From Candidatus Bathyarchaeota archaeon (lineage in GTDB: Archaea > Thermoproteota > Bathyarchaeia > Bathyarchaeales > Bathycorpusculaceae), in NCBI GenBank assembly GCA_026014685.1, contig JAOZHW010000001.1, positions 1 through 64,000 on the forward strand: a stretch of 64,000 nt of DNA, given 5' to 3'. A program made the translations under genes and the position numbers. Positions 1 through 64,000 of the stretch are shown piece after piece (position 1 is the stretch's first letter; the number at the start of each line of letters is the position of its first letter). Below the pieces are notes generated by a model, which was not told the origin of the DNA, ran no database searches, and was given only the letters and a program-made list of their open reading frames with translations.

Positions 1-1197
1 GATGGCTGCTTCTAAGCCTACCTCCCCGCTGTCTGAGGCTGACGACGCCCTTTGGTTTGACATTTAGCCAGCACTTGGGGACTTTAACCTCAGTCTGGGT
101 TGTCCCCCTCTCGGTCCAGGAGCTTACCCCCTGTAACCCGCTTCCCAAGGTCTTAAGTGCGGGTGGATTCGTAGTTTGAAAGGAAAGTGGACCCTTTCGG
201 ATCCTTGTTTTCCAATCAGTGCTCTACCCCACCAGCTGCCTCGCTTGGGACTGGGCTCAGGCCCACTTCGGAAGGAACTAGCTATCACCAGACTAGATTG
301 GTCTTTAGCCCCTAGCCCCAGGTCTGGGGAACAAATTGCACGTTAGAACCCTTTCGAACCTCCACTAGGCTTTCGCCTAGCTTCGTCCTGCCCAGGGCTA
401 GATCGTCTGGTTTCTAGTATGTATAGACACGACTTCGGGCCCTTTCAGACCCTGCACCTGGCTCCTTGCGGAGTTGCGTGCTTGTTGGTTTCCCTTTGCT
501 TACAAGTTTGACACTTTTAGGCTTGCCGTGGCTATAAACTCCCCGGCCCGTGTTTCGAGACGGAGCGCATGACCCTGATCCGCTTTCTTCGTACAGCTGC
601 ATCACTACAGTTTCCTTCAGAAAGCTTCGTATCTTCCGGGCCATGCACGTCTGTAACTGTCTGGTTTCAGGCACTTTTCACCCCCATTCCGGGGTACTTT
701 TCAGTTTTCCGTCACCGTACTAGTGCGCTATCGGTCTTGAGGTATATTTAGTCTTGGAAGTTGGTGACTTCCAGCTTTCCACACCGAAGCCACGGTGTGG
801 TAGTCTGGGACTCTCGCTCAACTCTTTCTGGTTTACGTTTAGGGGGCTATCACCCTCTATGGCGGGCCTTTTCAGACCACTTCAACTTTGCCAGCGAAGA
901 GGAAGCAAGGCCCTTAACCCTACATCTCCCAAGCATTTCTGTTTGGGATTCGGTTTGGACTGTTCCCATTTCGCTCGCTGCTACTAAGGGAATCCCGTGT
1001 TGGTTTCTTTTCCTCCCCCTACTAAGATGCTTCCGTTCGGGGGGTTCCCGCTCCGTGAAGGAGCACCACTTGCGTGGTGAGAAGTCTCATTCGGGTATCC
1101 TCGGTTCTAAGGCTGCTTGCGCTTACCCGAGGCGGTATCGCGGCTTGCCGCGCCCTTCTTCGGTTCTCAAGCCGAGCCATCCTCCAGACAGCGTGGC
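1..1197 (-). rRNA. 23S ribosomal RNA, 5' part (cut by window edge)
   Basis: Read on the minus strand, the stretch below about 1197 carries the conserved 5' start of archaeal 23S rRNA (GGAGGATGGCTCGGCTTGAG, then AAGGGCGCGGCAAGC). It continues to a segment at the window edge with CTTAGAAGCAGCCATC, which corresponds to about E. coli position 1060, just before the L11-binding region. About 1.2 kb of the roughly 3 kb molecule is present. The mature 5' end is approximate. No 16S gene lies upstream on this strand within the window; the next gene is a protein gene on the other strand. Confidence 0.95.
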
Positions 1198-1763
1198 ATG
1201 TTACGGGCCAATGGTAGTGTCTGTTTGGCGTTTGATGAAATCACATATTGTCTCAAATTGATGTGTATTGGCGTCGTTGTATATGTTTGGCCTGTGCATG
1301 GTGTCATTTTGAGCGTCCAGTATGGATCCGCCCATTCACCGCTTCACTCCTCATCGTGTTATGGTGGGGAGTTGCATTTTTTGTTTGTGTAACCCATGTT
1401 ACTGGGATTGCATAAGAAGCAGACTACGCGAATATAAGTGTTACGTTACACTTTACTCGGGTTGGTCGTCGGCGCTTAATTGGCTGCCGAAGTTGCTTCT
1501 CCTACACACGCACCCCGTTTTTGTTGGGGTTCGCCCCTAAATGTTAGGGAAATTATCAATTCTTCAAACCCTCATAAAAACCTGTCGCACCATATAGAAC
1601 ATCATTGTGGGGTTTTGTTTAAACTGGCACCTCAAAAAAGTGTCAAGTTTCTGTTTTATGGGCGATTAATTTGGATGTTGATATTTATTTCAAATTTAGA
1701 TAGCTTTTTCATAAATGATAAGTATCGACAGCAACCATTTTCGGTTTAAAGGTGGTTTGATAT
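1198..1763. other. rRNA leader and intergenic region with short hairpins
   Basis: This non-coding stretch separates the minus-strand 23S gene from the plus-strand zinc-finger gene. It holds the presumed rRNA leader (1198-1405) and a set of mutually exclusive small hairpins: CCCC 1513-1516 with GGGG 1526-1529, GGGG 1526-1529 with CCCC 1534-1537 closing a TTCG loop, and CCTAA 1536-1540 with TTAGG 1544-1548. I see no tRNA, 5S or 16S gene here. Confidence 0.5.
1429..1439 (-). promoter_or_regulatory. candidate TATA box of the 23S rRNA gene
   Basis: On the minus strand the sequence CTTATATTCG lies about 230 bases upstream of the estimated 23S 5' end. An archaeal start site about 25 bases downstream would give a leader of roughly 200 nt, a usual length for an rRNA precursor. 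This is the best TATA-like match in the region, but it is inferred by eye. Confidence 0.4.
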
Positions 1764-2030
1764 ATGATAAGCCAAATGCAATTAGCCAAACAAACTGTTG
1801 CAGTTGAGTTAAAGAATTTAGGTTACTCCACTAAAGAAGTAAACGGCTTCCAGAAAACAACCAAATGCCCAAGATGCGGCATGGACTTCTCGAACTTGCC
1901 GTTCAGTGGAAGGTGGCTTGCACACTTAGCCAACTGCAAAGCAAAACCAAAAGCTAAAAAAGTTAAAAAAATCAAGAAAACAAAAGCAAAGAAACCAGTA
2001 AAAGCGAAAAAAGCTAAAGGCAAACGCTAA
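1764..2030 (+). CDS. small CCHC zinc-finger protein with lysine-rich tail
   Basis: The product is an 88-residue basic protein. Residues 1-33 form a hydrophilic N-terminus. Residues 35-58 hold one zinc knuckle, C35-x2-C38-x15-H54-x3-C58. Residues 59-88 are a tail in which more than half of the residues are lysine, with AK/KK repeats like those of archaeal chromatin or rRNA-binding proteins. The ATG is preceded by AAAGGTGG at a good distance, which supports this start. A T-run follows the stop codon. Binding to DNA or RNA is likely from the composition, but the target is unknown. It lies beside and diverges from the 23S rRNA gene. I do not recognise a named family. Confidence 0.8.
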   Translation: MISQMQLAKQTVAVELKNLGYSTKEVNGFQKTTKCPRCGMDFSNLPFSGRWLAHLANCKAKPKAKKVKKIKKTKAKKPVKAKKAKGKR

Positions 2031-2147
2031 ACTTTTTTAGCATTCTGGATTGAAAGGGGGACCAAACTTTATTTTCTAAATTTAGTGTTAACTAAAGAAA
2101 CAAGGCACAAAGCGTTTTCAGAACAGTTCTTTCTGCGCCTCTCTGAG

Positions 2148-2420
2148 CTAATTAAGACATTTAAATGCGCCTTTTCGAATTCGATTTTTTTCCTTAGTTG
2201 TTGTTACAGAAAATCCTCTATACACAAGAACTATCAGCAGTCTTAGCTGTGACTTCTGATTTTGGTTTCGGCTGGCTTTGGGGATTGCACGCTGGTTGTG
2301 GAGGATTGTGCAAGCAGTGCAACCTGTGACGAAGTCAACTGCGATTTTTCTACTATCACCCTCATATAAAGCCGCATACGTTTCCGTATCCTTACTTGCT
2401 GGAATCACGCGACGTCTCAC
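2148..2420 (-). CDS. doubtful 90-residue ORF, possibly leaderless
   Basis: This reading frame starts with GTG about 25 bases downstream of a good TATA box on the minus strand (TTTATATAAG, 2439-2449), so a leaderless mRNA is conceivable. The predicted protein has no recognised domain, an unconvincing composition, and two CxxC-like cysteines near residues 34-37. The first nine codons fall in a sequence that recurs at 20223-20269, where the frame closes after a few codons. It may be non-coding. Confidence 0.2.
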   Translation of the reverse strand: MRRRVIPASKDTETYAALYEGDSRKIAVDFVTGCTACTILHNQRAIPKASRNQNQKSQLRLLIVLVYRGFSVTTTKEKNRIRKGAFKCLN

Positions 2421-2447
2421 CGAGTACCTCCCCTCCCTTATATAAAG
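2402..2447. repeat. repeat element, copy A (TATA-containing, about 46 bp)
   Basis: This segment matches 20223-20269 at about 36 of 46 positions with one single-base indel. The best blocks are CACGCGAC, TCTCA, and a pyrimidine run leading into TTATATAAAG. The TATA part is palindromic, so it could drive transcription either way. The second copy lies between convergent genes, which argues for a small mobile or regulatory unit rather than the promoter of a conserved gene. Confidence 0.5.
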
Positions 2448-2470
2448 AAGGTTGTTTTGAGCACTTACTC

Positions 2471-2600
2471 TTTACGGAGGATCCGCCTGCCCCGCTTTCG
2501 TGTCCTCGTCCCCGCTCCATAAGCAGGGACCGCTTCAGGCTAAAACGACTCACGAAGGGGGCACACCTAAAATAAACGCTAAAGAAGAACGGAAGGTGTG
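2471..2600 (+). ncRNA. candidate structured RNA
   Basis: Downstream of the TATA box at 2439-2449 lies a GC-rich stretch that can fold. A long stem pairs 2488-2502 with 2551-2563 (TGCCCC..TTTCGTG with CACGAA.GGGGCA, one bulge). Inside it a hairpin pairs TCCCCGCT (2509-2516) with AGCAGGGA (2521-2528) with one mismatch. A third stem, CACACCT (2562-2568) with AGGTGTG (2594-2600), touches the first, so two folds may alternate. I compared it with RNase P and SRP RNA and could not match their conserved boxes. Function and ends are unknown. Confidence 0.3.
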
Positions 2601-2707
2601 TTTAGTTTGGTGCAGAAAGTTAGGCTTAAGCGTCGAAGTCCTTGCCCACATGGCAGCGGCGACAAAATTTATCTCTTTTCTCTTGCTTGGCGCCCTAATT
2701 TCACATG

Positions 2708-2717
2708 TTTTATATAC
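2708..2717 (+). promoter_or_regulatory. TATA box upstream of the RTX-like surface protein
   Basis: The sequence TTTTATATAC lies about 45 bases before the TTG start at 2758. It would give a start site near 2740 and a short leader containing GTGAGG as ribosome binding site. The 2758 gene therefore probably has its own promoter, separate from the structured region upstream. Confidence 0.5.
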
Positions 2718-2757
2718 TTCTTGGTTGCAAACAAACTAGTGTAGGTGAGGCGCAGTT

Positions 2758-3990
2758 TTGGAGCCGAAGTCTAAGCGAGCCTTTGTTCTCTGCCTCTTAG
2801 GGTTTACTGTTTTGTTTTTTTCCTCGATGCAGGGTGTTTTAGCTCAAGAGACAGGCATGTTGATTGTTTATGTTGAGAGTCTTGGCGGCGACGCCACGTT
2901 TAGCTACACGGGTTCGCCTGGTTCGCTTGGCAATTTCCAGTTAGCGACTGACGGCGGAGGGGCAGCGCAAGTCTTCAACCTTACGGCGGGTACGTACTCA
3001 ATAACGCAGAATGCGCTGCCAACCAACTGGGCGCTAAGCGAGGTGTTTTTGGACGGGACAGGCACGGGAACGGTCAACCAGCAGCAGGCTAAAGCCGCCT
3101 TCACCATATCCTCGGAGTTTGACGTGTACTATTTGAGGTTCACCAACTATGACCAAACAGTCATACCCGAGTATCCATCACAGGCAATGATTTTGGTCTT
3201 AATAGTTGCCACTTCAACAGTCGCGCTTTATTCGATAAGGAAGCACAAGAAAGCCGCTGCAGCCCCGTTTGCATTCCTTTGCTCAATCTGCCTTCTTGCC
3301 GCGTCAGTGGGAACGGCGGTGGCGAGTCCTGACAGGTACATCCAAATAGGCACAAGAAATGCTGATGAGCAGATTCAGTTTGGGGCTTCGGGCAGAGACG
3401 TGGTGGTGCAGCTTGGGTTTGGAGGAAACGACATCCAGTATGCCGAAACTAGTGGGGGGGACGACTGTATAGTTCAGAACGGGGGCGCAGGAGACGACGC
3501 TATGACTGCAGTCAGCGGCACTGGGGATGACTATATGTTGCAGGATGGCGGAGACGGCAACGACAAAATGTATGCTGAAGCTGGCAATGGGTTGAAAACT
3601 ATTGTTGCGCGGGGAGGAGGAGGAAACGATATAATTGAACTCACGGGCGGACCTGGTGGAGGCTTGCTTAAGGTAAGCGGCGGTGACGGAAACGATTCAA
3701 TCACGATACGCGGAGGGAAAGACAATGATTCAATAATAGTTGATGCCGATTTTGGAGACGACACAATTGAGTATATGGTGACTTTAGGTACAGATTCTGT
3801 TGATATTGATGGCGGGGCAGGCATCGACTTTTTGACGGCGTACAAGATGGGGCATCCGAACTTCTGTTTGCTTGACGGTGCAGGCAAGGTAATGTATGCG
3901 CTTGGCACAGGAGGCACATCCATAACCGTCATCAACGTCGAGCACGGCAAAGTAGTCGGCGACGCAGGAGAAACACTCTACCAATGGTGA
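2758..3990 (+). CDS. surface protein: sorting-signal module followed by RTX-like repeats
   Basis: The product has 410 residues and starts with TTG after GTGAGG. Residues 1-30 are a signal peptide. Residues 34-130 are a small beta domain like prealbumin-type surface modules. Residues 136-165 look like a complete C-terminal sorting signal: IPEYPS, a membrane helix (143-160), then RKHKK. A second hydrophobic segment (168-189) ending at an AVAS-type cleavage site follows. Residues 195-360 carry glycine- and aspartate-rich nonapeptide-like repeats (GGDGNDS, GGAGDD, GGKDNDS) as in calcium-binding RTX parallel beta-rolls. The reading frame is open throughout, so this looks like two exported proteins joined head to tail. 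The repeats suggest calcium binding outside the cell. Confidence 0.75.
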   Translation: MEPKSKRAFVLCLLGFTVLFFSSMQGVLAQETGMLIVYVESLGGDATFSYTGSPGSLGNFQLATDGGGAAQVFNLTAGTYSITQNALPTNWALSEVFLDGTGTGTVNQQQAKAAFTISSEFDVYYLRFTNYDQTVIPEYPSQAMILVLIVATSTVALYSIRKHKKAAAAPFAFLCSICLLAASVGTAVASPDRYIQIGTRNADEQIQFGASGRDVVVQLGFGGNDIQYAETSGGDDCIVQNGGAGDDAMTAVSGTGDDYMLQDGGDGNDKMYAEAGNGLKTIVARGGGGNDIIELTGGPGGGLLKVSGGDGNDSITIRGGKDNDSIIVDADFGDDTIEYMVTLGTDSVDIDGGAGIDFLTAYKMGHPNFCLLDGAGKVMYALGTGGTSITVINVEHGKVVGDAGETLYQW

Positions 3991-4401
3991 GTTTTTAGCT
4001 AAAAATTGAACCCCGTTTGCCAAAATATGCAAAAACTGCAGTGTTGGGTTTTTGAACTCCATTGCGTGCGCTTAGCTCAATTTGCTAAGGAAATAGCCTA
4101 AAGGGGGGCTGTTGACCATTTAGTTTTTATCTATGTTCTAAGTTAAGCTCTATTACCCTACAGACTTGCAATTAAAACGTCAACACCTACACACCCAATA
4201 GAAAAACACGTTTAGAACAACTTTTCCATAAAGAAAAGAAGTCTAAAGCCCTAAATGATTAAGAATATACTTTTGGTCGTTTCTGTTTTCAGATAGTTTT
4301 GCGGTTTAATCGTTGATAAACACCTATGGGCTAAGGGCTGATTCAAAAGAGAGCAGAATAGTTGAAAAGTAACGAACCCTACTAGTACATAACGAAGAGA
4401 A
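3991..4401. other. intergenic region, 411 bp
   Basis: The region opens with the AT-rich palindrome TTTTTAGCTAAAAA just after the stop codon, a plausible terminator for the preceding gene. The rest has no gene or convincing RNA. A weak TATA-like AATATAC near 4265 would leave a leader of more than 100 nt before the kinase gene at 4402. Confidence 0.4.
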
Positions 4402-6264
4402 ATGAGATTAAGAACCCAATTCTTAATCACCCTTTTTGTTTTTGCTTCTGTTGTGGCAATCATCGTTTCCTCAGTAGCTGCTACGCACCTAAGATTAGGC
4501 GAATTACGCCAACATCAAGACATCGCAAGTAATGCAAAAATCAGAGCAAACAGCCTTGGATACATTTCAATCAACTATTTCCTCTACCAACACAACCTAT
4601 CTGACTGGAGGGCAATGGTTTCAGTTTTCTACGATGACGTTTGCAGATTAAATTCAACTAGCCAAGAACAACAAACCCTTGTTGAAACAGTACTTTTAGA
4701 TTTAATAGTCGCTAACGACACATTCAACGACGCTGTCACAACACTTCAACATACGCCTCTAAACAAAAGTTCAGGCATACCCATGTTTGAGGAACTATGG
4801 AACAAGATGGCTACTCAAACACAGCAATTAACTTTTGACGCTGAGCGGCTTTCAAACTGGCTGGACCACCAATCTAACGAGGTAAATTTGGCGAATCTGA
4901 CGCTGATTGTGGTGTTGATTGCTTTGTTTGGCGCTTACTTTTTTCTCATTTATGGACTAGTTTTTAGGCGCACACTAAATGCGATAGCAATTCTTAGGTC
5001 AAAAACAAAAACTATTAGCCAAGGCAATCTAAACTACCCAGATTCAGAAAAGCACAGACGAGACGAAATTGGCGAATTATCCTCCGACGTTGCCGCGATG
5101 GTAAGAAACCTCAAGCAGACAACGGCGTCTAAAGAGGAACTTGAAAAAGAAGTTGCTGAAAGAAAAAAAGCTGAACAAGCTCTGCTGGAGGCGAAAGTTA
5201 AACTCCAAGATTATGCAGCTAATTTGGAAAAAATTGTTGAAGAGCGCACCAAAAAAATCTTGGAAAGCGAGCAAAGTTACCGCGAGTTGTATGAGAGTTT
5301 CGGTGAAGCTTTCGTTGCTATGGATTGGGAGTTAACGGTTATTCATTGGAATAAAGCTGCAGAGAGAGTGACACGAATTAAAGCTGAAGATGCATTGGGC
5401 AAGAAGATGTTTGATATTTTGCCTGAGATGATGTCGATTGATTTTACGCCGTATTATGAGTCTCTTCGGAATAAGCAACCTGCGCGGTTCATGATGAACA
5501 CTGTAAGCAGAGAAACAGGTAAGGATGCAATTTTTGAAATTTCAACGTACCCCTCAACTCAGGGAATAATAATCATAATAGAAGACAAAACGGAAGAAGA
5601 GCAAACCAAGCGACTCTCCGCTATCGGCCAAACAGCGGGTATGGTTGGACATGACATCCGCAACCCGCTACAAGCCATAACCAGCGACCTCTATTTGATT
5701 AAAGAAGAACTTAACGAAATCCCCCAATGCAAACAACTTCAAGGCGTACAGGAAAGCCTCGCAACGATTGAGGAAAACGTCTTCTACATCAACAAAATAG
5801 TAAGTGATCTGCAAGATTACACTCGACCTTTATCGCCTGTTTTTCATGAAGTCAACATTAACACGTTACTCTCAAGCGTGGTCGGTATTAACTTTCCAAA
5901 GAATATTGAGACAACAGTGTCGGTTCCAGAAAACTTGATAGTTAAAACCGACGCCTCTTACCTCAAACGGATACTCAGCAACCTCGTAAACAACGCAGTG
6001 CAAGCTATGCCCAACGGGGGAAAACTGGACATACAAGCGGCAAAGAAAGGAAACACTTTAGTGATCAGCGTAAAAGATACAGGTGTTGGCATCCCTGATG
6101 AGCTTAGAGACAAAATTTTCACGCCGCTGTTTACAACTAAATCTAAGGGGCAAGGGTTAGGTTTAGCTGTGGTTAAACGGTTAGTTACTGGGTTGAAGGG
6201 CAAAATTTCCTACCAGAGCCAAGAGAGCAAAGGAACAACCTTCATAGTAGAACTACCGATTTAG
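4402..6264 (+). CDS. membrane sensor histidine kinase (HAMP-PAS-HisKA-HATPase)
   Basis: The 620-residue sensor kinase has membrane helix 1 at 8-27, an extracellular mostly helical sensor region (28-165), membrane helix 2 at 167-189, a HAMP-like linker (190-240) and a coiled coil (240-290). A PAS domain (292-400) follows, then the phosphoacceptor motif GHDIRNPLQ with His417, and a HATPase domain with an N box (NLVNNAVQAM), a G1 box (DTGVGIP) and a G2 box (GQGLGLAVV). It should autophosphorylate and pass phosphate to a response regulator. No receiver gene lies beside it, so its partner is elsewhere. The bacteriohemerythrin gene follows 95 bp downstream and may belong to the same response. Confidence 0.93.
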   Translation: MRLRTQFLITLFVFASVVAIIVSSVAATHLRLGELRQHQDIASNAKIRANSLGYISINYFLYQHNLSDWRAMVSVFYDDVCRLNSTSQEQQTLVETVLLDLIVANDTFNDAVTTLQHTPLNKSSGIPMFEELWNKMATQTQQLTFDAERLSNWLDHQSNEVNLANLTLIVVLIALFGAYFFLIYGLVFRRTLNAIAILRSKTKTISQGNLNYPDSEKHRRDEIGELSSDVAAMVRNLKQTTASKEELEKEVAERKKAEQALLEAKVKLQDYAANLEKIVEERTKKILESEQSYRELYESFGEAFVAMDWELTVIHWNKAAERVTRIKAEDALGKKMFDILPEMMSIDFTPYYESLRNKQPARFMMNTVSRETGKDAIFEISTYPSTQGIIIIIEDKTEEEQTKRLSAIGQTAGMVGHDIRNPLQAITSDLYLIKEELNEIPQCKQLQGVQESLATIEENVFYINKIVSDLQDYTRPLSPVFHEVNINTLLSSVVGINFPKNIETTVSVPENLIVKTDASYLKRILSNLVNNAVQAMPNGGKLDIQAAKKGNTLVISVKDTGVGIPDELRDKIFTPLFTTKSKGQGLGLAVVKRLVTGLKGKISYQSQESKGTTFIVELPI

Positions 6265-6359
6265 TCTTTAATTTAATAAAAATAGATAGATTTCTAATTT
6301 TAACTTAGATTTCATAACGGTTTAATACATTTTTCACAAAACCTACAAGCAGTGATTGT

Positions 6360-6767
6360 ATGCCACTACTACAATGGAACGATAATTTCTCAGTCGGCGT
6401 CGCAGAAATCGACGCTCAACACAAAAACCTCGTCTCATACCTAAACGACCTACACTTTGCCATGACACAGGGCAAAGGCAACTCCATCCTCAAATCGCTC
6501 TTGGACCGCCTTGTAGGATACACGCAGGTGCATTTTGCAACAGAAGAAAAATACATGAAACAATGGAACTACCCCGGATACGTCTACCACAAAGGAGAAC
6601 ATGAAGTATTCGTGAAGAAAGTTGCTGAATTCAAAACCAAATTTGAAGGCGGCCAAGCAGTGCTATCCATAGAGATATTATCTTTCCTAAAAGACTGGGT
6701 AGTAAAGCATATCCAAGGTACAGATAAAAAGTACGGTCCATTCTTCAACAAACACGGACTAAAATAA
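6360..6767 (+). CDS. bacteriohemerythrin (O2-binding di-iron protein)
   Basis: The 135-residue length is normal for a single-domain hemerythrin. All seven expected iron ligands can be seen: His21 in AQHKNL, His58 and Glu62 in VHFATEE, His77 and His81 in YHKGEH, and His117 and Asp122 in VKHIQGTD. The protein binds oxygen at a di-iron centre in the cytoplasm and serves in O2 sensing, storage or scavenging. In an otherwise anaerobic-looking genome it suggests occasional contact with oxygen. The start ATG lies directly after GTGATTGT, without a strong ribosome binding site. Confidence 0.95.
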   Translation: MPLLQWNDNFSVGVAEIDAQHKNLVSYLNDLHFAMTQGKGNSILKSLLDRLVGYTQVHFATEEKYMKQWNYPGYVYHKGEHEVFVKKVAEFKTKFEGGQAVLSIEILSFLKDWVVKHIQGTDKKYGPFFNKHGLK

Positions 6768-6881
6768 ACTATTTCTAAACGCTCAAACTTCTTATTCTTT
6801 CTTGTTTCCTTTAAACTCGATTATAGGTTCCCAAAAGATCATTTATATAAAATAAAAAAATTGAGAAAGAAAAGTTTTGTC

Positions 6882-9800
6882 TTAACGCCACTTGTTGCTT
6901 TTTCTCTTGTGGATAATGCCCAATGCTACAGCGATAAGAGCAATTACCGCAGCGATAAGCACCACATAATCTGGGATTCCTGCAGGTGTCGGTGCTATGG
7001 TCGGGGCTGGTGTTGGCGTTGCAGTAGGCGGCGGTGTGACTTCTGGCGGTGTTGGGGTTGGTTCAATTGTGCTTGTTTGCGAAACCGTTATGTTACATTG
7101 GTATGTGGGTGGCCGCTGGGTAAAGGTTAGCTGGGTTCCCTGTTGCGGAGAAACAAAGATTATAGTAACTATGTGGGTACTAAAGTGGGTCGAATATGTA
7201 ATGTAATAGTTTTCGTCGTCTTGGGTGTATGATTGGTTCTCTGCTAAGGCGCCGTCAATGTAAACCTGCGGTGTGGTTCCATAGGGTATTGCTGTTTTTG
7301 GCAATGTTATGGTGCCAATGCCTTCTGTTCCGCTTGGACCAGTTACAATGAAAGCTATGGTTGTGGTGGCATTGTCTTCGTATGGAGTTATTGTCATGTT
7401 GGCCATTTGTTGCGCTGTAATGTTACCGCCTAACGTTATTAGGTAGGTTTGGTTATCGGATGTTTTGGTTGCGATTATGGTGTTTGTTTTTTCAAAGGTG
7501 GCAGTTATGATCTTGTCGCTGTCCATAGTGATTGTTACTGGATTATCAGTGCCTGTTAAGTCTCCGTTCCATCCGCTGAAGACCCAGCCTGATCCAGCTA
7601 CAGGCGTAAGCTGAACTGATGCGCCATAAGTGTAGGAGTCTTGAGCGGGATTTATAGTTACATTGCAGCCTTCGCCGACTGTGTTGACTGTTAGGGCGTA
7701 CTGGTTTTGGGTAAATGCGATTTTTTGTGATACATCGCCGTCTGCAACTGTGACTGTTCCAGAATTAGTTGTGGTTGAGTAGCCTGCTGGTGTCGTTACT
7801 GTATAGTTGTAGGTGCCGTCGGCGTAGCCGCTGAAGATAATAGTGTCAGTGGTTGAATTCTGAGTTGTTCCATCGAAGGTTACGCTCCAGTTGGTGCCTA
7901 AAGCTAGACCTGATTCAGTGAAAACCACATTGTAGGTTTTTGGACTTAAACTTGTGAAGACAACGGGTATAGCAATGTCGCTGTCGGAGACATCTAATGT
8001 TTCACTTAGGCTGACGCTTGTGTAGCCTTCGGGCGGCGTTATAGTATAGCTAAATTGTCCTTGCTTGCAAGTTACGAAGGTTATTACATTAACTGGCGAT
8101 GTTTGAGTTATACCATCAAATGTTACGCTCCAACTGTCGCCTTCTTTGAGGCCTTCCGCAGTGAAGACTATTTTGGAGTTATCTGCGAAAGCGTAGACAC
8201 AGCCATCACGTGCAGTCGCATACAGTACGCCGTCAGCATAAACGGGGGCGCAATTGATGCGGCCTCCTGTTTGGTAGGTCCAAATAAGTTCTCCTTCCGT
8301 GTCTTTGGGGTTGGCATTAAGTGCATAAACATAGCCGGAGTTGGCTGTTGCATAGACTGCTCCATCAGCAACTATGACAGGGGACCGGAAGTAGTCATCC
8401 GAGGAGTAAGCCCATAACAGTTCGCCTTCTGGGTTTTCAGTGTTGGCTGCTAACGCGTAGATATAGCCGTTGTCTGATGTAGCATAAACTACTCCGTCAG
8501 CGACTGTGGGTGTATCATAGAAGTAATCGTCGGTGTAGTAGCTCCATATGACTTCGCCCTCTGGGTTCTGGGTTGTAGCATTGAATGCGTAAACATAGCC
8601 ATCCTCTGTGCATACATAGACCACTCCATCAACAACTACCGGTGCACAATAAATAGCGCTGTAGGTATCGAATGCCCATAAGCATACGCCGTCTGAGTTC
8701 TCAGTAGTGACTGCCAGAGCGTATACAGAGCCGCCTTCGGTGGACACATAAACTACTCCACCATCGACAGCGGGAGAGCCATCCATGTAATCATTTGTTT
8801 GGTATGCCCACAGCGGTTCGCCACTTTGGGCATTGAGTGCATGAACATATCCGTCGTCTGTGGCGAAGTATACCGCTCCGTCAACAGCTGTTGGATTAGA
8901 GTATACATAACCATCTGCTACAAAATTCCATAACAGTTCGCCTTCTTCACTGGAGGGATTTGCATTAAATGCGTAGACAGAACCGTAATAGGAAGCAACA
9001 TAAACCACTCCGTCAACGACGACAGGAGCCAATTCTAGGTCATCTTCTGTATTATAGCTCCAGACTACTTTACCGTTTGCATTAATAGTAGTTGCGTTAA
9101 GCGCATAAACATAGCCACCCTCTGTGCAGACATAGACAACTCCGTCAACAACAACTGGGGAAGAGTATATGCAGTCATTAGTGCTAAAGCTCCAAATCGG
9201 CATATCAGTAGTTGCATTGATTGCATAAACAACGCCGTCGTCATTAACGGTGTATACAACGCCGTTTACTATTGTCGGTGTTCTATAAATGGAGGCACCT
9301 GTGTCGAAAGACCAGAGAAGTTTATTTGTAGTTGGCGCATGTGCATCTTGTCCGGGCAAAATGTAAATGGGCGAAGGAATAAAAACTGCTTGAAGAGTAT
9401 GGTCGCCATCAAATTGAATAGTGATGCTTCGGCTACTGGAGTATTCTTCCCCGTCAAGTAGCCAGTATGAAAAGATGTAGCCGCTTTGAGCTTTTGCATA
9501 GACTTCATAGGTTGAGTCTGGAGGTAATGCAACCGTTGTTCCGTCAACTATTCCATCGGTGTCAGAGCTGTAGATATGCCCGTTGTTTGAAGTTTCAATG
9601 GTTAAACTGTATGTAATGGACTTGAATGCCGCTATGAGGGTATGATCAGTATCCATAACGACTGATATGGTGCTTCTTGTGTAGTTTACGTCATCGAGAA
9701 TCCAGTTGTAGAATTCTCCGCCGTTTACCGGTGTCTGGCTAACCTCGATTGTGGTGTCTGGGATTTCGCAGTATACTCCAGCGTTTGGTTCTGTCGAACC

Positions 9801-10880
9801 GCTCCCTGTGACTATTATGTCGAGAATGGCAGGATTGGCTGGATTCACGAGCGGGTAATAATCGATGTTTGGAGCGCTATTTTCAAGGATATAGGGTGTG
9901 TCCCAAATTCCCGAATCTTCTGTCGCCTCTGGATACCTTGTTAGATAATCGCTCCAATAGTTGCCTTGCCCGCTATAGTTCCAATCGTTTGTGTAGATAT
10001 TGTTCTCAAAGGCAACCTGTTGATTGTTGTCGATAAAGTTGTTCGCGTAAATTCTAAATCCGCTGCAGTCATACAAGTCGAGTCCTTGGGTATTGTTCTG
10101 AAGAGTATTACCAGCTATGACGTTAGTAGTGTATGTGTAATCCGCCATAATTCCTGCAGAAGTTCCACCTTCCAAATGGGTATCTCTTATTGTGTTTCTT
10201 ACAACTGCGTTGTTTGAACCAGCCACGTCAAAGATGAAGCCGTAGACTCCACCCGTTATTTGGTTATCAATTGCTCGGTTGTTGCTTGCCCCGTTAGCGA
10301 ATTTTATGCCAAGGGTGCCAACGGTCACTATATTATTGAAGATGGTGTTGTCGCTGCAGATAGAATCAGAACCTTCTACGTATATGCCAGAAAAGCAGTC
10401 TATTACTTGGTTCTCTCTGACGGTATTATTATTTGAGTTAAGCTGAACAAGAATACCGCTATTTATCGAGTTTAGAGAAATACTTTCTATGGTGTTTTCT
10501 TTTATGATATTGTTTGAAGCTTGAACAAGGTTTATGCCTAGCTGAAATCCGCCTCTAATTACTGTATTTTTTACTGTTACACTGTTTACTGAGGCGAGGT
10601 ATATTCCATATGTTGAACCGCTTCCTGTAATGGTATGATTCGAACCGTCGAATATTATGTTGCTTCTTTGGATGTTTATTGATCCATAGAAATCTTGGGT
10701 TAATGTGTAGGTTACCTGATCGCTTGTGGAAATCACATCTGAAGACGGGATTATGCTTCCGTCCGGATTTATAGTTACGTTTATTGGGGCGTCTGCTTTA
10801 GCTCCGTTAATTATGAAGGGCATGGGTAAACTAGACAAAAGTATAGCTAATATCAGTAAGCTAATTGGTTTTTTGTTCAT
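6882..10880 (-). CDS. giant mosaic surface protein: beta-helix, InlB-like repeats, PQQ-type propeller
   Basis: The product has 1332 residues. A signal peptide (1-29) is followed by a NosD-like right-handed beta-helix with Asn-rich turns (about 60-345) and two InlB-like repeats rich in Y/F/W (about 350-500). Next come about eleven repeats of VxxGVVYxxxxxGxVYALNA type (about 515-910), as in PQQ-like beta-propellers. Two copies of a module with the motif WSVTFDGTTQ (about 915-1060), another InlB-like repeat with WNGDLTGTDNP, and a Pro/Thr-rich stalk (about 1265-1300) follow. The protein ends in a membrane helix and a basic end (HKRKSNKWR). It must be cell-surface anchored. Binding of glycans or proteins is plausible; enzymatic activity is not indicated. 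A TATA-like CTTATATCG lies near 10935. Confidence 0.9.
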   Translation of the reverse strand: MNKKPISLLILAILLSSLPMPFIINGAKADAPINVTINPDGSIIPSSDVISTSDQVTYTLTQDFYGSINIQRSNIIFDGSNHTITGSGSTYGIYLASVNSVTVKNTVIRGGFQLGINLVQASNNIIKENTIESISLNSINSGILVQLNSNNNTVRENQVIDCFSGIYVEGSDSICSDNTIFNNIVTVGTLGIKFANGASNNRAIDNQITGGVYGFIFDVAGSNNAVVRNTIRDTHLEGGTSAGIMADYTYTTNVIAGNTLQNNTQGLDLYDCSGFRIYANNFIDNNQQVAFENNIYTNDWNYSGQGNYWSDYLTRYPEATEDSGIWDTPYILENSAPNIDYYPLVNPANPAILDIIVTGSGSTEPNAGVYCEIPDTTIEVSQTPVNGGEFYNWILDDVNYTRSTISVVMDTDHTLIAAFKSITYSLTIETSNNGHIYSSDTDGIVDGTTVALPPDSTYEVYAKAQSGYIFSYWLLDGEEYSSSRSITIQFDGDHTLQAVFIPSPIYILPGQDAHAPTTNKLLWSFDTGASIYRTPTIVNGVVYTVNDDGVVYAINATTDMPIWSFSTNDCIYSSPVVVDGVVYVCTEGGYVYALNATTINANGKVVWSYNTEDDLELAPVVVDGVVYVASYYGSVYAFNANPSSEEGELLWNFVADGYVYSNPTAVDGAVYFATDDGYVHALNAQSGEPLWAYQTNDYMDGSPAVDGGVVYVSTEGGSVYALAVTTENSDGVCLWAFDTYSAIYCAPVVVDGVVYVCTEDGYVYAFNATTQNPEGEVIWSYYTDDYFYDTPTVADGVVYATSDNGYIYALAANTENPEGELLWAYSSDDYFRSPVIVADGAVYATANSGYVYALNANPKDTEGELIWTYQTGGRINCAPVYADGVLYATARDGCVYAFADNSKIVFTAEGLKEGDSWSVTFDGITQTSPVNVITFVTCKQGQFSYTITPPEGYTSVSLSETLDVSDSDIAIPVVFTSLSPKTYNVVFTESGLALGTNWSVTFDGTTQNSTTDTIIFSGYADGTYNYTVTTPAGYSTTTNSGTVTVADGDVSQKIAFTQNQYALTVNTVGEGCNVTINPAQDSYTYGASVQLTPVAGSGWVFSGWNGDLTGTDNPVTITMDSDKIITATFEKTNTIIATKTSDNQTYLITLGGNITAQQMANMTITPYEDNATTTIAFIVTGPSGTEGIGTITLPKTAIPYGTTPQVYIDGALAENQSYTQDDENYYITYSTHFSTHIVTIIFVSPQQGTQLTFTQRPPTYQCNITVSQTSTIEPTPTPPEVTPPPTATPTPAPTIAPTPAGIPDYVVLIAAVIALIAVALGIIHKRKSNKWR

Positions 10881-11185
10881 CTTTTAGACACCATTAATGT
10901 TAAATTTACCTTCCCTATCTACAATTTTGCGATATAAGATCTATGAAGGCTAAATTTATGCAAACGATGCTAAAATCCAAACACCACTATGACATTATAA
11001 AGAAAAAAAATAACACAAGTACTGACTAACTTGTTTAAGCTTAGAAAATTGCTTTTTGAGTGAAATAGGCATAATTATTTCCAATCAATGTATTCAAAAT
11101 TAGCCTCGGAAGGGCCACTAGATAACACAGTAACTTTTATTTGGGTAAAGTTTTATGTGTTGTGTGTTCTGGGCAAAGTCTGGGT

Positions 11186-11259
11186 GCCTCGATAGCTCAG
11201 CCCAGTAGAGCGGCTGCCTTGTAAGCAGCAGGCCGCGGGAGCAAGGCCCGCTCGAGGCT
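11186..11259 (+). tRNA. tRNA-Thr (anticodon UGU), unusual T-loop
   Basis: The cloverleaf has a 7-bp acceptor stem (GCCTCGA with TCGAGGC), a D stem (GCTC with GAGC), an anticodon stem (GCTGC with GCAGC) and loop CTTGTAA, with anticodon TGT at 11220-11222. The 5-bp T stem (GCGGG with CCCGC) is perfect. CCA is not encoded and position 11259 would be the discriminator. The T loop reads AGCAAGG instead of the near-universal TTCRANY. The D loop AGCCCAGTA has A where G18 is expected, so the G18-Psi55 elbow pair cannot form. All stems are intact, which argues against a decayed gene. A TATA-like TTTTATG lies about 35 bases upstream. Confidence 0.85.
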
Positions 11260-11384
11260 CTCAAAAATCCAACAACAAAGCCGTGGATATCAGCGGTTTC
11301 TTCTGTTTTTAAAATTAAGCGCTCTTTCTCGGCAATGTAACCATATGACGAGGTAAAAAGATACAGAGGAGGGTACCGAAATTA

Positions 11385-11404
11385 CCTTGTAAACAGCAAG
11401 TCGC
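11385..11404 (+). repeat. partial copy of the tRNA-Thr anticodon region
   Basis: Twenty bases here match tRNA positions 11217-11236 at 17 of 20 sites, and the three differences are all transitions. The copy spans the anticodon loop, the 3' anticodon stem strand and the variable region. It sits just past the 3' end of the small winged-helix gene on the minus strand. It could be a relic of tRNA-gene duplication or of an integration at the tRNA, or chance. Confidence 0.4.
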
Positions 11405-11413
11405 TATTTCTTT

Positions 11414-11665
11414 TTAGACTGGCGCTTCGTCTTCGTCCCCTTTCGCTGCAAGCTTGGCCTTAATTGCCTTCGTGTCAGTAATTGCCAGCGTATACTTGCG
11501 GGCTTGGGTCGAGACGATTTCGTTCTCAAAAAGTTTACGTAGAGAACGGAAAACCTTCTTTGAGGATTCTCCAGTTTTGTCAGATATTTCTTGGAGAGTT
11601 AATTCTTTGCCTTCTGCTTGGAGGGTTGCTACCACTTTTTCATCGACTTTGTTGAGTTTAGCCAT
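11414..11665 (-). CDS. small winged-helix DNA-binding protein
   Basis: The protein has 83 residues from the ATG (MAKLNK). An in-frame GTG three codons earlier (11674) is the alternative start. The helical pattern around LTLQEISDKTGESSKKVFRSLRKLFENEIV is a typical winged helix-turn-helix core, followed by a beta-wing and an acidic tail (GDEDEAPV). It probably works as a transcription regulator. Its target is not evident from the neighbours. Confidence 0.75.
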   Translation of the reverse strand: MAKLNKVDEKVVATLQAEGKELTLQEISDKTGESSKKVFRSLRKLFENEIVSTQARKYTLAITDTKAIKAKLAAKGDEDEAPV

Positions 11666-11772
11666 AGATACCACTGGATTAGTTTATTGGTTTGCTATGG
11701 TGAAGTTAGCTTTTGTATTTTGCGGTAAACCACGAACGCATTTGATGCAACTAATCATTAAAGTCAACAAAA

Positions 11773-11880
11773 TTAGCGAGTGCGACTCCATTTGCCGTGG
11801 CAGAATGGTATGTAATCGCAGTTTGCGCAGGATCCTTTAACCCCAATTTCACAGGTACCTTCAGTTTGCTCTTTAGCCAT
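11773..11880 (-). CDS. 35-residue cysteine-rich small protein
   Basis: The ATG at 11880 is preceded by a strong ribosome binding site (AAGGAGAAGGTG), and the frame closes with TAA after 35 codons. The protein carries Cys10, Cys18, Cys21, Cys27 and His28 (C-x7-C-x2-C-x5-CH), which suggests one bound zinc or iron atom or a small iron-sulphur site. The TCEIGVKGSCANC start and the CHGKW end are not familiar to me. It lies between two small regulator genes on the same strand, 107 bp upstream of the winged-helix gene start. The strong ribosome binding site is the main argument for coding. Confidence 0.6.
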   Translation of the reverse strand: MAKEQTEGTCEIGVKGSCANCDYIPFCHGKWSRTR

Positions 11881-11984
11881 TTTGCACCTTCTCCTTGAAG
11901 GCTGTTTTATGGTTTAGTAATATAAGCCGAATTCCCAATTAGGAATATATCAAAAAACGGAATATAACTTAAAAACTGAACCAC

Positions 11985-12182
11985 TCAGCTGTCGGCGACT
12001 TTGGTTGACTTCTTTTCCGGAGCCACTTTCAACCCATGATACTCATACATTATGCGCAACGCGTCACGTATGGCTTCGTTGCGACTGTTGTAGACGCCTT
12101 TGTCGATAAGCGTGTTTAGTAGGTCGAGGTAGCGTTTGGTTAATCGGATGGTTATGCGTTCCCGTTTATTTTCTTCAGACAT
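11985..12182 (-). CDS. ribbon-helix-helix (CopG-type) transcription regulator
   Basis: The product has 65 residues. The N-terminal strand RERITIRLTKRYLDLLNTLI, then helix A, the turn GVYNSRNEAIRDALR and helix B are the classic ribbon-helix-helix fold, which binds DNA as a dimer through the strand. A short basic and acidic tail follows. It resembles the archaeal NikR/CopG-like small regulators without a ligand domain. A second protein of this class is encoded at 23068-23265. Its operon target is unknown. Confidence 0.85.
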   Translation of the reverse strand: MSEENKRERITIRLTKRYLDLLNTLIDKGVYNSRNEAIRDALRIMYEYHGLKVAPEKKSTKVADS

Positions 12183-12312
12183 TTTTTCACCAATAATAGT
12201 TTCCTGCGGCAGTCAACATATAAGTGCTTGTCAGACAAACAGACACCGCACAACAACTAATATGCGACCAGCAACCCCGATATTCAAAAAACGAATAAAA
12301 AGTTATCGGCGA

Positions 12313-12933
12313 CTAAACGCCCACTCGACCCATAAGCACACGAAAACCACTTTCCCGCGCCAAAACCTCACAATTCCCAAACACCGCCACAAACGCCTCA
12401 GGCAACGCCTTAGCTCCGATTTTACTGCGAATAACCATCTGAAAACTCCCCCCAGCTGCCAAAACCCCCGCCGCCCCCGCAATAACCCCTTTCACAGTGT
12501 CCATCCCGGCGCTCACAGGCGGATTAGACAAAACACAGTCAAACCGCATATCAGCCACTGGTTCATAGAGGTAACCGTAGCGGACTTCAGCGTTACGGAT
12601 TCTATTATTCACCACGTTCTGCCGTGCAAGACGCACCGCACGCATGTTCACATCCGTCATGACCACACGCAAGTTCGGGTTGGACGCTGCCGCCGCGATT
12701 CCTACCGCGCCGTAACCGCAGCCGATGTCAAGCACGCTACCTTTCTCTGGGAGAACCATAGCGTCAATCAACACATGGGTACCCAAATCTACCTTTTTCT
12801 TAGAAAACACACTAGAAGAAGTCAAAAACTCAAAGCTACGCCCCCGCAGCTTAGCGCGAACTAACCCGAAGCGGTCATCACATTTAGGAACAGAAGAAAA
12901 ATAGTGCTCCACAGGTTTACTTTTCTTGCTCAT
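12313..12933 (-). CDS. RsmC/TrmN-type class I SAM methyltransferase (rRNA guanine-N2 type)
   Basis: The product has 206 residues from the ATG MSKKSKP; the frame is open farther upstream, but that part overlaps cbf5 and is low in complexity. It has the SAM-binding motif VLDIGCGYGAVGIAAA, an acidic residue at the end of strand 2 (MTDVN), and the catalytic NPPV motif of amino-methylating RNA enzymes, as in RsmC. It overlaps the 3' end of cbf5 by 17 bp, so the two are translationally coupled. A role in rRNA or tRNA guanine methylation fits the RNA-modification neighbour; the exact site is not known. Confidence 0.88.
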   Translation of the reverse strand: MSKKSKPVEHYFSSVPKCDDRFGLVRAKLRGRSFEFLTSSSVFSKKKVDLGTHVLIDAMVLPEKGSVLDIGCGYGAVGIAAAASNPNLRVVMTDVNMRAVRLARQNVVNNRIRNAEVRYGYLYEPVADMRFDCVLSNPPVSAGMDTVKGVIAGAAGVLAAGGSFQMVIRSKIGAKALPEAFVAVFGNCEVLARESGFRVLMGRVGV

Positions 12934-13939
12934 CGCCGCCGCCTGACTTCCAGACTTTGGGGTAAACGTTTCGAGGCATAAGCACACGCGCCAACGTCGC
13001 CACCACCCCATGACGCAAATCAAGCATTTCCTGCGTCGAAACCTGAGCGCGACCCAACGCAACCGCTTCACCCTTAAGCGTGAAAATGGCGACTATGTTG
13101 CTCTTTTCTATGCCGCTGTCAACTTGGCAAACACCTGGCGCCGTCAAATTTGCACCATGACAGAGGGCATCCACTGCAGAGTCGCGGACCACGATTTTGG
13201 GAAGCTGCATAAGCGCGGTTTCCATGGGTTCGATGAATCGGCAAAGGTAGCTTTGGTCTTTGGTACGTTCGTACTCGCCAAACCAGTAAGCAACATCGTG
13301 AAGTGTGACACATTTGGCGCTGGTTTCTTGGAAGGGCCCAGCACGGGTTCTGCGAAGCTCCTGCATGTGACCGCCCACGCCGAGGATTTCGCCTATGTCG
13401 AAGCAGAGTTTACGGATGTAGGTTCCTCCTTCACAGCCAACCTTGAAGAGCACGTTTCGACCGTCCCTTTCGAGGTAGTCAATATAGTAGATGCGTCTTG
13501 TACGCAACTGCCGCTTCACTGAGGAACGCAGGGGCGGGCGCTGATAGATTTCGTCCTCAAACATGCTCAGAACATGCCGAATCGACGGTTCATCCACGTC
13601 GCCATGCAGCTTAAGCACACAGATGTATTCTTTACCGCTGTAGAGCAACGCCTGCACCATCTTCGTGGCCTCCTCCAAAGTAACAGGCAAAACGCCTGTG
13701 ACATTAGGATCCAAAGTGCCACCGTGACCGATGGTTTCGAGTTTAAGGATCTTTTTAGTCCATGCGGCGACTTCGTGGCTTGTGGGGCCTGCGGGTTTGT
13801 CGAGGTTTATGGTGCCGAATTTTATGAATTGCTTAGCGGGGCGTTCGCTGGGTTTGCAGCCGTATTTTGGGTCCGTGTGGTCTTCGGCTTTGGTTAGCAG
13901 TTCACGTTTGGTTTCCCATGGTGGAAGCGTTCGGGGCAT
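12917..13939 (-). CDS. cbf5: tRNA/rRNA pseudouridine synthase Cbf5 (H/ACA RNP catalytic subunit)
   Basis: The protein has about 340 residues. The ATG at 13939 has GGAG at about -12, and the in-frame TTG at 13957 is less likely. The TruB-family signature GHGGTLDPNVTGVLPV includes the catalytic Asp, preceded by INLDKPAGPTSHE. The C-terminal third (LPKIVV...VALGRAQVS...) is a PUA domain. In archaea Cbf5 works with Nop10, Gar1 and L7Ae under guide RNAs on rRNA, and can modify tRNA U55. The gene order L14e-cbf5 is conserved in archaea. The neighbouring tRNA-Thr lacks U55, the usual target. Confidence 0.96.
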   Translation of the reverse strand: MPRTLPPWETKRELLTKAEDHTDPKYGCKPSERPAKQFIKFGTINLDKPAGPTSHEVAAWTKKILKLETIGHGGTLDPNVTGVLPVTLEEATKMVQALLYSGKEYICVLKLHGDVDEPSIRHVLSMFEDEIYQRPPLRSSVKRQLRTRRIYYIDYLERDGRNVLFKVGCEGGTYIRKLCFDIGEILGVGGHMQELRRTRAGPFQETSAKCVTLHDVAYWFGEYERTKDQSYLCRFIEPMETALMQLPKIVVRDSAVDALCHGANLTAPGVCQVDSGIEKSNIVAIFTLKGEAVALGRAQVSTQEMLDLRHGVVATLARVLMPRNVYPKVWKSGGGDEQEK

Positions 13940-14001
13940 AGAATGCTGTATCTCCAATTAGAGGTAAGAAAAAGAGTACGAGGTATTAAACTTTAAAACG
14001 G

Positions 14002-14271
14002 CTAGTGATGATGCGTCATTTCTGCGGTTTTACCTGCAGCGTCCAATGCAGCGGCGACTTCGTCGTCTGATGCGCCCCGTTTAACCTCGATTTTGTCTTC
14101 TAGGGGCATAAGATGGTTTATGTTGGCGCGTCTGCGTTTTAGGCCTGTGACTTTTTTGGGGCCTGTGACTAATACGTAGCTTTTGTCCATGACGTCGATG
14201 ATGACGCATTTGGTGCAGCATTCGCGGCCGCCTTGCTTGACGCATATTCTGCCGACTTCAATAGCTGGCAT
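14002..14271 (-). CDS. rpl14e: 50S ribosomal protein L14e
   Basis: The 89-residue protein starts with MPAIEVGRICVKQGGRE, typical for L14e, with a KOW-like barrel and the motif VTGPKKVTGLKRRRANINHLMP. The ATG at 14269-14271 is about 25 bases downstream of the expected start site of the TATA box near 14315-14325. The longer open frame upstream would swallow the promoter, so it was rejected. The acidic C-terminus ends in a HHH run. The cbf5 start is 62 bp downstream, so the three genes probably form one transcript with the methyltransferase. Confidence 0.95.
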   Translation of the reverse strand: MPAIEVGRICVKQGGRECCTKCVIIDVMDKSYVLVTGPKKVTGLKRRRANINHLMPLEDKIEVKRGASDDEVAAALDAAGKTAEMTHHH

Positions 14272-14310
14272 ATCAATTTGTCTCCTGATAGAGGACACTA
14301 CTACTGCAAA

Positions 14311-14331
14311 CCGTAAATATAAGCATAACAC
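14311..14331 (-). promoter_or_regulatory. promoter of the L14e-cbf5-methyltransferase operon
   Basis: On the minus strand the sequence GCTTATATTTACGG provides a good TATA box. The predicted start near 14295 leaves a leader of about 20-25 bases before the L14e ATG. Confidence 0.6.
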
Positions 14332-14542
14332 AGAACCCGACAAGATTTAGGGTTTTTTAGTAGTAGTTTTTGCAGAAAACCCCTTATACTCAACAACAAC
14401 CAACGGGTTGCGCCAGCGGCATAACAAAAACGCCTATACTTTTCCCACCCATGATTCAGGCGAGTAAAAAATCTCCGAAGGTGCAGTAAACTTTACAAGA
14501 ACCAAATCACAAATATTACTATAAATTAAAGTAAGGGTAACT

Positions 14543-15346
14543 ATGCACAAAAGTTATGCCTTAGCACTTATCATCATCCTAGCCATCTCGAGCCTAATAA
14601 TGGTCAAACCTTCTTATGCATCCACACCCACACTATCCCCACCAGAGTTCACCCTCAAACTTGTAGACAATTCCTATGATACCCCAACAAGTACTTCTAC
14701 AAACCCATATAACGGTTCAACCATAACCCGTCCGAGTACTCATGTGGAAAATAAGACTATCGAACTACATATAAAGAATCAACCATACAACCGTAACTAT
14801 GTTCTCTTCTATGACGTTCGTACAAAAGGTCATTTTGAAGAGAATTGGAAGAAAATGATTGCGCCTTATGACTACCCCGCTGAGTTTGACTCTTCGGCTT
14901 ACTGGTTAATAATAGAGACTCAACCATTGCGTGCGTCGAATTCTGAATTTACAGTGCTATATGAAAGTGCAAATAGTTATCCTTCTAATGCTCAAGTGGA
15001 TTTTTCAGTTAGAGCTTTACTATATAACGTAACTTCTTTTCAAGCGGCGACTAGACAGCCAACTACATACACCCTCATTGCGGCAAGCGATTGGAGTAAC
15101 ACACAAACAGTAAATATGACCGACGGCACCATAAACCCATCCTCCTCCATGCCCCCCTCGTCAACTCCAGCCGCTTCGACTTCACAAAACCCAACATCCA
15201 TTTCTAACCAGTCTGGTTCTCAAACTGTGCCCTTTCTGGGTTTAGATTGGCTGCAAATTGCCACGGTTGCTTTGTTATGTGCCATTGCAGTTCTACTAGT
15301 AGTTGTGGTCGTATTTCTCCATAAACGGAAAGCAACCTATCCTTAA
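14543..15346 (+). CDS. secreted, C-terminally anchored protein of unknown function
   Basis: The product has 267 residues: a signal peptide (1-27, ending SYAST), a beta-rich extracellular domain of about 165 residues, a Ser/Thr/Pro-rich stalk (about 193-226), a membrane helix (about 233-256) and a short basic tail HKRKATYP. Several N-x-S/T sites in the ectodomain suggest N-glycosylation. A TATA-like ACTATAAATTA lies only about 20 bases before the ATG, so the message may be nearly leaderless. No family was recognised. Confidence 0.8.
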   Translation: MHKSYALALIIILAISSLIMVKPSYASTPTLSPPEFTLKLVDNSYDTPTSTSTNPYNGSTITRPSTHVENKTIELHIKNQPYNRNYVLFYDVRTKGHFEENWKKMIAPYDYPAEFDSSAYWLIIETQPLRASNSEFTVLYESANSYPSNAQVDFSVRALLYNVTSFQAATRQPTTYTLIAASDWSNTQTVNMTDGTINPSSSMPPSSTPAASTSQNPTSISNQSGSQTVPFLGLDWLQIATVALLCAIAVLLVVVVVFLHKRKATYP

Positions 15347-15525
15347 TTTTATTGAATCCTCTAAGCCCTCAACGCCTGTCTTTGAATAGGCTTTCATATC
15401 ATCGATTTTAGGGTTCCCCTGAATACAAACTACCCCAAATTGGGTTCACTTTCACTTACCGCCCACTTACCATAACCGTTCTGCCGATTTTAAATTCCTA
15501 CTCCACAATCGGAGGTGACTATACA

Positions 15526-15773
15526 TTGGCCGACAACACCGCTGAAGCTTCACCAGTCATGCAGCAAATCAGCATGCTAAACCTACGCATAAACGACATG
15601 ATGACTCAGCTCAACGCCGTCATGAAACCATGCTCGAAGAGAAACAAACACTAAAAAAAGAACATACCACCCTAAAAGCCAAACAAAAAAGGAAGCCCGA
15701 AAACTTGCCTCCCACTTTTCTTTTTCCAATACCTTTTTTGATGTATTGTCGGGTTAGTGCCCAAACGTTTTAA
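15526..15773 (+). pseudogene. small coiled-coil protein gene with a probable frameshift
   Basis: A TTG start follows a strong ribosome binding site (GGAGGTGAC). The first frame (15526-15654) gives 42 residues ending in a helical segment with the motif LRINDMMTQLNAVMK. From 15630 the neighbouring frame continues as a lysine/glutamate-rich helix (MLEEKQTLKKEH...), which would extend the same coiled coil if one base were added near 15627. This suggests a one-base deletion in a gene for a protein of about 80 residues, or a sequencing error. If the first frame is real as it stands, it ends in a different basic tail. Confidence 0.4.
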
Positions 15774-15817
15774 AACACAGCAGCCCAACATAGTTTTGCA
15801 GCTACGAGTGGAACCCT

Positions 15818-16876
15818 TTGAGTTTAAGCTACCATTACATGCAGTTGCCCCGCGAAGTCATAGTTGGAAAAGGCACCTTAAGTCGGCTTCCTGAAGTGGT
15901 CAGTCGACTGGGCCTAAAAGGCAAAGCGTTGGTGCTTTCGGATTCTGTTTGTTACGATGTCGCGGGCAAAACAGTCATGGAGTTACTGGCGAAGACAGGG
16001 TTAACGGTGGATTCTTTTCTGGTTAAATCCATGACCGTAGACGACTTGATCACGGTTGAGGAGCAGCTTAAACGCCAAAAACCACATGTGCTCTTCGGAG
16101 TCGGCGGCGGAACCATCATCGACGCAGCCAAAGTCAGCTCCGCAAGCCAAAACATCCCCTTCATCAGCGTCCCAACCACGGTGAGCCACGACGGCATCGC
16201 CAGCCCATTGGCATCAGTCAAAGGCTCCGAGAAACCCTACTCAGTCCTCGCCCAAGCACCCCTCGCCATCGTCGCAGACACGGAAATCATCATCAAGGCG
16301 CCCTGGCGGTTTGTCATAAGTGGCTGCGGAGACGTGATTAGCAAATTCACCGCCGTCAAGGATTGGCGATTGGCACATCAAGAAAAAGGGGAGTACTACG
16401 GCGGCTACGCAGCAAGCCTCGCATTGATGAGCGCTAAACTTGTCACAGAGAACGCTGAGTTGATTGTTTACCGCCAAGACGAAGGGTTACGGGTATTGCT
16501 TGAAGCTCTAATTAGCTGCGGCGTAGCCATGAGTATCGCGGGTAGCAGTCGCCCCTGCAGCGGCTCCGAGCACCTCTTCAGCCACGCACTTGACCACGTG
16601 AACCACCACCACGCGCTGCACGGTGAGCAATGCGGCGTCGGAGCAATTTTAACTTCGTTTTTGCATGGGTCGAACTGGCAGAAAATCAAAAGTACCCTTA
16701 AACAACTCGGCGCGCCCATTACTGCAAAAGAGTTGGGCGTAAAAGATGTAGACGTCGTTAAAGCGCTTCAAGTGGCTGCGCAAATTCGCCCTGAACGCTA
16801 CACCATCCTGCATAAACTCAACTTGGGATACGATGCTTGTGAAACGGTTGCCAGAGCAACAGGCATAATCGACTAG
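15818..16876 (+). CDS. egsA: sn-glycerol-1-phosphate dehydrogenase
   Basis: The product has 352 residues and starts with TTG. It reduces dihydroxyacetone phosphate to glycerol-1-phosphate with NAD(P)H, the first step of archaeal membrane lipid synthesis. The family nucleotide-binding motif GVGGGTIIDAAKV, the stretch VPTTVSHDGIASP, and zinc ligands in SGCGDVISK (Asp), the HLFSHALDH motif and HHHALHGEQCG are all present. Length is normal. Its 3' end overlaps the convergent VOC gene by 4 bp. This gene is a strong marker that the window is archaeal. Confidence 0.96.
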   Translation: MSLSYHYMQLPREVIVGKGTLSRLPEVVSRLGLKGKALVLSDSVCYDVAGKTVMELLAKTGLTVDSFLVKSMTVDDLITVEEQLKRQKPHVLFGVGGGTIIDAAKVSSASQNIPFISVPTTVSHDGIASPLASVKGSEKPYSVLAQAPLAIVADTEIIIKAPWRFVISGCGDVISKFTAVKDWRLAHQEKGEYYGGYAASLALMSAKLVTENAELIVYRQDEGLRVLLEALISCGVAMSIAGSSRPCSGSEHLFSHALDHVNHHHALHGEQCGVGAILTSFLHGSNWQKIKSTLKQLGAPITAKELGVKDVDVVKALQVAAQIRPERYTILHKLNLGYDACETVARATGIID

Positions 16877-17256
16877 ACACGCAGAGGCTGCAGTAGCGCA
16901 AACGGGTTGCCTTCTGGGTCTTCGGCGGCAGCGATCCAGCCGACTTCGGGAACTTCTTGTTTGGGCATGATGACTTTACCGCCTAACCGAACGATTTTGT
17001 CGAGGAAGTCAGTTATGGATTCGACGGTGTAGTAGTTTAAGGGTTTATTGTCTGGAGTTAGTTTCTTGTACATGCCGCCGTTGACTCCGGGGCGGATTGC
17101 TTTGCCGTTGGGGTCGAGGGGAACGGTTTGGATTGCCCAGTACTCGAGGGGGCCTTCTATGAGGGTGATTTTCCATCCGAAGACCTCTTCGTAGAAATGT
17201 TTGAGTTTTTCTACATCGTTGGCTGGGATTTCAAAATGCGTAAGTGTGTGATCCAT
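16873..17256 (-). CDS. glyoxalase/VOC superfamily protein
   Basis: The 127-residue protein forms one VOC domain with paired beta-alpha-beta-beta-beta modules: HTLTHFEIPANDVEKLKHFY at the start, FGWKI, and EDPEGNPFALLQP at the end. His4/His7-like residues and the terminal Glu are the usual metal ligands, though the second half may lack one. Such proteins are glyoxalase-, dioxygenase- or resistance-like; the substrate cannot be read here. It converges on egsA with a 4-bp overlap. Confidence 0.88.
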   Translation of the reverse strand: MDHTLTHFEIPANDVEKLKHFYEEVFGWKITLIEGPLEYWAIQTVPLDPNGKAIRPGVNGGMYKKLTPDNKPLNYYTVESITDFLDKIVRLGGKVIMPKQEVPEVGWIAAAEDPEGNPFALLQPLRV

Positions 17257-17459
17257 ACTTGATGTTCACCTCCAGACGCACCCTAAACGTGTTTGGCAGA
17301 AGTCACTATTATATGGGCGATTTAGAAATTTAACTTTATTTCTAATCTCCATCAATGACCGAGCAGGTTTGTGTGGTACAATCTTTCTGTGGGCACAAAA
17401 AACTTAACAGTAACACCCATCAAATAGTTCTCAGTAGATTTGTTTAGAAGGTTTAAAGT

Positions 17460-19091
17460 TTGAGAAGCGACCAAATCAAGACAGGAATCGAGAAAGCGCC
17501 TCACCGCGCACTCTTAAAATCCCTCGGCTTACAAGACGACGACCTCGCTAAGCCACTTATCGGCGTAGCAAACAGCTACACCAACATCGTCCCCGGACAC
17601 ATCCACCTCCAAACCATCGGTAACGCCGTAAAAGAAGGCATCCTAGCTGCAGGCGGCACACCGTTTGAATTCAACACCATAGCAGTCTGCGACGGCATCG
17701 CCATGGGACATATCGGTATGCGTTACTCGCTGCCCAGCCGCGAAATCATCGCTGACTCAGTAGAAATCATGCTCCAAGCTCACAGCCTCGACGGAGTAGT
17801 TCTAGTTACTAACTGTGACAAAATCACCCCTGGCATGCTCATGGCAGCTGCACGCGTGGACATCCCCGCCATCATGGTTACAGGTGGACCGATGGCAGCA
17901 GGCCGTCACCGCGGCAAAAAAGTCAGCTACGCCAGCATGCCTGAAGCCACCTTTGGTCAGGTTGCTACAGGAAAAATGACCGAAGCTGAACTGTTAGAGT
18001 TGGAGGCGAACGCTTGCCCAGGATGCGGCAGTTGTAGCGGTATGTTTACTGCTAACACTATGGCGTGTATGACTGAAGCGCTTGGCATGTCGCTGCCCTA
18101 CTGTGCTACTTCGTTGGCTAACAGCGCCTTTAAGCTTCGACTGGCTAGAGAAACGGGTAAACAGATTGTTAAACTCGTCCAAAACGACCTCAAGCCATCT
18201 AAAATCCTAACTAAAGAAGCCTTCGAAAACGCCGTTGCCGTGGACATGGCTTTGGGCGGTTCAACCAACACCACTCTGCACTTGCCCGCTATCGCAAAAG
18301 AAGCAGGCGTAACCTTGCCGCTTTCAACTTTTGATGCAATCGGCAGAAAAGTACCCCACCTCTGTAGCATGATTCCAAGCGGCATCTACGCGCTCGAAGA
18401 CTTAGATGCGGCAGGGGGAGTTCCCGCGGTTATGGCTGAAATCAAGAGCCTCCTAAACCTCAAATGTCAAACAGTTTCACTAAAAACCGTCAAAGAAAAC
18501 ATCAAAGATGCAGTTGTCCTTGACCGCAACGTCATTCATTCAATGGCGGATCCAGTTCACAAAGAGGGAGGCATCGCCATCTTGTTTGGCAACATCGCGC
18601 CGAAAGGGTCAGTCATCAAAACTGCAGGCGTTTCAGAGAAAATGCAGAAGCACACAGGTCCAGCCAAAGTTTATGATTCCGAATCCGAAGCCCTTGCAGC
18701 CATTAAAGGAGGCAAAATCAAAGCAGGCGACGTAGTCGTCATCCGCTATGAAGGACCACGAGGCGGCCCTGGCATGCCAGAGATGCTTTTCCCAACCGCA
18801 ACCATCGCAGGTATGGGGTTATCGGAAAGTGTCGCTTTGATCACGGATGGGAGGTTCAGCGGCGCAACCAGAGGCGGAAGCATCGGTCACGTTGCACCTG
18901 AAGCCTTCGAAGGCGGACCCATCGCAGTCATCAAAAACGGAGACGTTATAACCATCGACATACCCAACCGCGCCCTAAACGTCGAATTAAGCGACAAGGA
19001 ACTCAAAGCAAGGTTGGCTGCTTGGAAACCCAGACCCCCAAAAATCAGCAAAGGCATCCTATCCCGCTACAAACCCACACCAACAGAATAA
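17460..19091 (+). CDS. ilvD: dihydroxy-acid dehydratase
   Basis: The product has 543 residues and starts with TTG ([20 protein letters not shown]). It dehydrates 2,3-dihydroxy-isovalerate and its methylvalerate homologue, the third common step of valine, leucine and isoleucine synthesis. It shows the iron-sulphur cysteines in NCDKITPGM and [19 protein letters not shown], and the C-terminal family signature [20 protein letters not shown]. Length is typical. No other ilv genes lie nearby, so it is a single-gene unit here. Confidence 0.97.
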
Positions 19092-19119
19092 AAACAAGAA
19101 GGAAAGGGGTTAGCTGTTT

Positions 19120-19464
19120 TTACCAGCAGCGACCCCAACTATTTCTACCCATCATGCCACCGCCGCATCCATAGCGGTACTGGTATTGATTTTGGTTTTG
19201 TTCTTGAGCGTAGTAACCGTTGCATGCTTGTCCACTTTGGCAGTAACCTGTACAGGCACCGTAGTTGTTGCAGTACGATTCACCAGTGGTGGAGTTTTGG
19301 CAGTAAGGTGCCGCGCCGTTGGCTGCAGCGCAGGGTGGAAGTGTTTGGGTGTTGGCAGTTTGGTTGGTTGTTTGGTTGGCTGCGAATTGGGCTGCTGTGA
19401 CACCGACAAGGGCTGTGGCAACGAGGGCGATTGCGGCTATGGCGAGGATGATTTTTGTGTTCAT
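19120..19464 (-). CDS. small secreted Cys/Tyr/Gln-rich protein
   Basis: The product has 114 residues. A signal peptide (1-25, ending VTAAQ) is followed by an Asn/Thr/Gln-rich part and a region with Cys45, 55, 65, 71, 75, 81, 100 and 113. Several cysteines follow a tyrosine (PYC, SYC, GYC). The end is CGGGMMGRNSWGRCW. Metal binding or a disulphide-rich fold is plausible. It is transcribed divergently from a membrane regulator whose external loop also has MMG motifs, so the pair may share a signal. No family was recognised. Confidence 0.7.
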   Translation of the reverse strand: MNTKIILAIAAIALVATALVGVTAAQFAANQTTNQTANTQTLPPCAAANGAAPYCQNSTTGESYCNNYGACTGYCQSGQACNGYYAQEQNQNQYQYRYGCGGGMMGRNSWGRCW

Positions 19465-19515
19465 GTTTTTTCACCTCAACCTATACTATGGGCTGCGGAT
19501 GGTTTGACTGTTAGC

Positions 19516-19551
19516 TGAAACAGAAATGAAACAGTTTTTTGAAACGGTTTC
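19516..19551. promoter_or_regulatory. three direct repeats TGAAACRG in a divergent promoter
   Basis: TGAAACAG at 19516-19523 and 19527-19534 and TGAAACGG at 19540-19547 recur at 11- and 13-bp steps, close to one helical turn. The third copy lies in the palindrome GAAACGGTTTC (19541-19551). The repeats sit between the genes at 19464 (minus) and 19622 (plus), and are natural candidates for binding sites of the winged-helix protein encoded at 19622. Confidence 0.5.
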
Positions 19552-19621
19552 GCATGGTAAAAGGGGTGTGGTTTTTGAGAATGCTTAAATCCATGCATGA
19601 TAAGTCTAATTTAGATATAGT

Positions 19622-20206
19622 ATGAAAAGAGTTAACCTCTTCCTAATCCTGCTAGTAACCGCCATAGCCGCCCTCATCGCCACAACCGCCCTCGCCTTCG
19701 CCCTCTTCTCCACACAACAAGACCCCTACAGTTGGATGAGCCAAATGTGGGGCAACGGACACATGATGGGCGGCATGATGGGCAACCAAACCACCACAAC
19801 CAACACATGGCTCCCCTACTTCAGCATACTATTCGCCGTTTTAATCGGAGTCACCATAGTAGGCGTTGTCGGAGTAGCTTACTACCTTTTTTATCCCCAA
19901 ATCCGAATTGGCACCGCCACCTTACCTCCGCCAAACACCGTCGCTATTCAGGGGAACGGAACCGCAGTTTCAGCGTATGAATCCGTCTCTAAAACCCTCA
20001 CCGCAGAAGAACGCAAAGTCATAGACACCCTAAAAGCCCACAAAGGTAAGTACCTCCAAAAATACATCAAAGCCGAAACTGGTCTGAGTAGACTCCAAAC
20101 CCACCGCATCATCGCGCGCCTTTCTGAGCGGGGTATCGTTTCGTTGGAGAAAGTGGGTAACACCAACCAAGTGACTCTTGCAGAATGGTTAACTAAGGAT
20201 CAATAA
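19622..20206 (+). CDS. membrane-anchored winged-helix regulator with Met/His-rich external loop
   Basis: The product has 194 residues. Membrane helix 1 is at 6-29. The short external loop (30-63) holds Met39, Met42, His47, Met48, Met49, Met52 and Met53, a pattern that fits soft-metal ions such as copper. Membrane helix 2 is at 64-90, a linker with PPP and glycines follows, and a cytoplasmic winged helix (about 124-190) has LSRLQTHRIIARLSERGIVSLEK as recognition and wing region. It should sense something outside and act on DNA directly, as a one-component system. Metal sensing is inference from composition. The cognate operators may be the repeats at 19516-19551. Confidence 0.85.
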   Translation: MKRVNLFLILLVTAIAALIATTALAFALFSTQQDPYSWMSQMWGNGHMMGGMMGNQTTTTNTWLPYFSILFAVLIGVTIVGVVGVAYYLFYPQIRIGTATLPPPNTVAIQGNGTAVSAYESVSKTLTAEERKVIDTLKAHKGKYLQKYIKAETGLSRLQTHRIIARLSERGIVSLEKVGNTNQVTLAEWLTKDQ

Positions 20207-20222
20207 GTGGCTGCCCTATGTT

Positions 20223-20269
20223 GAAGCCACGCGACCTCTCAGGGCAGAGGCCCCCTCCCTTATTTAAAG
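20223..20269. repeat. repeat element, copy B (between convergent genes)
   Basis: This is the second copy of the element at 2402-2447. On the plus strand it is preceded by GTGGCT pairing with AGCCAC (20208-20213 with 20225-20230) and contains CCTCT pairing with AGAGG (20235-20239 with 20246-20250), so it could also form an RNA hairpin array at the gene ends. The TATA-like part reads TTATTTAAAG. Confidence 0.45.
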
Positions 20270-20291
20270 GCACAATATCGCCGCTTTGCTG

Positions 20292-22976
20292 TTAATCAGG
20301 GGTCTGATTGGTTTGGTTTCGGTATGTTTTTTGATTTCTTCTGTTTAGGTAGGGGATGGTTATTGTGAATTTTGCGCCCTGTCCAGGTTCGCCGTTCTCT
20401 TCTATGTTCCAGCCGTAGATTTCCATCATCCGCTTCACCAAGTACAAGCCGTATCCGCTGCTTCCGCCTGTACTGAAGCCTTCGTCGAATATGCGGCTCT
20501 TGTTCTCAATGGGTACGCCCACACCGTCGTCTTCGTAGATCAACTGTACCCCTTTATCGGCTGTTTGTCGCCAGTACAGTTTTATGGTTGTGCTCTTTTG
20601 GCCATACTTCATCGTGTTGTCGATCAAATTATACAAAAGCTGCACAAGAAGCGAGTCAGCAAGCACCTCCAAACCTGTACATTCGTTTACGAGTTTGAGG
20701 TTGAATCCTGAAAGAAGCGTTACTGCTTTAGTTACCGCTTGCCCTAAGTCGATGTAGGTTAAGTCTTCCGCACCAAGCTGTTCATACATGCGTGCGAAGT
20801 CGAAAACTTTTGTGGACTCTTTAACTGCCTGCTCCATCTTGGAGAGCGCTTCCACAATGTCAGGTTTATCGGAGTGTTTCTTCTTAAGCAGATAAGCGTA
20901 ACCGTTGATTGCGCTAAGCTTGTTGCGGACATCGTGGCGGGTGATTCTGCCAACCACATTCAATTTCTCGTTAACTAAGACTAACTTTTCGAAGATTTCG
21001 TTTAGTGTGTCTTCGGCTTTCTTGCGTTCAGTAACGTTTTGAATTGTCGTCCGCAGCAGCGTTTTTTGGCCGCTTTGGAATTTTGAAACGTTAAGCACTG
21101 CATCTATAATTTCGCCAGTAGCAGTTTTTAGTTGGGTGTAGAAGTCTACTGCGGAGCCTTGTTCTTTTATTATCTTGATTAGTTTTTCTCTTTCTTGAGG
21201 ATCCACGTAGAAAGTTTCCACAGAAACATTGCTCAGGCCTTCAAGAGGTAAACCCATCAACTTCTGCATGGCTTGGTTGGCATCGATGACTTTGCCGTCG
21301 AGCGTGGTTATTGCCACGGGGATGGGCGCCTGCTCGAATAGTGAACGGTAACGCTCCTCGCTTTGCTTTAATTCATCGTTGGCGACCTGTAATCGTTCCT
21401 GATTGTCCTGTAACATTTTTTCGATTTTTTTACGCTCAGTTATGGGTATTGCCAACTCTATTGCTGCTATGGTGTGGCCCTGTTGATCTCTTATGGGGGT
21501 TACCCTTAACTCTGTCCAGATGGTTTGGCCGCTGTCGTCAACTGATTCGTATTCATGAACTGAGAGCGGAATGTTTTGCTCGAAGACTTTTTTTACGCCA
21601 CAGTCGGGGCAAACCTCATTTTTGTTGAACGCGGAGAAGCATTTCTTGTTTTTTAATACGCCCATATCGGTTAGTCGCTTGTTTGCCCAGATTACATTGT
21701 ATTCTCTGTCAATGACTGCTAATCCTGCATCGATGCCTTCGCTGACTTTTTCTAAAATCTCAAAGGTTCCCCTTAGGCGGTCTTCAGCGTTTTTGCTCTC
21801 GGTTATGTCTCGGATTAAGACACTTTTTACTTTCTCACCGTTTATGTCTGTAAAGGCGTTTGAAGAAACCTCGCCGATGAAGGTGGTTCCATCTTTTCTT
21901 TTGAAGGTAAGTTCAGCTCTTACACGACCGGTTCGGTCGCTTTCCAGTAACGCTAGAGCTTGATTACCATTTTGGACTACGATTCCGTCGCGGCCAGCTT
22001 TTTTGATTTCCTCCTCAGTCATACCCAGCATGCGGCACGCTTGCGGATTGGCAGCTAAAATGGTTCCATCAGGTTTTGAAAGCATTATGCCGTCGAAGCT
22101 GTTCTCGTAGAGGCTACGGTACCGCGCTTCGCTTTGAGCTAGGGCTTCTTCTGCCTTTTTGCGTTCAGTGATGTCAGTGTTAAATCCACTCCAGACTATG
22201 CGTCCATCCGCTAGTTTTTCAGGTGTTGACTGCCCCCACATCCAATGTATCCCGTCGGGGAGCCTAACACGGTATTCACATTGCCAAGGAGTAAGATGCT
22301 GCGCCGAGTCCTCTATCGATTTTATTACCTTCTCTAGATCCTCAGGCAATATCGCCTTAGCAATGGGTGAAAAGTCGTCTCGAACCGCCTCAGGAGTGCA
22401 TCCGAAAATCTCGTTAATCTGTTTAGAAGTGTAGGGCACACAGTAGGAGCCGTCTGGTTTTCGGACAAACTGGTAGAGCATACCGGGAGATTGAGAAGCA
22501 AGTTTTGAGAAAGTCTCTTCTTTCTCCACCAACGCCTTTCTTGTTTTACTTCGCTCCACGAGCACTCTAATGCTGTGAACCAATTCGCCGTAGACGGTTT
22601 CGGTTGATCCCTGCTTGTTATGGTATCCGTCGGCGCCTAAGTTGAGGGCTTTTATGGCGACGTCTTCGCGGCCTTTTCCTGTGAAAAGGATAAAGGGGAT
22701 GCTGTTGTTTTGGTCGCGTAGCGCTTTTAGGAGTTCTAGGCCGTCTTTTTGAGGCATCTCATAGTCCGAGATGACTATATCATAGTTGCCGTTGGCTATC
22801 TTTTGGAGCGCTTCGTCCGCGGAGGTGGCTTGGTCTACTTCAAGGTCGCCCTCCAGACCCAGCACTAGCCTAGAGACCTCTAACAATGCAGAGTCATCAT
22901 CGACGTGTAGGATTCGAATTACGTTGGTTTGGGAACCTATTAAGCAACCAACGTCATGTGTGGCTAATGCGCCCAA
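20292..22976 (-). CDS. hybrid sensor kinase: receiver, multiple PAS, HisKA-like, HATPase
   Basis: The soluble product has 894 residues with a TTG start. A receiver domain (about 19-140) carries the phosphoryl Asp in VISDYEMPQKDG. Four PAS domains (about 150-640) follow, several with PAC-type ends (ITERKKAE). One PAS contains CFSAFNKNEVCPDCGVKKVFE, whose cysteines might bind metal or haem-like ligands. A dimerisation helix with RHDVRNKLSAINGYAYLLKK and a HATPase domain with EDDGVGVP and GSSGYGLYLVKRM complete it. An N-terminal receiver on a kinase is common in archaea. Four PAS domains imply several signals. No transmembrane segment is seen. Confidence 0.93.
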   Translation of the reverse strand: MGALATHDVGCLIGSQTNVIRILHVDDDSALLEVSRLVLGLEGDLEVDQATSADEALQKIANGNYDIVISDYEMPQKDGLELLKALRDQNNSIPFILFTGKGREDVAIKALNLGADGYHNKQGSTETVYGELVHSIRVLVERSKTRKALVEKEETFSKLASQSPGMLYQFVRKPDGSYCVPYTSKQINEIFGCTPEAVRDDFSPIAKAILPEDLEKVIKSIEDSAQHLTPWQCEYRVRLPDGIHWMWGQSTPEKLADGRIVWSGFNTDITERKKAEEALAQSEARYRSLYENSFDGIMLSKPDGTILAANPQACRMLGMTEEEIKKAGRDGIVVQNGNQALALLESDRTGRVRAELTFKRKDGTTFIGEVSSNAFTDINGEKVKSVLIRDITESKNAEDRLRGTFEILEKVSEGIDAGLAVIDREYNVIWANKRLTDMGVLKNKKCFSAFNKNEVCPDCGVKKVFEQNIPLSVHEYESVDDSGQTIWTELRVTPIRDQQGHTIAAIELAIPITERKKIEKMLQDNQERLQVANDELKQSEERYRSLFEQAPIPVAITTLDGKVIDANQAMQKLMGLPLEGLSNVSVETFYVDPQEREKLIKIIKEQGSAVDFYTQLKTATGEIIDAVLNVSKFQSGQKTLLRTTIQNVTERKKAEDTLNEIFEKLVLVNEKLNVVGRITRHDVRNKLSAINGYAYLLKKKHSDKPDIVEALSKMEQAVKESTKVFDFARMYEQLGAEDLTYIDLGQAVTKAVTLLSGFNLKLVNECTGLEVLADSLLVQLLYNLIDNTMKYGQKSTTIKLYWRQTADKGVQLIYEDDGVGVPIENKSRIFDEGFSTGGSSGYGLYLVKRMMEIYGWNIEENGEPGQGAKFTITIPYLNRRNQKTYRNQTNQTPD

Positions 22977-23067
22977 TGCAACCTAGGAGCTCCAACATCA
23001 AAGAAGCAGGTTAACTTAAACATGTTATGAATTAAAAATAGTAATTAAAAATAAAATTGAGATAATG

Positions 23068-23265
23068 TTATTGGTCGTTTGAAGTGCATGCCTCTCTCAT
23101 GGCAGGTATTTCGTAATGGTTGAAGAGTCGCCGCAACGCGTCTTTGACGATTTCAGCTTGGGTTTCGTAGAGTCCATCTTGAATTAGCAGGTCCATTGCC
23201 TCTAAGTATGGTCGCGTCATGGTGACTTCCACACGTTTCCTACCGATAGCAGCCAAATTTCTCAT
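23068..23265 (-). CDS. ribbon-helix-helix regulator
   Basis: The product has 65 residues. The strand RKRVEVTMTRPYLEAMDLLI, the turn GLYETQAEIVKDALRRLF and two helices fit the CopG fold. It has the same length and plan as the protein encoded at 11985-12182 but differs in sequence. A tail with one cysteine (REACTSND) follows. It sits between the sensor kinase and the ABC operon on the same strand and could regulate either. Confidence 0.8.
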   Translation of the reverse strand: MRNLAAIGRKRVEVTMTRPYLEAMDLLIQDGLYETQAEIVKDALRRLFNHYEIPAMREACTSNDQ

Positions 23266-23344
23266 CTCCTCTGCAGTTTTTTGTGAAGCCGTGGCCTTTT
23301 AAAATTAAAGTAGATTCCAAATCGGAACAGGAAGCTGAACGAAT

Positions 23345-24022
23345 CTACCATTCAGACAGCAACTCGCCTTTCACAAGCAAATAACCCTTAGTCTTAGGCA
23401 ACATCAAAGTCAAATCCGTCGTCGTAACAACAACGGTGACGTTTTCTTTCTGGTTAATCCCAAACAACATTTCCATCAAGAGAGCCGCGTTCTCATCGTC
23501 TAAACTTGAAGTCGGCTCATCCGCCAACAACAACCTCGGACGATTAACCAACGCACGAATAACTGCAACCCGCTGCCGCTCGCCCCCGCTTAAACCATCA
23601 GGAAAACGCCCAGCAAACCCATCTAAACCGAAATACCCCAAAAGCTCCATAGCCCTCGCCCGCCTCAGAGGCTTTTTTACCCCTGCTAAAGCCATAGGCA
23701 ACTCCAAGTTCTCCAGCACAGTCAATGACGGCAACAAGTTGAAAAATTGGAAAACTAAGCCAAGCTCTCGCAGCCGTAACTGCGACTTTTCGCTATCTCT
23801 GAGCGCTGTGGCGTCTTTTCCGAACAGTTGCAGCGTACCTTGGCTGGGCGGTTCAAGAAGCCCCATAATTTTGAAGAGACTTGTCTTACCAACGCCTGAT
23901 TTACCTTTTAAGACGACAAATTCGCCGTCCTTTATTTGCAAGTTAATGTCTTTTAAAACGGCTGTTGCACCGTAAGTTTTTGAAACGTTATTCAACGCGA
24001 CAAGCGGCTGCTTATTTTGCAT
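23345..24022 (-). CDS. ABC transporter ATP-binding protein, LolD/MacB type
   Basis: The product has 225 residues with Walker A GKSGVGKTSL, signature LSGGERQRVAV, Walker B LLLADEPTSSLD and an H-loop position near TTTDL (His replaced by Thr). It supplies ATP hydrolysis to the two FtsX-type permeases encoded at 25616-27897. Its start overlaps the preceding membrane-protein gene by 11 bp. MacB-type ABC systems act as mechanical devices in the membrane, moving or releasing lipoproteins or peptides rather than small solutes. Confidence 0.93.
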   Translation of the reverse strand: MQNKQPLVALNNVSKTYGATAVLKDINLQIKDGEFVVLKGKSGVGKTSLFKIMGLLEPPSQGTLQLFGKDATALRDSEKSQLRLRELGLVFQFFNLLPSLTVLENLELPMALAGVKKPLRRARAMELLGYFGLDGFAGRFPDGLSGGERQRVAVIRALVNRPRLLLADEPTSSLDDENAALLMEMLFGINQKENVTVVVTTTDLTLMLPKTKGYLLVKGELLSEW

Positions 24023-25619
24023 AGAGGTTTACCATGTTGTTTTGGTAGACGTGGTTTAGGTCTTCGGCTTTAGCAGTCCAATTTTCAGGCAGCGAAGCAG
24101 TCAACCCCGTGTAGACAACGTAGCCGTTTGTAGTCATTTCTGGGTAAACATACAGCAATGCGGGTTTAGCGCCGTCAGATTGCAGATACTTAAGACCCCC
24201 AAAGACATCCATCGACAAATCATGGTAGCCCTTGATGAGGTAAGACACCTTCATGTCACCTGCAACCGTCACGTTCGGGGCGTGGGCAGCTATCCATTGG
24301 GCACTTGAGGTTTCGGGCGCACGGTAAAGCCAAAAGTACCCCAGATACTGCTCCTGCATAGACACAGCAGCATACATAGTGTAAACCCCCAATGAAGCCG
24401 CCGCAAGCACCACCACCGCCACACCCGCCGCCCAAAACCTTCCGCCCCGCATACGCTGACGGGATTGGTAGAATTTCCACAGAATGAGCCCGGTTATGAT
24501 GAATATGGGTAAAACCAGAAAGTTCAATGTTCGATACGCCAACATCAAACCCGCCGCTGAACCGCCAAAAACCGCGTAGCACTCAAAAGCGGCTATGGTG
24601 ACAAACCAAAAAACAGGCAAAAGGAAAAGGTTGCGGCTCTCGCGTAAACCCTTTAATCCGAACACTAAGAGTGGCGCAACAATAAGGTAAGGAATCATGT
24701 ACAACGCGTAGTGCAGGGGCAACGTGGGGGCAGTGGGCAGCAGTGCTTTTCGGGTTAAGAAGAGCATAAAACCGAAGGCTAAGGCGACTGAAGCGACGTA
24801 GGAGATTGTGAGAGCTTTTCTGGAGAACAGCTTCGCTTTACCAACGGCAAATATCGCTAACGAAAGCCCGACGATTTGGTATGCGTTGATGGTTAAAACG
24901 TCACTCTCCGACATAGAAAGCGGCAAACCTTGAAGGGCAAAGAAAGCGTAGTAAGCGACCGTGACCGCAAAAAAAATCGACAACAACCCCACAGCCTGCT
25001 TAATTGAACCACCCCAGCACGCCTTGCCACAGAAAAAGAACGCGAAAGCTAAAAAAATCAAAGCCGCAAAAGTTAACGCGGCAGCTAAATGATGCGAAAG
25101 CAACAGTGCCAAGCAAACGACTGAGAAGAGGGCTGTCCACTTCCAGTTAGGCTTTTGGATAAAGATTAAAATCAAAAGCAAACTCAAGGGGAAAGCGAAG
25201 GCTTCTTTTGTGGCGCCCGCCGAAGACATGACAAAGGGGTAAGCGGTAGCTAAAAGCGCCGAAGCTATCAAGGCAACCGAGTCGTTTTCAGTTAGCCTAC
25301 GAACCAAAACGAAAAACAGTGGAACAGCCAAAGCGCTTGCTAACGGTACACCGAACGCCATGGCGTCTACGGGGGCTAAAGCGGTGACCTGTGCAAAAAC
25401 CGCGCCGTACAGGCTGATGGCGGGCCAATAGTTGTTGTAGCCGTCAAACAGGTTGGTGTTAGCTAGCGAGACAGGTGTATTCTGGATTAAGAGTTCGGCG
25501 TTTCGGATGCTGCTCCAGCCGTCAGTGGAGAAGGGTTGACCGCTGATTAAAGCGGGGTAGAGACGCAGCAAAACCGCCCCCGTGAAAACCACAAACGCCA
25601 ACAGGAGGGCTTTGTTCAA
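24012..25619 (-). CDS. polytopic membrane protein, GT-C glycosyltransferase-like
   Basis: The product has 535 residues and about 12 membrane helices. After helix 1 an extracellular loop carries the acidic motif STDGWSSIRNAE, then NNYWPAISLYG, a layout like that of GT-C enzymes that use polyprenyl-phosphate sugars. A soluble C-terminal domain of about 110 residues ends the protein. The protein encoded at 36753-38522 in the glycan locus has the same plan (VSDGFDIAAK, FFPATSTLYA). Its gene overlaps the upstream permease gene by 4 bp and the ATPase gene by 11 bp, so it is part of this ABC operon. No WWDYG motif of oligosaccharyltransferases is seen. Confidence 0.75.
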   Translation of the reverse strand: MNKALLLAFVVFTGAVLLRLYPALISGQPFSTDGWSSIRNAELLIQNTPVSLANTNLFDGYNNYWPAISLYGAVFAQVTALAPVDAMAFGVPLASALAVPLFFVLVRRLTENDSVALIASALLATAYPFVMSSAGATKEAFAFPLSLLLILIFIQKPNWKWTALFSVVCLALLLSHHLAAALTFAALIFLAFAFFFCGKACWGGSIKQAVGLLSIFFAVTVAYYAFFALQGLPLSMSESDVLTINAYQIVGLSLAIFAVGKAKLFSRKALTISYVASVALAFGFMLFLTRKALLPTAPTLPLHYALYMIPYLIVAPLLVFGLKGLRESRNLFLLPVFWFVTIAAFECYAVFGGSAAGLMLAYRTLNFLVLPIFIITGLILWKFYQSRQRMRGGRFWAAGVAVVVLAAASLGVYTMYAAVSMQEQYLGYFWLYRAPETSSAQWIAAHAPNVTVAGDMKVSYLIKGYHDLSMDVFGGLKYLQSDGAKPALLYVYPEMTTNGYVVYTGLTASLPENWTAKAEDLNHVYQNNMVNLYAK

Positions 25620-26794
25620 TCCAAACCCGAAAACACAATACTGAGCAAACTAAGCAACGAAACCAACACCACATTCAGAGCCAAAACAAGCGGGTCAACA
25701 GAAAAAACCACCACATGAGAAAGCACCCGCAGAAACCCCGACCCCTCAAGCCCAACCAAAACCACCAAACCCAAACCACACCCCAGAACCGACGCCAAAA
25801 AAGACAACGGCATCACCCTACACGCCACATCCAGCTTCAAACGACGACAAGAAACCCCCAAACAGCGCAAGGTGGCGAGGTCGCTTTTTTGCTGTTGCAG
25901 AAGCGTCTGGCAAGATAGAGCGATAGTGGCGCTTGAAAACAGGAAAACCATCACCGAGAGCACAGTGAGGGCTTCTTTTGTGATGCCGAAGCGGTCAAGG
26001 AACCCTTTCATGACGTTGGTTGGGCTGGCGACTCCGAGGCTGGAGGCGGCGAAATTGATGCTTGACCAGGGAACAAGGGTTTGATAAGTCGTCTGAGGCT
26101 TTGAAGATGGAGAAGAGCCAGAAGACGTGTTTTTCGCTAACACCTCATATAGAGCGGTTTGGCTTGTGACTTGAGGGTCGATTTTGGCTCTAATCACTGT
26201 GACCAAATCATAGTTGTTGAACCTCAGCCACTGAGCAACGTTAAGCTGCACAAGGGCTTCATCGTCAAGACTTGAATGCGAATCAAAAACCCCCACAACT
26301 TGGAGTTCGAGGTAGCGGTCCGCTAACGTAGCAAAAACCAAAACATAATCCCCAGTTCGAACGCAGAGACGTGCAGCTGCAGCCTTACCCAACACCACCG
26401 AACCCAAATCCGCAGAACCCAAAAAAACACCCTCAACCAACTCTACAGAATTCAATTTAACGAAGTGCTCAGGCAAAACCCCTCTCACAAATAGGGTTTG
26501 GTTGCGAGCTACGCAGGGCAGAATCACCTCGGGGCTACACGCTAAAACGCCATTGATCTCGCTTAACTGGTCAGTGAAGTAAGCGGGAACTGCACCTGAA
26601 AACGGCACACGACTTTTAGCATCATAAACCGCAACCACATCCTCACCTTCACCGAGGTAAGCGTTGAAGCTGTTGTAGAAACCTAGAAAACTTGTTGCGG
26701 TTACAGAGAAAAGCGTCGAAACCAACGCCAAAACCACAGTTAACACTAAGAGGTTGCGGAGACGCATGTAGCGGAAACGGTAGAGTCCACTCAC
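25616..26794 (-). CDS. FtsX-type ABC transporter permease (second of two)
   Basis: The product has 392 residues: one N-terminal membrane helix (about 13-35), a large extracellular MacB-like domain (about 36-265), then three membrane helices (about 275-300, 325-350, 365-388). This is the standard FtsX/MacB permease plan. It lies between its partner permease (4-bp overlap) and the GT-C-like gene (4-bp overlap). Confidence 0.88.
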   Translation of the reverse strand: MSGLYRFRYMRLRNLLVLTVVLALVSTLFSVTATSFLGFYNSFNAYLGEGEDVVAVYDAKSRVPFSGAVPAYFTDQLSEINGVLACSPEVILPCVARNQTLFVRGVLPEHFVKLNSVELVEGVFLGSADLGSVVLGKAAAARLCVRTGDYVLVFATLADRYLELQVVGVFDSHSSLDDEALVQLNVAQWLRFNNYDLVTVIRAKIDPQVTSQTALYEVLAKNTSSGSSPSSKPQTTYQTLVPWSSINFAASSLGVASPTNVMKGFLDRFGITKEALTVLSVMVFLFSSATIALSCQTLLQQQKSDLATLRCLGVSCRRLKLDVACRVMPLSFLASVLGCGLGLVVLVGLEGSGFLRVLSHVVVFSVDPLVLALNVVLVSLLSLLSIVFSGLD

Positions 26795-27897
26795 AGGGCA
26801 CTAACCGCCTTGGACTGTGCAGACTTCACCGCAGGGTAGAGGCAGCCTAACAGGGAAAAAAGCAACGACAAACCAATCATCTCAGCCACCTGAGCCGCCC
26901 CCAAAAAAGGCGTCACAGACACATTCTGCCAAAACCACCGCAAACCAGCAGCCGCCACCTGGGTCCCAACAATCCCCAGCGAAACCCCCACAACCCCACC
27001 GACCAACCCAACGACCGCAGCGTAGCCAAAGAGCGTTAAGAAGAGATGCTGATTCTTGGCGCCCAACGCCTTAAGCATAGAAAGGTCATATTCGGAATCA
27101 ATCACCAGGCGGGTGCAGAGCACGTAGGAAGAGACGGCAACTAAAACGTAAACCACCCCAGACCACACAGCCAAAAAGCCATGAACCTCACTGTTGGAGT
27201 TCTCCAGAAAGGCCGCGGTCTGCTGAACCTTAACCACTCGGGAGTCTGCGGGCAAGCAGTCAGCAAGCTGTGCAAGGGTTTCTGTGCGGTTCGCGGCGGC
27301 TTTTAGGCTGAACTCAACAAACGACACCGTGTCCGTGCTGTTTTGAAGGGGCATAAGGATTTGGCGGTCTAGCTGATTGTGAACGGTTACTATACCCACA
27401 ACCTTCAAATGTAAAACCGAGTTCGCCGTATAGACAGTGACATTGTCGCCCTTGCCGATCGACGCGGTTTTAGCCAACAAAACACCCACATTACACTCCC
27501 CCGCAAACTCTGCCACAGAACCATTAACCGCTGCTGACTGAGCTTTCAGATAGCTGCCAAAATCGCCTATCGACCTGATTTCTGCTGAAAAGTTGCCATT
27601 TTCTGACTCCAAGGAAGCAGTCTCAAGTCTCTGAGCTGAGATGTAGCGGAAATTGGCTTTGTTTAATGCATCTATAACGGCGGTTGTGAGGTGGCTGTCG
27701 CTTAAGGCTGAACTACTGACGTTTAAGAGTATGTATCTATCTCCAACATTGGTGAGTTGTCCAAGTATAGAGGATTGGTAATCGACGAAGTTGACGATGG
27801 CAGTCATGGAGGCCACGATAGCAACTAGAAGCGCCAAGGCTAAAACGGCGGCTGCGGTGCTTTTTTTGCGGATTAAGAGTTTTAGGCTTAAAATCAA
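26791..27897 (-). CDS. FtsX-type ABC transporter permease (first of two)
   Basis: The product has 368 residues with the same plan as its neighbour: an N-terminal membrane helix (about 15-37), an extracellular domain to about 240, and three C-terminal helices with the motif SEYDLSMLKALGAKNQHLF, typical of the FtsX coupling region. It is the first gene of the four-gene operon 27897-23345. The two permeases are diverged, which suggests a heterodimer. Confidence 0.88.
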   Translation of the reverse strand: MILSLKLLIRKKSTAAAVLALALLVAIVASMTAIVNFVDYQSSILGQLTNVGDRYILLNVSSSALSDSHLTTAVIDALNKANFRYISAQRLETASLESENGNFSAEIRSIGDFGSYLKAQSAAVNGSVAEFAGECNVGVLLAKTASIGKGDNVTVYTANSVLHLKVVGIVTVHNQLDRQILMPLQNSTDTVSFVEFSLKAAANRTETLAQLADCLPADSRVVKVQQTAAFLENSNSEVHGFLAVWSGVVYVLVAVSSYVLCTRLVIDSEYDLSMLKALGAKNQHLFLTLFGYAAVVGLVGGVVGVSLGIVGTQVAAAGLRWFWQNVSVTPFLGAAQVAEMIGLSLLFSLLGCLYPAVKSAQSKAVSAL

Positions 27898-28104
27898 GTT
27901 TTATGGGCTAAAGGTTTATTTGTGGTGGTTTTGTGGGTGGCTATCTGGAATGCTCGTTTGCTTGGGGTGCGGTTTTCTGCCAAAGGGGAGGGCTTCAATG
28001 CAACGGGGGAGGTAATAGGGAACCGTTGCCTAAACCTTCAGGAAACATACGCACGCCAAGAAACAAAACAACTTTCCTAGCAACCCATTAACTGACATTA
28101 GAAG

Positions 28105-29679
28105 TCAAGCTTGAGGCATAAAACTAAGCAACTTAGATTCAAAAGCCAACATTACCTTGATGATGGGCCATGCGAATTTGATGTTTTTGAACATTAATTT
28201 GAAATTGTCTACATCTGAATGTTTTATTGCTTTGGTTAGCGGCAGCAGAGTCAAGTAAGCAATCAAAAAAATCACGCTATTAACCAATAAACCCTGGAGA
28301 CCCTGCATTTGAAGAAAGAATGAAATAACTATTATTGGAATTGCAGCCATACAGGCGGCAAAGTATATCCCGACTGACCCCCTAACATCCAAACTAACAT
28401 ACTTCTTCTTAGCTGCATTAAGGTAGCTGTAACTTAGGGACATAATGTTTGAGAATAAATACGCAGCGATTAAACCCGGAATACCCCAAAAAGCGGTAGC
28501 TATTGGCGCGAAAGGTAGAAAAATCAGAAACGACATCAAAGTCCACTTAAAAAACAGGCGAGTTTCACCTATACCCTTCAAAAGATAAGTTAAAGCAATT
28601 GAACCTAAGCCCACCGATAGAAAACTAAGGATGTACAATTGGAGGTAGAAACCTGCTGAAGTATAGGTTGACCCGTAAATTGTATAGACAATGTCTTTTG
28701 AGAGCAAAGCAATCAAAACGACAGCGGGAACCACCAACAAAGCGGTGTACTTGGCGGACTTTTTGAAAACTTGTTTAACTTCGCTACCGTCGGTTTTTAG
28801 TCTAGAAAAAGTCGGAAAAGTAGCTATCAAGGGATAAATTAGGACGTTCATCATTGCCGAGAGAGTTATTGCAATGTTAAAGTTGCCGATTTCCGCGTTT
28901 GAAGCAAAAAAAGCTAACACGATTGTTTGGTACTGGGCTTGGAACAGAAGCAAAACTGCAGAACCATACAAAGGAAAACCATACTTCATCATCATTTTTA
29001 AGTCACCCAAAGATATGTTTCCCGAGTTGCCGCCGAGAGCCTTGTAGTATTTAATGACAAAGATGCATCCAACAACGGTAGCTGTCACGTAACTAGCCAC
29101 GTAACCGATGGATGCACCCATTAAACTGAAACCAAAAACTACAAGGACAGGAGCAAGAATCGCCTTTGAAACGGCCTGAATATTCATTATCAACGCTGTA
29201 CTTTTGGTTTTGTTTAAGCCTATAAAAATCGAGCTAAACAAACGAAAAACAGTTTCAAAAACCACCAACAAAGAGACCAATCTTATTACGTAGCCGATTT
29301 CAGGTCTATACAGCGCCATAGCTAAAACGTCAGATAGCACATAGCAGGCGACAGAAATAGCTAACCCCAATGTAGCGCTGAACATAAGCCCAGTTTTCAG
29401 TATCGCAGCTAAACGCTCTGTTTCGCCATCCTTTAACATTTTTGCTGAGTAACGAATCATCGCCGAGTTTATGCCGAGATCAGTTAAGCCGACCAATGTT
29501 AAGGGAACAGTCAAAGCAATGGACAGCAACCCATAGTTGTCGGGTCCAAGCATACGACTGACAAGAATGGAACCTACAGCTAAAATTATCAGCGACAATG
29601 CGTTGCCTGTGAAAAGGTTGAAGCTGCCTTTGGCTGAGTTCTGGGCTTCTTGGATTAGCGGAGTTGAATCAGCGGGCAC
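28105..29679 (-). CDS. polysaccharide flippase (Wzx/MATE-like)
   Basis: The product has 524 residues and about 14 membrane helices, with an N-terminal stretch GSFNLFTGNALSLIILAVGS and the RMLGPDNYGLLSIALT signature of the Wzx/RfbX branch of the MOP superfamily. It is expected to flip a lipid-linked oligosaccharide to the outer face. It is the last gene of the glycan locus and follows a glycosyltransferase gene by 13 bp. Confidence 0.92.
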   Translation of the reverse strand: MPADSTPLIQEAQNSAKGSFNLFTGNALSLIILAVGSILVSRMLGPDNYGLLSIALTVPLTLVGLTDLGINSAMIRYSAKMLKDGETERLAAILKTGLMFSATLGLAISVACYVLSDVLAMALYRPEIGYVIRLVSLLVVFETVFRLFSSIFIGLNKTKSTALIMNIQAVSKAILAPVLVVFGFSLMGASIGYVASYVTATVVGCIFVIKYYKALGGNSGNISLGDLKMMMKYGFPLYGSAVLLLFQAQYQTIVLAFFASNAEIGNFNIAITLSAMMNVLIYPLIATFPTFSRLKTDGSEVKQVFKKSAKYTALLVVPAVVLIALLSKDIVYTIYGSTYTSAGFYLQLYILSFLSVGLGSIALTYLLKGIGETRLFFKWTLMSFLIFLPFAPIATAFWGIPGLIAAYLFSNIMSLSYSYLNAAKKKYVSLDVRGSVGIYFAACMAAIPIIVISFFLQMQGLQGLLVNSVIFLIAYLTLLPLTKAIKHSDVDNFKLMFKNIKFAWPIIKVMLAFESKLLSFMPQA

Positions 29680-29692
29680 AGTGTTCAGTTTT

Positions 29693-30802
29693 TTAAGCTG
29701 GGGATTGGTAGGCTACTATGTATTGGTCGATTGCTTTATCGATTTCATGGGTACTGCGGACATAGCGGTATCCTTCTTCGCCTTTGTTTGCCCAGAGGTC
29801 TTTTTCCAGAAGCGATTTCAGCCCCGAGCCAAATTCATTATCTGAAACATGGAGACCATATTTGCTTGCCAAATTGTCAGGGTTCACTGAACTTAGAATC
29901 GCGGTTTTATGAGCCAACGCCTCAAGAAACGCCAACGGCAAGCCCTCGCGGATGCTTGTGCTTATCATAATCCAACTTTTTTCCAGAAGCGCTGATTTGA
30001 CTTCGTCAGTTACAAATCCGGGCATGCTGAGGTTCGCTATGTCTCGGTATTTTTGTCGTATTTCCAAATCATACTGCTCATCGGTTCCTCTACCTAAAGC
30101 AATGAATTTGACATTGGGGAAATCTTTAGCTAACTCAAGAAACAGCTCCACTCTTTTTTGGGGGTCCCATCTACCCAAGAAACACACGGTAGGTTCAGAG
30201 GCTTTTTTCATAGGGCGATTTGGAACTGTAACGGGGTTGGGCAAAAACCCAATTTCTCGGTTTATGTCGTAGAGTTTTTGCACGCGGGGTACATAGTAGT
30301 TTGCTTGGGTGTAGAGGGCAGTGGCTTTTTTGCAGGCTCGTTTGAGAACGGCTCTGTTCGCATAGAAGATAACTTGTTTTGTTCTAGAAAAAGTGTATGA
30401 TTTATCGACTTTGGACATTAAAACATGATCTTCCGGCAGGTAAGGGTCTTGAAAATGGACGACGTGTTTTCGGTGGGGCATTGCACGCTCCGCAAGATAG
30501 GTCTCCACTGAAGCCTCTATGCTATGGTAGACGTCGGCGTCGACTAAGCGGTAGAGTGCTCCAGCTTTGCGATAAGATAAAGCATGGGAGAAGGCGCTTC
30601 CGCTTGTGAAATCGTAGGGATAACTCAGCACGGTGATGCCTTCAACCGTCTCCAAGGGCCTCTGTCCAGGTTCACGCCAAGTCACCGCGCAAACCTCCAC
30701 ACCTCTTTTTTGAAGTTCTCGGGCAACGATACGAACTAGGTTTCCGTAGCCGCCGAATTTTTTGAAAGCAAACAATTCAGGCACGATAAAACAAACTCTC
30801 AT
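29693..30802 (-). CDS. GT4-family glycosyltransferase
   Basis: The product has 369 residues from the ATG MRVCFIVPELF, which has GGAGAGA at the right distance; an earlier in-frame ATG (30832) lacks this. It has the GT-B fold: a glycine-rich N-terminal loop FGGYGNLVR and the C-terminal donor-binding E-x7-E motif in REGLPLAFLEAL. It transfers a sugar from a nucleotide donor in the cytoplasm. Substrate cannot be told. Confidence 0.92.
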   Translation of the reverse strand: MRVCFIVPELFAFKKFGGYGNLVRIVARELQKRGVEVCAVTWREPGQRPLETVEGITVLSYPYDFTSGSAFSHALSYRKAGALYRLVDADVYHSIEASVETYLAERAMPHRKHVVHFQDPYLPEDHVLMSKVDKSYTFSRTKQVIFYANRAVLKRACKKATALYTQANYYVPRVQKLYDINREIGFLPNPVTVPNRPMKKASEPTVCFLGRWDPQKRVELFLELAKDFPNVKFIALGRGTDEQYDLEIRQKYRDIANLSMPGFVTDEVKSALLEKSWIMISTSIREGLPLAFLEALAHKTAILSSVNPDNLASKYGLHVSDNEFGSGLKSLLEKDLWANKGEEGYRYVRSTHEIDKAIDQYIVAYQSPA

Positions 30803-30847
30803 CTTTCTGTCTCTCCGGTTAGAGCATTTCATATGCAGTAAAAGTGA

Positions 30848-31603
30848 TTATGCAGGTTTTCTGCCAACAACAAATACGCAGCCAAAGCCTGGCCATCCTG
30901 ACCCAAAAAATCTGCCCGTCAGTTTGTAAGTTAACTGGTCGAAAACAACTTGTAAACTAATCAGTGGCAACACAATGGGAGGCCGAATAAACTTGCTTGT
31001 TATTACTTCAAAGTGGGAGGAAAGCAAATCTATGAAAGATTTTTTTGTAAAAATAGAGTAATGTCCCCATTTTTCCCATTCACTTACTTCAGTACTCCAA
31101 GCGCCAAAAAGTTTTCTTAACTCTTGATAGTATAGTGGAGGCCACAACCCCATCGTTGTGAATATTGCTATTCCAGAATTTTTTGTCACAAAACTAACTT
31201 CATTCAACGCAATTTTGGGGGCAACGGAATGCTCTGGACCCTCACTCCAGATGACGGTCTCAAATACCCCTTCTTTAAAGGGAAGTTTATCGAAGGTGGC
31301 AACCACAAAGTGGGCGCTATTGCCTTTTGCTTCGCAGTTTGCTTTTCTTATTCTCGGAACAGAAATATCAACGCCTACTACAGTATCCATTTTGGAGACT
31401 GCCCACTTTGTAAACCAACCTTCCGCGCAACCTATGTCAAGCATGGTGCCTTCTCCAAAGCGCCCCAAAATCTGCACTAAAACAGCGTATCTTTGTCTGT
31501 GAAAGGGGTGACTGCATTCTGACTTAAATTGATGTTTAACTAAGCCATCCTTTTGGTAGAAGTCAAAGCTTTGTTTGGCTTTTTCTTGAAAGTTGCATGC
31601 CAT
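30848..31603 (-). CDS. class I SAM-dependent methyltransferase
   Basis: The product has 251 residues. Motif I MLDIGCAEGWFTKWA, the acidic end of strand 2 (VVGVDIS) and motif III-like VIWSEGPEH fit Methyltransf_11. The gene lies 2 bp from the next glycan gene, so a role in methylating a sugar or lipid carrier is likely. The C-terminus is hydrophobic and may associate with the membrane. Confidence 0.88.
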   Translation of the reverse strand: MACNFQEKAKQSFDFYQKDGLVKHQFKSECSHPFHRQRYAVLVQILGRFGEGTMLDIGCAEGWFTKWAVSKMDTVVGVDISVPRIRKANCEAKGNSAHFVVATFDKLPFKEGVFETVIWSEGPEHSVAPKIALNEVSFVTKNSGIAIFTTMGLWPPLYYQELRKLFGAWSTEVSEWEKWGHYSIFTKKSFIDLLSSHFEVITSKFIRPPIVLPLISLQVVFDQLTYKLTGRFFGSGWPGFGCVFVVGRKPA

Positions 31604-31605
31604 TT

Positions 31606-32958
31606 TTAATAGATTCCAGTTTCTGCTAGTCGCTGCTTCATTACAAGGACATGGTTAGTTACGTTTTGGTACAGCTTAGGAAAATTCTCTTGAGCAGTCG
31701 CGGTAACTTGCGTCCGTTTGCTCCAAAGTTCCTCAAATCGGCTGATTAACACAGACGGTTCAACAGCATAATCCACAATAGAGTCCTTAAGCCCTAGTGC
31801 GCCAAGGATACCTCTTGCTTTTGGACCGCCTTCATATGTTATCGCTAAAATTGGCACACCAACAGAAGACGCAAAAACCGCTGAGTGAAGCCGAGTTGCA
31901 ACCAAAAAATCTAGGCGCGAATATAGCTTTAGCAAAGCTTCAACCGATAGCTCTGAGCGTATGACTTGAATGTAGTTGGCGCATTCACCGGCAGTTAATT
32001 TTTTGAGGATTGCAGTGGTTTCTTGGGGCGCGAAGGTAACTTGGGGGAGAACCACGAATTGGGCTTCATATTTTCGGGCAACATAGAGTATGAGTGCTTG
32101 GAGAGATTTTAGGTATGCTTGCCGAGCGGTTTCGCCCCGGTCTATCCAATCAACGATTGTTAGACCGATCAAGGGTTTCTCGCTCATGCGGATTGTTTTT
32201 AGTCTTTTGTTAAAGTCGTTTAGCATATAGAAGGACAAATCAGGAAACTCGTAAACATGAGTGTTCTTAATTCTCAGACCCCGAGTTAGGTTCACATAAG
32301 AAAGGTGTTCGCGCACGGTTATTAAGAAAAGTCGCTCGAACACGAATCGCGTAAGTGCAACAGACAGCGGATTTTTAAGAGGCCAAACTGAACCCCCGAC
32401 GAAAACAACGGGTTTATGCATTAATAACCCGACCAAGGCAGGGTAATAAACGTAGTAAAGGTATAGCGGACCAGTTAGGTAGCTGGGTTCACGGATATTC
32501 TTCGGCCTCATTACAATGAGATGGGCGTCGGAATAGGCTTGAAGGGTTTTTCTGAACGACGGAGGAAGCATATGTGAAAGTAAACGACTGGGAACCCCTA
32601 TGGCTAAGTTGGCTAAAAAAAATAAGGTTAATGACAAGGTAAATAGAGCGCGGATTTTTAATTTTATGTTGTTTAAGAGATTGTTACGATGAGAGGCAGT
32701 TTCAGTTTCGTGATAGGTCGGTTGCAGACCGCCCACAAAGTCATCGATGGATTCATCGAATGAAAAACATGTTTCTTTTCTAGCGAGGTTAATTTGATTG
32801 GCTCCAAAAGCGGAACAGACCGTTATCTTGGCGTCGCCAAATTGTTCCCTGAGCATTCGAATAAGGGATATCTGCAAAGCCGCGTCTCCTTTGTTTCTTT
32901 CAGTCCAAAAATTGGTGATAAGAATGTTGAATCTCTGGCTTTGCGGTAGTGGCTTCAA
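31606..32958 (-). CDS. polysaccharide pyruvyl transferase family protein
   Basis: The product has 450 residues. The start ILITNFWTERNKGDAALQIS and the motifs VVFVGGSVWPL and LVATRLHSAVFASSVGVP are those of the CsaB/WcaK family, which adds a pyruvyl ketal to sugars. Pyruvylation gives a negative charge and in bacteria serves as an anchor for S-layer proteins. A hydrophobic stretch near residue 115 is unusual for the family. Confidence 0.88.
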   Translation of the reverse strand: MKPLPQSQRFNILITNFWTERNKGDAALQISLIRMLREQFGDAKITVCSAFGANQINLARKETCFSFDESIDDFVGGLQPTYHETETASHRNNLLNNIKLKIRALFTLSLTLFFLANLAIGVPSRLLSHMLPPSFRKTLQAYSDAHLIVMRPKNIREPSYLTGPLYLYYVYYPALVGLLMHKPVVFVGGSVWPLKNPLSVALTRFVFERLFLITVREHLSYVNLTRGLRIKNTHVYEFPDLSFYMLNDFNKRLKTIRMSEKPLIGLTIVDWIDRGETARQAYLKSLQALILYVARKYEAQFVVLPQVTFAPQETTAILKKLTAGECANYIQVIRSELSVEALLKLYSRLDFLVATRLHSAVFASSVGVPILAITYEGGPKARGILGALGLKDSIVDYAVEPSVLISRFEELWSKRTQVTATAQENFPKLYQNVTNHVLVMKQRLAETGIY

Positions 32959-33018
32959 GGTAGTTCTCTTTTAGCAGGTTTTCGGTGGGTCATTTTCCAA
33001 GTGCAGTTTAGTTCTAAA

Positions 33019-34083
33019 TTACGGTGTGATGTGATTGATTATTTGGTTTGAAAGCCTAACTGCACTTGCGCCATCTTGTGGAGTATTCTCAAGGGGTTCA
33101 CCGTTTAAAATGTGGTTTACGAAATTTTGGTTCGCTAAGTAGTGTCCATAACTGAGGTGTGTAGGCACCCCTTCTAAGCTGTGATAGAAATGCCCGAAGT
33201 TGTACTTCAGAGAATTTCGTATAGAGGTTTTTATTCCGCCAAAAGAGGCTTTGGTAAAGGTTGACAGGCTAGATACTGGACCATAGTTATGCCCCATCGT
33301 AATGAGAACGTTATCGTTTATCAAGCGCAAATCGGCTTTTGCTCCGAAAATATCGGTGACTAACCAAGCGCTTCGTTCAGAACCCATACTCAAATGTATT
33401 TCGCCTAATGCAGTTTCTCCATCCAACGTTGCTCTGAGATCGCCAACCGACAAGAAAGGGTACTCGGTGGATTTTCTGACGCTTACGCTTTGAAGTTTAG
33501 TTGCGCCTATGAAATATCGAATTAAGTAAAGTGGATGCGGTATAAGTTCAGCTACTACGCCGCCTCTGAGTTTGTGGCACCAGTGGTCTTTGTTGGTTAC
33601 GTATGGGTCTTCTTTACCGATGTAGACGCTGACTGAAGTTTTTATGATAGACCCGATTTGGCCGCTTTTTATAATTTTTTTTGCTTCAATATATGTAGGA
33701 AGGAACTTTAAGTTGTGTGTAACGGCTAGCTTTACATTATTTTTTGCTGCGTGGTCTATCATTTTGTCGCAGTCATCGTCGGTTAGGGCCATTGGTTTCT
33801 GAACTACAAGGTTGCATTTTGCTTCAAGTACTGATTCCGCGAGTTTAGCATGAGTTGCTGGCGGGGTACTGATGTCTACGATGGCGGGTTTCAGTTCATC
33901 AATCATGGTTTCCATGTCGGTGTAGCAATTATTGATTTGATACATGGCGGAGGCTCGGTTCAATCTGTCTTTGTCGCTGTCGCATATTGCTATCAAAGAC
34001 GCATTCTTGACTCGTTTCCAAGCGGGTATATGCTGTAGAAGTCCAGAGACTCCACAGCCTACTAAACAAACTTTTAAACTCAT
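33019..34083 (-). CDS. Gfo/Idh/MocA-type sugar oxidoreductase
   Basis: The product has 354 residues. The Rossmann motif GCGVSGLLQHIPAW, the acidic residue in AICDSD and the VQKPMAL loop (usually EKP) are those of NAD(P)-dependent sugar dehydrogenases. The catalytic Lys is present, and the preceding Glu is replaced by Gln. It probably oxidises a nucleotide sugar such as UDP-GlcNAc-type intermediates for the glycan; the exact substrate is unknown. Confidence 0.92.
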   Translation of the reverse strand: MSLKVCLVGCGVSGLLQHIPAWKRVKNASLIAICDSDKDRLNRASAMYQINNCYTDMETMIDELKPAIVDISTPPATHAKLAESVLEAKCNLVVQKPMALTDDDCDKMIDHAAKNNVKLAVTHNLKFLPTYIEAKKIIKSGQIGSIIKTSVSVYIGKEDPYVTNKDHWCHKLRGGVVAELIPHPLYLIRYFIGATKLQSVSVRKSTEYPFLSVGDLRATLDGETALGEIHLSMGSERSAWLVTDIFGAKADLRLINDNVLITMGHNYGPVSSLSTFTKASFGGIKTSIRNSLKYNFGHFYHSLEGVPTHLSYGHYLANQNFVNHILNGEPLENTPQDGASAVRLSNQIINHITP

Positions 34084-34127
34084 ACTTCTTTCACCTAATT
34101 ACCAATAAACTCGACGTAAGGGCACGC

Positions 34128-34751
34128 TCAAAGCTTGCATGCTAAACTTTTACGAATAAGATCCTGAGAAGCATTCAAACTCATACTTTCAGTATTAATT
34201 GACAAGAGGTTCGGAGTAAAACGATTGTAAATTGCTCTCTGAATCAGGATCCATTCACGCTTTTGAAAAGTTGTTTCCCTACGCTGGAGATGTGTTTGAT
34301 AGTTTATGTCTAATCGAATCTGCAGAGTACCGCTCATGAACCTGATTAAAAGAGCTGCTATATACCGTTTCAAGAAGCCCTTTCCGTATATGTAGGTTAA
34401 AGCTGCGATAGTTGAAGGAACATAGCGTTCGACGATAACAATGTATCCTAAGGCTTTAAGCAGTCTTGTACGCAAAACAAGCACACTAATAGAAAAGAAT
34501 TCAAGAATAAGCCGAACATCATCCTTAGGAAGCACAGGAAGCATCAGCGAAGGACCAACACGTGTTTTTCTCCCGAACTTTTCAAAAAACTTGAACACAG
34601 GAAACATTAACAGGTGGCGCAAAGAAATTTCAGTTAGCTTCACTTTTCGGTAGCCTGCTAAATGTTGGGCGAGCAGTTTTGAGTGTGTGGTTTTGCCTGC
34701 GGCATCTGGACCGTAGATAACTATGATTTGACCTCTCCGTATTTTGGGCAT
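34128..34751 (-). CDS. thymidylate-kinase-like P-loop kinase, first copy in the locus
   Basis: The product has 207 residues. The P-loop YGPDAAGKTTHSK and the general plan are those of the dTMP-kinase family, but the DRY/LID region is not canonical. Such genes recur in glycan loci, where they may phosphorylate a sugar, a polyprenol or another alcohol rather than dTMP. It starts 1 bp after the GT4 gene at 34753. Confidence 0.75.
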   Translation of the reverse strand: MPKIRRGQIIVIYGPDAAGKTTHSKLLAQHLAGYRKVKLTEISLRHLLMFPVFKFFEKFGRKTRVGPSLMLPVLPKDDVRLILEFFSISVLVLRTRLLKALGYIVIVERYVPSTIAALTYIYGKGFLKRYIAALLIRFMSGTLQIRLDINYQTHLQRRETTFQKREWILIQRAIYNRFTPNLLSINTESMSLNASQDLIRKSLACKL

Positions 34752-34752
34752 G

Positions 34753-35973
34753 TCAATCTAAACAGTTGATTGTTGTTTTGAACGCTTTGAGTAGTTTGAT
34801 TGAAATATGATCAACACTAAATCGTGCAAGGGTTGCCTCTCTTAGCCCGTAACCGGTGTCGATTATATCATCATTAGACATTCCAAGCACTGTTTCTATA
34901 CGCTCAACACATTCCTCGATGTCTAAAGGATTGAATAGGAGTTTCTCTGCCACAGTACCTTCCACTATTTCTGGGACACCGCCAACTTTGGAAGCAATGG
35001 GCAGTGTGCCTGAAAGCATGGATTCAGCCACCGCATAGGGCAAAGGTTCCTCCCAAATAGATGGAAACAAAGTAGCATGGGATGCTGATTGAAGCTTGAG
35101 AAGATAAGAATGATCTAAGTATCCGAAAATGTTGTATCCGCCATCAAAACGCTGAGATAACCGCTCAAGCATCAACCGGTTTTTCTGGTTAACATTTCTT
35201 GTAAGGTTGAATTCCACTTTGACGCCACGTTTTAGAATTCTCTGTGACGCGCTCAGGAAAGTGTCGAAACCTTTTGCGTAACTGTCGCCCCCCATGAAAA
35301 GTATCGACGGCTTGTTTGGGGAAAGTTCTTTCTTGAATAAAGCTTGCTCAGGTAAAGGATTGTATATCGTGGTTAGTTTGTTTGCGAGTTGGGGCAAAGC
35401 AGCCTTAACTATTTGCCGCTGCCTTTCTGAAACACAAATGATTTCATCCGCGTACTCCAGCCACTTTTTGCAAAGTTGATTAAACGGCGCGCAAAGCGAA
35501 AACATGGATGCCCTCTGCAAGCTATGAGTTGATTTAAACTCGTATTGCAAGCTGATCTTCATATCGTTAAGCAAACCAGTATCAACAGTTTCGGAGTTCG
35601 GAAAAACTGCGGCACAGCAAGATAGGGGTTGATAATCATGCAAGTGAACGACCACTTTTTTTCCGTACCGCTTAGCCAAGGGAATCAAAGGGTAAGCCAG
35701 CCGTGGGATATAGACCACATCGTTCTGTTTTATCAGTGTAACAATTTCACTCAAATCACGGGTTAACAGATTAGTCCATAAATGAAATTTGGAAGGCGCA
35801 TCCAGAAGCGGATTGTAAACCCATGTTATTTGGCCAATCTTTTCAACCACTGAGTCCCCGGCGATTACTGTTAAATTGAAGCCCTGATTGGATAGCAATT
35901 TCATTATTAGATGGGTGGCTTTTTCTGCGCCGCCGAAAGGCTTCTTTTCCAGAATAACCAGTATAGAACTCAA
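34753..35973 (-). CDS. GT4-family glycosyltransferase
   Basis: The product has 406 residues with a GT-B fold, KPFGGAEKATHL in the N-terminal half and WEEPLPYAVAESML in the donor-binding half (E-x7-E). A long acidic and aromatic insertion lies in the middle. It transfers a sugar in the cytoplasm. It lies between two P-loop kinase genes. Confidence 0.9.
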   Translation of the reverse strand: MSSILVILEKKPFGGAEKATHLIMKLLSNQGFNLTVIAGDSVVEKIGQITWVYNPLLDAPSKFHLWTNLLTRDLSEIVTLIKQNDVVYIPRLAYPLIPLAKRYGKKVVVHLHDYQPLSCCAAVFPNSETVDTGLLNDMKISLQYEFKSTHSLQRASMFSLCAPFNQLCKKWLEYADEIICVSERQRQIVKAALPQLANKLTTIYNPLPEQALFKKELSPNKPSILFMGGDSYAKGFDTFLSASQRILKRGVKVEFNLTRNVNQKNRLMLERLSQRFDGGYNIFGYLDHSYLLKLQSASHATLFPSIWEEPLPYAVAESMLSGTLPIASKVGGVPEIVEGTVAEKLLFNPLDIEECVERIETVLGMSNDDIIDTGYGLREATLARFSVDHISIKLLKAFKTTINCLD

Positions 35974-35995
35974 ATCGTGGCTAAACTCAGCGCGT

Positions 35996-36643
35996 TCATA
36001 GTTGGATCATAACCGTCAGTTTTTCCAACGACAACCGGGGGTTTCCTTCGGTTGTGTTAAGTGTGTAGGCATTGACTGAGGCAGAAATTTTTCTGTAGAG
36101 ATGCTGCTGTATGCTCAGTTTGCTGGGTGTGATGTCTTTTCGTCGAGTTAGAAGGGTGTTTAGGTCGGCGGTTATGTAGACGGCTTTGCTTTTTTTTAGG
36201 GTCAGACTTTGCAATACCCTTGATGCAAAACCGTTAATGTAGGATTCGTCCTCAGTTGTGAATGCTACCCAAACGATGAAGTCTATGGGGCAGCGTTCTC
36301 CAACAACGTAGAAGCCAAAAACGCTGGGTATAGTATAACGAAACAGCACGATTGGAAGCGCTGAAACGAATTCAATGGTTTGCCAAACCCTCTTCAACTT
36401 GGGGGGGATGCTGATGTTGTAGTAGGGGTTAGCAGTCCCTTCAAAGACGGCGAATTTAGAGAGAAAAGCGGCTATGAAGGATGCGAACGTGTGAGTACCT
36501 CTCATCCATGAAACCTTGACTTTAAACCCTTTTTCCCTTAAACGCTCAGCGGAGGCTTTTGCAAGGGTTGTTTTTCCTGAACCATCTGGACCAAAAAATA
36601 GCAACAAAACGTCATCAGGTTTTTGAGTGTTTACTGTAATCAA
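35996..36643 (-). CDS. thymidylate-kinase-like P-loop kinase, second copy
   Basis: The product has 215 residues with P-loop FGPDGSGKTTLAK. The frame starts with TTG. It shares the plan of the 34128-34751 product, with a conserved VGERCPIDF-like acidic segment in the middle. Two such kinases in one glycan locus point to non-standard phosphorylation steps. The 109 bp upstream separates it from the GT-C-like gene and may hold an internal promoter. Confidence 0.75.
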   Translation of the reverse strand: MITVNTQKPDDVLLLFFGPDGSGKTTLAKASAERLREKGFKVKVSWMRGTHTFASFIAAFLSKFAVFEGTANPYYNISIPPKLKRVWQTIEFVSALPIVLFRYTIPSVFGFYVVGERCPIDFIVWVAFTTEDESYINGFASRVLQSLTLKKSKAVYITADLNTLLTRRKDITPSKLSIQQHLYRKISASVNAYTLNTTEGNPRLSLEKLTVMIQL

Positions 36644-36752
36644 ACAGCGAAAATATGGAGAGATAGCTATAACTGATTACAGGAAGTGTCACAGTGGAGG
36701 AGAGGGATACAAGCAAGTTAATCATCGTATACCCGTTGTCTACAGTTATAGT

Positions 36753-38522
36753 TTAGGGTGACAGCACATGGTATTGTCCTGAGGCGTAAAGAACATTAAC
36801 CTGAGTTAGGTTTATGGCTTGAGTGGTTGATTTTTCTGAAAGGTAAATGGTTGCCTTAGAGCTTGAATCAGCCTGCATTGTGTGACCGTGCGTTAAATCG
36901 TTAAAAACAGTTGCTCGGCCTTCTTTAATCGCCAAGTTGCCGTTAAGGGCGATTTGAGAAGTTAAGTATGGGTTTTCTGAGAAAATTGTGGAGTTATCTG
37001 CGACGACACTACTCAAGAAGATACCTGTCGATTCGCTTAACGCAACGGGTTTACCAACTACGTTATCAATGTTCCAAGTATATGATGTCGCGCCAACAAG
37101 CAATAACACTATGACCGAACAAAACACCAGAGATTTAGCGAGTTTAGTGTTGGACATTTTTTGGATTATCAACGGAGCTGCCAAGAGGAGAAGCAAGTAG
37201 GGTGCAGCTGAGAAGTACCGCTCTGAACTTGCCGCAGTAGTTGCCAATTTAAATGCAAAAGCCGATATGATAAGCGGGATGCTAATGGCAACAGCGGATA
37301 CTAAAAATATGTTGGTGTACTGTTTCGCTGGAGCAAAAATAACTGCCTTTTTTCTTAGGTATTGTATGATTGAAAAAAGTATGAAGGATGCCGCAATAGC
37401 TACTGGGACCGCCCAACTGTAAGCTTGAATTGGGCTTTCTAGGGTTTGTTTTGGTAAATAATTATAGACGGGATTCCCTGTCTGCAGAAAATCCCACAGG
37501 CCATTGATTGTGTTTCTCACCCGGGGAAGCATTGAGTACAAAGCGAAAGTGTAAATCCAGTAAGCTAATGCTAACACTAAAAAGAATGAAAGCAATCTTG
37601 CAGCGTACCGCCAATTAAGCAAAGGTTGATGACTCAATTTACGATGTGCTATTTCGAAAATAATTAAACCGCAGATTAAGGCGACTATGAACATTGCTCC
37701 CGAAGTATGATGCGCAACTGAAGAGAAACCCAATAGGACAAAGAGAAATGGAAAGATTTTGCCAGAATAGGCGTTAGGTGCTGGAGTTATCCTGAGAAGT
37801 AGCAGATAAATGAGTAAAGTACCGAAAAGTAAACTTAGGAAAGATGCATGTGGTTGCCAAACGCCGAGACGGGGGTTTGATAAGATAAAGGGCACTGCTA
37901 AAACGGCAATGATTGGAGATTCGGAAAAGAACTTTAAAAGTACAGTAATTACAGCCGCAAAAAGTGCGGTTTGTAACACCCCTAAAATCACAAACGACGC
38001 AGAGACGTTTAAGCCTGAGTTAATTGAAAGTGTTGCGTAGAGCGTTGAAGTAGCGGGGAAAAATTCAAAATAAGGCTCGTTTAACCCAGCGTTACCAAAG
38101 TTGCCGTCGCGGATAATGTATTTTGCGGCTATGTCAAAACCGTCACTCACAAAAGCTGTTCCACCATTCATAGCTCCTAAAGCTGAAAAAATGGAGAGGG
38201 AAAAAACTGAGGTTATCAACACATTCACGATTAAAGCAAGTTTCCAGCTGCGGTATGCGAACACCGTAACGTAACTCACAATAAACGTAATGACTAAGAA
38301 AACAAAAAACCACATGGGGCGAGGTCCCTGCAGGGCAACCATGAAAGGAGAAAGGCAGAATAGGCCCAAAATTATCCCGCAGATTAAAAGCAGCCCCCTG
38401 TTTGGTTTGAGAATTGGCACGTTGGGGTCCTTTTTATGCGGCAAAAGTAAACAGAGCAAATAGAAGAACGTCAACGCAACCGCGAAGAGCACTAATGCTT
38501 CATAGAAAGACAAAGACAACAT
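36753..38522 (-). CDS. polytopic membrane protein, GT-C-like
   Basis: The product has 589 residues with about 13 membrane helices and a C-terminal domain of about 110 residues. After the first helices an external loop has VSDGFDIAAKYIIRDG and FFPATSTLYATL, matching the plan of the protein encoded at 24012. It may transfer sugars from a lipid carrier outside the cell. It is 6 bp from the next glycosyltransferase gene. No assigned family is certain. Confidence 0.7.
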   Translation of the reverse strand: MLSLSFYEALVLFAVALTFFYLLCLLLPHKKDPNVPILKPNRGLLLICGIILGLFCLSPFMVALQGPRPMWFFVFLVITFIVSYVTVFAYRSWKLALIVNVLITSVFSLSIFSALGAMNGGTAFVSDGFDIAAKYIIRDGNFGNAGLNEPYFEFFPATSTLYATLSINSGLNVSASFVILGVLQTALFAAVITVLLKFFSESPIIAVLAVPFILSNPRLGVWQPHASFLSLLFGTLLIYLLLLRITPAPNAYSGKIFPFLFVLLGFSSVAHHTSGAMFIVALICGLIIFEIAHRKLSHQPLLNWRYAARLLSFFLVLALAYWIYTFALYSMLPRVRNTINGLWDFLQTGNPVYNYLPKQTLESPIQAYSWAVPVAIAASFILFSIIQYLRKKAVIFAPAKQYTNIFLVSAVAISIPLIISAFAFKLATTAASSERYFSAAPYLLLLLAAPLIIQKMSNTKLAKSLVFCSVIVLLLVGATSYTWNIDNVVGKPVALSESTGIFLSSVVADNSTIFSENPYLTSQIALNGNLAIKEGRATVFNDLTHGHTMQADSSSKATIYLSEKSTTQAINLTQVNVLYASGQYHVLSP

Positions 38523-38528
38523 AAGGTT

Positions 38529-39680
38529 TTAGCTCATTTGACTTTGGGCAAAAAGCTCTGATTCCAACTGTGGAGGGCAACCAACAAAATTATTCATAGA
38601 AGGTGATGGGCCGTGGAGGTTCTGTGTGTAGAGTTCTTCCAGCGTTAAGGCCACTTCGCTCCAAGTGGATACTTTTTGGGGGACTCTGGGTAAAGCAGAG
38701 TTAAGGGACAGAATTGCGTCGCAGACCTCGTGAGGCGTTGGCTTTGCCGATACGACTTTTACGTTTGGGTATCTTTGGAAAAAGTTTCCCCAAGGCTTAG
38801 CTACAACAAGCGGCACACCCATTGCGACGGCTTCAAGGGCAGTTATGCAGAAGGCTTCTGACTCTGAAAGGTAACACATAACACTGCTGGTGGCCACGTG
38901 GGTTAGGTATTTTTTGCGGTTTAACGGTTTTACGAAGTCAACATCCACGTTTAGGGTTTGAGCTAACTTTTGGAGTTTCTTTTTTTCTTTCCCGCTTCCA
39001 ACTATCTGCAGTTTTACCTGCTTGGTTTTTGCTATTAAACTTACAGCCTTGATGACTATGTCGACTCGTTTGTACTGCAGCAACTGCCCCGGGTAGATTA
39101 CGGTTAAAACCTTTGGAGGCTGCCACGAAAAAGCGAACGTGTCGTCTGAGGCAGCGTGAGGAATAAGGACACCGTTGAGGTCTAACCGTTGTTTTAGCAT
39201 CGAGCGTTCATGGTCTGAAATTGAATGAACCACATCCGCTACAGCAACTATTTTTTTAAGAAGGGGCCTGTAGAAAAGCCACGCCAAGTTGCTATGCCAA
39301 CTAAAACCAACATCATGGAAATGCGGAGTTAAAACAACGAGTTTCCATTTGGGCTTTAGTTTTTTTGCCAAAAAAACCGTGAGAGGAACCAGCGAGTGAA
39401 CCACGTGAACATGGACAACGTCGGCTTCAAGTTTAACGAGCGCCTTAAAGAAAGAAAAAGTTGGTACATAGTAGGAGTTGGCTGGATTCAAACCTGTGAA
39501 CCTTCGTATCAAGTAGCCGTCTCTTTTCTCTACGCTTGGAAGGGAATTTAATAATGGTGCTAAGGTTAGCACTTCAACGGAGTGGTTTCGTTTAGCAAAC
39601 TCGACTGCAACTTGCTCCACGACATATTGCACTCCACCGATGAAGGGTGTGTAGTTGTGCGTGACGTAGGCGATTTTCAA
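38529..39680 (-). CDS. GT4-family glycosyltransferase
   Basis: The product has about 383 residues from the TTG at 39678-39680, which directly follows the stop of the preceding gene with one base between. The frame is open up to 39734, but that would overlap the upstream gene by 53 bp. It has HNYTPFIGGVQYVVEQ near the start and SEAFCITALEAVAMGVP in the donor site. Confidence 0.88.
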   Translation of the reverse strand: MKIAYVTHNYTPFIGGVQYVVEQVAVEFAKRNHSVEVLTLAPLLNSLPSVEKRDGYLIRRFTGLNPANSYYVPTFSFFKALVKLEADVVHVHVVHSLVPLTVFLAKKLKPKWKLVVLTPHFHDVGFSWHSNLAWLFYRPLLKKIVAVADVVHSISDHERSMLKQRLDLNGVLIPHAASDDTFAFSWQPPKVLTVIYPGQLLQYKRVDIVIKAVSLIAKTKQVKLQIVGSGKEKKKLQKLAQTLNVDVDFVKPLNRKKYLTHVATSSVMCYLSESEAFCITALEAVAMGVPLVVAKPWGNFFQRYPNVKVVSAKPTPHEVCDAILSLNSALPRVPQKVSTWSEVALTLEELYTQNLHGPSPSMNNFVGCPPQLESELFAQSQMS

Positions 39681-39681
39681 G

Positions 39682-40536
39682 TTAGTAGGTTTGCCTTCGG
39701 AGTCTACAGCGAACCAACGTTGACAATCTGCCATCGAGAATTTTAAAGCACACTAAAGGCAGGGATTTTCGAGAAAATGAGTCCACAGTTATCTTTTGGA
39801 GGAAAAACTTTGAAGAACGCCCAACACCTATTTTAAAGGGAAGGTTAACTTTGCCGTTTTCAACCGCCTCAAACACTTCAACGACGTAATCTAATGCATC
39901 ACAGACGTGGCATTTTTTAGCGATCTCGAAACTTGTAGTTGATAGGGAACTTTTTATGAAGTAATAATCGTTTAGGGTTATGATTTGTTCTTTGTAGACT
40001 GCATGCGAAGCAACTATAACAACTTCTGCGTCGCTTTGCAATTTTTTAACCGTGATGCCGGCAATTTTTGTTGTTGAGGTATAATTTAGGAGAAGCGCCC
40101 CATCTATGTAGGGTACGTTGAAGGCGTCAGGGTTCAGGTAAACATCAACTACTGCTTTTCCCTCGAAAGTTACACAGTTGGGTTCAGAAACAGTCTCTCG
40201 GTATCCCAGGGCGTGGAGGATTCTGGATAGGTTTGGCAGGTGGTCTTTTTTGAGCAGTAAATCTATGTCTGAAGGCAGATACGCTATGGGCTTGAAGAAC
40301 TTGATGACTGCGTAGTCGAGGTGGCTGATTTGACTTGCCAACTCGATTAAGGCATTGTAGATTTTTTTTAGCCCCTGCTCTTGGGTTTGTCTCTGGTCAT
40401 CATCTATCGCTACCGCTCGCAGATACTGCAGTAGAACCTTGTTTTTTTTGGCGTGCCCCCTAAGTAGCGGTGAATCAGCCACTGTAGGCGACGTATTATC
40501 TGCAAGTGAAGTCATAAGTTTTTGAGTTATATTCAT
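39682..40536 (-). CDS. nucleotidyltransferase-like protein (NTP_transf_5 type)
   Basis: The product has 284 residues. The motif YLPSDIDLLLKKDHL holds the DxD-like pair of the nucleotidyltransferase fold in a form found in proteins that recur in polysaccharide loci (putative nucleotidyltransferase family). A second acidic strand (AVVDVYLN) supplies the third residue. Substrate and product are unknown. It ends one base before the GT4 gene at 39680. Confidence 0.7.
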   Translation of the reverse strand: MNITQKLMTSLADNTSPTVADSPLLRGHAKKNKVLLQYLRAVAIDDDQRQTQEQGLKKIYNALIELASQISHLDYAVIKFFKPIAYLPSDIDLLLKKDHLPNLSRILHALGYRETVSEPNCVTFEGKAVVDVYLNPDAFNVPYIDGALLLNYTSTTKIAGITVKKLQSDAEVVIVASHAVYKEQIITLNDYYFIKSSLSTTSFEIAKKCHVCDALDYVVEVFEAVENGKVNLPFKIGVGRSSKFFLQKITVDSFSRKSLPLVCFKILDGRLSTLVRCRLRRQTY

Positions 40537-40537
40537 C

Positions 40538-41749
40538 TTAAGCTGAAGTGGTTTTGAATGTGTAGTTGTAGATTAACGCGGTTCTGATGGCAGCCATACG
40601 CCAACTGTACTTTGCCTCTATGGTTCGCCTTGCTTCTCTACCTATACGCCGCCGAATCTTGTTGTTATCAAGCAGAAAAATGATTGCCTCCGCGAGGGCT
40701 TTGACATCTCCTGGTTCGACCAGCACGCCGTTGAAGTTGTTTTTTATGATTTCTGACGGTCCGCCGACGTTGCTTACAACTGCGGGGACTCCGCAGGACA
40801 TGGCTTCGAGGAGAGTAAGTGAAAAGCTCTCGCTGAAAGACGGCAAAACATAGACGTCGGAAATATTGTAGTAGTACAGTAGGGTTTTCTTGTCGCTGTG
40901 CCCCAGGAACTGGTAGCTGGAAGAGGGGACGCCGCATCGGTTGAGTTCTTTGATGTAGGGTTCTTTATCGCCTGGCCCCACAAAGAGCACGATTGTGTCG
41001 GGGTGTTCCTTTAGGATTATGGGCAATGCATATATGAGATTAAAGATGCCTTTTAGAGCAATCAATCTGCCCACGAATAAGATTACGTTTTTGTCTTTAC
41101 AATGTTTCTCCACAATCGGCCTGTAATGGGTTGTATCTATGCCGTGGGGAATAACGAATACGTTTTTGTTTAGGCTCGGGTGCCCCTTGAGTAGGGTGGT
41201 CTTCATCCAGTTTGAAGGCGTGATGTAGAGGGCGCTTTTTGAAAAGTATAGGTTGTCTATGAAGTAGAGAAGTGGGTATGTTAAGAGCGTCATTTTTTCG
41301 GAGAACTCGAGATCCTTGAAAGCCGCGTGAGCTGCTTTGGTTCCTGCTCGTTGCCCCGTAATTGTGGTGTGAACTGTGGTTACGGTTGGAGCACTTTTCT
41401 CCAAGGTTCTCAAAAGTAGATCGGGCATGTGAGCTGCATGTGAATGTATGAGGTCTATGTTTTCTTCTTTTATCAACTTCGGAACAGTTCTTAAACAGGC
41501 ATACTGGAAGGAGGCGTTATAGAGGAAAGTGTCTGTTGCTTTGCTTACAAAATGAACTTTGATGTTTTTACCTAAAAACTGCAGAAAGTCTTCATTTTGA
41601 TTTAAAGTTTCGCCGCTAAAACCTAACCGCATGGGTGTTACTACGTGGACTTCGATGTTGTGGGGTAGGTTGCGGATGAGTTCTACGGTGTATGTGCCTA
41701 CGCCGCCCCATACGGGGGGGAACTCTGGAGCGAGCATACAAACTTTCAT
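40538..41749 (-). CDS. GT4-family glycosyltransferase
   Basis: The product has 403 residues with the N-terminal loop PPVWGGVGTYTVEL and the donor motif SFSESFSLTLLEAM. It is the first of the consecutive GT4 genes on this strand and the most canonical. It is 1 bp from the nucleotidyltransferase-like gene. Confidence 0.93.
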   Translation of the reverse strand: MKVCMLAPEFPPVWGGVGTYTVELIRNLPHNIEVHVVTPMRLGFSGETLNQNEDFLQFLGKNIKVHFVSKATDTFLYNASFQYACLRTVPKLIKEENIDLIHSHAAHMPDLLLRTLEKSAPTVTTVHTTITGQRAGTKAAHAAFKDLEFSEKMTLLTYPLLYFIDNLYFSKSALYITPSNWMKTTLLKGHPSLNKNVFVIPHGIDTTHYRPIVEKHCKDKNVILFVGRLIALKGIFNLIYALPIILKEHPDTIVLFVGPGDKEPYIKELNRCGVPSSSYQFLGHSDKKTLLYYYNISDVYVLPSFSESFSLTLLEAMSCGVPAVVSNVGGPSEIIKNNFNGVLVEPGDVKALAEAIIFLLDNNKIRRRIGREARRTIEAKYSWRMAAIRTALIYNYTFKTTSA

Positions 41750-41794
41750 TTTGGTCAGACGAAAAATGTCAAGGTAGAGCTATTCGAGTTCGGC

Positions 41795-42043
41795 TCAGGC
41801 AAGCACTTCAAGCACTTTGAAAATGACAATCAAGGCGAAAACTATGGATAGGGGCAGTATGCTGACGTTTAGGTGTTTGCCAAGTAGTTTGTAGGGAAGA
41901 CGTTTGTCGGATGAGACGACTTCCTGTGTGCCCAACAATGTCACCAGCAGCATGGTTGCTATCACGCCTATGCTTGCGCCTGTTGTTAAAGTGACGATTG
42001 TTGTTACGGTTGTTGTGGTTACAGTTGAGATCATGGCAGACAA
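41795..42043 (-). CDS. small membrane protein, two helices
   Basis: The product has 82 residues with two membrane helices (about 21-42 and 58-80) joined by a basic loop, and a Thr-rich N-terminus. It lies between the CPBP protease gene and a GT4 gene with short spacing, and could be a small subunit or scaffold. Family unknown. Confidence 0.5.
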   Translation of the reverse strand: MSAMISTVTTTTVTTIVTLTTGASIGVIATMLLVTLLGTQEVVSSDKRLPYKLLGKHLNVSILPLSIVFALIVIFKVLEVLA

Positions 42044-42061
42044 CCAGACACTAATTAGCTG

Positions 42062-42835
42062 TCAGACGCTTATAAGGGTTATGGAGGGCATAACCAGGAA
42101 CAGAAAAACATTCGTCAACCCATGTGACAAACTAACACCCGCAATACTACCAGTTTTCAACGTCAAAACTCCAAAAAATAAACCGATAACAAAAACGTAA
42201 ACAACGTCAACTAAATCCAGCCACCCAATGTGCAGAACTGCAAAAACTGCAGCTACCACCAGCAAACCAATTCGCGGCCCGAATGTTTTAACGGCACTGC
42301 TCTGGAATACACCGCGAAAAACCAGTTCTTCGACAAAGCCTGTTGCGGCAATAAAACCCATTGCGAGAAGCAGTAAAGCTAAAACAGCAAAACCGCCGGT
42401 AATTGGTGCAGGTTGGAGTATGTAGTACTCCATGATTCCGAAGGGTATACCTGTGAATGTTATGGCAATTTGTACCCAAGGTTTTTTGACAGTTAACCCT
42501 ACGTCTTTTCTGGTTAAGCCTTTAATTCGGATAACGGTGAGGGCGGCAGCCAACATCGGTATACCTGCAATTAGGTACCAGGCATATGAAGGGAAATACT
42601 CTAGAGGTAGAGAGAGGCTGAATACTCTGATCAGGGGAGCGATTGATAGACATAAAAAGAACGTTGATGAATGGTGACTTTTCAGCCAAACCGCTGATAA
42701 ACCGATCAAGGTAACAAGCAAAACGGAGTGAATAAAGAGCCCATAAGCGGCGCTTACAAGTGACGTTACGATTTCAGCCGTTACTAAAGTGGCTAAGTAG
42801 AATAGGAATATTTTTAGTTCCACAGTTGCGTTCAT
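42062..42835 (-). CDS. CPBP-family intramembrane metalloprotease (Abi)
   Basis: The product has 257 residues and about eight membrane helices. The motif 1 EELVFRGVF, motif 2 LHIGWLD and a later SLSHGLTN are those of the CAAX-protease/bacteriocin-processing (CPBP) glutamic-type family. Its role in a glycan locus is unclear; a surface protein may be processed. It overlaps the DUF1616 gene by 4 bp. Confidence 0.9.
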   Translation of the reverse strand: MNATVELKIFLFYLATLVTAEIVTSLVSAAYGLFIHSVLLVTLIGLSAVWLKSHHSSTFFLCLSIAPLIRVFSLSLPLEYFPSYAWYLIAGIPMLAAALTVIRIKGLTRKDVGLTVKKPWVQIAITFTGIPFGIMEYYILQPAPITGGFAVLALLLLAMGFIAATGFVEELVFRGVFQSSAVKTFGPRIGLLVVAAVFAVLHIGWLDLVDVVYVFVIGLFFGVLTLKTGSIAGVSLSHGLTNVFLFLVMPSITLISV

Positions 42836-43680
42836 TCGGGTGGCTTTACCGTTAGGTATAGGTGTAGGATGCGGTAGGGTTCGAGGATGTTTTCTTTGTA
42901 TAGGAGGAACTCAAGTTTCATTGCATTGCCTGTTTTTTCAGCTTTGAAGGTGTAGGGTTGGGTCCAATTCGTGTTATCAGGCACATGTATGTTCTCTATT
43001 TTTGTTTGGGTTTGGTTTTCTAGCTGTACAGTTATGGTGTAGGTTTCGTTTTGGTATTCATGGTTATTTAATCCCAATATGACGGTACCTGTCTGGCCAA
43101 GAGTTAGATTTACGGGGTAATCCGACAGGGTACCGTTGGGGCCGAGCACGTAGAATTCAGTGAAACGTTCACCGATTTTGGGGTTTACTGCAAGGAAAGA
43201 GGCGAAACCAACAATGGAAACTAACGCAACGATTATGGCAATCGAGAAAATTTTGTCAGTCTGGGTCATAACACCCCATTTTGGCAACGCAAAGTTATGT
43301 TTAAAGTAGGCTGTTTGTTCAAGCGGCAGGTTTTTTCGTCTCAAAAATGCCGCCATCGACAGCAAACCCGTAAAGCAAAACAACGATACAACAAGAGGCA
43401 CTAATGTAATTCCAAAGGGCGAATAGTTTAGGCATAACCCGATTAACGGCGCGATAGCTATGCTTAGACAGGCGCTAAGTACCATGCGCATTGTTAAATC
43501 GAGTTGAGCTTTAGCGGGGAATAACGCACCAACTAACACGTATCCGGGGAAGAAGAGAATAAAGGGCAAACCAAGTACCGTGCGGATGGAAGAATCAGGA
43601 ACCAAAGTAACAGTGAGCAAAAAGGCGACGGATAAAGCGTCTATGAGAAGCAAATCTTGAATTGTTTTGATGTTAATCAA
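42832..43680 (-). CDS. DUF1616-type membrane protein
   Basis: The product has 282 residues: four to five N-terminal membrane helices (to about 170) and a C-terminal extracellular beta domain of about 110 residues with several N-x-S/T sites. The start with VLGLPFILFFPGYVLVGALFP is typical of the DUF1616 family. Such proteins recur with S-layer and glycosylation genes. Function unknown. Confidence 0.8.
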   Translation of the reverse strand: MINIKTIQDLLLIDALSVAFLLTVTLVPDSSIRTVLGLPFILFFPGYVLVGALFPAKAQLDLTMRMVLSACLSIAIAPLIGLCLNYSPFGITLVPLVVSLFCFTGLLSMAAFLRRKNLPLEQTAYFKHNFALPKWGVMTQTDKIFSIAIIVALVSIVGFASFLAVNPKIGERFTEFYVLGPNGTLSDYPVNLTLGQTGTVILGLNNHEYQNETYTITVQLENQTQTKIENIHVPDNTNWTQPYTFKAEKTGNAMKLEFLLYKENILEPYRILHLYLTVKPPE

Positions 43681-44611
43681 ATCTTTTGCCTTTTTCGATT
43701 CTCTGGATGAGCCTTTTTTCGGTTCTTTTTAGGACGAGAACCATGCTGGCGACGGCTAAGGCTTGAGAGGCGAAAAGTAGCAACATAACGCCCATGAGTG
43801 CCCAGCCGCTGTGCCAGATGCCGAAGAATATCTGTCTATAGATAACCCAACCGAGTAAACCAGCAGCGGGTATTATTGCTAGCATAGAGACGACGGAGAA
43901 TAGCAGGATGGGATTGTATTTGCGGGCTAACTTGAAAACTGAGGACAAGATTCCAAAGCCGTTGCGCCATGAAAGTTTGCCTTTTCCTACGCGTTTTCTG
44001 TAGCCTATGGGAACTTCAGTTACTTGGTGTTCAGCTGCTGTTTGAGCGGCAATTTCTACTTCTGTTGAAAAGTTTTTTGTTCCCAGTTCAAGGTTTTTAG
44101 CGACGTCAGTTTTTAGTAGGTACATGCCTGAGCATATGTCTGAGAGGTGGGTGCCCATCAAGAGGTTGAATGATTTAGTGATAATCCAGTTGCCCAGACG
44201 GTGCGTTCTGCTAATGTTGTTTCGATCTCTGACGCCTATGACTTGCGCGTAGTTCTTGCAGTGGGTTAGTAGGCGCTGTATGTCTTTGGCTTGGTATGTG
44301 CAGTCGCCGTCAATAATTACCAGATAGGGGGTTGTGACGTTTTCTATGGCGGTTTTTATGGCGCCTGTTTTGCCTTTTCCATGTTGCTGAATAAAGGTTA
44401 CCCCGATTTTGTTTTGGATAATCTGGGGGGTGTGGTCAGCGGAGTAGCCGTCGATTACCAGTAAATTGCGGTATCCTTCGTCGATTAATTCATCTATGAC
44501 CTTGCTGATGGCGAGTTCTTCGTTTTTTACGGGGATCACTACGGTAACTTGGTCCTTTTCTACATGTAAGGTGGTTGTGATTACTGGATGGGAAAGAGTT
44601 TCAGAATACAT
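43673..44611 (-). CDS. GT2-family polyprenyl-phosphate glycosyltransferase
   Basis: The product has 312 residues. The GT-A domain carries VTVVIPVKNEELAIS, the sugar-donor acidic motif VIDGDCTY and LLVIDGYSADHT. Two C-terminal membrane helices (about 232-295) indicate a DPM1/Alg5-like enzyme that loads a sugar onto a lipid carrier for the GT-C enzymes. It is the first gene of the glycan locus. TATA-like CTTTATA lies near 44690 on the minus strand, leaving a leader of about 55 bases. Confidence 0.9.
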   Translation of the reverse strand: MYSETLSHPVITTTLHVEKDQVTVVIPVKNEELAISKVIDELIDEGYRNLLVIDGYSADHTPQIIQNKIGVTFIQQHGKGKTGAIKTAIENVTTPYLVIIDGDCTYQAKDIQRLLTHCKNYAQVIGVRDRNNISRTHRLGNWIITKSFNLLMGTHLSDICSGMYLLKTDVAKNLELGTKNFSTEVEIAAQTAAEHQVTEVPIGYRKRVGKGKLSWRNGFGILSSVFKLARKYNPILLFSVVSMLAIIPAAGLLGWVIYRQIFFGIWHSGWALMGVMLLLFASQALAVASMVLVLKRTEKRLIQRIEKGKRFD

Positions 44612-44687
44612 TAACCACTCATTCGTGAGGTAACTCTTGAGGGTGGCCGGAGGCTTTGTGGGGTTTCATCACGGCGGAGTTAAGGAG

Positions 44688-44696
44688 TATAAAGAG
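44688..44696 (-). promoter_or_regulatory. candidate promoter of the glycan locus
   Basis: On the minus strand CTTTATACT lies about 80 bases before the ATG at 44611. A second AT-rich ATAATATACT lies ten bases farther upstream. Either may serve as the TATA box for the long glycan operon. Confidence 0.4.
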
Positions 44697-44776
44697 GAGT
44701 ATATTATCGCTCAACCCTTTCACACCCCGACCTGACCGAGCAAACGATGAGTTGTCCACAGGTGCGGTCCATGCAT

Positions 44777-45253
44777 TCATACTTTGGTGCTTGCTCGAAA
44801 CATTGGAAGGTCATTCATGTCAGTAACTGCCAAGAAGCGAATGAATCCACGGTCACTTGCCCAGGAGGCCGCTAACTTGTTGCCCCACTTTTGGGCTATT
44901 TGACTGATTCTTTTAGCTAAAAATTGAGCAAAGGTTGTCATGGTGAAATTTAATTTCCCCATTAATCCAGCTAAACCACCTATGGCTTGTAGCAATTTCT
45001 CTGCAAGTGGAGACAGGATTTTTATCAAAAGGGCACTTTTCACTTGATCTACGGTCTGGATAACAGCATCGATTAGTCTCCGTTTATCAACACTTAAAAG
45101 ACGGAACCAAGAGTTGTTGCTGCGGATAGATTTCTGTTTCAGCGTTAATAGAAAACGTTTTCCGCCCTTTTTAATCATACCAGAGATATCTTCATTATTG
45201 AGAGCGGAGTCAGCAGTGTTTTTAAATTCACTCGCAATTGTCGATTTTTTCAT
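44777..45253 (-). CDS. hypothetical protein in a small Cys-protein operon
   Basis: The product has 158 residues, is basic (rich in Lys/Ser/Leu), and is predicted largely alpha-helical without a signal peptide. No known motif was found. It follows the zinc-ribbon gene by 9 bp and ends the three-gene operon that starts at 45673. The amphipathic stretch VDQVKSALLIKILSPLAEKL may bind membranes. Confidence 0.65.
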   Translation of the reverse strand: MKKSTIASEFKNTADSALNNEDISGMIKKGGKRFLLTLKQKSIRSNNSWFRLLSVDKRRLIDAVIQTVDQVKSALLIKILSPLAEKLLQAIGGLAGLMGKLNFTMTTFAQFLAKRISQIAQKWGNKLAASWASDRGFIRFLAVTDMNDLPMFRASTKV

Positions 45254-45262
45254 CGGGTTACC

Positions 45263-45508
45263 TCAGGCAAGTTTTGGCTTGACAAAAGTTGGAGTATTCA
45301 CGGTTGTCTGCTGGTTTTCTTCGATTTGTTGGATTTGTTCAAGTAGCATTGTGCAGATGTCTAGACATTCTTCGCAGAGGGTGAAGCCGAATTTTAATAG
45401 GTATACTTTTTTGGTAGTTTTGCAGATGTCACATTGACCTATCTTTGTTCCGATGCAGAGAGGTTCTGCTTCTGCAGTAGGCATTTGAGTTTTTTCGGTT
45501 TTTATCAT
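45263..45508 (-). CDS. small zinc-ribbon protein
   Basis: The product has 81 residues. Cys26 and Cys29 (CDIC), Cys45 and Cys48 (CEEC), with Cys52 and Cys18 as further candidates, make a four-cysteine zinc ribbon of C-x2-C-x15-C-x2-C type. The ATG has AAGGCG at a fair distance. It lies in the middle of a tight three-gene operon. A role in nucleic-acid or protein binding is likely. Confidence 0.7.
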   Translation of the reverse strand: MIKTEKTQMPTAEAEPLCIGTKIGQCDICKTTKKVYLLKFGFTLCEECLDICTMLLEQIQQIEENQQTTVNTPTFVKPKLA

Positions 45509-45517
45509 TAAATCGCC

Positions 45518-45673
45518 TTAAAATTTTGAGTACTCGATTTTGGGTTGGTAGGTTAAGCATCGGGTGTATTCGTTGGGTGCGTCGCAGAATTTTTGGAGTT
45601 TGTTGCACCAAGCTATTTTGCGGGTTCTGTGTTTGCATCTTGTTACCTTTAGGACTTGATATTGCGATTCCAA
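45518..45673 (-). CDS. 51-residue cysteine/histidine-rich protein
   Basis: The frame is open up to 45763, but the TATA box at 45728-45738 lies inside that longer version, and the TTG at 45673 has GAGGG at the correct distance, so I choose 45673. The short protein has the pattern C-x-H ... C ... C ... C (TRCKHRT, IAWCNKLQKFCDA, YTRC), fitting one bound zinc. It is the first gene of the operon. Confidence 0.6.
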   Translation of the reverse strand: MESQYQVLKVTRCKHRTRKIAWCNKLQKFCDAPNEYTRCLTYQPKIEYSKF

Positions 45674-45727
45674 ACCATATCCCTCAATCTTTGGCAGACA
45701 AACGGTAACTATTTGGTAAACAAGTGG

Positions 45728-45738
45728 TATATATAATT
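45728..45738 (-). promoter_or_regulatory. TATA box of the small Cys-protein operon
   Basis: On the minus strand the sequence AATTATATATA lies 55-65 bases before the TTG start at 45673, giving a start site near 45706 and a leader of about 33 bases. Confidence 0.6.
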
Positions 45739-45835
45739 TGCCAAAAAAACCAAACACCACCAAAAACGCAACAAAAGAAAAACTAAAAAACCAACATCAA
45801 CAAACAAAAAAATAAAAACAAAAAGAAACAAAAAA

Positions 45836-47320
45836 CTATGTTTTAAGCCAACCCAACTTGACAAACGCATACGCAGCAAAAGCCATAGCAACAGCAATAA
45901 CGAAGACGACCTGCCACAAATAAGCGCCATAGGGCATATCAAGAAGGTTCGCCCCAATAATGCCGCTGATCGCCGTGGGAATCACCGAAATCGCGGTAAT
46001 CACTGCAAGTATTTTCAGTATCTTGTTTGCTTCAAAAGAGGTTTGGTTGATGTAGAGGTCAATCATCGAACGCAGATTCTCGATGAGGTCATGTGACATT
46101 TCGTTTAGGTACTCTGCGTTGTCCTGAAGTATCTGGAAGGATTCCTCTTTTTCCTCATCAAACCCCTTAAGAGGAACCCTCTTAGAAGTGATGATTGTCA
46201 GCATATCTTTAAAGTGTAAAAGGTTCGAAACAAGCCTTGCAACTTCCTTATCCAGCTGGTAGATCCGTTCCAAAAAGTCTTTGGGCAATTTCGAGCGGGG
46301 TGTACTGCTAATTTTTAGAATCTCTAGCTCAATTTCAGAGAGAATCGCGCGGTAATCGTTTAACATGTACTCAAGGATGCTGTACAGTACGGGAACAACA
46401 AAAGAGTCACCTTTCGATGACTGTTTAATTGAAGGCAAAACTTTTTCAATTAAGTCAACATTGTGGCGTGAAACAGTTATGATTTTGGAGCCGCTACAGA
46501 TTACAATAACGCCTGAGCGGGAAATTGTTAAAAAGTTTTCCGCGTGCTCGGGGTAGACTATCTTACCTGATTGGAGAAAAATAAACGAAGCCTTCTGAAC
46601 ATAGTCGATGTGCGGGTAGATGTCGTCCACTAAGGCGCTTTTGAAGTGTGGTTCTGCTATGCTGAGTATTTTGCTGAGTTTAGCAAACCCTGCATCAGAG
46701 ACGTAGTGGAGGTCAAGCCACTCTTCACGGTTGACATCAGATATGTGCTCTTTGAGTTCATCCCATGAAAGATTGTGTTTTGTTTGCAGGTCAGAGTCGA
46801 TTTGGCGGATAACGGTCTCTGGTCCCACTGCCTCCATTTTTAACTGAGCGGCTGCTCCGTTTCTTCTGCCTGCTATAGCTCGGCTACCCACTGCAAACGC
46901 CCGTGGGATACGTAGAAGTCTAAGCAGCAAAGACGGCGACCCTGTCATAGCAAGCCCAAAGAGCGATAGGTACTGGACAAAGGGCAATCCAATTATAACC
47001 AAGTCGACCAAGTGCCAAGGTTGTTTGAAGTGTTGCCAGCGGTTTTGGGCGGCGTATAGTTTGATTGCGTACTCTGACACGAAAAAGATGACGATAATCC
47101 AATCGCATATTTCTAGAAAGCTAAGGGCAGTGGCGTCGAGTTCAAAGAGAAATGGAACTAAAATGATGGGTACGACGATAAGGGAGAGAGCGATCATGAA
47201 TTTATCTGAGAAAATGTCGTTCGCCATCTCTCGGATGTCCGCGCGGGGGTCTTTTTTGGGGGCAAATAGTGACCTGGGAAGTGCAGCATCTGATTTGCTA
47301 GGGGACTGAGTTTGGGGCAT
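45836..47320 (-). CDS. CorA-type divalent-cation transporter with N-terminal voltage-sensor-like domain
   Basis: The product has 494 residues. The N-terminal 150 residues form four hydrophobic segments (about 42-60, 68-90, 102-120, 128-148). The second has acidic residues (Asp73, Glu83), the third an Asp (106), and the fourth carries Arg134, Arg137, Arg140 and Arg147 at about three-residue spacing, as in S1-S4 of ion-channel voltage sensors. Residues 155-430 match the cytoplasmic alpha/beta and long helices of CorA. Two C-terminal membrane helices follow. The gate motif that is normally GMN reads GAN (456-458), followed by MPYG. A fusion of voltage sensor and CorA is unusual. Substrate may be Mg2+ or other divalent cations, with possible potential gating. 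Confidence 0.85.
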   Translation of the reverse strand: MPQTQSPSKSDAALPRSLFAPKKDPRADIREMANDIFSDKFMIALSLIVVPIILVPFLFELDATALSFLEICDWIIVIFFVSEYAIKLYAAQNRWQHFKQPWHLVDLVIIGLPFVQYLSLFGLAMTGSPSLLLRLLRIPRAFAVGSRAIAGRRNGAAAQLKMEAVGPETVIRQIDSDLQTKHNLSWDELKEHISDVNREEWLDLHYVSDAGFAKLSKILSIAEPHFKSALVDDIYPHIDYVQKASFIFLQSGKIVYPEHAENFLTISRSGVIVICSGSKIITVSRHNVDLIEKVLPSIKQSSKGDSFVVPVLYSILEYMLNDYRAILSEIELEILKISSTPRSKLPKDFLERIYQLDKEVARLVSNLLHFKDMLTIITSKRVPLKGFDEEKEESFQILQDNAEYLNEMSHDLIENLRSMIDLYINQTSFEANKILKILAVITAISVIPTAISGIIGANLLDMPYGAYLWQVVFVIAVAMAFAAYAFVKLGWLKT

Positions 47321-47401
47321 TGTTAAGCCTATAGCGTTTTACTGATGTGATGGCTGATAAACTATTCGCTAAAGCACACCCGTTTTATTTACAGTAGAGG
47401 T

Positions 47402-48517
47402 TTACTTTTTCTTGCCGTTTTTATCCAAGTTCGGTTTCTGCTCCAGCTTAGTAGGCAAATATTCGTCCACAATGTAGGTTAAACCGTACCTGCTGAAAGC
47501 TTCAAGCTCCGTCTTACGCTTGATTTTTAGAAACATCTTGATTTCACGTTGCCAAACAGGGTCATTTTGGTACCTTGGATCCCTCTGCAACTCATATAGA
47601 CGTTTAATGTCCACTTCATCAAGGGGGTCTGTTGGCAGTTTGTATTCAACTATGTCGCTTGCCCAAACCCCACTCCAAACCGCGTCTGGAGTGTTTAGGT
47701 CCCTTAGGTGGGCCGCGTTGGCTGAGCCTGAAATGATGACCTGCGCGATGTGCATTCCCCATGGGTCGCCGTCGGTTAAGATGTAGACCGGCAGGTTGAG
47801 TTCGTCGTGGAGTCGGCGGATGAAGCTGCGGGTTTGTCTGGGAGCTTGTCCACCGCAGGCGATTAGGAGAGATTTGTGTTTGCTGTGGACGCTTTCTTCG
47901 ATGAATCTGGTAAAGAGTGCGCCTTTCTCGATGGCTATGACTTTGTCGGCGCTGGTTTTGATGAATTCGGATGAAGTTACCGCTGGACCGATGAGTACGC
48001 CGTCGGGGTGATTGGTCAAATTCACAGTTTTTCCTTCGTAACCTGGCACCGTGTAGGCGATGTCGAGGTCGCCGAAGATTGCGCTGCGTTCCTCTGGGAA
48101 CACGTTGAAGTCTTCCCTTGCAAAACCAGTGAGGGTTTCAAGGTCTGTGATGATGTTGTTTGATTCTTGCTGATCTTGAAAAGTCATCTCGTAAGCTTGA
48201 GCCGAGTAGTAGACATCTCTGAGCGTGGATGTTTTGCGTTGGCTGGTTAATTCGTTGCTAAACATTGCCACCCAAGCCAATTGTGTGAAGGGTTTTATGT
48301 GGCGAATGTTTCGTGCGCTTCTGCCGACGCATTTTTCTCCTAGAACGTATTGACGCAGTTTTTCATCGTAAGCGATGTTTTCGGTGCTGCGACTGGGCAT
48401 CGTAACCGTGGGGAACTGGCCTTCTTCGAGCTGTTTGTAGATGTTAGCCCCAAAGCCCTTTAAACTGTTAAGGACTTCTTGCCTTTTTTCTGCGATTTTA
48501 ATCTTCTTCTGCGCCAT
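47402..48517 (-). CDS. top6A: DNA topoisomerase VI subunit A
   Basis: The product has 371 residues from the ATG MAQKKIKI; a start four codons earlier is the alternative. The active-site tyrosine lies in the 5Y-CAP domain motif LRDVYYSAQAYE, and the Toprim domain has VYILTDGDPWGMHIA. Subunit A cuts DNA in type IIB topoisomerases and is homologous to Spo11. The gene overlaps top6B by 20 bp, so the two are coupled. Confidence 0.97.
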   Translation of the reverse strand: MAQKKIKIAEKRQEVLNSLKGFGANIYKQLEEGQFPTVTMPSRSTENIAYDEKLRQYVLGEKCVGRSARNIRHIKPFTQLAWVAMFSNELTSQRKTSTLRDVYYSAQAYEMTFQDQQESNNIITDLETLTGFAREDFNVFPEERSAIFGDLDIAYTVPGYEGKTVNLTNHPDGVLIGPAVTSSEFIKTSADKVIAIEKGALFTRFIEESVHSKHKSLLIACGGQAPRQTRSFIRRLHDELNLPVYILTDGDPWGMHIAQVIISGSANAAHLRDLNTPDAVWSGVWASDIVEYKLPTDPLDEVDIKRLYELQRDPRYQNDPVWQREIKMFLKIKRKTELEAFSRYGLTYIVDEYLPTKLEQKPNLDKNGKKK

Positions 48518-50024
48518 ACTTCTGTACACTCTTAAGCAGTTTTTCTATGTCGGGCTTTTTGGTTTCACCCGCAAGGGTCGTGGAGAATTCCGCGATTTTA
48601 GGAAGATACTTACTGAATATACCCAGACGCTTCTTCTCGTTATGCACATGCTCCTGTCTTGCGAGGAAATGTTGAATCTGCCGTGCAACTTCACGAATCG
48701 CGTTAGCTTCTTCGCGCCTAACTTCGGGGCGGTCAGAGATGAATTCTTTGCCCACAGTTTTGTAGGGAACTTTTGTGCTACAGATATGCACAACGATGGC
48801 AATGGGCATTTCAGGCTGCACTTTGTAGCGTTTCCAATTCATGTTCGAGATAACACGGTAAGCCACATCGCTTGCTTCATCGTAGAGCAGGGGGATTTTG
48901 TTGGCAAAACGGTAGATAACAAAGTTGGAACGTTTAGGTACACCGCCACCGTAAGCCATAGCCATCTCCACGATGAAGGGGTGACCCGCATAAGTTGACG
49001 GTTTCCGCTGATGCACAACCAAGTACTCAGGGTTAAGTTCCTTCATAACACCTGCCTTGAGAAGCTCCTCACCAAGTGGGGAGAGACAGCTCGCATCAGG
49101 AGGCAAGAAGTCTTTGTATTTTTTGAGGTTCTGCATCAACCGAACGATTTCTTCATGCGTGAGTTTCTTAGGGTTCTTGTTAGCGGGTATGCCTGCGAAT
49201 TCAAGGAAATTCCGTGCAGTAATTTCGCCAACACGGTGGAAGTGACCCCTCAGAAAAGTAGACATGTTAGTAAATTCTGTAATTTGTATAAGCCTCTGCA
49301 AAAGCTCCACGTCTACACCGTATGGATGAGGCATTGTTTCCTTAGGCGGCTCAGGCATGGTTGTTGTGGCCCGTTTAAACTTGTAGAGCCTGCCCTTTGG
49401 GTCAACGAAAGTGAGGTTGGCGTATGGGTTGACCATGGCGGTTTGTTTAAAGTACTCGATGATTTTTGGCATGGCGCGAAGGTAGTCGCCTTCCAAGCTG
49501 AATTCGATTATGGTGCCGTGCCAGTTGTCCTTGTTTATTAGAACTTTGCGGTCCAATATGATGGGTTTGTTCCGCTGTATGTCGATCATTAATTTGAAAC
49601 TGTAGATTTTTTCTTGCCCAGTACTTGAAGTTACAAGGACTGGCTGGTGTGTAGTGATTTGTCCGTAGAGGACAGCCATTTTGCCGCCTAAACCGAAGGT
49701 TCCTCTGGCTTGTTTGAGTTTGTATTTGCTGCCGTAGAGCACTTGACCAAAAGCTGACGGTATAAATCGCGGGGGAATGCCGCTGCCGTTGTCTTCGACT
49801 CGAAGCTTGTAGACTTGGGTGTCTTTGGTTGCTTCGGATTCGAAGGATAAGCGCACGTAGATGTCTGGGGGGATTTTTTGGCTTTCTGCAGCGTCCAGAC
49901 TGTTTTCTACTGCTTCGCGTATGGCGACGAATACGCTGCGTGAGGGGTTTGATAAGCCTGCGATGTCTCGGTTGCGGTAGAAGAAGTCGGATGCACTCAT
50001 CTCTTCAAAGGTTGCTTGTGCCAC
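48498..50024 (-). CDS. top6B: DNA topoisomerase VI subunit B
   Basis: The product has 508 residues and starts with GTG. It has the GHKL ATPase Bergerat motifs REAVENSLDAA, VEDNGSGIPP and GTFGLGGKMAVLYGQ, an H2TH-like middle (HEEIVRLM) and a transducer domain. With subunit A it relaxes and decatenates DNA using ATP. A TATA-like CAAATATAC lies near 50080 upstream on the minus strand. Confidence 0.97.
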   Translation of the reverse strand: MAQATFEEMSASDFFYRNRDIAGLSNPSRSVFVAIREAVENSLDAAESQKIPPDIYVRLSFESEATKDTQVYKLRVEDNGSGIPPRFIPSAFGQVLYGSKYKLKQARGTFGLGGKMAVLYGQITTHQPVLVTSSTGQEKIYSFKLMIDIQRNKPIILDRKVLINKDNWHGTIIEFSLEGDYLRAMPKIIEYFKQTAMVNPYANLTFVDPKGRLYKFKRATTTMPEPPKETMPHPYGVDVELLQRLIQITEFTNMSTFLRGHFHRVGEITARNFLEFAGIPANKNPKKLTHEEIVRLMQNLKKYKDFLPPDASCLSPLGEELLKAGVMKELNPEYLVVHQRKPSTYAGHPFIVEMAMAYGGGVPKRSNFVIYRFANKIPLLYDEASDVAYRVISNMNWKRYKVQPEMPIAIVVHICSTKVPYKTVGKEFISDRPEVRREEANAIREVARQIQHFLARQEHVHNEKKRLGIFSKYLPKIAEFSTTLAGETKKPDIEKLLKSVQKYGAEED

Positions 50025-50451
50025 TTGCTGCTTACACCACGTTCCCCGTTTATTTTTTTCAGAGTGCTTAGTATATTTGTCGGTGGTTCTTTAAGTTAAC
50101 TGCACTGTATGGTTAAAAAGTACGGTTTTTCAGTGCTCCGTCAACATGGTTAGATGGGATGTTTTGAAATGAAAATGTTAAATTAATCTTTAAATCTTTG
50201 AATTTTTAGGGTGATAGTTAAATAGAATCAGCAAGTTAACTGCCAAAAAAATGGGTTTAGAATAGCCAAAAACCCGCACTTTATGACATAATTTTACCGC
50301 ATATTTTAACTTAAAAACGGTTTTCAGCTAACTTTTGCAGAATAAATCAGCCATAACTGCATTATTAGAAAGTGTTATATTGGGATACAAACAATACCAG
50401 AAATGTTGAGTCAGGGCTAAGGCTTTGACTCAATTAAGGAGAAAACGAAAA
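50025..50451. other. divergent intergenic region between top6B and a surface-protein gene
   Basis: The region holds promoters for both sides. On the minus strand a TATA-like AAATATAC (about 50078-50085) serves top6B. On the plus strand GTTATATTGG near 50375 may serve the surface-protein gene. The stretch 50100-50360 is AT-rich and holds no gene that I can support. Confidence 0.4.
50406..50433 (+). promoter_or_regulatory. inverted repeat next to the ribosome binding site
   Basis: TTGAGTCA at 50406-50413 and TGACTCAA at 50426-50433 form a perfect 8-bp inverted repeat with a 12-base spacer. It ends three bases before the AAGGAG of the surface-protein gene at 50452. As RNA it would form a stem beside the ribosome binding site; as DNA it could be an operator. 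Confidence 0.5.
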
Positions 50452-53016
50452 ATGCAAAAACTAAAACCCTTAGTTGTTGCAGTTTTAGCAGTATTTTTGA
50501 TTGCAAGTCCAATGATGATGATCGCAACAGCACACGACCCTCCATGGAAAATTCCTACATACGCCTACATCGTAGTCTCCCCTAACCCAATCGGAGTAGG
50601 GCAAACAGTCAACGTCAACTTCTGGATAAACGCACCCCCACCGACCGCAGCCGCACAGTACGGAGACCGCTGGTCAAACCTCACCGTCCTAATCACAAAA
50701 CCCGACGGAACCACTGAAAGACTTGGACCATATCAATCTGACACAACAGGCGGAACATTCACTACCTATACCCCGACACAAACAGGCAACTACACCTTCC
50801 AATGCTTCTTCGGAGGCGACGTACTAAAAGGACTCAACCCAGCGCCTGGAACAACCGTCACAAACGCGTTCGTCAACGACACTTTCTTACCAAGTGAGAG
50901 CAAAAAATATGTTTTGACAGTCCAAGAAGACCCAATCCCATATGCCCCACAAGCGGCGCTTCCGACCGAATACTGGACACGCCCCATCTACGCTGAGAAC
51001 AACGCATGGTACATCATTGCTGGGAACTGGCTGGGTCTAGCACCCTCAACCTTTGCAGCAACGGGCATGCGTAGCATAAACGGAAACTACAACCCCTACA
51101 CCACCGCACCAAACACAGCCCACATATTGTGGACCAAAGTTGCAGCGTTCGGCGGCACAATCGGCGGCGAATACGGCGGCGAACTCACGGGTAACTATTA
51201 CTCAACCTCGCAGTATGAACCCAAATTTGCACCTATAATAATGAACGGCATCCTCTACTACACCGAATTCCCAGGCAGCTCAACCCACTACACAGGATGG
51301 AAAGCCATCAACTTGAAGACTGGAGAAACCATATGGACCAAGAACACCACAGACATCCTAAGATGTGGACAAATTCTCAACATGATTACACCAAACCAAT
51401 ACGGCGGTTTAGCCTACCTGTGGTCAGTTCCAATGGGACAAGGCGGATTAGGAGCGACACAAACCCAATATAACATGTGGGATGCGTTAACTGGAACCTA
51501 CATACTAAGTATAGTCAACGCAACATCCATGCAGCTAACCTCAGATGAAGGAGGCAACCTAGTCGGCTACTACGTCAGCTCCAACAGCACAGGCAGATAC
51601 CTAAACGTGTGGAACTCCACCAGATGCATAAACATCGGCCAAGGCGGAACCTACTACGGTGGAGGCACATCCCCAGCAGATAACTGGATGTGGAGACCCG
51701 CACAAGGCAGAACCATCGACTTCAAATATGGCATACAATGGACTGCACCCATCAACACAACATTCCAAGGCAACCCAATAACGTTGGGCATATCGGCAAT
51801 TTCTGACGACTACATATTAATGACACAATCAAGCGTTGCAGGTAGCTCATACTTCCAAGCAGGCTGGATCATACAAGCAGGATACAGCAGAACCGACGGG
51901 CGACTTCTTTGGGGACCACTGAACCGCACCGAAGTCATGAACTCAAGAGTGCTCTTCAGTTCAACAGGCGCAGGAGACGGCATCTGGATAGAATTTGACC
52001 AAGCAGCATTAATAGCCACCGGATACAGCCTCAAAACAGGCAATAAAGTATGGGGACCAATTGATTTACCAAACGTCAGCCCCTATGCCTCACTCGGCAT
52101 GAACTACATATTCGCTGATGGCGCAACCTACCTCTGGACATACGGTGGAGACGTCTACGCTATAAGACAATCCGACGGCAAAATACTCTGGGAATACCAC
52201 ACGCCACCTGCAGGCTACGAGTCACCCTACGGCGCAAACTCGCTGTGGACTTTCACTGTAGGAACCATCGCTGACGGCAAACTCTTCGTCCCAGAAGGCC
52301 ACATGTACAGCCCACCACTCTTCCATCAAGCACACCAATTAGCCATCAACATAACCGATGGTTCACTAGTCTGGCAGATTGAGGCTTTCGACGTAACCAG
52401 TGCACCCGCCATTGCAGACGGTGTTATGGTTACATTAAACGCCTACGACAACCAACTCTACGCATGGGGTAAAGGACCAACAAAACTTAACGTTGATGCA
52501 CCCTCAGTCGGCGTAACCACCGCCACACCGATAACGATCAGCGGTTCAATCTACGACATCTCATCTGGCTCAAAACAAGAAGCCACCGCAGCAAGATTCC
52601 CCAACGGCTTACCAGCAGTCGCAGACGAAAGCATGACGCCCTACATGGAATACGTTTACATGCAGCAAGAAAAACCAACTGACACCAAAGGTGTACCCAT
52701 CTCGCTTGATGTCATCGACGCAAACGGCAACTACCGCCACATCGGCACAGTCACCAGCGACGCAAACGGCAAATTCGGCTTCACATGGACACCCGACATC
52801 CCCGGCGACTTCAAAGTTATCGCAACCTTCGCAGGTTCAGAATCTTACTACGGTTCATCAGATGAAGCATTCTTTACCGCAACAGAGCCACCCACGCCAG
52901 CGCCAACACAAACTCAAGTTGCAGCGCCACCCACAGAAATGTACCTTGTCGCAAGTACAATCGCCATCATCATCGCTATCGCAGTAGTTGGTTTACTGAT
53001 CCTAAGAAAGAAGTAA
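50452..53016 (+). CDS. surface protein with PQQ-like propeller and Ig-like domains
   Basis: The product has 854 residues from the ATG with AAGGAG eleven bases before it. A signal peptide (1-28) is followed by an Ig-like domain (about 35-150) with VSPNPIGVGQTV, and a long region (about 165-680) with repeats like GWKAINLKTGETIW and DGKILWEYHTP that suggest a PQQ-like beta-propeller. A second Ig-like domain (about 690-805), a Pro/Thr stalk and a C-terminal membrane helix with LILRKK complete it. Similar overall plan to the 6882-10880 product, but lacking the beta-helix. It is probably an abundant surface or S-layer-associated protein. Confidence 0.88.
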   Translation: MQKLKPLVVAVLAVFLIASPMMMIATAHDPPWKIPTYAYIVVSPNPIGVGQTVNVNFWINAPPPTAAAQYGDRWSNLTVLITKPDGTTERLGPYQSDTTGGTFTTYTPTQTGNYTFQCFFGGDVLKGLNPAPGTTVTNAFVNDTFLPSESKKYVLTVQEDPIPYAPQAALPTEYWTRPIYAENNAWYIIAGNWLGLAPSTFAATGMRSINGNYNPYTTAPNTAHILWTKVAAFGGTIGGEYGGELTGNYYSTSQYEPKFAPIIMNGILYYTEFPGSSTHYTGWKAINLKTGETIWTKNTTDILRCGQILNMITPNQYGGLAYLWSVPMGQGGLGATQTQYNMWDALTGTYILSIVNATSMQLTSDEGGNLVGYYVSSNSTGRYLNVWNSTRCINIGQGGTYYGGGTSPADNWMWRPAQGRTIDFKYGIQWTAPINTTFQGNPITLGISAISDDYILMTQSSVAGSSYFQAGWIIQAGYSRTDGRLLWGPLNRTEVMNSRVLFSSTGAGDGIWIEFDQAALIATGYSLKTGNKVWGPIDLPNVSPYASLGMNYIFADGATYLWTYGGDVYAIRQSDGKILWEYHTPPAGYESPYGANSLWTFTVGTIADGKLFVPEGHMYSPPLFHQAHQLAINITDGSLVWQIEAFDVTSAPAIADGVMVTLNAYDNQLYAWGKGPTKLNVDAPSVGVTTATPITISGSIYDISSGSKQEATAARFPNGLPAVADESMTPYMEYVYMQQEKPTDTKGVPISLDVIDANGNYRHIGTVTSDANGKFGFTWTPDIPGDFKVIATFAGSESYYGSSDEAFFTATEPPTPAPTQTQVAAPPTEMYLVASTIAIIIAIAVVGLLILRKK

Positions 53017-53258
53017 ACTAAAAAAACAAAACAACTAATCCCTCTTTATTTTTTTGTTTATTATTTATCGGTAAAACTCAAGATAGCAACCAGTTTTTGA
53101 TCCTTAAAGAGGAGGTTTAACGGGTTTTGTTCTATATATAGATTCAATGAAGGGTTCAACTATTGGTTCACTTCAAAGTGGCCTCACGAAATTTTAGATT
53201 GAACCAAACTACCGCTCAGGGTTAGGTTTAAATCTTCAAGCCTAACAAGCAACTAGTT

Positions 53259-53612
53259 ATGCGAATTGTTACAGTTATCGGCGGCATCGTGGTTGTGGTT
53301 TGTTTCTTTTTTGCAGTCATCTTTGCACTTGCGGCTTCTGTTCAAGCAACGACCTCGCGGCTTGTAACCAGCGGTGTGCTCTTCGCCATCGGATTGGCAA
53401 CCATCGCAGCAGTATACTACCTCACCCGCAAACCCAAAACCGTCATCCAGCGGGTTGAGCTTTCGGGAGAAATGAAAGCAGCTCAAATCAAATGCCCAAA
53501 CTGTGGAGCATCCATTAACGCTGATCAAATCAAAATCGTCTCAGGCGTACCATACGTGAAGTGTCCCTACTGCGGCACGACTTTTGAGGTGGCTGAGGAA
53601 CCAAAATGGTGA
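53259..53612 (+). CDS. two-helix membrane protein with zinc ribbon
   Basis: The product has 117 residues: membrane helices at about 4-26 and 31-51, then a cytoplasmic segment and a zinc ribbon (IKCPNCGASI ... VKCPYCGTTF). The ATG is about 30 bases after a TATA-like GGTTTAAATC. It overlaps the next gene by 7 bp (ATGGTGA) and is the first gene of the radical SAM operon. The ribbon may recruit the next membrane protein or nucleic acid. Family not recognised. Confidence 0.75.
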   Translation: MRIVTVIGGIVVVVCFFFAVIFALAASVQATTSRLVTSGVLFAIGLATIAAVYYLTRKPKTVIQRVELSGEMKAAQIKCPNCGASINADQIKIVSGVPYVKCPYCGTTFEVAEEPKW

Positions 53613-55237
53613 CCCGCGCTGGCTTCTTTGTTGCGTTTTTGGCTGTTTGTTTGGTTTCGTCAACTGCTGGTTTAGCTCAAGCACAAAGCAACCTCTACAC
53701 TGTGAATCATGAATGGGTGCAGATATTCATCAACGACGACGGCACCATAGATTTAACCTACAACATGAGTATAACCGTGACTCAAGGCAGGCTAACCGCG
53801 TTTGATGTGGGGCAACCTAACCGTGACTTCACCATCGGCCAAGCCACTGATCAATACGGAAATCAGCTTCGCACTTATAGTTATACCCCTGACGTGGCCT
53901 CAGTTGATTTTAAGCAGCAAATAAACGCAGGAGAAAGCATCTGGTATACCATCACCACCAATGTGGCAGGCATGATATACAATGACACCACAAATCCCGG
54001 CAACTATGGCATGCAATTCCTTCCGCAGTGGATAAGCGACACCCCGATTAGTGATGTGCGTATCCAAATCGTATTGCCCCCAGGTGTATCCACTGCTGAC
54101 GTGAAAACTACCGAGGTCTTCTACAACGGCACCTCTATGGTTGAAGGAAGGTTGGCGGTTTACTGGGAAAAGCCCTCTCTGGTGGCGAATGAGCGGTTTA
54201 TGATCGGTGTTTCTTTCCCAGCAGCAGCCCTACCTAACTATACGCCAAGCAGCCAAGGCGGAAGCGGCGACGGCTTTGATTTGGATTCTTTGTTTTTGGT
54301 GCTGGGCGTTATTGGTTTCTTTGCCGCTATCTTGATTTTTATATTCATCATCTACAAACTAAGCAAAAGCAGCTATCAATCCCCAAAAGTCAGCATGGAA
54401 ACCTTGGGCGTAAAGCGGGGTTTAACCGCGGTCGAAGCCGCTTACCTCTTAGGCCTCAAGCCTCCCCAGTTGGTCACAGCCATACTCTATAGCCTCTTAC
54501 AGAAGCGGGCAGTGTGGGCAGAAGAAACCAAACCCTCACTTAAACTCAAAGTGTTGCCGCCCTACGAGAACAAGACAGGAACCAAAGAGAGCCCGTTACG
54601 TTACTACGAAATCGACTTCCTCCAAGCCCTCAAAGCCGATGGTTCATTGGATGAGGAGAAACTGGCAAAGGCGATTATGTTTCTGCGGGATACGGTGGAA
54701 AAGAAGCTAGAGGGTTATAGCCGAAAAGACACTGTGGATTATTACCGTAAAATCGTGGATAAGGCGTGGGCGCAGGTGGAGCAGGCAGGCACCCCCGAGT
54801 TAGCATCCAACGCCTACGACAAGGAACTACTTTGGTTGATGATGGACCCAAACCAACGCGTACGCACCGAAACCGTGTTCCGCGACCGTCCCTTCCAGCC
54901 TAATCCGTTGTGGTTCTGGTGGTGGTACGGCTACACAATCTATCATCCTCACCCTGTGTTTCACCCCAACATTAACGCACCCGCACAGTCACCGACGCCA
55001 ACCCCGATTCCCGGCGCAGAATTCGCAAACAACATCGCCACTTCACTTGAGAAAACATCCAGCAACATAGTCGTCAGCTTAGAAAAGTTCGCCAACGCCA
55101 TCGTGCCGCCTCCGCCCAAAGCCAGCCATGCCCCCGCCCATAAAGGAAGCGATTGCGTTTGCGCTTGTGCAGCGTGTGCTTGTGCCTGCGCCTGTGTCAG
55201 TTGTGCTTGCGCTTGTGCAGGTGGAGGTGGCCGCTAA
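53606..55237 (+). CDS. DUF2207-like membrane protein with (Cys-Ala)-rich C-terminal tail
   Basis: The product has 543 residues. A signal peptide (1-26) and an extracellular beta domain (about 28-210) precede a membrane helix (about 228-250). The cytoplasmic part (about 255-470) starts with GLTAVEAAYLLGLKPPQLV, a winged-helix-like fold seen in DUF2207 proteins, and a Trp/His/Pro-rich stretch follows. The last 28 residues start with D516 and hold ten cysteines between 517 and 537, mostly as Cys-Ala pairs, followed by GGGGR. Ala and Cys codons are mixed, so the tail is kept by selection on protein sequence. The gene overlaps the radical SAM gene by one base (TAATG), which suggests that the tail is its substrate. 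Confidence 0.85.
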   Translation: MVTRAGFFVAFLAVCLVSSTAGLAQAQSNLYTVNHEWVQIFINDDGTIDLTYNMSITVTQGRLTAFDVGQPNRDFTIGQATDQYGNQLRTYSYTPDVASVDFKQQINAGESIWYTITTNVAGMIYNDTTNPGNYGMQFLPQWISDTPISDVRIQIVLPPGVSTADVKTTEVFYNGTSMVEGRLAVYWEKPSLVANERFMIGVSFPAAALPNYTPSSQGGSGDGFDLDSLFLVLGVIGFFAAILIFIFIIYKLSKSSYQSPKVSMETLGVKRGLTAVEAAYLLGLKPPQLVTAILYSLLQKRAVWAEETKPSLKLKVLPPYENKTGTKESPLRYYEIDFLQALKADGSLDEEKLAKAIMFLRDTVEKKLEGYSRKDTVDYYRKIVDKAWAQVEQAGTPELASNAYDKELLWLMMDPNQRVRTETVFRDRPFQPNPLWFWWWYGYTIYHPHPVFHPNINAPAQSPTPTPIPGAEFANNIATSLEKTSSNIVVSLEKFANAIVPPPPKASHAPAHKGSDCVCACAACACACACVSCACACAGGGGR

Positions 55238-56565
55238 TGAGGTTGTTTGGAAAACCCAAAATACCAACGGGACGCTTTAGCTACCGTGGGGAAGATGAGT
55301 ATGCGGGTATGTCGCTTCAGCTTCGAATTGAAGAGGGCGGTAGAGGTGTATTGGTCATCAACGCCAACACTGTTTTACACCTCAACGAGTCTGCGTCCGT
55401 GTTTGCATATTACTTCATGCAGGGCTTACCCCAAAAAGAGGTTCTCTCAAAAATCCGCGGCATGTACCGCGTGGACGAAGCCAAAGCTAAAGCTGACTAC
55501 GAAAAACTCGTCTACACCATAAGCACCTTGGTGCAGACAGAAAAAATCGACCCCATAACGTTCCTCGAAATCGAAAAAGAGGAACCGTTCAGCTACAAGT
55601 ATTCGGCGCCGCTGCGTATGGATGTGGCTTTGACTTTCCGATGCCAAAACGACTGTATCCACTGCTACGCAGGCGGCCCCCACCAAACCCCCGAACTTAC
55701 CACTACCCAATGGAAAACTGCCATCGACAAACTCAGCGACGTCGGCGTCTTCATCTTGACGTTCACGGGCGGCGAACCCACACTGCGCGACGACTTGCCT
55801 GAACTTTTGCAGTACGCCCAGAACAAAGGCATCGTTACGGGTTTGATTACTAATGGACGACGCCTCAAAGACAAAGAATACGTGGCGGAGCTGGAGCGGT
55901 CGGGTTTAGATTTTGCCCAGATAACGCTGGAATCGCATAAACCCAAAGTGCATGACGCCATGACAAGCGCAGAGGGCAGCTGGAAAGAAACCGTGGCAGG
56001 CATCAAAAACGCTGTCAACTCACAGATTTACGTCTCCACCAACACGACACTGAGCAAGCACAACGCGGGCGACTTCTTAACCACCGTTGACTACATCAAA
56101 GAACTGGGAGTGGACGCTTTCGGATGTAACAGCCTCATATACAGCGGCAAGGCTCCCGACGTTGACGAATTTGCCCTGACCACTGATGAGCTTAAGGCGT
56201 TGCTGCCGCAGGTTCGCGAGAAAGCCCAACTTTTAGGCTTAAAGTTCCTCTGGTACACCCCAACACAGTACTGCGAATTAGACCCTGTTCAACTTGGATT
56301 AGGAATTAAAAGTTGCACCGCTGCACTCATCAACGCCTGTGTGGGACCAAACGGCGACGTGTATCCCTGCCAAAGCTACTTCGAAAACCTCGGAAACATC
56401 CTTACTGAACCCTGGGAAAAAATCTGGCACAACCCCTTAGCAGAGAAACTGCGCAACCGCGAGTACGTCGAAGACAAATGCAGAAACTGCCGCGAACTGC
56501 AGGTATGTGGCGGTGGATGCCCACTGGAACTTCAAAACAAAAGCCCTGGCTGTGCAACCGCGTAA
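55237..56565 (+). CDS. radical SAM/SPASM peptide-modifying enzyme with PqqD-like N-terminus
   Basis: The product has 442 residues. Residues 20-100 (MSLQLRIEEG ... HLNESASVFAYYFMQG) resemble PqqD, the RiPP recognition element that binds precursor peptides. The radical SAM cluster is C136-x3-C140-x2-C143 (CQNDCIHC), followed by the GGEP motif (FTGGEPTLR). The C-terminal SPASM part has further cysteines (CVGPNGDVYPC, CRNCRELQVCGGGC) for one or two auxiliary 4Fe-4S clusters. Members of this class form thioether or carbon crosslinks in Cys-rich peptides. The start is set by the TAATG overlap with the tail-bearing gene; the open frame extends upstream but only antisense to that tail. Confidence 0.92.
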   Translation: MRLFGKPKIPTGRFSYRGEDEYAGMSLQLRIEEGGRGVLVINANTVLHLNESASVFAYYFMQGLPQKEVLSKIRGMYRVDEAKAKADYEKLVYTISTLVQTEKIDPITFLEIEKEEPFSYKYSAPLRMDVALTFRCQNDCIHCYAGGPHQTPELTTTQWKTAIDKLSDVGVFILTFTGGEPTLRDDLPELLQYAQNKGIVTGLITNGRRLKDKEYVAELERSGLDFAQITLESHKPKVHDAMTSAEGSWKETVAGIKNAVNSQIYVSTNTTLSKHNAGDFLTTVDYIKELGVDAFGCNSLIYSGKAPDVDEFALTTDELKALLPQVREKAQLLGLKFLWYTPTQYCELDPVQLGLGIKSCTAALINACVGPNGDVYPCQSYFENLGNILTEPWEKIWHNPLAEKLRNREYVEDKCRNCRELQVCGGGCPLELQNKSPGCATA

Positions 56566-56633
56566 TTTATCAGCCAGCAACCCCTCAAATACTTTTAGCG
56601 CATGCAAGCTTTTAGTTTGGTGTCTTGTCAGCT

Positions 56634-57869
56634 ATGAGTTTACAAAAGAAGCCTCGACTGGTGGTTTTCGACGTTGAAGGAGTCCTAATTCCCAGAAACC
56701 GCTTCCTCTTCGACGTAGGCAAAACCTTGGGCTTCTCAGTGCTGGTGAAATTACTTTTCTTGGGCTTCCTATACGAAACAGGCATCCTCAAACTAGAATC
56801 AACCCTGCGCCACATCTTTAGAAACCTAAAAGGAGTCAAAACCGAAACCCTCCTCCACACCTTCGACAACATCCCCGCCACACCATACCTGCAAAACCTG
56901 TTTTCGCAGCTTAAAGAACGAAACTGCAAAATCGCCCTAATCAGTTCAGGTATACCTACGTTTCTAGTTAAGAGGTTGGCAGACTGCTTGGGCGCTGACT
57001 ACGCTTATGGCGTGGAAGTGGAGGAAAAAGACGGAAAATTAACAGGCGCAATCCATGGCGACGCCATCAGCCGAAACGGAAAACTCACGATTCTCCGTGA
57101 AATTCTTAACCACGAAACCATGCAGCCCCGCGACTGTGTAATAGTTGCTGATGACCGAAACAACAGCTGCATATTCTTGCCTGAAGCGCTCAAAATCGGT
57201 TTTGACCCCGACTTCGTTATCAGAGTGAAAGCTGACCGCGTCGTCAACGGTAAACTCTCAGGGATTCTACCAATCATCGACGGCCAACCGCACAAACGCA
57301 GTTTCCCCTCAGCCAACGACCTAATCCGAGAAGACATTCACGCAGCGGGGATTTTTATGCCCGTCATCGCAGGCATGGTCGGCATCCCCATCGTTGCGGC
57401 AATAATAATCACAGTAGCAATAATTTACACCGCTTCCGAATTAGCCCGTCTGGAAGGCCGCAATTTACCGTTGATTTCAGGGATAACTAGCCATGCAGCC
57501 TCACAATCCGAACTGTACGGTTTTGCGGCTGCACCACTGTACTTTGCGTTTGGGATCGTTACAACTCTTTTGCTGTTTCCAGCTCCCGCCGCAGGAGCAG
57601 CCATCGCCATGTTCTGCCTCGGCGACAGCGCAGCCTCACTTTTCGGCGGATTAATCTCCACTTCGTTGCCGTTTAATAAAGGCAAAACTTGGGAGGGCTC
57701 GCTTGCAGGGTTCTTTTTTGCGTTTTTAGGCGGAACCTTTTTTGTCTCACCGCTTCTTGCGTTAGTCGGCGCCGCAATTGCCATGACGATAGAAGTGTTG
57801 CCGCTACCCATAAACGACAATGTGCTGGTGCCCATCTTTACGGGCGCAGCCTTAACGTTACTGATCTAA
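56634..57869 (+). CDS. HAD phosphatase fused to dolichol-kinase-like membrane domain
   Basis: The product has 411 residues from the ATG (an in-frame TTG lies three codons earlier). The first 230 residues form a HAD domain with motif I FDVEGVL (Asp13, with Glu in place of the usual second Asp), motif II LISSG and motif III VIVADDRNNS. The C-terminal half has five to six membrane helices with GDSAASLFGG, KTWEGSLAGF and EVLPLPINDNVLVPI, which are the signatures of CTP-dependent dolichol/phytol kinases. A kinase and a phosphatase in one chain may control the phosphorylation state of a polyprenol carrier. Confidence 0.85.
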   Translation: MSLQKKPRLVVFDVEGVLIPRNRFLFDVGKTLGFSVLVKLLFLGFLYETGILKLESTLRHIFRNLKGVKTETLLHTFDNIPATPYLQNLFSQLKERNCKIALISSGIPTFLVKRLADCLGADYAYGVEVEEKDGKLTGAIHGDAISRNGKLTILREILNHETMQPRDCVIVADDRNNSCIFLPEALKIGFDPDFVIRVKADRVVNGKLSGILPIIDGQPHKRSFPSANDLIREDIHAAGIFMPVIAGMVGIPIVAAIIITVAIIYTASELARLEGRNLPLISGITSHAASQSELYGFAAAPLYFAFGIVTTLLLFPAPAAGAAIAMFCLGDSAASLFGGLISTSLPFNKGKTWEGSLAGFFFAFLGGTFFVSPLLALVGAAIAMTIEVLPLPINDNVLVPIFTGAALTLLI

Positions 57870-57883
57870 ATGAACCCGCGCGG

Positions 57884-58138
57884 TCACTTTTTGTCTTGCG
57901 AAACAATTAGGTTGAGCTTTTGCTGATGGCTAAGCTTCTTTATTTCCCTCTCGCGTTTCATCGCCGCGCTACGTGTTCCAAAAAGCTCCACATACGCCAC
58001 CCGCTGAGGCCTATGTGACTTCGTGTATTTGGCGCCTGTGCCATTCTGATGTTGCCTTGTGCGTTCTTCGAGGTCTTTTGTGTACCCCGTGTAGAAGCTT
58101 CCATCCATACACTGCAAAATGTAAACGTAAAACGACAC
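57884..58138 (-). CDS. GIY-YIG nuclease-family protein (UPF0213-like)
   Basis: The product has 84 residues. The start FYVYILQCMDGSFYTGYTKDLEERTRQH carries the YVY ... YTG pair, the Arg (ERT) and later residues of the GIY-YIG domain. Proteins of this size (YhbQ family) are thought to act on DNA. It converges on the HAD fusion gene. Confidence 0.9.
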   Translation of the reverse strand: MSFYVYILQCMDGSFYTGYTKDLEERTRQHQNGTGAKYTKSHRPQRVAYVELFGTRSAAMKREREIKKLSHQQKLNLIVSQDKK

Positions 58139-58151
58139 GTCCTATTGCTCC

Positions 58152-58823
58152 TTATGGTTCAGCTGTTAAGCAGTCGAAAACGACCCCTTTCTGTATTGCC
58201 CTCTTCTGATACGCTTCTGGACCGATTTCTAAAACTTTTCCGCGGTCCACATCTATTATGTAGATTTCATGTATACGGGCATTGCAGATTTCTTCTTCGG
58301 TTACAGGAGGTTTTTGGTAGAACGCGTCGCAGAGGGCTTTGATCTGCTGGATTTCGGCTTCGGTGCGGTTACGTGGAAGCTTGGCGAGGGCGCGGGGAAA
58401 CGGCAGAATATAATGAGGCGGCACCCCAAGCGCGAATTTGCCTGCGAAGCTGCTGTATCGGATGATTTTGCTGGCTAACCGCGCCGAAGTATAGGTGAGG
58501 GGGCATAGCGCGTTTTCGGGTGGGATGAAGCCTGTTTCGATTTCGACGATGAGGTTGCCTAAGCCTTTGGTGCCGTATAAGTCGCAGGTTAAAAGGTTGT
58601 TTAGTGGGTACTCGATTGTTATGTCGTATTCTTTTTCAAGCAGGTACTTGGCGCAGACGAGTTCCATGGCGGAGTGGTTGATTTTTACGATGTTTTGTTT
58701 TTGGAGTTCGATAAGCCAGTCTTTGAGGTGGATGAGTCTGTTTTCCACCGTTTGGGTGGTGTTGTAGGTTAAGCGTTCTATTAGGGTGGTGAGGTCGCTT
58801 TGGAATTTTTCTCTGCCACTCAT
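58152..58823 (-). CDS. conserved hypothetical protein, perhaps PD-(D/E)XK-like
   Basis: The product has 223 residues from the ATG MSGREKFQS. The longer open frame would contain the promoter TATA box, so it was rejected. The N-terminal half is helical. A central part with TCDLYGTKGLGNLIVEIETGF recalls the D ... E-x-E/K core of the PD-(D/E)XK nuclease fold; I could not confirm the remaining elements. The C-terminal segment has EIYIIDVDRGKVLEIGPEAY. Confidence 0.65.
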   Translation of the reverse strand: MSGREKFQSDLTTLIERLTYNTTQTVENRLIHLKDWLIELQKQNIVKINHSAMELVCAKYLLEKEYDITIEYPLNNLLTCDLYGTKGLGNLIVEIETGFIPPENALCPLTYTSARLASKIIRYSSFAGKFALGVPPHYILPFPRALAKLPRNRTEAEIQQIKALCDAFYQKPPVTEEEICNARIHEIYIIDVDRGKVLEIGPEAYQKRAIQKGVVFDCLTAEP

Positions 58824-58867
58824 CACGTGTTCCCAACTGAGCTTTAGCAGTATTCTATGGCGGCATT

Positions 58868-58879
58868 GTATATATAAAG
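58868..58879 (-). promoter_or_regulatory. TATA box of the 58823 gene
   Basis: On the minus strand CTTTATATATAC lies 45-56 bases before the ATG, giving a start site near 58848 and a leader of about 25 bases. It lies within the longer version of the open frame and so decides the start. Confidence 0.6.
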
Positions 58880-59111
58880 CCAAAAACCTGACAACAACAC
58901 TCATTGTTAAGAAAAAATCCGTCTATTGAGATTTTTTACTATACCCTCTTATTCATGGGCATATGCGGGGGTTATGTATCCATGTTAAAGTAGCGCTTAA
59001 CTGCCACGAAACTGAGCCTTTTTTAGGTGTTCCTTTTGGGGAACAGCCCGTTCTCAGGGGAGAGCTATAAGTCACGGCTCTACCTGTATGCACTTAACAG
59101 GTGATCAATAA

Positions 59112-60041
59112 ATGGCAACCAACAAAAACGCATTAAAAACCTTAACCTTCTGCTTACTAATCTCAGCCTTGTTAAGCCCAATTCTACTGTCCACCACACG
59201 GGCAGAAAGCACCACGACAGTGGGGGAATGGAAACTTGACGAAACAAAAATCAGCGGCACAACCGAAACCACCCCCGACGCCACAGGCGTCAACAACGGC
59301 ATACTGGCAGGCACAGAGCACCCAACCCTTGTCAAAGGCAAATACGGCAACGCCATGAAATTCGGCGGAGAAAACGCCATCTACGTCCCAATCAAATTTG
59401 TTGTCGGCTTCCCACCTATGGATGAACCCATGTACATCCCGATTTCCACCAACCTCGACATCCAAAAATACTTCACCATAACGGCATGGATTAACGTGCC
59501 AAGCTTTACAAACGCCACATACAACAACATCGTTGTGAAATGTAACCACCCAGACCAAGCTTGCGATTGGCAAAATACACAGAGAGTTCTCGGCTTAGCC
59601 GTACGTGCAGGAACACTTGGAAACGGCGAGGCATACGTTGAGGGGGCACTTAGCGGCTTTGTTATGACGGAGAGCGGCGGCTTTAACGAAATAGTAACAA
59701 CTCAAGCGATTCCGCTTAACACTTGGATAGAGGTACAGTTCACCCGCACAGCCACAGGTATGCACCTCTACATTAACAACGAAGAACAAGCCGTCCAAGT
59801 CCTGCATGGCACCCAGAATCCAACAGGCAAAATCCTAAGCGGCACAGAATACTACTTCGGCCACGACAGCTACGCAACCATCGACAACGTAAAACTCACG
59901 GACTTAGACCCTTACAGCGAGAGCAGCTTTGACATCGGACCCAACTTGATGATAGTCATAATCGCCGTTGCAGTCATATTCGCAGTTGCTTGGCTCCTTC
60001 GCCGAGCTATCCAACTCTGGATAATTAAACCAAAAATCTAG
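59112..60041 (+). CDS. LamG/concanavalin-like secreted membrane-anchored protein
   Basis: The product has 309 residues: a signal peptide (1-30), a LamG-like beta-sandwich (about 35-265) with WKLDET, FGGENAIYVP, FTITAWINVPSF and LHLYINNEEQ-like strands, then a C-terminal membrane helix (about 280-300) and a short basic cytoplasmic end. LamG domains bind glycans or proteins. A radical SAM gene begins 10 bp downstream, so both belong to one transcript. Upstream a hairpin TGTTCC/GGAACA (59028-59045) and TATA-like CTATAAG precede the start. Confidence 0.85.
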   Translation: MATNKNALKTLTFCLLISALLSPILLSTTRAESTTTVGEWKLDETKISGTTETTPDATGVNNGILAGTEHPTLVKGKYGNAMKFGGENAIYVPIKFVVGFPPMDEPMYIPISTNLDIQKYFTITAWINVPSFTNATYNNIVVKCNHPDQACDWQNTQRVLGLAVRAGTLGNGEAYVEGALSGFVMTESGGFNEIVTTQAIPLNTWIEVQFTRTATGMHLYINNEEQAVQVLHGTQNPTGKILSGTEYYFGHDSYATIDNVKLTDLDPYSESSFDIGPNLMIVIIAVAVIFAVAWLLRRAIQLWIIKPKI

Positions 60042-60051
60042 GCGACTAAAC

Positions 60052-61224
60052 GTGGGCACAACCCTAAAACTGCTCGAGTTGCTACTTCGGCAGAAGCTGC
60101 TAGGGCAGGGACTAAAGGGTGAACCCCACACCCCTCTCATTGTTTCTTTCGCTGTAACCCGCGCCTGCAACCTACGTTGCCTCCACTGTCATGTATCCGC
60201 CAGAGAAGCCATGCCCAACGAACTTAACCTCCAAGAGGCAACTGCAGCGATTGATGAAATGCACAGTTTAGGCACGGAAGCAGTGATTTTCAGCGGCGGC
60301 GAGCCGTTGCTGCGTAAAGATTTTGTTTTGGCTTTGGCGCAGCACTGCGACGACTTAGGGATCATCACAGCTATGCTTACCAACGGGTTACTTATGACGC
60401 CGCATACTGCGCTACAGCTTCAGGAGGCAGGCATTAAAGCGGTTGGCATACCCATCGACTCAGTCATCCCAGAATGCCACGACCGCTTAAGAAACCTGCC
60501 CGGCACCTTCGAAAAAGCGGTGCAAGCCATCAAAACCTGCCTAGAAATCGACTTAGAAGTCGTGGTGACCACGATGGCGCTCAAAGACACCTACAGTGAG
60601 ATGCCTCAGCGGCTGGAGTTTCTTTCGGATCTAGGGGTGGATGAGGTGGCGGTTTACGATTTGATTCCCGTGGGCAGAGGCAAAGAGGTTATGGATAACG
60701 CTATGACTCAAGAGCAACGCGTTAACCTTATCCGATGGCTCCAAAGCAAACAAGAGAACACGGAGATGGTTTTTGCGATGTCAGGCGGGTTACCCATGTA
60801 CCCTGAAATCGCCATAGAAATGCACCGCAGCCACGGCACCAAAGCCAAAGACCTCCTCGTCAAAGAATTCTGGATACATCAAGGCATCGGCTGCCACGCA
60901 GGCAACATGTACTTCAGCTTACGCCCCAACGGCGACATCTACCCCTGCACCTTTCTCCCCATAAAAGTCGGCAACATCCGCGAACAGAGCCTAACTGAAA
61001 TCTGGCGCAACTCCTCGGTTCTAAAAACGCTGCGGCAGCGTCAAACGCTCAAAGGCAAATGTGGCACCTGCGAGTACCGAGAGGGCTGCGGCGGGTGCAG
61101 AGGACGAGCTTATGCGTGCACGGGAGACTACTTGGAAACTGACCCCGTATGCCTGCGGGATTTGATGGTTGAGGAAAAGGTTTCGCCTGCAGACATCAAA
61201 CGTTTCGGCTGGTGCGTCGGGTAA
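60052..61224 (+). CDS. radical SAM/SPASM enzyme
   Basis: The product has 390 residues and starts with GTG. The radical SAM motif is C39-x3-C43-x2-C46 (CNLRCLHC), followed by FSGGEPLLR. The C-terminal SPASM part has CHAGN ... PNGDIYPC and CGTCEYREGCGGC, with enough cysteines for two auxiliary clusters. Overall it resembles the NirJ/AhbC/AhbD/PqqE group, in which some members act in haem synthesis and others on peptides. No haem genes lie nearby. It is coupled to the LamG-like gene, so a substrate there is possible. Confidence 0.88.
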   Translation: MGTTLKLLELLLRQKLLGQGLKGEPHTPLIVSFAVTRACNLRCLHCHVSAREAMPNELNLQEATAAIDEMHSLGTEAVIFSGGEPLLRKDFVLALAQHCDDLGIITAMLTNGLLMTPHTALQLQEAGIKAVGIPIDSVIPECHDRLRNLPGTFEKAVQAIKTCLEIDLEVVVTTMALKDTYSEMPQRLEFLSDLGVDEVAVYDLIPVGRGKEVMDNAMTQEQRVNLIRWLQSKQENTEMVFAMSGGLPMYPEIAIEMHRSHGTKAKDLLVKEFWIHQGIGCHAGNMYFSLRPNGDIYPCTFLPIKVGNIREQSLTEIWRNSSVLKTLRQRQTLKGKCGTCEYREGCGGCRGRAYACTGDYLETDPVCLRDLMVEEKVSPADIKRFGWCVG

Positions 61225-61263
61225 CCGTTTCCCGTTCCCTGTTAGAGCACTGACGGGTTTATG

Positions 61264-61277
61264 GCTTTATATAAAGC
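61264..61277 (+). promoter_or_regulatory. palindromic TATA box of the geranylgeranyl-reductase gene
   Basis: GCTTTATATAAAGC is a perfect 14-bp palindrome located 22-35 bases before the ATG, so that the message would have a very short leader. Confidence 0.6.
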
Positions 61278-61298
61278 AGCCTACACTGTACGAATAAG

Positions 61299-62534
61299 AT
61301 GCCAACTCAGAAACCCCAGCCAGACGTGGTGGTCGTTGGAGGCGGACCCGTAGGCGCCTATGCAGCCCTCCATTTAGCCAAGAAAGGTTTAGCAGTCAGG
61401 GTTTTTGAGGAGCACCCCCAAATCGGTTTGCCCTCTCATTGCGCGGGGCATATAAGCATCCGAAGCCTCAAGCACATGGGGCTCTATCCTTTGCCCAGCG
61501 GCATTATCGAAAATGAGTTTTCTGCTGCCAACTTTTATTCACCTCAAGGCACCAAATTCACGCTCAAACTCTCTTGCCCCGTAACCACTGCACTGAATAG
61601 GGCACGGTTCGACCAGTTCTTGGCTGAGCAGGCGAAGGCGGCTGGAGCCGAATTTGCGTTGGACTCACGGGTCGAATCGTTATTGATACAGAAAGGTGCC
61701 GTGCAAGGCGTGCACTTAAAAACTGGTGAAAACCTCCCAATTCAAGTACGCTCAAAAATTGTTGTGGACGCTGAAGGTGTCTCTTCGCGGCTTCTCCGAC
61801 AAACAAGATTACCGACCCTAAACCCAACTGGACTAGTTTACGCAGTAGAAGCAGAAATGGAAGATGCGCAAGATGTCGATTTGAACGCTGTGGAGGTGTA
61901 TTTCGGCAAAGGCTATGCACCGGGCTTCTACGCCTGGGTTATACCGCGACCTGACGGCTCCGCCAAAGTCGGCTTAGCCACAAACCACGGCGACCCACGC
62001 GAACACCTCAAGCGACTCATGACAAAACACCCTGTGGCTTCAAAACAACTAGGGAAAGCCAAAATCACCTCTGTGGGCTACCACGCCATAACCCTCGCAG
62101 GACCAATCCCACAGGCTTACACAGATGGCTTCTTGGCTGTTGGGGACTGCGCCTCGCAAGTGAAGCCCACCACGGGGGGCGGGGTAATATTCGGGTTAAC
62201 CGCAGCTAAGGAAGCCGCTGAGGTGGCGAGCCAAGCTATAGCACAAGGGGACGTTTCCGCTAATGTTCTTCAGGTATATCAGAAACGCTGCGATGAACTC
62301 TTCAACTTTGACATTCGCGTTATGCTTCGGCTGAGACGTTTTTTGGATTCACTTTCTGATGAGCGGTTAGATGAGATGTTGAGGGTTTGCCGTAAACTGG
62401 GTGTTGATGGGGCATTGAGTGATGTTACAGAAATCGATTTTCAAGGCAAAATGCTGCTTACAGTAGCCACAAAACCCTCGATGTTGGCGGCGTTAGGCTA
62501 CTTTGGGCTGCTCTATTTGACTGCAAACCCTTAA
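61299..62534 (+). CDS. geranylgeranyl reductase family flavoprotein
   Basis: The product has 411 residues. The FAD-binding loop VVVVGGGPVGAYAALHLAKKG, the PSHCAGHIS segment, the YAWVIPRPDGSAKVG motif and VGDCASQVKPTTGGGVIFGL fit the family that reduces the double bonds of archaeol and other isoprenoid chains. It is likely to saturate the geranylgeranyl groups of membrane lipids. egsA, another lipid gene, is also in the window. The pth2 and truD genes follow on the same strand. Confidence 0.9.
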   Translation: MPTQKPQPDVVVVGGGPVGAYAALHLAKKGLAVRVFEEHPQIGLPSHCAGHISIRSLKHMGLYPLPSGIIENEFSAANFYSPQGTKFTLKLSCPVTTALNRARFDQFLAEQAKAAGAEFALDSRVESLLIQKGAVQGVHLKTGENLPIQVRSKIVVDAEGVSSRLLRQTRLPTLNPTGLVYAVEAEMEDAQDVDLNAVEVYFGKGYAPGFYAWVIPRPDGSAKVGLATNHGDPREHLKRLMTKHPVASKQLGKAKITSVGYHAITLAGPIPQAYTDGFLAVGDCASQVKPTTGGGVIFGLTAAKEAAEVASQAIAQGDVSANVLQVYQKRCDELFNFDIRVMLRLRRFLDSLSDERLDEMLRVCRKLGVDGALSDVTEIDFQGKMLLTVATKPSMLAALGYFGLLYLTANP

Positions 62535-62569
62535 AATCTCCCTCACCAACATAAAAGCGGGAACCCCAC

Positions 62570-62935
62570 ATGTCCGACGAATTCGAATACAAACAAGTCC
62601 TCATATTCCGCACTGATTTGCAGATGGGCAAAGGCAAAATCGCTGCCCAAGCAGGCCACGCAGCCATATCCGCCGCACAAGACGCTTTTGTACACCACAA
62701 GAAATGGTGGGAGGCCTGGATGTATGAGGGGCAAAAGAAGGTCGCGCTCAAAGTCCAAACCGAGAAGGAACTGTGCGAGTTGGAGGAGGCAGCGGAAGAT
62801 TTGGGGTTGCCCCATGCACTCATCGTTGACCGCGGCTTAACCCAGATTCCAGAAGGCTCAATAACCTGCCTCGGCATCGGACCCGCCCCAGCTGAAAAAA
62901 TCGACCGACTCACACGCCAACTAAAGTTGTTGTAG
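62570..62935 (+). CDS. pth2: peptidyl-tRNA hydrolase Pth2
   Basis: The product has 121 residues. The signature GKGKIAAQAGHAA, the acidic TEKELCELEEAAEDLGLPHALIVDRGLTQI and the end GPAPAEKIDRLT are those of the archaeal/eukaryotic Pth2 family, which frees tRNA from stalled peptidyl-tRNA. Length is normal. The truD gene begins 9 bp downstream. Confidence 0.97.
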   Translation: MSDEFEYKQVLIFRTDLQMGKGKIAAQAGHAAISAAQDAFVHHKKWWEAWMYEGQKKVALKVQTEKELCELEEAAEDLGLPHALIVDRGLTQIPEGSITCLGIGPAPAEKIDRLTRQLKLL

Positions 62936-62944
62936 GCGGTTTCT

Positions 62945-64000
62945 TTGCCGATTCCCGACGTTGACAAATTGCTTGGTATGGAGGTTTACGCCACCAAAAC
63001 CGAGGGCGTCGGCGGGGCGATTAAGGAGGCGGTGGAGGATTTTGTGGTTGAAGAGGTGCTTGTGGACGGTAGCAAAGCCAGTGTGGACTGTGCAGTTCCG
63101 AGTAGAGTTATTGGTTCTTCCAGTCAAAGGCAGCGGTTTGTGCTTTGCGTTTTGGTTAAACGTAACTGGGACACCATGATTGCCACAAGAAACGTTGCCA
63201 AATCTTTAGGTGTTGAGCCATCGAGGGTGCAGTATGCGGGGATAAAGGATGCCCGAGCCGTGACAACCCAATTCATCACCGTAGAGGGCCTTTCAATCGA
63301 AGATGTAGCTAAAGCCGACGTCAGAGACGTAAAAGTTACTCCAGTGGGCTACGTCCGCGAGGCGCTTTCACTGTTTTACCTCTTAGGCAACCACTTCGCC
63401 ATAACCATAAAACGCCCTGCTCTTTCAGAGGCAGCAACCAAGGAACGCGTAGAGCAAACAATCCAAGAATTTACCACATTGGGTGGTATCCCGAATTTTT
63501 TTGGGCATCAACGCTTCGGCACCACACGTCCCATAACCCACTTAGTTGGAAAAGCCCTCACCCAGGGACGCTTCGAGGATGCGGCGATGCTTTTCTTAGC
63601 CAAACCCAGCCCATACGAACACCCAGAATCACGGAAAGCGCGGCAGCAGCTTTGGGAAACTCACGATTTCAAGTGGGCTGTAGAGAACTACCCCAAGCAA
63701 CTCCGATTTGAACGCCAGATGCTTATGCACTTAGCCGAGAACCCTGCGGATTATGTTGGGGCTTTTCGGCGGGTGCCTCCCAAGTTGCAGGCGTTGTTTG
63801 TGCAAGCGCAGCAGTCGTATCTGTTTAACCGTTTCCTCAGCGGGCGCATGAAGAAGGGGCTGCCGCTTAATCGAGCGGTGGAAGGCGATTTCGTGGTTGC
63901 TGTGGAACGTTCAGGGTTGCCCTTGACGACTATGGCTAAAACTGTTACTGCCCAAACTCTTGAGACGACAAACGCTTCGATTGCGACGGGTAAGTTACGG
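62945..64000 (+). CDS. truD: tRNA pseudouridine synthase D, cut at the window edge
   Basis: The open frame starts with TTG (or ATG at 62978) and runs off the window. The translated part has EDFVVEEV, the catalytic motif YAGIKDARAVTTQ with its Asp, the FGHQRFG motif and RRVPPKLQALFVQAQQSYLFNR. In archaea TruD-family enzymes make pseudouridine at tRNA position 13. The gene is the last of the GGR-pth2-truD group. Confidence 0.95.
   Translation, partial: MPIPDVDKLLGMEVYATKTEGVGGAIKEAVEDFVVEEVLVDGSKASVDCAVPSRVIGSSSQRQRFVLCVLVKRNWDTMIATRNVAKSLGVEPSRVQYAGIKDARAVTTQFITVEGLSIEDVAKADVRDVKVTPVGYVREALSLFYLLGNHFAITIKRPALSEAATKERVEQTIQEFTTLGGIPNFFGHQRFGTTRPITHLVGKALTQGRFEDAAMLFLAKPSPYEHPESRKARQQLWETHDFKWAVENYPKQLRFERQMLMHLAENPADYVGAFRRVPPKLQALFVQAQQSYLFNRFLSGRMKKGLPLNRAVEGDFVVAVERSGLPLTTMAKTVTAQTLETTNASIATGKLR

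Follow-up and report, generated by a model that had tools for sequence, protein, structure and literature searches.

A cysteine-alanine tail on a membrane protein of Bathyarchaeota and Chloroflexota and the radical SAM/SPASM enzyme of which it is very probably the substrate

A three-gene operon and its bacterial variants

The window (the whole 64,000-nucleotide stretch of Bathyarchaeota DNA analysed here) carries an operon of three genes, each overlapping the next, which encode in order a zinc-ribbon protein, a membrane protein with a cysteine-rich tail and a radical SAM/SPASM enzyme. The operon is common to Bathyarchaeota and Chloroflexota. Its features are as follows.

53259..53612, + strand: zinc-ribbon small membrane protein, 117 aa (ORF call, zinc-ribbon matches)
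53606..55237, + strand: tail-bearing membrane protein, apparently a remote DUF2207 relative, 543 aa (ORF call, alignment, AlphaFold2 model)
55013..55102, + strand: candidate RRE docking helix, residues 470-499 (model, conserved columns)
55154..55234, + strand: cysteine tail, residues 517-543 (108 distinct tails with the same grammar; pN/pS)
55237..56565, + strand: putative radical SAM/SPASM maturase, 442 aa (PF04055, PF13186, alignment, model, fold neighbours)
55270..55536, + strand: PqqD/RRE-like N-terminal domain, enzyme residues 12-100 (secondary structure, Pfam, SuiB fold match)
55642..55665, + strand: CxxxCxxC radical SAM motif, C136, C140 and C143 (invariant in 36 of 36)
56251..56520, + strand: WYTPTQYC and the SPASM cysteine set (invariant alignment columns, SPASM spacing)

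The first gene overlaps the tail gene by 7 bases, which is also the median overlap between its archaeal homologues and the tail gene; its 117-aa product has two hydrophobic segments, a C-terminal zinc ribbon (CPNC...CPYC) and the end EEPKW, and homologues are present in 51 of 81 neighbourhoods (80 loci plus the window). The TAA stop codon of the tail gene (55235-55237) shares one base with the ATG of the enzyme gene at 55237, an overlap that the first-pass annotation of this DNA had already reported and with which the ORF coordinates agree.

In Chloroflexota the cassette often also contains a pseudo-radical-SAM paralogue that is poor in cysteine, keeps its PqqD/RRE domain and adjoins an active-looking sister enzyme. 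This paralogue and TIGR04347, a pseudo-SAM/SPASM family named as a pseudo-enzyme, are both radical SAM-like, but the retained PqqD/RRE domain and the adjoining sister set the paralogue apart. Another radical SAM gene of the window, at 60052-61224, was considered as its archaeal counterpart and rejected: it is AhbD-like and only ~22-25% identical to the bacterial second enzyme. A methyltransferase is encoded in 17 of 22 bacterial cassettes and is not part of the archaeal ones.

The tail protein and the grammar of its tail

The AlphaFold2 model of the 543-aa protein (mean pLDDT 79) predicts an N-terminal helix (residues 3-22), an extracytoplasmic beta-sandwich (30-205), one membrane helix (226-253) and a cytosolic part that ends in a disordered tail, in agreement with the earlier placement of the tail on the cytoplasmic side of a single membrane helix. 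Residues 470-499 are modelled as a helix with a conserved PGxxFA start and conserved columns at P469, G470, F473, A474 and F495, and are possibly a docking sequence for the RRE of the enzyme. By alignment and model the body of the protein is conserved and folded. The PF09972 (DUF2207) profile gives a weak match in 3 of 32 members of the family (best E 1.6e-5), and no Pfam profile, PF09972 included, matches the window protein at E<=0.1; a link to the DUF2207 membrane proteins, one of which, in Streptococcus mutans, is encoded by a gene with effects on biofilm formation and on tolerance of acid and oxidative stress (PMC10457818), appears remote on these profile matches. The cysteine tail itself has no match in Pfam.

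The cytosolic C-terminus of the window protein is CVCACAACACACACVSCACACAGGGGR, and the protein ends in ...GSDCVCACAACACACACVSCACACAGGGGR, with ten cysteines in the 21 residues 517-537 (DNA 55154-55216), exactly the count first noted. The segments of the tail, CVCAC-AA-CACACAC-VS-CACAC-AGGGGR, hold runs of three, four and three cysteines; this 3-4-3 pattern is that of the archaea, and the bacterial patterns are 4-3, 5-3 or 3-3. Throughout 108 distinct tails, cysteine alternates solely with alanine or valine inside the runs (595 Ala, 58 Val), the runs are parted by two-residue breaks in a mixture of CxC and CxxC spacing, and the final run always has exactly three cysteines, followed mostly by a GGG ending. 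Glycine-rich, GG-like stretches precede the bacterial tails and are missing before the archaeal ones.

No part of the membrane protein is better conserved than the tail. Its pN/pS is 0.00-0.02 (archaea 0.017, bacteria 0.000) as against 0.41-0.53 for the body, and identity between archaea and bacteria is 0.74 over residues 521-540 but mostly 0.1-0.4 in the body; the archaeal and bacterial bodies are ~30% identical overall, with the tail pattern kept. Both cysteine codons and all four alanine codons are used in the corresponding columns of the tail, and the residues are fixed. This freedom of synonymous change bears out the argument of the first-pass annotation that mixed codons point to selection on the amino acids. 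That the tail is a product of chance or an artefact of a DNA repeat is ruled out, because the codons vary while the residues are fixed and because the pattern is shared by archaea and bacteria.

Co-occurrence and joint loss of tail and enzyme

Samples of 300 Thermoproteota and 301 Chloroflexota, 601 genomes altogether, contain both tail and enzyme in 37 cases, the enzyme only in 1, the tail only in 0 and neither in 563. The Thermoproteota account for 17 genomes with both, for the 1 with the enzyme only and for 0 with the tail only (Fisher p = 8e-27), and the 20 Chloroflexota genomes that encode the enzyme are identical to the 20 that encode the tail. The tail protein lies near 75 of 80 enzyme homologues, nearly always directly upstream, and the other five loci abut contig ends or N-gaps. 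None of the five was accepted as a true exception: four (L042, L044, L051 and L062) are explained by assembly gaps or contig ends, with a tail gene elsewhere in the same genomes, and at the fifth (L087) the ORF of the tail protein runs off the contig end before the tail. A DNA pattern independent of the enzyme, used to seek tails that lack it, found none in the Thermoproteota, where all 16 matches belong to the tail family and come from genomes that encode the enzyme, and none in the Chloroflexota, where this holds for 20 of 21 matches and the twenty-first (in G490) is a chance match. The coupling proposed in the first-pass annotation is well supported by this co-occurrence across archaea and bacteria, tails without the enzyme numbering 0 of the 37 in the 601 genomes. 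The methanogen cassettes that it mentioned were not found among the relatives returned by a search that did not reach methanogens directly; these relatives belong to Bathyarchaeota, Chloroflexota, some candidate bacterial phyla and, in a few cases, other Thermoproteota.

Losses follow the same course. One relative with a complete genome (G001) has both genes as multiply broken pseudogenes, and eight relatives without the enzyme are also without the tail protein altogether. In a single genome (G248, 95% complete) the enzyme is present and the tail protein was undetected. This genome might be taken to mean that the two genes are merely adjacent, with no functional coupling, but we consider that reading barely credible, given that the genes overlap, that both have become pseudogenes in one relative and that tail and enzyme co-occur in a sample of 601 genomes from two domains of life. 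Because the two genes co-occur, are co-absent and decay together, the tail is very probably the substrate of the enzyme.

The enzyme and the proposed modification of the tail

Like maturases of modified peptides, the enzyme combines an RRE with a SPASM domain. The window enzyme matches PF04055 (6.4e-24) and PF13186 (3.5e-11), the latter being found in 36 of 36 family members, and the CxxxCxxC motif (C136, C140, C143) is invariant in all 36 aligned enzymes. Also invariant are WYTPTQYC and the SPASM cysteines C346, C360, C378, C415, C418, C424 and C428, of which C360-X12-G-X4-C378 and C415-X2-C418-X5-C424-X3-C428 fit SPASM spacing and C346 lies outside it. In the model (pLDDT 85, pTM 0.87) the N-terminal domain, residues 12-100, has four strands followed by three helices; PqqD (PF05402) matches 29 of 36 family members (best E 7.5e-8) and the window enzyme alone weakly (E 0.071), and the enzyme aligns over its full length with the fold of RRE-bearing SuiB. 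The family's Pfam matches and the fold thus agree with the PqqD-like N-terminus proposed earlier. The closest solved folds are SkfB, SuiB and CteB, with PqqE also a neighbour. The first three, maturases of sactipeptides (peptides with S to C-alpha thioethers) and related RiPPs, have the same RRE and SPASM architecture, and SkfB and CteB make cysteine thioethers; however, the enzyme is only ~17-20% identical to them, and their substrates are short precursor peptides, whereas here a membrane protein of 543 aa would be modified at its C-terminus.

Compared with the NCBIfam equivalogs, which include NirJ2, AhbD, AhbC, mycofactocin, PqqE and ACGX, the enzyme falls below the cut-off in all of the best 25 of 71 families, the top score being 150.7 bits against 500. 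TIGR04347, among the best models, gives 146.5 against 525; rSAM_ACGX gives 76 against 400, although ACGX and other named systems likewise tie a radical SAM/SPASM enzyme to a peptide target. The best models for the enzyme core are those of the heme pathway (NirJ2, AhbD), and a heme-pathway identity was not accepted, since their scores are far below the cut-offs and the RRE favours a peptide substrate. Literature searches on the tail sequence, on DUF2207 with radical SAM and on radical SAM RiPPs in Bathyarchaeota found nothing relevant.

We favour the reading, with a probability of roughly 0.7, that the enzyme covalently modifies the tail in place, whatever the exact bond. Against it may be set the heme-pathway scores, the enzyme-only genome and the cysteine pattern, which would also suit direct metal binding. 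An unmodified, metallothionein-like thiolate tail might bind a metal or iron-sulfur cluster, with the enzyme making or modifying a metal cofactor that is loaded on it, and the mixed CxC and CxxC spacing, the zinc-ribbon partner in the operon and the leaning of the enzyme core towards heme-pathway models are consistent with this; the peptide-binding RRE/PqqD domain and spacers fixed as alanine or valine, needless for simple metal binding, make it quite unlikely.

If the tail is modified in place, the RRE would bind the tail protein somewhere in its cytosolic C-terminal part, possibly at the helix 470-499, and the radical SAM and SPASM clusters would work along the cysteine-alanine tail, installing several radical-made crosslinks. 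These would most likely be thioethers, from cysteine sulfur to neighbouring or cross-strand alanine or valine residues, for which we see about an even chance; alanine and valine say little about which carbon would be the acceptor. Another change of the tail peptide, such as epimerisation, decarboxylation, C-methylation or beta-carbon chemistry, is an unlikely outcome to which the strict two-residue periodicity, the epimerase EpeE among the fold neighbours, a possible hydrogen donor in invariant C346 and the bacterial methyltransferase lend some weight; yet crosslinking maturases with RREs give the closest folds, the epimerase matches are lower in the ranking and extend over less of the enzyme, and the archaeal cassettes are without the methyltransferase. 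Such a change would have the tail as substrate in common with crosslinking, and an L,D-alternating product would fit the alternation of residues.

Ordinary RiPP systems act on a short precursor with leader and core, as opposed to the cysteine-rich C-terminus of a ~540-aa membrane protein. RRE and SPASM domains are standard RiPP machinery, and the tail could be a precursor from which a free peptide or cofactor is released by cleavage. We hold this improbable: no conserved protease or exporter was found in 80 neighbourhoods or in the extended bacterial cassette, the remainder of the tail protein is itself conserved and folded, and release through the GG-like stretches, which might recommend themselves in bacteria, is unsupported because archaea lack them. 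The modified tail would probably stay on the protein at the cytosolic membrane face, since the cassette has neither a conserved leader nor a conserved protease, and there it may become a rigid appendage that handles metal or electrons; retention together with such a function we put at somewhat less than even odds. The earlier proposal that a full-size membrane protein rather than a free peptide is the substrate is well supported by the absence of tails without the enzyme and by the PqqD/RRE-like N-terminus of the enzyme; the crosslinks and the metal centre of that proposal are inferences.

A close precedent is QhpD, from the maturation of quinohemoprotein amine dehydrogenase, a radical SAM enzyme encoded beside QhpC, in which it makes three Cys-to-Asp/Glu thioethers (PMC7876137). 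The target there is a subunit of a working enzyme and not a free peptide product (PMC7876137), but QhpC is small, periplasmic and furnished with a 28-residue leader that can be removed, in contrast to a strict cysteine-alanine tail on a membrane protein in a cassette without a protease. A more detailed picture can be offered only tentatively: the protein-embedded tail might represent a class of modified tails common to archaea and bacteria, knit by the radical SAM enzyme into a beta-meander that is crosslinked and turns at the two-residue breaks, a permanently membrane-anchored cytosolic appendage for handling metal or electrons, with the cluster-less paralogue and the methyltransferase assisting in bacteria.

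Most of what is known of peptide maturation by radical SAM enzymes concerns short precursors that end up as antibiotics or cofactors. Here the apparent target is a tail built into a full-size membrane protein and alike almost letter for letter in Bathyarchaeota and Chloroflexota, and the simple grammar of the tail makes the chemistry easy to test. If the proposed modification is correct, resident membrane proteins would join the known targets of installed crosslinks, a cassette without a named family would gain a function, and iterative radical chemistry could be studied on a minimal repeating substrate.

The tail cassette and its products

The first-pass annotation had placed the gene for a membrane protein with a Cys-Ala C-terminus (the tail protein) directly ahead of a radical SAM/SPASM gene (the enzyme), and this layout was confirmed to the base. 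Together with the gene that precedes them, they form the cassette considered here.

Genes of the tail cassette in the window
53259-53612, + strand: small zinc-ribbon membrane protein gene; overlaps the tail gene by 7 bases
53606-55237, + strand: tail protein gene; overlaps the enzyme gene by 1 base
55237-56565, + strand: enzyme gene, radical SAM/SPASM, 442 aa (PF04055 6.4e-24, PF13186 3.5e-11)

The tail protein does end in a ten-cysteine tail, CVCACAACACACACVSCACACAGGGGR, with the ten Cys in residues 517-537. In its AlphaFold2 model (32-sequence alignment, mean pLDDT 79, pTM 0.46), an N-terminal helix leads to a beta-sandwich (30-205) and a membrane helix (226-253). The cytosolic part then consists of a helical region containing a small hairpin, a further helix at 470-499 (470-488 and 492-499 by DSSP) and a disordered tail. 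The basic residues past the membrane helix are consistent with the predicted cytosolic side for the C-terminus. The sandwich, predicted to be extracytoplasmic, is similar in its modelled fold to ribophorin I and M1 aminopeptidases, in each case to the N-terminal domain, and one tail-protein member has a weak Ribophorin_I match (E 0.0038). As to the proposed kinship with DUF2207, PF09972 is matched by 3 of 32 members. A DUF2207 gene of Streptococcus mutans influences acid and oxidative stress tolerance (PMC10457818), a phenotype that says little about the tail protein, which is a remote branch.

The enzyme is the sole close copy in its genome, where the next-best match is 33% identical over partial length. 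CxxxCxxC is invariant and the SPASM set is full in an alignment of 36 members, which also has an additional invariant Cys within WYTPTQYC. The PqqD-like N-terminus suspected from the sequence was borne out: PqqD is matched in 29 of the 36 members (best E 7.5e-8), and residues 12-100 are modelled as four strands and three helices. Such domains (RREs) bind the leader sequences of precursor peptides (PMC12710340). A PDB fold search with the enzyme model (pLDDT 85, pTM 0.87) returned SkfB, SuiB and CteB at the top and PqqE next. The top-scoring NCBIfam models are heme-pathway enzymes, at less than one third of their cut-offs, which leaves the enzyme outside the named families.

A second radical SAM/SPASM gene in the window (60052-61224; AhbD/TIGR04053-like, scoring below cut-offs) lies between genes for a LamG-domain membrane protein (59112-60041) and a geranylgeranyl reductase-like protein (61299-62534); this group was judged to have no relation to the tail cassette.

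Distribution of tail and enzyme

Scanning a single genome of each species gave 365 stretches encoding relatives of the enzyme. The best 80 of these 365 come from Bathyarchaeota and Chloroflexota (mainly Anaerolineae), with a few from other bacteria, among them Coatesbacteria, Zymogenaceae and Edwardsbacteria. When the surrounding DNA was read, a comparable Cys tail was found on a nearby gene in 75 of the 80, nearly always directly upstream (at one bacterial locus, L063, 2.6 kb away). The five tail-less loci lie at contig ends or N-gaps; four of these genomes have a tail elsewhere, and in the fifth (L087) the contig end interrupts the tail-protein ORF before the tail. At one locus, L053:990-4409, a 1139-aa ORF adjoining the enzyme gene has a protein kinase at its N-terminus, together with a P-loop ATPase and a TPR-like region, and closes with the tail protein's C-terminal part, Cys tail included; either the tail has been fused to a different body or the ORF is an assembly chimera, and the same genome (G306) encodes a normal tail protein at L184:4562-6244.

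In the reverse test, the tail was searched by a DNA pattern independent of the enzyme. The pattern matched 16 of 300 Thermoproteota genomes, and the enzyme profile (E<=1e-100) found the same 16 plus two: G276, whose tail the pattern missed through a Val at one spacer position, and G248, which has no detectable tail protein. Both are thus present in 17 genomes, the enzyme only in 1, the tail only in 0 and neither in 282 (Fisher p = 8e-27, on the inexact assumption that the genomes are independent). A shorter pattern matched 21 of 301 Chloroflexota genomes, a sample centred on a genome (G300) picked because it has the pair; one match (G490) was rejected as chance, and the enzyme profile found exactly the 20 with true tails. 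The co-occurrence to be checked after the first-pass annotation was therefore found, with no tail-only genome in either sample. G248 (95% complete; L180/L201), alone among the 601 genomes in having the enzyme only, carries a clear family member, ~51% identical to that at L046.

The pair is patchy, occurring in 4 of 11 sampled genomes of the window's own genus. No trace of the tail protein was found in eight enzyme-less close relatives examined. In a ninth, G001 (100% complete), both genes are in pieces: the enzyme is broken up across reading frames, while the tail protein lacks its N-terminal part and contains an internal stop. A substrate and its enzyme would be expected to decay together in this way. 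The tail's Gly stretch there (L196) shows a rare change, SGRVG.

The small zinc-ribbon membrane protein gene precedes the tail gene in 51 of 81 neighbourhoods, and stands twice in tandem upstream of it in a Coatesbacteria locus (L058:2859-3595). The enzyme is the last gene of archaeal cassettes. Among the 22 bacterial loci with >3 kb downstream, 17 have a class I methyltransferase (Methyltransf_11, 1.7e-17, at L058) and 14 a second enzyme paralogue; at L063 the methyltransferase adjoins the tail gene although the enzyme gene is elsewhere. The 19 second paralogues from Chloroflexota (~380-450 aa) keep a GGEP motif and have lost CxxxCxxC and nearly all cysteines (0-4 in total); both of the two tested match PqqD (E 9.3e-7, 5.6e-4). 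One Anaerolineae group (L060, L065, L068, L074, L076, L086, L199) has pst/phoU phosphate genes upstream of the cassette, which at several of these loci is convergent with SufU, SufS and Rieske-type genes.

Tail grammar and the proposed modification

The 108 distinct tails have Cys runs of 3-4-3 (53), 4-3 (42), 5-3 (9), 3-3 (3) or 2-4-3 (1). Exactly two residues separate the runs, so that every break is a CxxC; the last run is preceded by AG or VS, the middle one by AA, AS, AN, AT, VS or HA. The last run has three Cys in every tail, followed by A and mostly GGG (also SGG, HGG). The single spacers, 653 in all, comprise 595 Ala, 58 Val and nothing else. Read as a beta-hairpin, a two-residue turn would set Cys opposite Cys and a three-residue loop Cys opposite Ala, both being geometrically possible. 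In the tail core pN/pS is 0.017 in archaea and 0.000 in bacteria, the corresponding values for the body being 0.41 and 0.53; identity between archaeal and bacterial tail proteins averages 0.74 in residues 521-540 and is mostly 0.1-0.4 elsewhere.

The joint evidence makes it highly probable that the tail is the substrate of the enzyme. Thioethers are our leading guess for the bond type, since thiols follow one another along the target and the enzymes nearest in fold install thioethers or other crosslinks. The best precedent for crosslinks in a subunit of a working protein is QhpD/QhpC (PMC7876137). Alternatively, the cysteines might form a thiolate metal tail, the enzyme might carry out epimerisation or other radical chemistry, or the tail might be released as a free peptide. 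A search of the literature, covering few subscription journals, found no description of the cassette, and an earlier one may exist elsewhere.
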